From: Methanobacteriota archaeon
Lineage (GTDB): Archaea; Thermoplasmatota; E2; DHVEG-1
Assembly (NCBI GenBank): GCA_026394495.1
Contig: JAPKYE010000024.1
Span: 1 to 34,898, forward strand
Length of the DNA: 34,898 nt
Direction: 5' to 3'
The number at the start of each line of letters is the position of its first letter. Position 1 is the stretch's first letter. The translations under genes and the position numbers were made by a program. This document shows positions 1 to 34,898 of this stretch, piece by piece. The notes beneath the pieces were generated by a model. The model had not been told where the DNA came from. It did no database searches and saw nothing but the letters and a program-made list of their open reading frames with translations.

Positions 1-2
1 AT

Positions 3-1172
3 ACTGGGAGTAACACCTGGGATAATGGATATTCTTCCGGGGGTAATTCCTGGAGCGATCACGTAGGTGTTGACGAGTACCATGGAATAAATCAAGATAT
101 TTCAGGGAGTGATGGTTTTGGAGATACTCACTACAGTATATCTGGTGGTAGCAATCAAGATCACTATCCGTTATACACCGGAAATAAAAAACCAACCGCG
201 ACAATCCATACTATAGATCCCACAACAGCATCATATGGGGCAACAATTTTTTTCAGTGGTGGCGGTATTGATCAAGATGGTTCTATTGTCCAATATAGTT
301 GGATTTCCAACAGAGATGGTCAGCTTTATCTTGGTTCTGATTCATCATTCAGCACCTCAAGTTTGTCGTCGGGAATACATGAAATATCGTTCACTGTAAA
401 GGATAACGTCGGAGATTGGTCAAATCCTGCAACTGCGATAGTCACCATCATTGCGCCACAGAATCAGAAACCTGTCGCTCATATTGTTTCGATAAATCCT
501 ACGCAAACCTCGTTTGGATCTCTAGTATATTTTTATGGATATGGAAACGATGAGGGAACGATCATTGCATACAAATGGACATCAAGTATTGATGGAGTAT
601 TTGGTACGCAGCAGTCTTTCAATAGATCCAATTTATCTGTGGGCAATCATTTAATTTCGTTTCAGGTGATGGACAGCCAAGGGCTGTGGTCGGATGAAGA
701 TGCACGGTCGCTTGTTGTTGTATCGACTTCATCGGCGTTGAACCTTCCCCCGGTTGCTATTGCTGGTGGTCCCTATTCAGCTGTTGTGAACATATCACTA
801 AGCTTTGATGCATCGCAGAGTCATGATCAAGATCCTCAGGGGTCCATTGTTTCCTATGTGTGGAATTTTGGAGATGATACAACAGCAAATGGAGTTCAGG
901 TGGAACATATTTATGCAGCATCGGGGAATTATACGGTGACACTGCAAGTTACAGATAACAACGGGACAAAAACAACTGCAACAACACAGGCATCGGTCTA
1001 TAAACCTGGTGAACTGCCAATTAATGGCGGTAGTAATGGAGATGGATCTACTGAAACTCCTGACAACGGTATTTCGTTTGATATTCCTTGGATGATCGTA
1101 GTACCTGTTGCAGGTGTTTTGATTTTTGTTGGTATCATCATAGGTTTTTTCTCTTGGATGAAACGATCATAA
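3..1172 (+). CDS. 5'-truncated secreted protein: NosD/beta-helix C-terminal cap, then tandem Ig/PKD-like domains and a C-terminal TM anchor
   Basis: Frame 3 is open from the window edge (TGSNTWDNGYSSGGNSWSDHVGVDEYHGINQDISGSDGFGDTHYSISGGSNQDHYPLYTGNKKPTATI...) into the listed ORF 363..1172. A PKD motif (PPVAIAGGPYSA...YVWNFGDDTTANG...VEHIYAASGNYTVTLQVTDNNG) and a C-terminal hydrophobic helix ending WMKRS are present. Stop is TAA. Confidence 0.85.
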   Translation, partial: TGSNTWDNGYSSGGNSWSDHVGVDEYHGINQDISGSDGFGDTHYSISGGSNQDHYPLYTGNKKPTATIHTIDPTTASYGATIFFSGGGIDQDGSIVQYSWISNRDGQLYLGSDSSFSTSSLSSGIHEISFTVKDNVGDWSNPATAIVTIIAPQNQKPVAHIVSINPTQTSFGSLVYFYGYGNDEGTIIAYKWTSSIDGVFGTQQSFNRSNLSVGNHLISFQVMDSQGLWSDEDARSLVVVSTSSALNLPPVAIAGGPYSAVVNISLSFDASQSHDQDPQGSIVSYVWNFGDDTTANGVQVEHIYAASGNYTVTLQVTDNNGTKTTATTQASVYKPGELPINGGSNGDGSTETPDNGISFDIPWMIVVPVAGVLIFVGIIIGFFSWMKRS

Positions 1173-1231
1173 AAAAATCATGAGGAAATCTTTATTAGAT
1201 AATCAATTCATCTCTAGTGGGGGTTGTTGTA

Positions 1232-1579
1232 ATGAATGAGGACGTAGTTTTTATCAAGAAAGGAGAATCAAAAAGCAAGATGGCACGGCCTGGAAAACTG
1301 TATCATTTGATGGTCAAATCGGAACATATGGAAACTATTATCGCAGAGCTTGATCCTCATGCAGAGTCACGATGGTTCCAACATGATGGTGAAGAAATGC
1401 ATGTCGTCATCCAAGGTGAATTGGAATACACAGTCGATGAGCATTCCTACAAACTCAATGAAGGCGATATTCTTTGGCATAAATCAAACTTGAAACATCG
1501 TGCAAAAAACATTGGCAGTGAAAAAGTCGTCTATATGACGATTGGGACGCCGCCGACGTTCATGTGGAGTATGTTATAA
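1232..1579 (+). CDS. Cupin-domain protein
   Basis: HDGEEMHVVIQGELEYTVDEHSYKLNEGDILWHKSNLKHRAKN is a cupin motif. The ORF track starts at GTG 1217; the internal ATG at 1232 is an alternative start. Confidence 0.8.
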   Translation: MNEDVVFIKKGESKSKMARPGKLYHLMVKSEHMETIIAELDPHAESRWFQHDGEEMHVVIQGELEYTVDEHSYKLNEGDILWHKSNLKHRAKNIGSEKVVYMTIGTPPTFMWSML

Positions 1580-2374
1580 TTCATCCACGTAGAAGCAATC
1601 GCCGCTTGTGATTGTTTTATGTTCCCCTGCATCAGTCTGGATTTGTAAGAAACCCGATGAGTCGATGCTTAATGCTTTACCGCGAATAGTCTCCTTCTTG
1701 GTTCGGATCTCTACATGTTTTCCCAATGTATCTGACCATAGGCTCCATTCACGAAGAAGCATCTCAGATTCTTCATGGAGGAACCTTGCGTAGTATTCTT
1801 CAAAGAATAAAAAGAACACGACGAGGAATTGTTCATAGTCAACTGGTTTTTTCAGCTCTTTTGACAATGACGTCGCAGATAGTAAAAGGTCTTTGGGTAA
1901 AGTTGTCACGTCAACGTTGAGGTTGACTCCTACACCTAGGACGACGTACGACGGTGACGTCGGACCTGCCTCGGATTCAAGGAGAATCCCTGAGACTTTC
2001 TTTCGTTTGATTCGAACATCGTTAGGCCATTTGATCGTAGGTTGTATCCCGAGGGTTTGGATGGTTTTCGCAACTGCTAGCGAAACAAGTAGTGGTAGCA
2101 CTGTTGTGGCACTTAGTGGTATCCTCGGCCGGAGGATAAATGAGAGATACAGTCCGCCTTTTGGCGACTACCACCGTCGGTCATATCGTCCTCGGCCTTG
2201 AAGCTGTGTCTTTGCTAAAACAACTGTTCCTTCTACTGCACCATTTTGTGCGAGGTATTTTGCCTCGGAATTTGTTGAGGATACCTCATCAAAAAACACG
2301 ATCTTTTTTACAAGTCCTCGTTGTAATCGCTGTATCATTGCTCCAGGATCGCTTGGGAAAATACGTTCGCGCAT
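1574..2374 (-). pseudogene. birA: Biotin--[acetyl-CoA/pyruvate carboxylase] ligase interrupted by one in-frame TAG (2168..2170, minus strand)
   Basis: ORFs 2168..2374 and 1574..2101 share one frame. The intervening 22 codons are open (SPKGGLYLSFILRPRIPLSATT). The joined protein reads ...TQLQGRGRYDRRW*SPKGGLYLSFILRPRIPLSATTVLPLLVSLAVAKTIQTLGIQPTIKWPNDVRIKRKKVSGILLE..., which is canonical biotin ligase. Pseudogene, readthrough and sequencing error are not distinguishable here. Confidence 0.85.
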
Positions 2375-2403
2375 ACAATATCCTTTAGAGAATACCTTGT
2401 ACT

Positions 2404-3861
2404 TTATTTTTGTTGAGCATTTGCAGCTATGATGACTGCTTGTACAGCGGCCATCGCCGCAGCTGTTTTCGGAGTATTTGACTGTGCTTTGGTTTCTTTG
2501 ACGTATTCAACGACTTTTTCAAGGATCTGGTATCGCGGGATGAAACTAGTGTTATAATCGCCTGATTTCCAGTTGGGATGATCCATGACAACCTGATGAA
2601 ATGGGATATTATGTCGTACGCCGCCGATCTGAAATTCCCAGAGTGCTCGTTTCATCCGTTCAATCGCTCGTGGTCTATCCTCAGCCCAGACGATGAGTTT
2701 AGCGATCATTGAATCATAGAATGGTGGAATCGTGAATCCTTGGTACACACCTGAGTCGACCCGTATTCCTGGTCCGCTTGGTTCTGCGTAACGGAGTATT
2801 TTTGCTGGAGCGGGCATGAAGTTATTCAATGGATCTTCAGCGTTGACACGGCATTCGATCGCGTGCCCCCGCGGTTTTATGTCTTTTTGATCGTATTCAA
2901 GGGGAAGACCTGATGCGACACGTAGCTGCTCACGGGCAAGATCGACACCAGTTGTTATCTCGGTGATAGGGTGTTCCACCTGCAGACGCGTGTTCATCTC
3001 AAGGAAAAAATATTTACCATTTTTAAACATGAACTCACAGGTCCCTGCGTTGTAGTATCCAGCTGTTTTTGCAGCGAGAACTGCTTGTTCGCCGATCTCT
3101 TTACGTAACTCAGGCGTCAACGCTGTTGATGGTGTTTCCTCGATGAGTTTCTGATGGCGCCTCTGCACACTGCATTCCCGCTCGTAACAATGAATCAGAT
3201 GTTTTTTCTTATCGCCAATCACCTGAAATTCGATGTGACGGGGATCTTCGATGAATTTCTCGATAAAAACCGAATCATCGCCAAACGAGTTTTTTGCAAG
3301 CTGACGAACCGATACAAGTGCTTGTTCCATCTCAGGTTCGTTATCCACTTTTTTTATCCCGATACCACCGCCGCCAGCAGAGGCCTTAAGCATAATCGGA
3401 TACCCGATCTCATGTGCAATGTCTTTGGCGCGTTCATGATCTGCGATCGCCTCAGTTACCCCTGGAACCACAGAGACTCCTGCCTTGATCATGGATTTCT
3501 TTGATTCAATCTTTGAGCCCATGAGCTCCATTGCGGATACAGGTGGACCGATGAATTCGATCCCGTTTTTTTTGCACATCCCAGCAAACGTTGAGTTCTC
3601 CGCAAGAAAACCATATCCGGGGTGGATTCCTTCTGCTTTGCATTTCAATGCGACATCGATGAGTTTGTCTTTATTCAGATAGCTTTGGCTTGCTGGGCCA
3701 GGTCCGATATTGTATTTTTCATCTGCGTATTTGACAAATAGTGCGCTTTGATCTGCATCGGAATACACAGCAACTGTCGTGATTCCGAATTCTTTGCATG
3801 CGCGCATAATACGAACCGCAATTTCTCCGCGGTTTGCAATCAACACTTTATTGAGCATCAC
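2404..3861 (-). CDS. pycA: Pyruvate carboxylase subunit A (biotin carboxylase / ATP-grasp)
   Basis: MLNKVLIANRGEIAVRIMRACKEFG..., KASAGGGGIGIKKV, EMNTRLQVEHPITEITTGVDL: biotin carboxylase signatures. It sits directly downstream of pycB. Confidence 0.95.
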   Translation of the reverse strand: MMLNKVLIANRGEIAVRIMRACKEFGITTVAVYSDADQSALFVKYADEKYNIGPGPASQSYLNKDKLIDVALKCKAEGIHPGYGFLAENSTFAGMCKKNGIEFIGPPVSAMELMGSKIESKKSMIKAGVSVVPGVTEAIADHERAKDIAHEIGYPIMLKASAGGGGIGIKKVDNEPEMEQALVSVRQLAKNSFGDDSVFIEKFIEDPRHIEFQVIGDKKKHLIHCYERECSVQRRHQKLIEETPSTALTPELRKEIGEQAVLAAKTAGYYNAGTCEFMFKNGKYFFLEMNTRLQVEHPITEITTGVDLAREQLRVASGLPLEYDQKDIKPRGHAIECRVNAEDPLNNFMPAPAKILRYAEPSGPGIRVDSGVYQGFTIPPFYDSMIAKLIVWAEDRPRAIERMKRALWEFQIGGVRHNIPFHQVVMDHPNWKSGDYNTSFIPRYQILEKVVEYVKETKAQSNTPKTAAAMAAVQAVIIAANAQQK

Positions 3862-3882
3862 AAAACCCTTTCCTTTTTTTGT

Positions 3883-5709
3883 TTAGAGGATTTGCATGAG
3901 CAGATCCCCGTTTGCCACAGGCATTCCTTCTTTAACAAAGATTTCTTTTACTTCGCCTTCACGCTCAGAGCTGATTTCTTGTTCCATCTTCATTGCTTCA
4001 ACGGTTGCGATGATTGTGCCTTTCTTGACTTTATCTCCTTTTTTTACCTTGATTTTTAGGATTGTTCCCTGCATGTTGGATTTCACGCCGCCTTCGACAT
4101 CAGTGGGTTTCGCAGCTGCTGCAGCTGATCCTGCTCCGGCAACCATGAATCCTCCGGTGGGAATTACTTTTACTGTATAGGGTTCTCCGTCAACCTCAAC
4201 TTCGTACTCTGTCGGTATCTGCGCGGGCGTACCTTTGCGTTTCTCTGGTGGTTCGATTTCCAGCCACAGCTGTTTATGCTCGGGGAATGATTGTTTTATC
4301 ATCGCTCTTGTGAACTGATGATCGATAGGTAATGGGAGTTGATCTGAGGTGAACTCAGCACGTGCCTCTCCTTTCAAAAACTTTAGTCCAACCGCAGAAT
4401 ACAAAATATATGTCATGATGTCTTCGTCTTTTTTTATGAGTCGTCCACCATCGATCTCCATGAGTTCTTTCTTTTTCTCGTTCCATATGGGTTTCAAGAG
4501 GTCAGATGGTCGGCATTCAATGACTTCTTCTTTCCATTTCGGACCTAGAACCTTTTTCATGATCTCTGGGTGTATTTCTGCTGGTGGTTTCCCATACATT
4601 CCTCTGCAGTAGTCTTTTGTCTCTTTGGGGATAACCTTGTATCTGCCGTGCAGAACGTTCATCACTGCTTGGACACCGACGACTTGACTTGTTGGAGTGA
4701 CTAGTGGCGGGTATCCGAGTTCTTCGCGTACGCGGGCTGTTTCTGTGAGGATTTCTCGGTATTTGTCGCGGGCTCCTTGTTCTTCAAGTTGGAAGATTAA
4801 ATTTGAGAGCATGCCACCGGGGACTTGATGAAGGGTGACACTTGGGTCGACTTTTAATGCGTCGAATCGGTGGAGATGCCGGTATTTTTCCCATATTTTA
4901 AGGAAATATTCTCTGCATTCGATGAGAAGTGCAAGATCGTAGTTGGTATCCCATTCTGTTCCTTGTAACGCTGCGACAACGCTTTCTGTTGCGGGAGCAG
5001 CTGTGCCACCGGAGATCGGAGACATCGCGGTATCAAGGATATCTGCGCCTGCTTCAACAGCTCGTTGATATGCCATCCCTGTCATTCCGCTGGTACAATG
5101 AGAGTGAAGGTCCATGGGTAGTTTGATTCCTTCGTCTTTGCATCCTTTGATGATGTCGTAGGCACGTTTTGGGGAAATCATCCCTGCCATATCTTTTATG
5201 CAGAGTGAGTCTGCACCCATTTTTTCTAGTTGTTTGAATTTATCAACAAAATACTCAACAGTATGTATTGGGGAGATCGTATAACTAAGACATGCTTGGA
5301 CGTGTCCGCCGTTTTCTTTTGCTGCTTTCATCGGGGTTTCCATGTTTCGCAGGTCATTGAGTGCATCGAAAATACGGAAGTAGTCGATCCCGTTTTTCTT
5401 TGCGTAGTAGATGAATTTCTCTACGACGTCATCTGGGAAATTCCAGTATGCGACGATGTTCATCGCCCGTTCCAGCATCTGAAGTGGTGTGTTTGGCATT
5501 GCTTCTTTGAGTTTTTTTAGTCTCATCCAGGGGTCTTCGTTGAGGTAGCGTATTGCGACGTCAAAGGTTGCTCCGCCCCATATTTCAAGTGAGAAAAATC
5601 CGACTTGGTCTATTTTTGATGCTATGGGTAACATATCTTCTGTTCGCATTCGTGTCGCTAATAGTGACTGGTGTGCATCTCGAAATATCATTTCATGTAG
5701 TTGAACCAT
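3883..5709 (-). CDS. pycB: Pyruvate carboxylase subunit B (carboxyltransferase plus biotin carrier domain)
   Basis: FRDAHQSLLATRMRTEDMLPIA carboxyltransferase N-terminus and a C-terminal biotinyl domain with VEAMKMEQE. Confidence 0.95.
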   Translation of the reverse strand: MVQLHEMIFRDAHQSLLATRMRTEDMLPIASKIDQVGFFSLEIWGGATFDVAIRYLNEDPWMRLKKLKEAMPNTPLQMLERAMNIVAYWNFPDDVVEKFIYYAKKNGIDYFRIFDALNDLRNMETPMKAAKENGGHVQACLSYTISPIHTVEYFVDKFKQLEKMGADSLCIKDMAGMISPKRAYDIIKGCKDEGIKLPMDLHSHCTSGMTGMAYQRAVEAGADILDTAMSPISGGTAAPATESVVAALQGTEWDTNYDLALLIECREYFLKIWEKYRHLHRFDALKVDPSVTLHQVPGGMLSNLIFQLEEQGARDKYREILTETARVREELGYPPLVTPTSQVVGVQAVMNVLHGRYKVIPKETKDYCRGMYGKPPAEIHPEIMKKVLGPKWKEEVIECRPSDLLKPIWNEKKKELMEIDGGRLIKKDEDIMTYILYSAVGLKFLKGEARAEFTSDQLPLPIDHQFTRAMIKQSFPEHKQLWLEIEPPEKRKGTPAQIPTEYEVEVDGEPYTVKVIPTGGFMVAGAGSAAAAAKPTDVEGGVKSNMQGTILKIKVKKGDKVKKGTIIATVEAMKMEQEISSEREGEVKEIFVKEGMPVANGDLLMQIL

Positions 5710-5903
5710 GTTTTTTTGCCTCCATTTTTTTTCAACGTAAATATGTGTTGTGTTGAATGGATTAGTTACAAACGAGGAAAAGGTATCTTGTTGTCATACT
5801 TAAGAATATCGGGGTGTGGTTTTTCAGGAGTAATAATAAAAAATGGTATATGGAATAAAAATCTTATTCTGTTTGATTGTTTACACCTTGAATGTATAGC
5901 AAA

Positions 5904-5917
5904 TTTTTAATATATGC
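5904..5917 (+). promoter_or_regulatory. Candidate archaeal TATA-box region for the 5956 gene
   Basis: tttttaatatatgc about 40 nt upstream of ATG 5956. Motif match by eye only. Confidence 0.35.
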
Positions 5918-5955
5918 TCATTATTTAGCCAACCCTAAAACCAAGGGAAACTGTT

Positions 5956-7983
5956 ATGAAAAACATATTTTTGATTATCGTTGTAAGTATTCTTTTACTT
6001 TCTCCATCGGCAACATTGTTGTCGTCTGCAGGAAAAACTGGTGAAATCTCTGTTGGAACAATTGTTCTTTCGTATCGAAATGTGACCATGTATGCGCCTG
6101 CCGTTGCTCAGACTGACAACGGATATGTTGGGGTGATTTCAACAATCACGGTCACTATTCAGGATAATGGAAATGGACGGGTTTTTGTTGATACCCTTCC
6201 TCTGGCACAGATTGATATGCAGGGGTCTGCACGTTTGGCGGTAAAAGTCGCTGGTGCAATTGTGAAAAACGATAATACTTCGTCAATTGATCCGTCGCAA
6301 TACGATTATTTTTTTGTTGTTCGTACCTCATCCCCGGTCATTGGTGGTCCTTCAGCTGGTGCTGTGATGACTGTGGCGACAATAGCACTTCTTGAGAATT
6401 GGACTATTGATAATAGTACAGTGATGACGGGTATGATTGATCCTGATGGAAGCGTTGGTCCGATTGGTGGTATCCCTTATAAAATAGATGCGGCAAACTC
6501 TGTTGGTGCCCGGCGGTTTTTGATCCCGAAAGGACAGATGACGTATACGGAGACTGTGACAGAGACCACGGTGAATAATGGTAGGACGCAGATTGTCTCT
6601 CGTCCAGTGACACGGAACGTCTCGGAGTATGCGTTGACGAATTACGGCATTGAGGTAGCTGAAGTGGAAGATGTTAACGATGCGCTTCTGTACATGACGG
6701 GTCATATGTTTTTTACGCCTCAGGCAGACGGAGAGATTACGACAGAGCAGTATCGGGAATCAATGGAGCCTATTGCATCTATGCTGCTTACGCGGGCGAG
6801 GACTTCGTATGAAAACGCAACCAGTGCTTTTGATAATTCATCTATTCCAAATTACTATCCGTTTTATTATGAGAATCAAATCACTGATATCTATAATGAA
6901 GCAAAAACGAATCTTTTGCAATCGGAAAACTGGTTTGATCAAGAATTATTTTATACAAGTACAAGTAAGTCGTTTCAGTCATTGATTGGTTCTCGTTATG
7001 TGTCGTATGCGTGCGCGTATTTTAACTCAACGGATGAGAAACAGTATATTGTATCTCTGTTAAATGAGGCATTGGATCTTCATGGTATTCGAAGTAATGA
7101 TGCGAAGAACGCTGAGATTGTTGGTATGATTTCTCTTCAATGTGTTGGGGCAGCGCAGACCAGGGTTTTTGAGGCTCAGACATATCTTGATGATGCGCAG
7201 AGTAGTATCGACAAAAATGATTATCTTACTGCGTTGTATAAGATAGCGTTTGCGGTGGAACGCAGTGAGAGCGTCGGCTGGTGGTTGCGTATTGGGTTGC
7301 AGTTCAATGATACAAATGATATCAATGCGTCTTCTCTTTCGATGTTAACTGAGGAGTATATTGATGATGCCCAGCAGGCGATAACGTATTCAGGTGTGAT
7401 TCTTGATGAGGTCGGGCAGTCGTCGCAGTATCTTACCGATGCGGAAACGTTTCTAAGTTCTGCGCGTGATGAATTATCTGATGGGTATCCAGCGGCAGCG
7501 TTGTTCAAGTCACTGGAGGCGCTCGTGAATGCGAATCTTGCGTTGGAGCTTGTGGATAGTTCGACAAAGGATAAAATTGATCGTGCGCGAGAGCGAGCAA
7601 GTATCAGTATTGGTGCGCCTGTGCTCGCAGTGAGTTATTATGAGTATGCTCAGAGTCTTGCGAATGAATCGTCGTTTGACAGTGCGATTGTATATTACAA
7701 ATATAGTGATCTGATCGCGGGTGCGTTGCGTCTGACAACAAGTGTTTCAGGTAGTCAGTCTTCTAGGTATATTGGTGTGCCTGAGTTTTTGGTGCGGTCA
7801 TGGTGGTCCGGAATATTTGCGTCACTTGTATTTGTTCTGTTGTTTTTCTTGCTTGGTGGTCTTACTGGGTTTGGGATTGGTTTAATTGTCTGGGGGTTTT
7901 TCTCAAAAAGGCAGAAGAATAAATATTTCTCTGATCAGCAGATGCCGCGCAGCATTGAGGATTATTACAAAAAAAACAGGTAG
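5956..7983 (+). CDS. Membrane-anchored, exported Lon-like (S16-fold) serine protease, COG1750-like, without AAA+ domain
   Basis: N-terminal signal peptide, Lon-type protease domain with GGPSAGAVM (catalytic Ser) and GGIPYKIDAA (catalytic Lys), Ala-rich helical middle and C-terminal TM helix. Stop is TAG. Confidence 0.85.
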   Translation: MKNIFLIIVVSILLLSPSATLLSSAGKTGEISVGTIVLSYRNVTMYAPAVAQTDNGYVGVISTITVTIQDNGNGRVFVDTLPLAQIDMQGSARLAVKVAGAIVKNDNTSSIDPSQYDYFFVVRTSSPVIGGPSAGAVMTVATIALLENWTIDNSTVMTGMIDPDGSVGPIGGIPYKIDAANSVGARRFLIPKGQMTYTETVTETTVNNGRTQIVSRPVTRNVSEYALTNYGIEVAEVEDVNDALLYMTGHMFFTPQADGEITTEQYRESMEPIASMLLTRARTSYENATSAFDNSSIPNYYPFYYENQITDIYNEAKTNLLQSENWFDQELFYTSTSKSFQSLIGSRYVSYACAYFNSTDEKQYIVSLLNEALDLHGIRSNDAKNAEIVGMISLQCVGAAQTRVFEAQTYLDDAQSSIDKNDYLTALYKIAFAVERSESVGWWLRIGLQFNDTNDINASSLSMLTEEYIDDAQQAITYSGVILDEVGQSSQYLTDAETFLSSARDELSDGYPAAALFKSLEALVNANLALELVDSSTKDKIDRARERASISIGAPVLAVSYYEYAQSLANESSFDSAIVYYKYSDLIAGALRLTTSVSGSQSSRYIGVPEFLVRSWWSGIFASLVFVLLFFLLGGLTGFGIGLIVWGFFSKRQKNKYFSDQQMPRSIEDYYKKNR

Positions 7984-8040
7984 TATCGAGGTTTATTAAT
8001 TTTAATACTGGGTTGTTGCATAAAGATTATAGAACTCTGA

Positions 8041-8211
8041 ATGGGTCAAAAACTTGATCTTTTAGTATGAAAACCTCTTTTTGAGTTCAGCATCCGAAAT
8101 CTGAAATGTAAGGTATATGATGATGAAATTCTTATTCAGGAGTTGGCAAAGCAACAGAAAGATATTACTGAGGAATTAAAAGTCATAATGCCTAAAAAGT
8201 TGGGAATTTAG
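8041..8211 (+). pseudogene. Small disrupted ORF (in-frame TGA at 8068..8070) of unknown family
   Basis: ATG 8041 frame: MGQKLDLLV*KPLFEFSIRNLKCKVYDDEILIQELAKQQKDITEELKVIMPKKLGI*. Composition looks coding-like, but no family was recognised. Confidence 0.25.
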
Positions 8212-8262
8212 GAATATCAGTAAATATGTAATTTTTTTCGTAGTTGAAAGGTAAATAATTTT

Positions 8263-10869
8263 TCAATGTAACATCTGGAGAATGATGTCGCATATTTGCA
8301 GTTGAATTTCTGCGACTTTACTCGTATCATCCCAATTCGAGTTGTGAGTCGGGTGCTGTTGATTTCCTATAGTTTCTTCGATGAATGCAACAAGATAGTT
8401 CACAGTCTCTTGATATTTCTGATACAGATCATTAGATACCTGCCCTTTCAATTCCCCTCCGACATCTACTTCAAGCTTAGCAACAGTCTTCAACGTCCGC
8501 ATAAAGACAACCGGGTCTGCGTAGACTCCTGCAGTGAGACCATCCTTAGCAATTTGAACAACCTTCTCCGCAGTAGGAACCTTATACTGGTCGCCTAACT
8601 TCTTGTAGATTTCGGTGGTTTCTATGAGGCTTTTCCAGAGGATATGATGTGGCAGAGAAATCGTTGCCTGGTTGTTGGTTTCGTTTGATTCAGAAACAAC
8701 ATGTGCAGAGTCAGCAACGACCAGAACCGCAATAATCGCAGGATCAACCACCGCATCCACACTGATGTTTCTTGTTGTACCAGCTGCAAGAGATGGTATG
8801 AGAACACACCCAAGTTGACGATACTTACCATGTGCGTTCTCGTCAGGAATACCGAAGAATGAGACCTGGAATGGAGTCGTGATATTAATGGTTCCATTGT
8901 TTTTGATGGTTGCTGTGAGTTTTATTATTATAGCAGTGTCGTGTTCTGCAGAAAAAATTGTTGAGGCGCTGGAGGTATAATTTGCAGAGATTCCGCCGAT
9001 CAGTATATCGGTATGAGATGCAACGAAATCGCGATAATACATAATCCAAATCTGATAATCAACAAGATCAACCACACCGTTACTATTGTAGTCTGCTTCA
9101 GGATTAAACAAGGGATCACCAATGTTATGACCGAACGTTTGTAGGAATAATGCAAAATCATCGTAGTCAACGTCACCATCATGATCAAGATCACCAGGTA
9201 TTAGCACCCATGGTTCCATCAGCGGGTAGAGATCCTGATTACTTCCACCGGAGATGTTGTAGTGTGTATCTCCAATACCATCGCTACCAGAGATGTTCTG
9301 CCCTGGACCAGAAAACACATCAATGCCCGTGTAATTATCCCAGTAATTCCCACCACTTGGATACCCATTATCCCAAATATTTGTAGAAGTTTCCTCGTAT
9401 GCATTTTGAACATTGTTGATGAAGTTATTATGATAAATACTATTGTTGTCACTATTGCTAATCCAAATACCATACCAGTAATGCCCGCTGATAGTGTTTC
9501 TTGATATGATATTATTATCATTTTGACTATCGATGTATAAACCCATATATTCATTCGAGGAGATGTTATTATCTGAAATGATATTATCATTACCTCGAGT
9601 GAATTTTATTCCTACTTGATTGAAACATATGTCGTTTGATGAAAAGATGTTATTATTACATAACCAAGCTAACCAAATACCATAAAATTCATTTTCAAAA
9701 ATAGAATTTTTCTTAACTATATTATTGCAGGAAAATTCCATAATTTCAATGCTATAATTGTTCGAGTGGATATTATTTTCGATGATGATATTTTCATTAC
9801 TGTACCATCTCACACTAAGTCCTAAATAATTATATGAAATATCATTACCTGATATAGTACAATTATTAGATCCCCATAATTCGATTCCAATAGTAGTGTT
9901 GGATATTTCCGTATTTTGAATAGACACATTTTCGCAATCAATAAGTAATATCTGACCCACATCTTCACTATCAAATAATAAATTTGATTTTCCTTCAAGA
10001 TAAATTAAAGGTTTATTATTTACTGTATTATTAATAACTAAATTTTGGTAAGAATCAAAGATTAGTAAACCATCATTAAAAAATATATTATTTGATACAA
10101 CATTGTTGTTGGAAATGAAGATAATATATACCCCAATATCTACGTTTGAGATAATGTTATTTGTTATCGTATTATTTTGACTATAATCTTCAATGCGAAT
10201 TCCATTAACCTCATGTAAAAAATCGTCTCCCATAATATAATTGTCTGATATAATGTTATTATTACTAGAGATATAAAGATATATCCCTATGCAGCTTTGT
10301 TCATCACATTGAATTGTATTTTGGAAAATAAAATTATTTTGAGATGATACGAGGTAAATATTCCAGCCACTAATTTTTTTAAAAATATTTCTTGAAACAG
10401 TATTTTCAGAAGAATACAGTCTTATACCATATCCATATTGAATAGTGAAATTATTAATTACCACTTGATTAGCATTTATGTTTATCATTTTTCGATAATG
10501 AAGATCAATAATTGTTGTATTTCTATCTTCGCCAATTAGATCAATTGATTTATTTACATCTATTTGTTCAAAATATGTGCCATTAAAAACATACACAGTA
10601 TCCCCAGGATTCGCGGCATTAATTCCATCCTGAATATATCGAAAAGGATATTCGATCGTCCCATTCCATGGTCCTACTGTATTGTTATCATCAACGTAGA
10701 TGATTCTTTTAATAAGGGTACTATTCAATACTCCAGATACATTAACAGATACCACATTTGATAAATTTTTTTTATGATTGATTGCGTCTATACTTGATAC
10801 AATATTTATTCCAATTAATAATATTATCAATCCAGAAATCAAACAAATTTTAAATAAATTATATTTCAT
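8263..10869 (-). CDS. Secreted NosD-like right-handed beta-helix protein with dockerin-like and CARDB domains
   Basis: Signal peptide; IIYVDDNNTVGPWNGTIEYPFRYIQDGINAANPGDTVYVFNGTY start; many NNI/GI repeats; TNIWDNGYPSGGNYWDNYTG cap; PGDLDHDGDVDYDDFALFLQTFG...ADYNSNGVVDLVDYQIWIMYY (dockerin-like Ca-binding loops); CARDB-like LTATIKNNGTINITTPFQVSFF...VVSESNETNN. Confidence 0.85.
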   Translation of the reverse strand: MKYNLFKICLISGLIILLIGINIVSSIDAINHKKNLSNVVSVNVSGVLNSTLIKRIIYVDDNNTVGPWNGTIEYPFRYIQDGINAANPGDTVYVFNGTYFEQIDVNKSIDLIGEDRNTTIIDLHYRKMININANQVVINNFTIQYGYGIRLYSSENTVSRNIFKKISGWNIYLVSSQNNFIFQNTIQCDEQSCIGIYLYISSNNNIISDNYIMGDDFLHEVNGIRIEDYSQNNTITNNIISNVDIGVYIIFISNNNVVSNNIFFNDGLLIFDSYQNLVINNTVNNKPLIYLEGKSNLLFDSEDVGQILLIDCENVSIQNTEISNTTIGIELWGSNNCTISGNDISYNYLGLSVRWYSNENIIIENNIHSNNYSIEIMEFSCNNIVKKNSIFENEFYGIWLAWLCNNNIFSSNDICFNQVGIKFTRGNDNIISDNNISSNEYMGLYIDSQNDNNIISRNTISGHYWYGIWISNSDNNSIYHNNFINNVQNAYEETSTNIWDNGYPSGGNYWDNYTGIDVFSGPGQNISGSDGIGDTHYNISGGSNQDLYPLMEPWVLIPGDLDHDGDVDYDDFALFLQTFGHNIGDPLFNPEADYNSNGVVDLVDYQIWIMYYRDFVASHTDILIGGISANYTSSASTIFSAEHDTAIIIKLTATIKNNGTINITTPFQVSFFGIPDENAHGKYRQLGCVLIPSLAAGTTRNISVDAVVDPAIIAVLVVADSAHVVSESNETNNQATISLPHHILWKSLIETTEIYKKLGDQYKVPTAEKVVQIAKDGLTAGVYADPVVFMRTLKTVAKLEVDVGGELKGQVSNDLYQKYQETVNYLVAFIEETIGNQQHPTHNSNWDDTSKVAEIQLQICDIILQMLH

Positions 10870-11077
10870 TTTATCGACATGACTTTAGAACTATTTACTA
10901 TTTATAAACGTTTTTAAAAAAGATTATAAATAATGTATAATTTGATTTTTTATAATTAAAAAAAATACGTAAAATAAATTTTATGAAAATAATGATAGAT
11001 ATTATTAATCATTATGGTAATCTTTATCTATTAGTTTTTGTATTGTATTTTTTGTATTTATCGGGGGAGAATAAAAT

Positions 11078-11659
11078 ATGGATAGGAAAATACATGTTTT
11101 AGTTATAACGCTAGTGATGATCTTGTCTGCTTTTGTTTTCATACCAAGTATACCAATTGCAAAAGCCACTATTTTGTATGTTGGTGGTACCGGTGGCGGT
11201 AACTATAGCAAGATTCAAGATGCAATTGACAATGCATCGAGTTGAGATACGATTTTTTTGTTTGCAAATACTTATCATGAGCATTTAACAATAAACAAAG
11301 CTTATTTAACAATAACCGGAGAAGATAAATATTTAACAATAATAGATGGAAGCGGAACGGGAAGGATTTTTAATCTTATAGGCCCTTATCAAGCAGGTCA
11401 TATAACGATTGAATGTCTAACGATTCAGGATTGTCAATATGGTGTATATTCATATCTGCAAGTTGACTCTACAACAGTTCAGAATTGTGTTATTCATAAT
11501 TGTGCCGCAGTAGGTTTTTATAATTACAATGGCTGGTATAATTACATCGATTATTGTGAGATTTACGATTGTGGTGGGGTAGGAGTACAAATGGCTCATC
11601 CAGGGGATCAAAATATTTTGAATAAAAATACTTATGTCAACACGGGTCTTTACGAGTAA
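11078..11659 (+). pseudogene. Secreted beta-helix (NosD-type) protein gene with in-frame TGA at 11243..11245
   Basis: ATG 11078 frame: MDRKIHVLVITLVMILSAFVFIPSIPIAKATILYVGGTGGGNYSKIQDAIDNASS*DTIFLFANTYHEHLTINKAYLTITGEDKYLTIID... The frame is shared with ORF 11258..11659. The stop falls at the Gly of the N(P/S)GDT motif seen in the 8263..10869 protein. Confidence 0.75.
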
Positions 11660-11828
11660 TGGGACGATATCAGAATCTTATATTCCTCGTTAAAAAATAA
11701 ATATTTAGAGTATTCCTGCTGGATTATAACTTGAACAACTCTGTTTTCTCCTCATTTTATATAATCCACGATAGACCAAAATTTATTACAAAAAAAACAA
11801 ATAAGACTGATATGCTTACCCTTCTTAT

Positions 11829-12890
11829 ATGGAAATCTCAGCGGAGTTCGATGAGCATTTTTTTCTTGTGAAGAAATCCCAGGATGCTAGTCGTCTCTAT
11901 AGTAAGAGTCATTTGGGTAAAATTCTTCCCGGAAATCAGTTGCGTTTGGATATTCTTGAAGGACTTTTTTTACTCGGTGAAGGAAAACTTGTGGTGTATC
12001 AGAACAAAAAAAAGCTTGATTTTCATAGTCTTCTTGTTATTGCGGCAAAAAAGATTCCTGAGTTTGAGATTAAGTATTTGGTGTTTCGTGATCTTCGGAA
12101 ACGTGGGTATCCTATCCAGTTGGATGACCAAACAGATCATATACATTTTCATATATATAAAATGAAGACGGCTGATCACAACGATGAACAACCCCATTTC
12201 ATCTCTGCTTTTTCTGAGCGAGACATCCTTGATATTGATGAAACGAAATCCTTGATTCGATCTGTAGAAAAAAGTAACAGTACGCTTTGGTTTATTATCG
12301 TTGATGAGGAGGGGGATCTCACGTACTATGATGTTTCCTTGCAGAATCTAACAGGTAACATTCCTACTAGTAATTTCTCTAAAGGAACAGGTATTCTTCT
12401 TGAGAACCGGGTCGTATTGTTTGATGAGCCTCTTATTTCGGATCTTCTCAAGCATGAGTTTTATGGGAAACCCTTTGGTGAAGGACTGCAGCTTTCTTTA
12501 GTTGAAGCATTGTATCTTGTAGAACAAGAGATACTTAGCATTCAGACAAGTGATGGGAAAACACTGTCATATCGTAAGTTACAAGAAATCATAAAACAGC
12601 GTCAACCTGATATCGAACTGCGACTGTTGGTGTTCCGTGATCTGAAACAGCGGGGACTTATTGTGAAAACCGGGTATAAGTTTGGGACTCATTTCCGTGC
12701 GTATACGAAGAACCCTGATGAAACCCATGCAGAATATCTTATCCATGTGGTTCGCAATGGTTTTAAGAGTTCCTGGGCAGAGATAAGTAGAGCTGTTCGA
12801 CTTGCGCATTCTGTGAATAAAAACATTGTGTTCGCACGAGTCGATGGGAACATCGTTGATTACATCTGTTTTGGTCGGTTGCGGCCATAA
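11829..12890 (+). CDS. endA: tRNA-intron (splicing) endonuclease, long duplicated-domain form
   Basis: Two related halves (LRLDILEGLFLLGEGKL...YLVFRDLRKRGY and LSLVEALYLVEQEIL...LLVFRDLKQRGL). The C-terminal half carries the Tyr/His/Lys catalytic set (GYKFGTHFRAY, HAEYLIHVV, SVNKNIVFARVD). Confidence 0.9.
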   Translation: MEISAEFDEHFFLVKKSQDASRLYSKSHLGKILPGNQLRLDILEGLFLLGEGKLVVYQNKKKLDFHSLLVIAAKKIPEFEIKYLVFRDLRKRGYPIQLDDQTDHIHFHIYKMKTADHNDEQPHFISAFSERDILDIDETKSLIRSVEKSNSTLWFIIVDEEGDLTYYDVSLQNLTGNIPTSNFSKGTGILLENRVVLFDEPLISDLLKHEFYGKPFGEGLQLSLVEALYLVEQEILSIQTSDGKTLSYRKLQEIIKQRQPDIELRLLVFRDLKQRGLIVKTGYKFGTHFRAYTKNPDETHAEYLIHVVRNGFKSSWAEISRAVRLAHSVNKNIVFARVDGNIVDYICFGRLRP

Positions 12891-12942
12891 TGTATTTATA
12901 ATCAACTGTCCTTTCAAGAAAAATAGAGGGAGGAAGTAACTT

Positions 12943-13584
12943 ATGCTGCAGATCCGATGGCATGGTCATTCATGCTTTGAGATAACAAATGATGTTACGT
13001 TGATGACTGATCCGCATGATGGAAAATCCATTGGGATACCAGCGCCGAATGTTCAGGCGGATATTATTCTTGTTTCGCATAATCATTATGACCATAACAG
13101 TGGTATAAAAACAGTTGAAAAAGAAGACTCAAAGGTTGTGACAGATGAACGGAAAAAAACGATTGGTTCTATAGAAATTAAGGGGATATCTTCGTTTCAT
13201 GATGATAGTAAGGGATTGAAACGTGGGAAAAACATCATCTATAAGTTCACCATGGATGGTATCACGTTTTGTCATCTGGGGGATCTGGGGCATGAGCTTG
13301 ATTCTGAAACCCTTGAGCAGATAGGTGCTGTTGATATTTTGTTTGTACCTGTTGGTGGGACGTTTACGCTTGATGCATCGCATGCATGGAAAACAATTCA
13401 GGCAATAAAACCAAAAATTGTGATCCCGATGCATTATAAGGTTAGTGGTTTGTCAATTCCTCTCGCAGGGGTTGATCCGTTCCTTGATCAAAGCAAGATT
13501 CGCATCGCTCGTGTGGGAAACGAAATTGATATAGAAAAAGACGATATCCCGCAGGAACAAGAAGTCTGGGTGTTCACCTTATAA
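12943..13584 (+). CDS. MBL-fold metal-dependent hydrolase (UPF0173/UlaG-like)
   Basis: IRWHGHSCFEI...DPHDG...SHNHYDHNSG...HLGDLGHEL...VPVGGTFTLDASHAWK...MHYKV. Shine-Dalgarno ggagg lies upstream. Confidence 0.88.
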   Translation: MLQIRWHGHSCFEITNDVTLMTDPHDGKSIGIPAPNVQADIILVSHNHYDHNSGIKTVEKEDSKVVTDERKKTIGSIEIKGISSFHDDSKGLKRGKNIIYKFTMDGITFCHLGDLGHELDSETLEQIGAVDILFVPVGGTFTLDASHAWKTIQAIKPKIVIPMHYKVSGLSIPLAGVDPFLDQSKIRIARVGNEIDIEKDDIPQEQEVWVFTL

Positions 13585-13615
13585 GTTTACCATTTTGTTT
13601 TGTTAGGTGCTCATA

Positions 13616-14437
13616 ATGAAACATGTTACTCGTGCACAAATCCATGTTTTTCAAGATAAGGTGTTCTTGTTTTATAAGACAAATGGGCGCAAACTCCCCT
13701 GGCGAAAAACCACGGATCCTTACATGATTCTTCTCTCTGAGTTTATGCTGCAGCAGACACAAGTACCGCGAGTAATTCTCTATTACAAGAAATGGATTAA
13801 GAGATGGCCGACCATCCATCATCTTGCAACAGCATCTCGCAAAGAAGTTTTACAAATGTGGATGGGACTTGGTTACAACAAACGTGCGCTTTCGTTGCAT
13901 AAGACAGTTCAGATCATCAGTCAAACCTATCGTGGTGATGTGCTTTTAGCAATGAATCATTTTCGTACACTTCCTGGTGTTGGTTTGTATACCTCAAATG
14001 CGGTACAGATTTTTGCAGCTAATGAAGATATAGTTACTGTTGATACGAACATCAGACGCATTTTTATTCATGAATTCCATCTTCCTCAAGATACTTCTAA
14101 AAAAGAGTTGTGGGCTCTTGCTAAGCAATGTCTTCCAAACGGAAAAAGTAGAACTTGGCATAATGCGCTGATGGATTACGGCTCACTTGTTCTCACTGCT
14201 AAAAAAACCGGGATTGCACCCTGTACACGTCAATCACGATTTGAAGGATCTGATCGGCAGATACGTGCTAATATTCTCCGAATTTTACTGGTTTCGTCTT
14301 TTTCTTATTCTGAACTCTCAGAAAAAATAGATGTTGATAACACACGACTGAGAAAGATTCTTGAGAAACTCATCCGAGAAGAAATCATCATTCTGCAAAA
14401 CAAGCGATACCAGATAAGAGAAGAACGCAGCAACTGA
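13616..14437 (+). CDS. MutY-like A/G-specific adenine glycosylase lacking the 4Fe-4S cysteine motif
   Basis: NGRKLPWRKTTDPYMILLSEFMLQQTQV (catalytic Glu), HhH LPGVGLYTSNAV, VDTNIRRIF (catalytic Asp). The C-x6-C-x2-C-x5-C motif is absent (MDYGSLVLTAKKTGIAPCTRQSRFEGSDRQIRA). The track starts at 13607; ATG 13616 is an alternative in-frame start. Confidence 0.85.
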   Translation: MKHVTRAQIHVFQDKVFLFYKTNGRKLPWRKTTDPYMILLSEFMLQQTQVPRVILYYKKWIKRWPTIHHLATASRKEVLQMWMGLGYNKRALSLHKTVQIISQTYRGDVLLAMNHFRTLPGVGLYTSNAVQIFAANEDIVTVDTNIRRIFIHEFHLPQDTSKKELWALAKQCLPNGKSRTWHNALMDYGSLVLTAKKTGIAPCTRQSRFEGSDRQIRANILRILLVSSFSYSELSEKIDVDNTRLRKILEKLIREEIIILQNKRYQIREERSN

Positions 14438-14570
14438 GGAGAAGCACCTTATTTTTTTACATAAACAAGAAAAAAATGTGTGATAAATGGTGCAAAAAAT
14501 TTATTTGGAAAACGTTTAAATAAGGTAAATGAATCCATATATTAGAAATTTGAGGAGATGCGGATATAAT

Positions 14571-15131
14571 ATGAAAATTTGGAACCCAAACGAACTTGTT
14601 GGAAAAGAAGTTTTTGATGCGAACGGCACCTCAGTAGGCTGGGTAGATAAAACATGGAACAGTTGGAACGAAGAGTACCCTGGATATTTCTTTGGTGTGA
14701 AAACAAATGAGCATGTGAGAAACACCCATTTCAGAGGCGCAAACAAACTGATACCAATCTACAACGAATACATTAGAACCACAGGAAATACAGTGACGCT
14801 GAACAAAACAATTGACGAACTTTGTCATTACTGGAACACGACAGTCCCTTGCGGACCAACACAATGCCCGATTGAAGAACTTGTCGAAATGCCTGTGTAT
14901 GACAAGTTTCATTCGAGAATTGGCACGTTTTGCACGTATGTAGAAACCAATGGTACTATCAACAACTTTGGTTTACTGCCTGACCCATACCTTTGTGAGT
15001 CTTTGCATCTGCCATACAACACGACATTCCCCATAGAAACCAACTATATCACGTTAGTAAAAGATACAGTGACCCTGGACAAGACATTGCACGAGTTGAA
15101 AGACTACTGGCAGTACAAACGTCAACGGTAG
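14571..15131 (+). CDS. Tandemly duplicated PRC-barrel-like domain protein
   Basis: Repeat 1: ELVGKEVFDANGTSVGWVDKTW...VTLNKTIDELCHYWNTT. Repeat 2: ELVEMPVYDKFHSRIGTFCTYVE...VTLDKTLHELKDYWQYKRQR. The track start is 14529; ATG 14571 is the likelier start by N-terminal content. Stop is TAG. Confidence 0.6.
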   Translation: MKIWNPNELVGKEVFDANGTSVGWVDKTWNSWNEEYPGYFFGVKTNEHVRNTHFRGANKLIPIYNEYIRTTGNTVTLNKTIDELCHYWNTTVPCGPTQCPIEELVEMPVYDKFHSRIGTFCTYVETNGTINNFGLLPDPYLCESLHLPYNTTFPIETNYITLVKDTVTLDKTLHELKDYWQYKRQR

Positions 15132-15156
15132 TGATAGAAGGATCAAATAATTTCTG

Positions 15157-15176
15157 AGGGGAATACAATTTCCCTT
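15157..15176 (+). terminator. Hairpin plus T-rich tract after the PRC-like gene
   Basis: aggggaa-tacaat-ttccctt (7 bp with one G-U, 6-nt loop) followed by tctttttcttctcc, between convergent genes. Confidence 0.45.
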
Positions 15177-15239
15177 TCTTTTTCTTCTCCTTTCATTTTG
15201 AGTTGAATCGTAAGATAATGTTTTTTTTGTTTTTCGTTT

Positions 15240-16214
15240 CTAGTTCCTTTTTTGAAATATCTCGGGGTTGACGCAGTTCGGTGGCATTTTTCCTTGTAAT
15301 CCTGCGATCATGTTTTCTGCAGCCATGATCGCCATCTTTGTTCGGGTCTCAATTGTTCCTGATGCGGAATGTGGTTGCAGGACTGCGTTATCAAGTTTTT
15401 TCAGCTGTTCATTTATCTTTGGTTCGTGTTCATATACGTCGAGCCCCGCTCCAAAAATCCATCGTTCTTTCAATGCTTTAACCAATGCTTTTTCGTCGAT
15501 AACAGGGCCACGGGATGTGTTGATGAGAATCGCGTTTTTCTTCATTTTGTGTAGTTCTTTTTCTCCGATGAGGTGATGTGTTTTTGGACGAAGGGGGACA
15601 TGTAGAGAAATATAATCAGATTGCGTAAGAAGCTCTGATAGCTCGACTTTTTTTGCACCCAGTTTTTGTTCGAGGATTGTGTTTTTTTGTTCATCAACAT
15701 ACAATACGTTCATGTTGAATCCCTTGCTCTTCAACGCAAATGCGGTTCCTATTTTCCCTGCGCCTATGATTCCTAATGTTTTGTTAGAAACGTCTTGTCC
15801 GAGCATGAGAGATGGCGCCCATCCATGGAATTTTCCTGCGCGGGTGAATCGATCTCCTTCGACGATCCGTCGAGCAACTGAGAAAAGGAGTGCCCATGCC
15901 ATCTCTGCGGTTGTATCAGTTAACACGCCAGGGGTGTTGCCAACGAGGATTCCCTGTTCTGTTGCTGCCTGTACATCAATGTTGTTGTATCCAACAGCGT
16001 AGATGGATATCATCTTTAATTTAGGCTCTGCAACAATGACGTCTCTATCAATCTGATCAGTAAGGAGACAAAGGAGTCCATCTTTTCCCTTTACTCCTTT
16101 GATGATTTCTTTTTTGGTGAGTATTCGGTCTTCCTGATTGGTTTCCACATCGAATTTTTTTTTCAGGAGTTGAATTCCTGCATCAGGGATTTTTCTGGTG
16201 ACAAAGATATTCAT
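15240..16214 (-). CDS. D-2-hydroxyacid dehydrogenase, glyoxylate reductase-like
   Basis: Rossmann motif LGIIGAGKIGTAFA, TDTTAEMAWALLFSVARRI, LINTSRGPVIDEKALVKAL, GLDVYEHEPKIN, LQPHSASGTIETR. Stop is TAG. Confidence 0.9.
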   Translation of the reverse strand: MNIFVTRKIPDAGIQLLKKKFDVETNQEDRILTKKEIIKGVKGKDGLLCLLTDQIDRDVIVAEPKLKMISIYAVGYNNIDVQAATEQGILVGNTPGVLTDTTAEMAWALLFSVARRIVEGDRFTRAGKFHGWAPSLMLGQDVSNKTLGIIGAGKIGTAFALKSKGFNMNVLYVDEQKNTILEQKLGAKKVELSELLTQSDYISLHVPLRPKTHHLIGEKELHKMKKNAILINTSRGPVIDEKALVKALKERWIFGAGLDVYEHEPKINEQLKKLDNAVLQPHSASGTIETRTKMAIMAAENMIAGLQGKMPPNCVNPEIFQKRN

Positions 16215-16275
16215 GAGAATCCTCTGTAAAAATAGTATTGAAAAGAAGGTGGGTTATAAAGATATTTCTTGTGTG

Positions 16276-16728
16276 TCATAGTTCTTCTTTTACTGTTTCA
16301 AAGCAGGCAAAGGTGAGTGTTCTGCCTACTCCTTGGAGTTGGCGGAGTTTATCGACGACGAGTTTTCCGATTTCTTCTAAGGATTTGCCTCGTACTTTGA
16401 GGAGGAGGTCGTATTCACCAGAGATGATATGGACTTCATAAACACCGGTTAATTTTGCAATACGTTGCGCGAGTTGTCGTTGGGAGATTTCAGGGTTTGG
16501 GGTGAAGGCGATAAAGATGAAGACTTCGGTGGTGAACCCGATTTTTTTGTAGTCGATGATGACGTCGAATGATTTGATGATGCCTTTGTGTATCATTTTT
16601 TGTATCCGATCGTGGACTGTGACTCGAGGGATGTTGATATTTGCTGCGATTGCTTTGGTTGTTTTTCTTGCATCTTTTTTCAACTCCGCAATAATCATTT
16701 CGTCTTTTTTATCAATCATAATAGTCAT
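16276..16728 (-). CDS. Lrp/AsnC-family transcriptional regulator
   Basis: DKKDEMIIAELKKDARKTTKAIAANINIPRVTVHDRIQKMIHKGIIKSFDVIID plus a RAM domain (GVYEVHIISGEYDLLLKVRGKSLEEIGKLVVDKLRQLQGV). Confidence 0.92.
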   Translation of the reverse strand: MTIMIDKKDEMIIAELKKDARKTTKAIAANINIPRVTVHDRIQKMIHKGIIKSFDVIIDYKKIGFTTEVFIFIAFTPNPEISQRQLAQRIAKLTGVYEVHIISGEYDLLLKVRGKSLEEIGKLVVDKLRQLQGVGRTLTFACFETVKEEL

Positions 16729-16732
16729 TATG

Positions 16733-16766
16733 TCGGTAATAGTATTTAAAATTTACTTTTTACCGA
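16733..16766. promoter_or_regulatory. Inverted repeat TCGGTAA-N20-TTACCGA in the divergent Lrp/asparagine synthetase intergenic region
   Basis: TCGGTAA at 16733..16739 and its exact reverse complement TTACCGA at 16760..16766, flanking an AT-rich TATA-like segment. Confidence 0.5.
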
Positions 16767-16824
16767 ATATTTGACAAAAAAATTAACAATATGTTTTTAT
16801 ACTATTTGATTACAATATACTTAT

Positions 16825-17730
16825 ATGAGTCTTGAAGAAACCACGAAAATGAAAACTGTGTTGAAAATACAAAGCGAAATACGGCGAGTCCTTGCAGACG
16901 AACTTCGAAAACGGGAATTCATCGAATTATCCCCCGTAATCCTATCCCCGATCACTGACCCTCTCAACCATCCCACCTCCCCAGCAACGATTAACTGCTA
17001 CGGGAAAAACTACTCAGTCACCCAAAGCATGATCTTTCACAAACAACTCGCACTCAGAACACTTGATAAATTCTTTGTGTTCTCCCCAAATGTTCGCCTT
17101 GAACCAGAAGAACGAAAAAACACGGGACGGCACCTTTTCGAATTCACCCAACTTGATCTTGAAGTAAAAGATGCAAAACGAGAAGATGCCATGAGGCTCT
17201 GCGAAGAACTCCTTGTTTCCGTCATAAAATCAATACATAAGAACTGTACAACAGAACTCAAACAATTAGGAAGAAAACTTACCATTCCTAAACAACCATT
17301 CAAACAGATCACATACAAAGAAGCATATCAGAAATATGGTGAAGACTTCGAAATGATTCTCTCTAAGATGTGCAAAGAACCGATATGGCTTATTGATATC
17401 CCAATTACCGCACGGGAATTCTACGACCGAGAAGATCCAGCGAACCCCGGGTACTTACGGGACATGGATCTGATATACCCGGAAGGATACGGAGAAGCTC
17501 TTTCTGGTGGTGAACGCGAATATCAGTATGAACGGATCAAACAACGTATTCTCAGGAAAGGCCAAAACCTCGAACAGTTTAAAGACTATCTGGAGCTCGC
17601 GAAAAACGATTTCCCACCCTCCGCAGGATTCGGCATCGGCATCGAACGACTCACTCGATACATCTGTGGATTACAAAGAGTCGAAGAAGCATCGTTGTTC
17701 CCGAAAATACCCGGGAAAGTGTGTATCTAA
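16825..17730 (+). CDS. Archaeal asparagine synthetase related to AsnRS (class II aaRS catalytic core without anticodon-binding domain)
   Basis: KFFVFSPNVRLEPEERKNTGRHLFEFTQLDLEV (motif 2), PPSAGFGIGIERLTRYICGLQRVEEASLFPKIPG (motif 3). The protein starts at the catalytic core. Confidence 0.85.
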   Translation: MSLEETTKMKTVLKIQSEIRRVLADELRKREFIELSPVILSPITDPLNHPTSPATINCYGKNYSVTQSMIFHKQLALRTLDKFFVFSPNVRLEPEERKNTGRHLFEFTQLDLEVKDAKREDAMRLCEELLVSVIKSIHKNCTTELKQLGRKLTIPKQPFKQITYKEAYQKYGEDFEMILSKMCKEPIWLIDIPITAREFYDREDPANPGYLRDMDLIYPEGYGEALSGGEREYQYERIKQRILRKGQNLEQFKDYLELAKNDFPPSAGFGIGIERLTRYICGLQRVEEASLFPKIPGKVCI

Positions 17731-17878
17731 TTAATGCTCTTCTCTTTTTTTTCTCCATTTTCTAGATTTCTTTATGTAGTTTCTGGAAATTTAAAAGATT
17801 TTCAACAGAATATGAACTCATCGTTCTGATTGATTTATTTTTTTAACTTATTTCTAACAATGTCCTTAATTATTAGTT

Positions 17879-19471
17879 TTAGTCTGGTGGAGGAAGCGGG
17901 AATGTGAACGATGGATCTTCAATGACTTCTGATTCAGCTTTGAAGTAGGTCAGATCCATATGTGTCCAATCGTTGAAATCACCTGTTCCATGGCTTCCGT
18001 CAGAATAATCAGCGATTTTTTTGTCCCAGATGTAGTAGTAGTTCATGACGCTCTTGTAATTCCCCCACTCATCAAGGTAATCTTGTTTTGCTTGTTTGCT
18101 TTCTGAAAACGTAATGTTATCATTTCCTTCGACAATCCATCGTGATATTCCTAGGCTATGGCCAAGTTCATGCATTGTTGCAGAGGCAAGGACAATCCGT
18201 TGTGTCCTTGGTGTGAATGCTTTTCGTTTAAGAAGCAGTTTGTTAAGACTAGTATCTACTGCCATTGTGTCATACATATTGAATTTTGAGGGGTGGCAAA
18301 ACCCTGCGTTATGACCAACGACAACGTATCTGAAAACACCTTTTCGTTCATCAGAGAAATGATTTTCATAGAACTGAAGCATCATCCCGGAATCCTGCGA
18401 TAATGTTTCGATATGTGGAAGAAGCTCGCCGCCGCCGTTTGTAGGGTCACCAGGCCATCCGTAGTCGATAAATATACTGATGTTATGCGCAGAGAATCGT
18501 TCCATGATGATTTGTCCTGATTCTGGCCAGAACACATGGGCAGGATCTAATAGTCCGCCTTTTTGCATCCCATCAACCTCAAGATAAATATCTTTATAGT
18601 AAGGGTTGGCGAAATAGTTCGACATTTGATATTCCTGAAGATTAGTAAGGCCGTCGTTGTCCGGGTCCATCTTTGAATGATTATCGTTTGCAAACGGGTT
18701 GAATCCCCATTTCCAATCCCAAGATATTGGGATACCGTCATTATTTGGATCAATTTTTGAGTTATCATCATAGGGACTGACATGTAACACATTTACTTCA
18801 GTCCAATAGGGAATGCCATCATGGTTATAATCGGTCTGATAGAGGTTAAACCATATCTCAAAATTCTCTCCAAGGTAATGTCCGTAGCCATCGATGTCGT
18901 TCCAAGCATCGTCGCCGTCCCATCGTCCAGTTTTAAAATCATAGGTCAATGATATTTTTTCTTTTTCAACATCTTGATGTCGTAGTTTAAGCAATCCTGT
19001 TTTTTCGCGTTCCATTATCGTAAGTGTTACTTCGCTTGTTGATTGATTTTGTTTGACATCGCGGACGATTTTGTTTTCTTGAAACATGGTATCCCAGTCG
19101 TTGAATAAGATTTCGCTTTTTGCGCCGCCAGCACTTGCAACATCTTTGCTGATATATTCGAGTCCATCCATGTTTGTTATGAAATAGAACTGTGGTTTTG
19201 TTTTCCATGCAGTACCTGATTGTAATATTGTATCGACCAAACCTCGGTGTCGTATCCTGTTGATTTCAATGATGAGTCCTTGAGGAACCAATGGACTGAT
19301 GCGATCATCAAATTGAGGCACTGCTGTTTCAGTTCCTTTGTCTTCTTTTTTATTATTGTAATAGGTGAAATATACAAAGGTGCCTGCTGCGATGAGACAA
19401 GCGATAATTACGATGGCAGTGATTACATACGCTGTTTTTTTTGTACTATTTTTTATTATCAATGTTGACAC
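17879..19471 (-). CDS. Membrane-anchored metzincin-like metalloprotease with thrombospondin type 3-like Ca-binding repeats
   Basis: N-terminal TM helix; DYNHDGIPYWTEVN, DPNNDGIPISWDWKWGFNPFANDN, DPDNDGLTNLQEY; ATMHELGHSLGI zinc-binding motif; SVMNYYYI Met-turn-like motif. Confidence 0.75.
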   Translation of the reverse strand: MSTLIIKNSTKKTAYVITAIVIIACLIAAGTFVYFTYYNNKKEDKGTETAVPQFDDRISPLVPQGLIIEINRIRHRGLVDTILQSGTAWKTKPQFYFITNMDGLEYISKDVASAGGAKSEILFNDWDTMFQENKIVRDVKQNQSTSEVTLTIMEREKTGLLKLRHQDVEKEKISLTYDFKTGRWDGDDAWNDIDGYGHYLGENFEIWFNLYQTDYNHDGIPYWTEVNVLHVSPYDDNSKIDPNNDGIPISWDWKWGFNPFANDNHSKMDPDNDGLTNLQEYQMSNYFANPYYKDIYLEVDGMQKGGLLDPAHVFWPESGQIIMERFSAHNISIFIDYGWPGDPTNGGGELLPHIETLSQDSGMMLQFYENHFSDERKGVFRYVVVGHNAGFCHPSKFNMYDTMAVDTSLNKLLLKRKAFTPRTQRIVLASATMHELGHSLGISRWIVEGNDNITFSESKQAKQDYLDEWGNYKSVMNYYYIWDKKIADYSDGSHGTGDFNDWTHMDLTYFKAESEVIEDPSFTFPLPPPD

Positions 19472-19515
19472 GGGAATCCCCCAAGGGTAATGTAATTATC
19501 TTATATAAATATAGA

Positions 19516-20400
19516 TTACAGTTTATATAAATATATCGGTACAAATAAAAAACGTTTTTCTTTACCTCCCATCTGTAGAATAGCACCATTAATTGAATCA
19601 ATCTCTGTTTTTGTTTCCCTCTGCACGCTCTGTAGCATAGATGAGTAATTCTCAGCGGTCATACGAACTACTTCTTTTGTCTTCTCCGCCATCTCCTCAT
19701 AGGTAACCGTTATCTTCTCAGATATTGCAACAACGGTAGATTCTTTACATATCTGATTCATAACATTCATAAGGAGTGGGTTCTCAAGCAGATATCCATT
19801 TTTACAAAAAAACAGTGCAGTGAGCGGATTAATACTTGAATTAATGATTGTTTTTATCCACAACTCACGCAGAAAATTTGTGGTTTTAATTGTTTCGATG
19901 CCTGCTTCGTTAAATAAAGAAACAAGCTCTGCTACACGAGTGGTGTTCTCGTCTGTTAATTCCCCAAGAATCGTTTGGCCGAGCCCCGTATGACGAATCA
20001 ATCCAGGTTTCACAAGTACCGCACCATGTGTTGTTACGCCGCCAAGGATGTTTTTTATGTCAACTGTTTTTTTTATTTTTTCGATGTTGTCAAGTCCATT
20101 CTGAAGTGATATCACAATAGTTTTTTTGGTGATAAGTGATTTAGCCATTTGTATCGCTTCTTCGGTATCGTATGATTTCACGGTGATGATCAAGACATCA
20201 GGTTGGATGTGCACATTATCAATTGAGTCTTCTGCGGTAACATGTACGGTCGTCAGTGTTTTCCCGGTAATGGTTAACCCTGATGTTTTGATGGCTGTGA
20301 TATGTGGTGTTCTTCCAACTAACACCACGTTATTTTTTTGTGAAAGCAATCCCCCAAACAATGATCCTATTGCACCGGCACCAAGAACAACGATGTTCAT
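19516..20400 (-). CDS. panE: 2-dehydropantoate 2-reductase (ketopantoate reductase) family
   Basis: MNIVVLGAGAIGSLFGGLLSQ, VKSYDTEEAI, ISLQNGLDN, LGGVTTHGA, LRELWIKTIINSSINPLTAL. Confidence 0.85.
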   Translation of the reverse strand: MNIVVLGAGAIGSLFGGLLSQKNNVVLVGRTPHITAIKTSGLTITGKTLTTVHVTAEDSIDNVHIQPDVLIITVKSYDTEEAIQMAKSLITKKTIVISLQNGLDNIEKIKKTVDIKNILGGVTTHGAVLVKPGLIRHTGLGQTILGELTDENTTRVAELVSLFNEAGIETIKTTNFLRELWIKTIINSSINPLTALFFCKNGYLLENPLLMNVMNQICKESTVVAISEKITVTYEEMAEKTKEVVRMTAENYSSMLQSVQRETKTEIDSINGAILQMGGKEKRFLFVPIYLYKL

Positions 20401-21350
20401 ACGAGAAGTCCTACCTCCTGGCTTTTTTGATTGATAAAATCTTTTGTCATCGCAAGTAAGGGGTACAATGTAGGAACTGGTATATTATTTTTTAAATTAG
20501 TGCTTTTTTCGATGACATCAAAAGAAGAGTCAGCGAACGTTAACCCAGATACCACTGCGTCACATCCCTGGTCAAGAACATTCTTTGAAATTTCTTCATT
20601 CAGATGGTTTGATTGTGAAAGATTTAATAAATTTGATGGCGCGTTCCATTCTTTGAGAAACGAAAATATTTTTTCTTTTTGTGTGTCGTCAATTATCGCC
20701 ATAATCGGTGTGCATCCGCGCCGCATCAGATACCATCCTGCAAGAAGAGACCAAGAGTTTTCAACAAGTACTATTACTTTTCCCTGTGTCCCTAGTGGTA
20801 ATCCACCACTGCCTGGGATTCGTTTTGTGAAAAGAAATGCGTTTTTGTTTCTGATATCAATCCCTATTTCTACGGTTGGATGTGTTAAATCCACCGCTGC
20901 ATCGGTATTTTTTCGTATGTCATCTCCAACACGAATGGCGACTTCCTGGCTGGTGAACGGATGATTCCCTGTTCGTGTAACTCGTAATGCAAACCGATCG
21001 TTCTCTCGTATGGTTTGTTTTGCGACAGAAACTGCAGAATCGGATATTTGTTGCATCTCTGCTGTTGTCTGTATAGATGGGCTTATCGATGTGATTCCAA
21101 AGATATGTTGCAGGATGGTGGTTCCCTGTTTGATTTCATCAGTAAACAAGTATATGCGTCCCCATTCTTTGATAATCCGGCATGTAAGTCCTCTGCGTTC
21201 AAATGCTTGACTGATGTTTCTGATTAGTGTTGATTCGAATTGTTTTCGCACATACGGGCTTTTCAGAGATAGCTCACCGTATCGTATCAGGATCAAATCG
21301 TATTTCATTTCAAAAACAGCATCATCCATAGGATACATTAACGTTTTCAC
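20397..21350 (-). CDS. ThiI-like THUMP protein with degenerate PP-loop domain
   Basis: LILIRYGELSLKSPYVRKQFESTLIRNI (ThiI N-terminus), THUMP region, and a PP-loop region where SGGxDS is replaced: KVIVLVENSWSLLAGWYLMRRGC. Overlaps the panE start. Confidence 0.75.
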   Translation of the reverse strand: MKTLMYPMDDAVFEMKYDLILIRYGELSLKSPYVRKQFESTLIRNISQAFERRGLTCRIIKEWGRIYLFTDEIKQGTTILQHIFGITSISPSIQTTAEMQQISDSAVSVAKQTIRENDRFALRVTRTGNHPFTSQEVAIRVGDDIRKNTDAAVDLTHPTVEIGIDIRNKNAFLFTKRIPGSGGLPLGTQGKVIVLVENSWSLLAGWYLMRRGCTPIMAIIDDTQKEKIFSFLKEWNAPSNLLNLSQSNHLNEEISKNVLDQGCDAVVSGLTFADSSFDVIEKSTNLKNNIPVPTLYPLLAMTKDFINQKSQEVGLLV

Positions 21351-21353
21351 AGT

Positions 21354-23270
21354 TTACTGCATGGCTAAAGATGCCTCGTAGGTATACCAGAGATGCCGGA
21401 GAAGTTTCAATGCTTCAAAATATATTTGAGGGACATATTTAAGCCCGATTTCAAACGTACTGCATAACCTGCGCAACTCAAAAGCAACAAACGGTTCTTG
21501 AATATGGGATACCGCTGGTTTCTGAAAAGCATCTATTATACGTTGCTCTATGATATTGACATTTGTCATCAGATCTTCCATGTGTTGCAAGCGATCTGAT
21601 AACTCAGCTGTAAGGTTTTGTATCTGCTGATTCGTCGAATTGTTTGAATAATTAACAAGAGGATGGAACTGCTCCAGTTTTTCGATTATTCCTATAGCTT
21701 TTTCACAATATTCAGAATAGATGTCACAGAAATAATATGGATATGCGCTGAGCCGGTGTCCATTCAATATTATGAAACTCATGTTAATATAATCTGATGT
21801 AATAGTTGATACCTCCTCGGTATTGTTTTGCAAAATAGATAGGTTTGTGTTCAGTCTCTGTATCCTTGTTTTTGTCTCATTCAATACATGTTCCCATGAA
21901 TCACTAAAATGTACATTCATGGTTTTTTCGCCAAATGCATCGAGTGACGAAATCGGAAAACCCATCGATGTTATGATTTGTGCGCCTTCTTGTGATGTCG
22001 CATAAAAGAGTGCATTATAGATTATTCGTCTCCCGTAATATGGATCTCCGTCCCAGTGTATATTATCAAAGATAAGGGAGATATTGTTGGTAAACTCTGG
22101 ATGTGTGCTGAACAGAACTACGTTTCCCATTCCAAAACGAGAGGTAACCCAGCTCGGAGTGTTCAGGACTTTGTTTCTCAATAGTATGCTGTTTGGGTCA
22201 CTTTCTGATCCGTTTTCGAGATTCTGTATCGTTGCAATTTGTTGGCTGTTTTTTCCAAGCCAGATGAACCAGGGTCCTTCAAAGAACTCTTTCATGGTGT
22301 GATTCAGGCCATATGACAAGGGATGATTGGTGTCGGTAATAGTTGTTGTTGCAACAAACAATGATGTTTCTATTATTTTTTTCTGATTCATGAACGAGTC
22401 GCTAATTGATAAACTGATACAAGGAGGAAAGCATGGTAGATTTGGGTTGTATGCGCGAAGAAGAGAAATAAACGGAGTCGGAAAAAGTAGTCCAGATGAT
22501 CCAGCTATTGCTCCGTAGCAGGAGCCGATGTATCCTCCGCCGTTGCGGACAAACATGCGAATTGCGTTGTTTGCCTGTGTGTTTGAAAGACTTTTTAGTT
22601 GTTCTAAGATCGACCCGGGGAGCGGATCATACGGCCACATGAACACGTTGAAGTCGTTGTTGTTCAATTGAACAGATGTTTCGTTATCGAGTAAGAATTC
22701 CATGGTGAGAAACCCGCCTGCTTCAGCGATCTGTAGATAGCAGGGCCAGCTGTATCGCGTTGGTACCCCGAGGTGTTGGACGATTTTTGGTTCAGTTAAT
22801 GGATACGCACTGATTGTCAGTGGGTTTACAAGATAATAGACTGGTACATGGATCGTGTTTTCTTGTTCGATTTCACTTGTCGTATTATAATCATGAATAA
22901 TCGCAGTGGTCAAAGCAGTGATGTTGGTATCGGATGAAAATGGGATGACAAACGTACCCTTTGGGTGGGTATCTGTCCTGATGACGCCTTCGTCATTGAT
23001 TTCTTTTGTGTCTGCAGTGAAATCTGTTGCAGCCCAGTAAACGGGGATATGTTCTCGGAGTAGATCGTTAATCATGTTTCTGACGCAACCATTGACAATT
23101 GTTTCTTGAGTGGTGTCGTTTCCTGTGGGAAGAGGAACAAGAAACCCATATGAAACATTCGATATGTCTTTGTTTGTTGACTGTGCGGAAAAAAAGAAAA
23201 CTGGTGCGAGAAGAAGAAGTAATATGAGGATGCTGAGTGATTGATGATAGTGTAGGTTTGATTTCGTAAT
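21354..23270 (-). CDS. Exported class I GATase-like (BPL_N-like) protein; ATT start proposed, 65 codons upstream of the track start
   Basis: FVRNGGGYIGSCYGA (nucleophile elbow with Cys) and GNVVLFSTHPEFT (His-x-Glu). The upstream frame is open back to a TAG and encodes a signal peptide (ITKSNLHYHQSLSILILLLLLAPVFFFSAQSTNKDISNVSYGFLVPLPTGNDTTQETIVNGCVRN-M...). AAGGAGG lies 7 nt before the ATT. Confidence 0.7.
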   Translation of the reverse strand: MTKSNLHYHQSLSILILLLLLAPVFFFSAQSTNKDISNVSYGFLVPLPTGNDTTQETIVNGCVRNMINDLLREHIPVYWAATDFTADTKEINDEGVIRTDTHPKGTFVIPFSSDTNITALTTAIIHDYNTTSEIEQENTIHVPVYYLVNPLTISAYPLTEPKIVQHLGVPTRYSWPCYLQIAEAGGFLTMEFLLDNETSVQLNNNDFNVFMWPYDPLPGSILEQLKSLSNTQANNAIRMFVRNGGGYIGSCYGAIAGSSGLLFPTPFISLLRAYNPNLPCFPPCISLSISDSFMNQKKIIETSLFVATTTITDTNHPLSYGLNHTMKEFFEGPWFIWLGKNSQQIATIQNLENGSESDPNSILLRNKVLNTPSWVTSRFGMGNVVLFSTHPEFTNNISLIFDNIHWDGDPYYGRRIIYNALFYATSQEGAQIITSMGFPISSLDAFGEKTMNVHFSDSWEHVLNETKTRIQRLNTNLSILQNNTEEVSTITSDYINMSFIILNGHRLSAYPYYFCDIYSEYCEKAIGIIEKLEQFHPLVNYSNNSTNQQIQNLTAELSDRLQHMEDLMTNVNIIEQRIIDAFQKPAVSHIQEPFVAFELRRLCSTFEIGLKYVPQIYFEALKLLRHLWYTYEASLAMQ

Positions 23271-23277
23271 CTATTTG

Positions 23278-23284
23278 CCTCCTT
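23278..23284 (-). promoter_or_regulatory. Shine-Dalgarno AAGGAGG
   Basis: Reverse complement of cctcctt, 7 nt upstream of ATT 23270 on the minus strand. Confidence 0.6.
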
Positions 23285-23370
23285 GGTTGTACTAAGGTTG
23301 GTTTTTTATTTATATCTTTCTATGAATCTCTAAATGTATTGGATGCATTTTTTTTAAGGAGATTACTTGT

Positions 23371-23520
23371 GTGCAACATCTTTTTATAGTGAAAAGGAAT
23401 GTTGTTGTGTTTAACGGCAGAGGGGTTAATAAAAAAGTAGCGCTTGTCCCTGGTGTATCTGATCAGTGTCAGTCGTGTCGTCAGTGTTTCAAGGTCTGCG
23501 ATGCAGGTAAAATCGTGTAA
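23371..23520 (+). CDS. Unannotated 49-aa small ORF with a ferredoxin-like CxxCxxCxxxC motif
   Basis: GTG start 9 nt after aaggag; (M)QHLFIVKRNVVVFNGRGVNKKVALVPGVSDQCQSCRQCFKVCDAGKIV, stop TAA. A TATA-like tttatatc lies about 55 nt upstream. Confidence 0.45.
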   Translation: MQHLFIVKRNVVVFNGRGVNKKVALVPGVSDQCQSCRQCFKVCDAGKIV

Positions 23521-23676
23521 TTGGTTGATAATCTATTGTAAACCAAAGATTCAACGAATGCCTCTTCGTATACTTTCAGTTCCCTCATCAAAGGTTTTAA
23601 AAGGATGTTAGGGGGATTCAGGGTCTTAAAAAAAAGAGGTCGTCCTTTTCTCTCTTTTCAAGGGGGTTTGCATCAG

Positions 23677-26493
23677 TTGAAAAATATCGTCATCCGCGGT
23701 GCTCGGGAGCATAATCTGAAAAATATTACGGTAGAGCTGCCTAGAGATAAATTGATTGTGATTACCGGTATTTCAGGTTCTGGTAAATCCACGCTTGCGT
23801 TTGATACGATTTATGCGGAAGGGCAGCGTCGGTATGTTGAGTCGTTGTCTGCGTATGCGCGGCAGTTTCTCGGGCTGATGAACAAACCTGATGTGGACAG
23901 CATCGAGGGACTGTCTCCTGCGATTTCCATTGAGCAGAAAACCACGAGTAAAAACCCGCGAAGTACTGTTGGTACCATTACTGAGATTTATGATTACCTG
24001 CGGTTGTTGTACGCGCGGATTGGTACGCCTTATTGTCCGACGCATAACATCAAAATCGAGTCGCAGTCTGCTGAGAAGATAGCAGATCGTATCTCAAAGG
24101 AACTGAAAGGTAATGTGACGATTCTATCACCGATCATCCGGCAGAAAAAGGGAACATATGAGCAGTTGTTTAAGGATTTGAACAAAGATGGTTACACGCG
24201 GGTGCGGGTGAATAAAACCCTATTTCGGACCGATGAGGAAATCAAATTGGAGCGGTACAAAAAACATGATATCGACATTGTCGTCGACCGGATCAGCGTC
24301 TCAGATGGTCCTCGTCTGGTTGAGGCCGTTGAAAATGCGTTGAAAAAATCCGAGGGTCTTCTCATGGTACTTGATTCTAAGGATGTTGAGCATACGTATT
24401 CGTCGAAGATGGCGTGTCCTTTTTGTGGTTTTTTGTTTGAGGAGCTTCAGCCTCGGATGTTTTCTTTTAACAACCCGTATGGTGCTTGTGAGGAGTGTCA
24501 TGGTCTGGGTATCAAGATGGAGTTTGACCAGGATCTGATCATCCCTGATAAAGAAAAAAGTATTGCTGATTGTTCGATTGCATTGTATAAAACTATTCGT
24601 GATGGGTGGCGTAATCATTATCTTGGCGCGGTCGCTAAGCATCATGGTTTTGATATTTTCACGCCGATTAAGGATCTCAACGAAGAGCAGTATAAGGCGT
24701 TGATGTATGGGTCTGGGGAGCGGATAAAATTTGATATTTCAAGTAAGAACGGTGATGCACATTGGTCTCATGTGGGCTCATGGGAAGGATTGATCCCGCA
24801 GTCGGAGCGTCTGTATAAACAAACAGAGTCTGAGTATCGTCGGCAGGATATGGAGCGGTTCATGCGGATTTCTGACTGTCCGGCATGTAACGGGAAGCGG
24901 TTGAAACAAAAAGTGTTATCCGTGAAAATCGCTGAGAAGTCGATTGTTGACATCACGGATTTGTCAATTAAACAATGTATCCAGTTTTTTTATGGGCTGG
25001 ATCTGTCACGTAAACACGAGGAGATCGCGCGGCTTATATTAAAGGAGGTTCGTGCGCGTCTGAAGTTTCTTGATAACGTCGGGTTGAATTATTTGACGCT
25101 TTCTCGCGCTGCGGGTACGCTGTCTGGTGGTGAGGCGCAGCGAATAAGGCTTGCGACGCAGATTGGTTCTAACCTTGTCGGTGTGTTGTATATTCTTGAT
25201 GAGCCGTCGATCGGGTTGCATCAGCGTGACAACAAAAAACTGATTGATACGTTATGGAAACTGCGTGATCTGGGCAACACATTGATTGTTGTTGAGCATG
25301 ATGAGGAGATGATTCGTCATGCTGATTATGTGGTTGATATGGGGCCTGGTGCTGGGCTGCATGGTGGTAAAATCATCGCAGAAGGAACACCCGCCGAGAT
25401 AGAGGATAATCCGCGGTCGTTGACTGGTAAGTATCTTTCTAAAAAGCTTCAGATCCCGGTTCCTGAGAAACGTAGGATATCGAAGAAATATATTCATATG
25501 CGTGGTTGCAGTGAAAATAACCTCAAGAACATCACGGTTCATATCCCGCTTGGTGTTTTATCTGTGGTGACTGGTGTGTCTGGGAGCGGCAAGTCCACGT
25601 TGGTGAACGATATTTTGTATAAGGGACTGATGAAAAAACTGCATGATTCAAAGGATATCCCGGGGAAACATGAGTCGATTGAGTCTGATCTTGAGATTGA
25701 TAAAGTCATCATCATTGATCAAAGTCCGATAGGTCGGACTCCGCGGAGTAATCCTGCGACGTATACGAAGATATTTGATGAGGTCCGCAGCATGTTTGCG
25801 AAAACATCGGAGGCGAAACTGCGTGGGTATCAGGCTGGCAGGTTTTCGTTTAATGTTCATGGTGGTCGTTGTGAAACCTGTCAGGGTGATGGTCTGATTA
25901 AGATTGAGATGAATTTTTTGCCTGATATCTACATCGAATGTGAGGAATGCAAGGGGATGCGGTATAATCGGGAGACTCTTGAGGTGTTGTATAAGGGTAA
26001 ATCCATCGCTGATGTGCTGGGTATGAGTGTGGAAGGGGCGTTGAAGTTGTTTGAGAATATTCCTTCGATTCGCAAAAAACTTGAGACGCTGTCTCGTGTT
26101 GGTCTTGAGTATATTAAACTTGGTCAGAGTGCTACGACGCTTTCTGGTGGTGAAGCCCAACGTATTAAGCTTACTAGGGAGCTAGCAAAGAAAAGTACGG
26201 GGAAGACTGTGTATCTTCTTGATGAGCCGACGACTGGGTTGCATTTTCATGATGTTGGTAAACTGATTGATGTGTTGAATGGTCTGGTGGATAAGGGTAA
26301 TACGATCGTGGTTATTGAGCATAACATCGAGGTGGTGAAATCCGCTGATTACATCGTGGATCTTGGGCCTGATGGCGGTGATGCAGGTGGACTGCTTGTT
26401 GCGGTTGGTACTCCTGAGGATGTCGCAAGGAATAAGAAGAGTTATACTGGTGAGATTCTTCAGCAGGTGCTGCTAAAGAGAAGGGTTGTATGA
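23677..26493 (+). CDS. uvrA: Excinuclease ABC subunit A
   Basis: (M)[64 protein letters not shown]; two ABC signature motifs ([23 protein letters not shown]); zinc motifs. Likely TTG start at 23677 after agggggt; the track start is ATG 23605. Confidence 0.93.
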
Positions 26494-28040
26494 TTGATCT
26501 GAGCATGGTGCCGTCCAACCCCGGGTGTTACCTGTTTCGTGATACCAAAAAAAATATTATTTATGTGGGGAAGGCTAAGAACCTAAGAAAACGTGTTGGT
26601 AGTTATTTTCAGAAGCAGCCGATGGATCCGAAAACAACCCAGCTGGTTTCATGTATTGATGTGGTTGAGTATATCGCCACAGACAATGAGCTAGAAGCGT
26701 TTATCCTTGAGAACACGTTGATTAAGAAGCATCAGCCGAAATACAACATTGATTTGAAGGATGCGAAAACCTATGCGTATATTTTGTTGACGGATGAACA
26801 ATTTCCGCGTCTTCTGATCGCTCGGAAGAAAACCGGTGAGGGGACGTTTTTTGGTCCGTTTGTTTCTGGCATTGAACGTGATTATATTCTTGATGCGTTG
26901 AGGACGTCGTTTATGCTGCGGACGTGTAATAAAATGCCTAAGCGGCCGTGTCTACGGTATCATATTTCATTGTGTGATGCACCCTGCGTTGGTTTTGTTT
27001 CCCAGTCTGAATACAATGAAAAAATCCAGAAGATCGAGATGATTCTTTTGGGTAAAACCAAGGAGCTTCTCGGTAAACTAGATGCTGAGATGAAACAATA
27101 TGCGTTTGCTGAGGAGTTTGAGCAGGCGTTGCATGTTCGTAAGCAAAAAGAGGCGATTGAGTATTTGCATGAGCGGCAGAATATGGCTCGTCCGCAGTGG
27201 TACGACGAAGACGTGATTAATTTTCTAATACATGATAATTCCGTGTATTTGATGTTGTTTAATATTTATAAGGGGATGTTGACGAATAAAAACGAGTTTG
27301 TATTTCCGTATCAGAATGATTTTTTTGAGGAGTTTATCGTGCAGTATTACTCAGAGAATCCTGTGCCCGCTGATCTTATTGTGCCGTTTAGGTTTTCTGA
27401 TGCGTTGAAGGTCTTTCTCTCTGAGAAGAAACATAAAAAGGTGCATGTGACGGTTCCGCAGAAAGGACCCAAGAAACAATTACTTGATTTGGTATTGAAA
27501 AACATTGAATTAGCATTTTTTGGTGATGCGGTGAAGGTAGAAGAGCTACAGAAAAAGCTCAACCTGCAGGAGTCACCCAGTGTGATTGAGTGTTTTGATA
27601 TTTCTCATATTTCGGGGACGTCGACGGTCGGCTCCATGGTGCAGTTTAGAAATGGTAAACCTGATAAAAGCAATTATCGTCGTTTTAAGATTCGGACGGT
27701 TGATGGCGTTGATGATGTTGCGGGTGTCGCTGAGGTGGTGCGAAGAAGGTATACCCGTCTGCGGCAGGAGAACACTTCATTGCCTAATTTGATTGTTATT
27801 GATGGCGGGCGTGGTCAGCTGAATAGTGCTCTTCATGAGCTGCAGAAGCTAGGTCTAGGTATCCCGGTGATTTCGCTAGCAAAACAGTTTGAGGAGATTT
27901 ATATCCCTGGTAATCCTTTGCCGGTTCGTCTTGATCGTAAAGATAAAGCGTTGTTGTTTCTTATGGAGATCCGCGATGAGGCGCATCGTTTCGCGATTCA
28001 GTATAATCGTTTGTTAAGGAAGAAGAAATTGATAGCATGA
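26490..28040 (+). CDS. uvrC: Excinuclease ABC subunit C lacking the C-terminal HhH region
   Basis: GIY-YIG PGCYLFRDTKKNIIYVGKAKNLRKRVGSYF; UVR-like region; IECFDISHISGTSTVGSMVQFRNGKPDKSNYRRFKI; VIDGGRGQLNSA. Ends RDEAHRFAIQYNRLLRKKKLIA. Confidence 0.93.
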   Translation: MIDLSMVPSNPGCYLFRDTKKNIIYVGKAKNLRKRVGSYFQKQPMDPKTTQLVSCIDVVEYIATDNELEAFILENTLIKKHQPKYNIDLKDAKTYAYILLTDEQFPRLLIARKKTGEGTFFGPFVSGIERDYILDALRTSFMLRTCNKMPKRPCLRYHISLCDAPCVGFVSQSEYNEKIQKIEMILLGKTKELLGKLDAEMKQYAFAEEFEQALHVRKQKEAIEYLHERQNMARPQWYDEDVINFLIHDNSVYLMLFNIYKGMLTNKNEFVFPYQNDFFEEFIVQYYSENPVPADLIVPFRFSDALKVFLSEKKHKKVHVTVPQKGPKKQLLDLVLKNIELAFFGDAVKVEELQKKLNLQESPSVIECFDISHISGTSTVGSMVQFRNGKPDKSNYRRFKIRTVDGVDDVAGVAEVVRRRYTRLRQENTSLPNLIVIDGGRGQLNSALHELQKLGLGIPVISLAKQFEEIYIPGNPLPVRLDRKDKALLFLMEIRDEAHRFAIQYNRLLRKKKLIA

Positions 28041-29968
28041 ATGCGTTTAAGTTAACTACGAATATGACGCCGAAGGGCTCTCAGCCTGAGGCGATACGTC
28101 AATTGGTCAGTGGTATTCAGAAGAATTATCGTTATCAAACTCTCCTTGGGGTTACGGGAAGTGGCAAAACTTTTTCCCTTGCGAACGTAATTAATCAGGT
28201 TCAGCGGCCTGCATTGGTTATTGCTCATAATAAGACGCTTGCTGCGCAGCTTTATAGTGAGTTTAAAGAATTTTTCCCAGAGAACCATGTGGAGTATTTT
28301 GTCTCGTATTATGATTATTATCAGCCTGAGTCCTATATCCCGCAACGTGATTTGTATATTGAGAAAGATGCGGATGTGAACCCGAAGATTGAGCAGATGC
28401 GTCTTGCTGCGACCGCGTCGTTGTTGTCGGCTCGTGATGTTATTGTGGTTGCTTCGGTCTCATGTATTTACAGTGTGGGAAATCCCAAAGATTATCTGGG
28501 TATGAGTTTTGAAATCCGCAAAGGGATGCAGCTTGTGCGCAATGATCTTCTTCATATGCTTTTGGATATTCAGTATGAGCGCAATGATCTTGATCTTCAG
28601 CCTGGGCGTTTTCGTGTGAAAGGCGATACGGTTGATGTAGTCCCTGGGTATTATCAGAATATTTTACGATTTGAGTTGTGTGGTGATCGTGTTGAGCAGG
28701 TCAAGGAGATCGACAAGATCACCGGTGAGACGCTGGATATACTTGAGTATGTGTTTGTGTACCCTGCGAAGCATTTCGTGATCCCTGAAGAGAGTAAGAA
28801 ACGTGCGATAAAATCGATTAAGCTGGAGTTGGAGGAGCGGCTGCCGCAGTTGGGTATGTTGGAGGCGCATCGTCTGAAACAGCGGACGCTCTATGACCTG
28901 GAGATGATTGAGGAGACTGGGTCGTGTAAAGGGATTGAGAATTATTCTGCGCATTTTGATGGTCGGAAGTCTGGTGAGAAGCCGTATTGTCTGATCGATT
29001 ATTTTCCCAGTGATTTTCTTATATTTATTGATGAGAGTCATCGCACGGTTCCGCAGGTTCGTGGGATGGAGCATGGTGATTTTACTCGCAAGAAGTCGTT
29101 GATTGATTATGGTTTTCGTCTGCCGAGTGCGTATGATAATCGGCCGTTGAAGTTTTTTGAGTTTGAGCAGTTGATGCGATCTGTCGTGTTTGTTTCTGCG
29201 ACGCCTGCTGAGTATGAGTTGGGCCGGTCGCAGCAGGTTGCGGAGCAGATTATCCGTCCGACTGGTCTGGTTGATCCGCCCGTCGAGGTTCGTGGTACAC
29301 GTGGTCAGATTGATGATCTTATTTCTGAGATTTTGTCGACGGTGAAGCGTAAAGATCGTGTGTTGGTGACGACGTTGACGAAGCGTCTTGCTGAGGAGCT
29401 ATCTGAGTATCTTGCGGCAAAGAAGATCAAAACCCGGTATCTGCATTCTGAGATTGATACACTTGAGCGCTCTGAGATTATTCGGGAGCTTCGCCTTGGT
29501 GTGTTTGATGTGCTTGTGGGGATTAATTTGTTGCGTGAGGGTATTGATATCCCTGAGATAGGGTTCATTGGTATTCTTGATGCGGACAAAGAGGGTTTTT
29601 TGCGTGATGCGAGTAGTCTTATTCAGATTATTGGTCGTGCTGCGCGTAATGTGAACTCCCGGGTTGTATTGTATGCTGATGTGTTGACGGATTCGATTCG
29701 AAAAGCATTGGATGAGACGAATCGGCGGCGTAGTATTCAGCTGGAGTATAATAAAAAACATGGGATTATCCCGACGACGATTATTAAACCGGTTAAGGAA
29801 AAGGTTGTGGAGATCACGGATACGAAGTATATCCCAAAGGCTGATATTCCTGCGTTGATTGTGAATGTGGAGCTTGAGATGAGGGCTGCTGCAGATAATC
29901 TTGATTTTGAAAAAGCGATTATGCTACGGGATAGGGTTAATAAATTGAAGCAGACGTTAGTAAAATAG
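28037..29968 (+). CDS. uvrB: Excinuclease ABC subunit B
   Basis: LLGVTGSGKTFSLANVI, DYYQPESYIPQRDLYIEKDADVN, IDESHRTVPQ, LREGIDIPEIG, QIIGRAARN, and a C-terminal UVR motif. Stop is TAG. Confidence 0.95.
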   Translation: MNAFKLTTNMTPKGSQPEAIRQLVSGIQKNYRYQTLLGVTGSGKTFSLANVINQVQRPALVIAHNKTLAAQLYSEFKEFFPENHVEYFVSYYDYYQPESYIPQRDLYIEKDADVNPKIEQMRLAATASLLSARDVIVVASVSCIYSVGNPKDYLGMSFEIRKGMQLVRNDLLHMLLDIQYERNDLDLQPGRFRVKGDTVDVVPGYYQNILRFELCGDRVEQVKEIDKITGETLDILEYVFVYPAKHFVIPEESKKRAIKSIKLELEERLPQLGMLEAHRLKQRTLYDLEMIEETGSCKGIENYSAHFDGRKSGEKPYCLIDYFPSDFLIFIDESHRTVPQVRGMEHGDFTRKKSLIDYGFRLPSAYDNRPLKFFEFEQLMRSVVFVSATPAEYELGRSQQVAEQIIRPTGLVDPPVEVRGTRGQIDDLISEILSTVKRKDRVLVTTLTKRLAEELSEYLAAKKIKTRYLHSEIDTLERSEIIRELRLGVFDVLVGINLLREGIDIPEIGFIGILDADKEGFLRDASSLIQIIGRAARNVNSRVVLYADVLTDSIRKALDETNRRRSIQLEYNKKHGIIPTTIIKPVKEKVVEITDTKYIPKADIPALIVNVELEMRAAADNLDFEKAIMLRDRVNKLKQTLVK

Positions 29969-29997
29969 ATATCTCTGATACATGTTTATAGGTCATT

Positions 29998-30342
29998 GTG
30001 GAGTATGATTTTAATATGGGTGAATCTCAGAAGAATAAGCAAGAGTTTTCAGATGTAAAAACACAGTTGATTAACTTGGAAAACGGAAAAGCATTCGGGA
30101 TAATAATTGCGATGCCGGTTGCACCGATTGTTCTTATCAAAGCACGACAAGGGTATGTGATGTGTGGGTATCTGAACATGGCAACAGCAAATAAACTTGG
30201 GGACATTGCAGGGAAAGTCTCTGGTGTGAAAACATTTGAAGATGTGTTAAATGCAAACATCGTCGAGGTATCGGAAAAGGCAAAGACCATGGGGCTTTCA
30301 GAGGGGATGAATGCAAGAATGTTTCTCAACAAACTCATGTAA
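29998..30342 (+). CDS. DUF1805 (YunC-like) family protein
   Basis: ENGKAFGIIIAMPVAPIVLIKARQGYVMCGYLNMATANKLGDIAGKVSGVKTFEDVLNANI. Confidence 0.7.
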   Translation: MEYDFNMGESQKNKQEFSDVKTQLINLENGKAFGIIIAMPVAPIVLIKARQGYVMCGYLNMATANKLGDIAGKVSGVKTFEDVLNANIVEVSEKAKTMGLSEGMNARMFLNKLM

Positions 30343-30355
30343 ATAGGTGAATTGT

Positions 30356-31564
30356 ATGTTGACAATCAAGGATGTCAAAGAAGCATATGTGGTTCTCAAA
30401 CCAGTTGTGCATCATACTGCTCTTGAGTATTCGAGAACATTTTCTGAAATCACGAAGTCGCAGGTGTATCTGAAGCTTGAGAACCTGCAGAAAACCGGGT
30501 CGTTTAAGATCCGTGGGGCCTACAACACAATCTTTCATTTGAGTAAGGAGGACAAAAAACGTGGTGTAATCTGTGCATCAGCAGGGAATCATGCTCAAGG
30601 TGTTGCGTATGCAGCGACGTTGCTTGGTGTGAAATGCACGGTGTTTATGCCTATTTATACGCCGCCTGCGAAGATCCTTGCGACAAAAGGGTATGGTGCA
30701 GAGGTTGTTCTTGAGGGTGCAACGTATGATGATGCGGCATTGGCTGCGGCTGAGTACGCAAAAAAACATAATCTGATGTTTATCCATGCGTTCAACAATG
30801 AACAAGTAATCGCTGGTCAGGGGACTATTGGTCTTGAGATATTTGAGGATTTACCCGCTGTTGATGTGGTTCTTGTCCCTATTGGCGGTGGTGGGTTGAT
30901 CTCTGGTATCGCACTTGCGTTAAAAACATTAAAACCTCAAGTAAAAATAATTGGTGTTGAGGCTGAGGGTGCGCAATCGATGAAGCAGTCTCTTGAGAAG
31001 GATGTGATTGTGCCGTTGAAATCTGTTGCGACGATTGCTGATGGTATCGCGGTGAAGACTCCAAAGGATCTTACGTTTGCTCTTGCGAAACAATATGTTG
31101 ATGAGGTTGTGACGGTCAACGACGATGAGACCGCCCATGCATTGTATCTGTTGCTTCAGCGATCAAAACTTGTGGTAGAACCTGCTGGTGCGGTGTCACT
31201 TGCTGCATTGTTGAGTAAAAAGGTGTCGTGTTCAAAACAGAATGTTGTCTGTGTTCTCAGTGGTGGTAACGCAAATCTCTCTTTGCTTGAGCAGGTGATT
31301 GAACGCGGCATGCTCAATGAAATGTTGATGGTGAAAATCGCAATCACTGTTCTTGATAAACCAAAAATGCTTAAAGAAATCCTTGGTGTTCTTGCGAATC
31401 TTGGGGCGAATATTCAATCCATTGTCCATGATCGTTGTACGACTGCGGTGCCGATCGGGTACGTAAAAATCGTAATTACGTTTCATACATTGGGCAAAGA
31501 GCAAATCGATGTCATTAAACACGAGCTGGATAAGAAGCATCTTGAGTATCAGCTTCTTAATTAG
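30356..31564 (+). CDS. ilvA: Threonine dehydratase (PLP-dependent) with C-terminal ACT-like domain
   Basis: KLENLQKTGSFKIRGAYN (PLP Lys), SAGNHAQGVAYAA, PIGGGGLISGIA, VVEPAGAVSLAAL, VLSGGN. ATG 30356 follows aggtga; the track start is GTG 30347. Stop is TAG. Confidence 0.92.
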   Translation: MLTIKDVKEAYVVLKPVVHHTALEYSRTFSEITKSQVYLKLENLQKTGSFKIRGAYNTIFHLSKEDKKRGVICASAGNHAQGVAYAATLLGVKCTVFMPIYTPPAKILATKGYGAEVVLEGATYDDAALAAAEYAKKHNLMFIHAFNNEQVIAGQGTIGLEIFEDLPAVDVVLVPIGGGGLISGIALALKTLKPQVKIIGVEAEGAQSMKQSLEKDVIVPLKSVATIADGIAVKTPKDLTFALAKQYVDEVVTVNDDETAHALYLLLQRSKLVVEPAGAVSLAALLSKKVSCSKQNVVCVLSGGNANLSLLEQVIERGMLNEMLMVKIAITVLDKPKMLKEILGVLANLGANIQSIVHDRCTTAVPIGYVKIVITFHTLGKEQIDVIKHELDKKHLEYQLLN

Positions 31565-34313
31565 TGGTTATCGCAGATGTACTCTGTTCGTCTGTATGTT
31601 TTTCGTTTTTCTTTTTCAGGGTTCTTTTTTGTATGAATTCAACAATACATCTGAATGCTGATGTGAGCAACGCAAAACCGATGATGATCAGCCATATCGT
31701 TGGGTCTGTAATTGGTTTTGTGCTAAAGATGGTATTGAAAATAGGGATGTATGTAATTGCAATTATCATAAAAATTGTTATGACAAGGAATGTTTTAAGC
31801 ATTTTATTTGGTGCCTTGAATTTCTGTATAAGTCCTCCTTCGCGTAGCATGAAGACGTAGATCTGTGGTGAGAGAAGCGTGATGAGAAAAGCGCTTGTTC
31901 CTGCTAGAAGCATATCTTTATTTGAAAGTGTATAAACGGTGAAGTATCCAAGAGTAATCGCAAGACCAAAAATGATGCCGTCGACGATCATCTGGATTCG
32001 GTTGCGTTTGTTGATAATGGGTTCTGATAGGTTTGATGGTTTCTGTTTCATGATGCTTTCATCTGAGGGATCGGTACTCACAGCAATTGCTGGGAAGCTT
32101 TCCATGATCACGTTTGACCATAGAATCTGAAGGGCTGTAAGCAATTGAAACGCTGTGACAGGCTGAACAATCCACGATAGTATCGGGGTGATTAATAATC
32201 CTGTGACTTTACCTAGGTTGTTTGTGATAAGATAGCGTATGAGTGTTTTTAGATTCCTATAAACCGTTCGGCCTTCTTTTATCCCTTTGATGATTGTTGA
32301 GAAATCATCCTCTGTTAAAATCACGTCTGCTGCTTCTTGAGCTACTTGGGATCCTGCGCGTCCCATGGCGATGCCTACATCCGCTTTTTTTAAGGCGGGT
32401 GCATCGTTGACGCCGTCACCAGTCATTGCGACGATGTGTCCGTTTTCTTTTAGTTTTCCTACGATTCTAAGTTTATCAAGAGGTGCTACGCGGGAGTATA
32501 CACGAATGTTTTCAACATCTCTACTAAATTCCTCTTCAGTAAGTTGTTCGAGTTCTTTTCCTTCGATTGCTTGGGATATGTCTGAGGCGATGCCGACATG
32601 TTCAGCGATGGAGAACCCGGTTTTTTTACTGTCTCCGGTGATCATGACGACGTTAATATGGGCATCTTTTGTTTCTTGTATGGTGTGTTTCACTTCGTCT
32701 TTTGGTGGGTCGTAGATAACAGTTGCTCCAAGAAAAGTGAATCCTTGCATATTTTTTTGATCTATTGTATGTTGTTCTGTTGTTGTTTTCTTTTTTGCAA
32801 AACCGATAAGGCGGAATCCTTTTTCTGAGCGGGTCCCAAGTTCTTTTTTTATTATTTCTTTTTGACCTTCGTTAAAATGTGTGGTGGTTTTATTTGCGTA
32901 TACAGTGTCGCACATGTCCAGGATTTTTCCTGGTGCTCCTTTGGCAAAGATAGTGTGTTCATTTTTTGCATCGGTGATTACTGCAGCTGAAAACATGAAA
33001 TCAGATGAAAACGGGATTGTATCGTGAACATGATATGTGTGGAATTGTTGTGGTTTGAATCCTGTGATAATCCCTGCTTTGATGAGGGATGTTTCTGTGG
33101 GGTCTCCCATTTCTTTTTCTATGTTTCCATCTTTTTCAATGACGTGTGCGGTTGAGCATTTCACCGCGGTGAGAAATATATCATGAAACACCTCGGATTC
33201 GCCTTCCGCGATAAGAGTGAATATATCACTAGTGTTATGAAATTTGTTTCCAATGAAATATTCTTTTACGGTCATATTATGTTGCGTAATCGTCCCTGTT
33301 TTATCGGTACAAATATAATCGACATTTCCCAATGTTTCAACCGAAGAAATTTTTTTAATAATCACAGAATTCTTTGCAAGGCGTTCAATCGCTAGTGATA
33401 ATGCAATGGTGATTGATGCAGGTAGTCCTTCAGGGAAAACCGCAACCATGATGCTTACCGCAATAAGGAATACGTTGAAGATTTGTTCTTGAGTGATGGC
33501 TTCAGGCTGTTGCGTGAGCTGCAAAAAGGAAACAAGCCCAACAAGAACCGCTGCAGTGACCGCTAAAATCAGGAGGAATTTTATCTCTTTTTTCATTTTC
33601 TTCTGAAGTGGTGTTTTTTCGTCTTCTTCGTCCTGGATTTTTTCTGCGATTTTCCCCATCTCAGTATGAACACCAATGTTTATGACGAGTGCTTTACCAA
33701 CACCATCAAGGATTTTACTACCGGTAAATGCAATGTTTTTCATTTCGTAGAGTTTCAGATCAGATCCCTTTAACGTTTCAACGATTTTTTTTATAGGTTC
33801 GCTTTCTCCAGTGAGATGAGCTTCATCTACTAAGAGGTTTTTTGCTTCAATAATTCGTGCGTCTGCAGGAACAATATCCCCTGCTTCAAAAAGTACGATG
33901 TCTCCGGGAACAAGAAATCGGGATGCAATCACATCGATGTTTCCATTGCGAATAACTTTACATTGTGGAGAAAGCATTTTTTTTAGTGCTTCTACTTCTT
34001 TTTCTGCTTTTCTATCTTGAATTATTCCAATGATTGTGTTGATGATGACAACACCGATGATTACCGCTGCTTCAAGATGATCCCCGATGATAAATGAGAG
34101 GATTGAAGCGATAATAAGGATAAAAGCCATCGGTTCAATGAGTGCTTTAATGATTTTTTTAAGAAGTGTTTCTTTTCTTTTTTCAGGTATTTCATTAAAC
34201 CCATATGTTTTTCGTAGCTGTTCTTCTTGTACGTTTGTGAGTCCTTGATGTGACGATGCTAGTTTTATTAGAGAATTTTCAGTGTCAATACTAGTAAATT
34301 CGCTTAGTTCCAT
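31557..34313 (-). CDS. P2-type cation-transporting ATPase (Ca2+/Na+ class)
   Basis: LTGESEPI, FPEGLPASITIALSLAIERLA, CTDKTGTITQHNMTVKEY, MTGDGVNDAPALKKADVGIAMG. Confidence 0.93.
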   Translation of the reverse strand: MELSEFTSIDTENSLIKLASSHQGLTNVQEEQLRKTYGFNEIPEKRKETLLKKIIKALIEPMAFILIIASILSFIIGDHLEAAVIIGVVIINTIIGIIQDRKAEKEVEALKKMLSPQCKVIRNGNIDVIASRFLVPGDIVLFEAGDIVPADARIIEAKNLLVDEAHLTGESEPIKKIVETLKGSDLKLYEMKNIAFTGSKILDGVGKALVINIGVHTEMGKIAEKIQDEEDEKTPLQKKMKKEIKFLLILAVTAAVLVGLVSFLQLTQQPEAITQEQIFNVFLIAVSIMVAVFPEGLPASITIALSLAIERLAKNSVIIKKISSVETLGNVDYICTDKTGTITQHNMTVKEYFIGNKFHNTSDIFTLIAEGESEVFHDIFLTAVKCSTAHVIEKDGNIEKEMGDPTETSLIKAGIITGFKPQQFHTYHVHDTIPFSSDFMFSAAVITDAKNEHTIFAKGAPGKILDMCDTVYANKTTTHFNEGQKEIIKKELGTRSEKGFRLIGFAKKKTTTEQHTIDQKNMQGFTFLGATVIYDPPKDEVKHTIQETKDAHINVVMITGDSKKTGFSIAEHVGIASDISQAIEGKELEQLTEEEFSRDVENIRVYSRVAPLDKLRIVGKLKENGHIVAMTGDGVNDAPALKKADVGIAMGRAGSQVAQEAADVILTEDDFSTIIKGIKEGRTVYRNLKTLIRYLITNNLGKVTGLLITPILSWIVQPVTAFQLLTALQILWSNVIMESFPAIAVSTDPSDESIMKQKPSNLSEPIINKRNRIQMIVDGIIFGLAITLGYFTVYTLSNKDMLLAGTSAFLITLLSPQIYVFMLREGGLIQKFKAPNKMLKTFLVITIFMIIAITYIPIFNTIFSTKPITDPTIWLIIIGFALLTSAFRCIVEFIQKRTLKKKNEKHTDEQSTSAITTN

Positions 34314-34392
34314 TTTACATCAATCCTATTTTTACTGGAGAACCAATGTAGGTGAACGTATAACTTGTTTTTAACTTTTTTAACCATCACAA

Positions 34393-34403
34393 TCTATATA
34401 AGT
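34393..34403 (+). promoter_or_regulatory. Candidate archaeal TATA box for the 34438 gene
   Basis: tctatataagt about 35 nt upstream of ATG 34438, with Shine-Dalgarno gaggatga between. By-eye motif. Confidence 0.4.
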
Positions 34404-34437
34404 TTCTAATCTATATTTCTGGTTTGAGGATGAGACT

Positions 34438-34821
34438 ATGACCAATGTGATAGCAGAATTTAGTAGAGGCGCAGATAAGATATGGAAATTGCTCAATGCT
34501 CAAGGCCCTATTTCAGAGACAACCTTGATGAATATGACAATGCTCAACGAGCAGATGTTCTACGGTGCTATTGGGTGGCTCGCTCGAGAAAATAAAGTCA
34601 ATAGAAACGGGCATGTGTACAAGCTTGGGCCAACTAATCTCACCGATAAAATCGGGACAGATGCCGGAAAGATATGGGGTCTGCTTACGACTTTAAAAGA
34701 AGCAGATATGAATGCAATCGCGAAACTCTCACAGGTCAATGATGCAGATGCATATTCTGCTCTTGGATGGCTTGCATGTGAGCAAAAAATAGATGCGAAA
34801 AGCATGATTGTTCTGAAATAA
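34438..34821 (+). CDS. Tandem winged-helix protein (DUF2582-like)
   Basis: Two similar halves: GADKIWKLLNAQGPISETTLMNMTMLNEQMFYGAIGWLARENKV and DAGKIWGLLTTLKEADMNAIAKLSQVNDADAYSALGWLACEQKI. Confidence 0.75.
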   Translation: MTNVIAEFSRGADKIWKLLNAQGPISETTLMNMTMLNEQMFYGAIGWLARENKVNRNGHVYKLGPTNLTDKIGTDAGKIWGLLTTLKEADMNAIAKLSQVNDADAYSALGWLACEQKIDAKSMIVLK

Positions 34822-34827
34822 AAGATT

Positions 34828-34860
34828 TTTTCCTTATCTTTTTTTATCTTCTTTTTTTCT
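34828..34860 (+). terminator. T-rich tract, putative archaeal terminator
   Basis: ttttttccttatctttttttatcttctttttttct immediately after the 34438 gene. Archaeal transcription commonly terminates at U-rich tracts. Confidence 0.35.
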
Positions 34861-34898
34861 TTGAATACACATTTTTTTTAAAAGATTTGTTTTTAAAA

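Follow-up and report, generated by a model that had tools for sequence, protein, structure and literature searches.

A single in-frame TAG interrupts the only biotin protein ligase gene (birA) found in the draft genome of an uncultured Methanobacteriota archaeon. The gene lies on the minus strand of the window, by which we mean the whole stretch of 34,898 nucleotides that was analysed, and its 266 codons are otherwise complete, with TAG at codon 69 (Table 1). This triplet looks like an ordinary stop that arose through a single base change, not like a recoded codon. We infer that the base in question is wrong or not fixed, and it is probable that the TAG reflects either a consensus error in the draft genome or a null allele present at low frequency.

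Two open reading frames on the minus strand, at 2168..2374 (68 amino acids, ending in GRGRYDRRW at the TAG stop) and at 1574..2101 (175 amino acids, with a GTG start), share one frame, and read-through translation confirms the original prediction that a single TAG divides them. Reading through the triplet yields a product of 266 residues in which codon 69 is the stop and is followed by SPKGGLYLSFIL. The 22 open codons first described beyond the TAG correspond to the distance to the first in-frame start, the GTG at 2101, whereas the frame itself remains open for 197 codons on the 3′ side.

Searches of Pfam and NCBIfam match both sides of the TAG to one protein, the biotin protein ligase (BPL) that had been proposed. 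The read-through product matches PF03099 over residues 31-151 (74 bits) and PF02237 over residues 216-261 (50.1 bits), each against a cut-off of 21, and TIGR00121 over residues 25-261 (197.5 bits against a cut-off of 83.1). Characteristic motifs of Group I BPLs are also present, with the biotin loop GRGRxxRxW located before the TAG and the lysine motif KWPND after it, while the single uninterrupted reading frame of this group is broken at codon 69. Pfam gave no extra N-terminal match that would correspond to a DNA-binding domain. The Group I enzyme of Pyrococcus horikoshii (PDB 1wnl and others) has the same domain order and length class and shares the GxGRxxRxW loop, KWPND and BPL_C, and the 1wnl sequence aligns to residues 23-260 of the window protein with an E value of 2.8e-30. 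The motif RKWESPEGGL, given for Pyrococcus in the original prediction, does occur in PDB 1wnl. There the enzyme carries Glu where the window has its stop (RKWESPEGGL versus RRW-TAG-SPKGGL).

Table 1. Positions of the interrupted birA gene and its neighbours in the window.
Feature	Position	Strand	Basis
In-frame TAG, birA codon 69	2168..2170	-	ORF list, read-through translation, alignment of relatives
birA codons 1-68, ATG start, ending in the biotin-loop motif GRGRYDRRW (2171..2197)	2171..2374	-	ORFs, Pfam
birA codons 70-266 and stop TAA, with KWPND (2018..2032) and the BPL_C domain	1574..2167	-	ORFs, Pfam, alignment
GTG, first in-frame start past the TAG, putative restart	2099..2101	-	ORF list
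pycA, biotin carboxylase subunit, upstream of birA	2404..3861	-	NCBIfam, gene-order comparison
pycB, carboxyltransferase and biotin carrier domain with VEAMKM (3985..4002)	3883..5709	-	ORFs, NCBIfam
Cupin-domain gene, tail to tail with birA, an arrangement common to many relatives	1217..1579	+	Pfam, gene order

The ligase gene is the third of a pycB-pycA-birA cluster, so that the carrier protein with the VEAMKM site lies near birA as predicted. A relative of birA is encoded in 79 of the 119 genomes searched, a count that includes the window's own, and the closest of those listed belong to the same family as the window, none being from its species or genus. The best matches, about 15 in number, are 42-52% identical, and all but a few come from this family. 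They have the same gene order, with pycA upstream of birA and, in many, the cupin gene tail to tail. This conserved arrangement indicates that the window gene is the native birA and a true orthologue. Nearly all birA-bearing relatives have a single match per genome. No relatives were found in viral contigs, and a scan of genome contigs returned distant ones only.

Elsewhere in the window, uvrA, uvrC and uvrB, identified by sequence, are arranged head to tail at 23605..29968(+), and UvrC looks short at 516 amino acids. A ThiI-like protein of 317 amino acids (20397..21350, minus strand) has ThiI_fer and THUMP matches and runs into the next gene, and no match to the ThiI catalytic domain was found in it. 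At 11258..11659(+) a short right-handed beta-helix ORF (133 amino acids, TTG start) may be what is left of a larger surface protein.

No relative that can be aligned at codon 69 has a stop there, which bears out the expectation of a sense codon at this position. The residue is Glu in nine of the 14 close orthologues with data, Gln in three, Thr in one and Phe in one, and further relatives carry H, S, V, Y, A, I or L. Orthologues from the same archaeal family (L005-L021) resemble the window gene in the order of pycA and birA, often in the adjoining cupin gene, and in all invariant residues, but none shares its stop. Interior stops had been flagged in five relatives (G008, G013, G016, G034 and G096), none of them at codon 69; those in G013 and G034 are the natural end of the gene, and the matches in G008, G016 and G096 contained no stop once realigned. 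Because the residue varies among relatives, GAG to TAG and CAG to TAG are both one-step origins. The proposed change from GAG is indeed a single step, although it is not uniquely the simplest, since the change from CAG is also a single step and is a transition.

An archaeal host and a TAG codon might suggest that the triplet encodes pyrrolysine, an alternative raised in the original prediction. However, the searches contradict it. In the window's genome, which is about 93% complete, PylS gave three weak matches, all below the cut-off and identified as HisRS, PheRS alpha and AsnRS, and PylD gave nothing over the cut-off. PylS is also absent from the 59 relatives examined together with this genome, a set of 60 in all, while the control genome of Methanosarcina acetivorans was detected. 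Among the 43 tRNA matches in the 93% complete genome, none has a CUA anticodon and thus no tRNA-Pyl (pylT) was recovered. ARAGORN typed most of the 43, and the four that remained are Met(CAT) and Leu(TAA), assigned by ARAGORN with introns, and Gln(CTG) and Tyr(GTA), assigned by eye, the last being cut by a contig end. A pattern scan for CUA tRNAs produced fewer matches than its reversed control, and one match inside a tRNA on C120 proved to be tRNA-Arg(TCT).

Moreover, TAG is an ordinary stop in this genome. An 820 kb sample contains 519 long non-overlapping ORFs, of which 81 end in TAG, 303 in TAA and 135 in TGA, and aRF1 is present with the canonical motifs NIKS, YRCDSEF and GGQ. Pyrrolysine-containing genes of archaea, the methylamine methyltransferases, share with birA an in-frame TAG followed by conserved sequence. 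Unlike these genes, the window gene encodes another type of enzyme, occurs without pyrrolysine machinery, and has its TAG at a position where relatives neither conserve the codon nor hold an invariant residue. A literature search on pyrrolysine and BPL found background only. We therefore regard pyrrolysine insertion as exceedingly unlikely.

Near-cognate readthrough of the TAG at useful levels could also supply a full-length ligase with a substituted residue. Position 69 takes many residues in relatives, such that any inserted amino acid might work, and the frame downstream is fully constrained. However, the missing CUA anticodon among the 43 tRNAs, the canonical aRF1, the lack of this stop in any relative and the absence of any Rfam family of note near the TAG all argue against readthrough, and we consider it improbable. 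Slightly more doubtful still is the specific scenario in which the TAG is real and fixed and the sole ligase is made by UAG readthrough at this tolerant residue, without pyrrolysine machinery, so as to keep ligase levels low.

Split expression from GTG 2101, also listed as an alternative, would require the 68-residue N-terminal piece to function jointly with a C-terminal piece that begins at this codon. Although this GTG is in frame and lies 22 codons past the TAG, it falls inside the conserved domain, and no relative has a split gene. Residues 69-91 would be missing from both pieces, and with them eight invariants (S70, P71, G73, G74, Y76, S78, L81 and P83), which makes split expression highly improbable.

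The gene shows none of the marks of a decayed pseudogene: it has no additional lesions, has lost no invariant residue and is not changing at an accelerated rate. All 49 columns that are invariant in 15 orthologues are kept in the window birA, 12 before the TAG and 37 after it. The two terminal branches of the window, 0.67 for birA and 0.087 for pycA, are in proportion to each other and lie within the spread of its relatives, for which the corresponding values are 1.35 and 0.082 (L020) and 1.10 and 0.114 (L021). Because every invariant residue is retained and the gene is not evolving fast, the TAG either arose very recently or has not become fixed. About 86 nonsynonymous sites lie in the 37 invariant codons downstream of it, from which we roughly estimate, assuming neutrality after loss, that any loss is younger, at the 5% level, than about 0.035 neutral substitutions per site. 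Of the true pseudogene suggested earlier, an old one is excluded by the full retention of invariants, while a very recent null is a rival explanation.

A functional ligase should be needed by this organism. Outside the window, on G000 contig C26, there is a second biotin carboxylase subunit with a separate carrier (VIEAMKM; 7963-8163, L202), indicating that the organism has two biotin-dependent enzymes. The genome also encodes a BioY importer, and the presence of both carboxylases and of BioY implies a requirement for the ligase. By eye, a third Biotin_lipoyl match is GcvH-like and adjoins a GcvT-like gene. The original prediction reasoned that loss of birA should matter unless a second copy exists, and a search at E<=10 of the roughly 93% complete genome turned up no second BirA, so that loss should indeed matter. 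One other PF03099 member (C88:4587-4910) was rejected as a second BirA, being lipoate-ligase-like and located beside lipA (lipoyl synthase). The window also encodes a 573-residue protein (21354..23075, minus strand) that matches PF09825 (BPL_N, the biotin-protein ligase N-terminal domain) and has no ligase domain. BPL_N is not the ligase domain, and this protein is thus no backup for BirA. Another ligase may reside in the missing part of the genome.

Interruptions of this kind are infrequent in the window's genome and are not specific to TAG, and the one in birA is more than a chance pattern. A scan of coding statistics in the 820 kb sample found 22 same-frame stops, birA included, that have coding-like flanks and no start within eight codons, and most seem to be boundaries between two successive genes. 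The few others that resemble true interruptions, identified by eye, are a TAA in a Gly-rich ORF and TGA stops in a short ORF and in a transposase-like frame. Stretches of one relative, G006, gave 91 orthologue comparisons (28,462 aligned residues), in which birA has the sole convincing mid-gene stop; two others occur right where the alignment begins, and another is probably in a putative antisense shadow ORF. At L141:19175 (G000 contig C39), a TAA stands in a very long Gly-rich frame, flanked by 1362 and 274 open codons, and the 238 codons that follow the TAA contain no start. At L151:2489 (G000 contig C42, minus strand), a transposase-like frame with two in-frame stops appears by eye to be a decayed insertion sequence.

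Two explanations rank ahead of all others, with a consensus error or minority allele the most likely and a very recent null allele second. The latter would be a real loss tolerated by the strain or population, for example because the biotin enzymes are not needed in its habitat or because a ligase is encoded in the missing 7% of the genome. The TAG does stand in the assembled sequence and terminates translation in this genome, and a few other interrupted frames do occur in the 820 kb sample. Against a real loss, the 197 downstream codons carry no further damage and keep 37 of 37 invariants, pycA and pycB are intact, and no second BirA was found; we judge such a loss possible but unlikely.

The analysis establishes the stop itself, orthology, the sense codons of relatives, full constraint, and the absence from the assembly of pyrrolysine machinery and of a second ligase. 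An error or a low-frequency allele is favored by these sense codons, by the retained invariants and the birA branch in proportion to pycA, by the single BirA beside two biotin carboxylases and BioY, by the ordinary use of TAG as a stop and by the isolation of the interruption, although substitution errors seldom enter the consensus where an assembly is well covered, which counts against an error. Under this preferred explanation, birA would be the sole biotin protein ligase gene here, and its product would attach biotin to PycB and to the second carrier protein. One base change would have created an ordinary TAG stop, and the assembly would have picked it up as a consensus error or as a low-frequency null allele. 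In the population a working allele is most likely the prevailing one, given that the gene carries no further sign of decay and that the cell has two biotin enzymes and no ligase but this one.

The main consequence concerns annotation, as the gene would be called as two fragments or as a pseudogene, and the organism would be mistaken for one that cannot attach biotin. Beyond annotation, the TAG matters little. However, if the stop were fixed and PycB were still biotinylated, birA would be a surprising case of UAG readthrough without pyrrolysine, in an archaeal gene that is probably essential.
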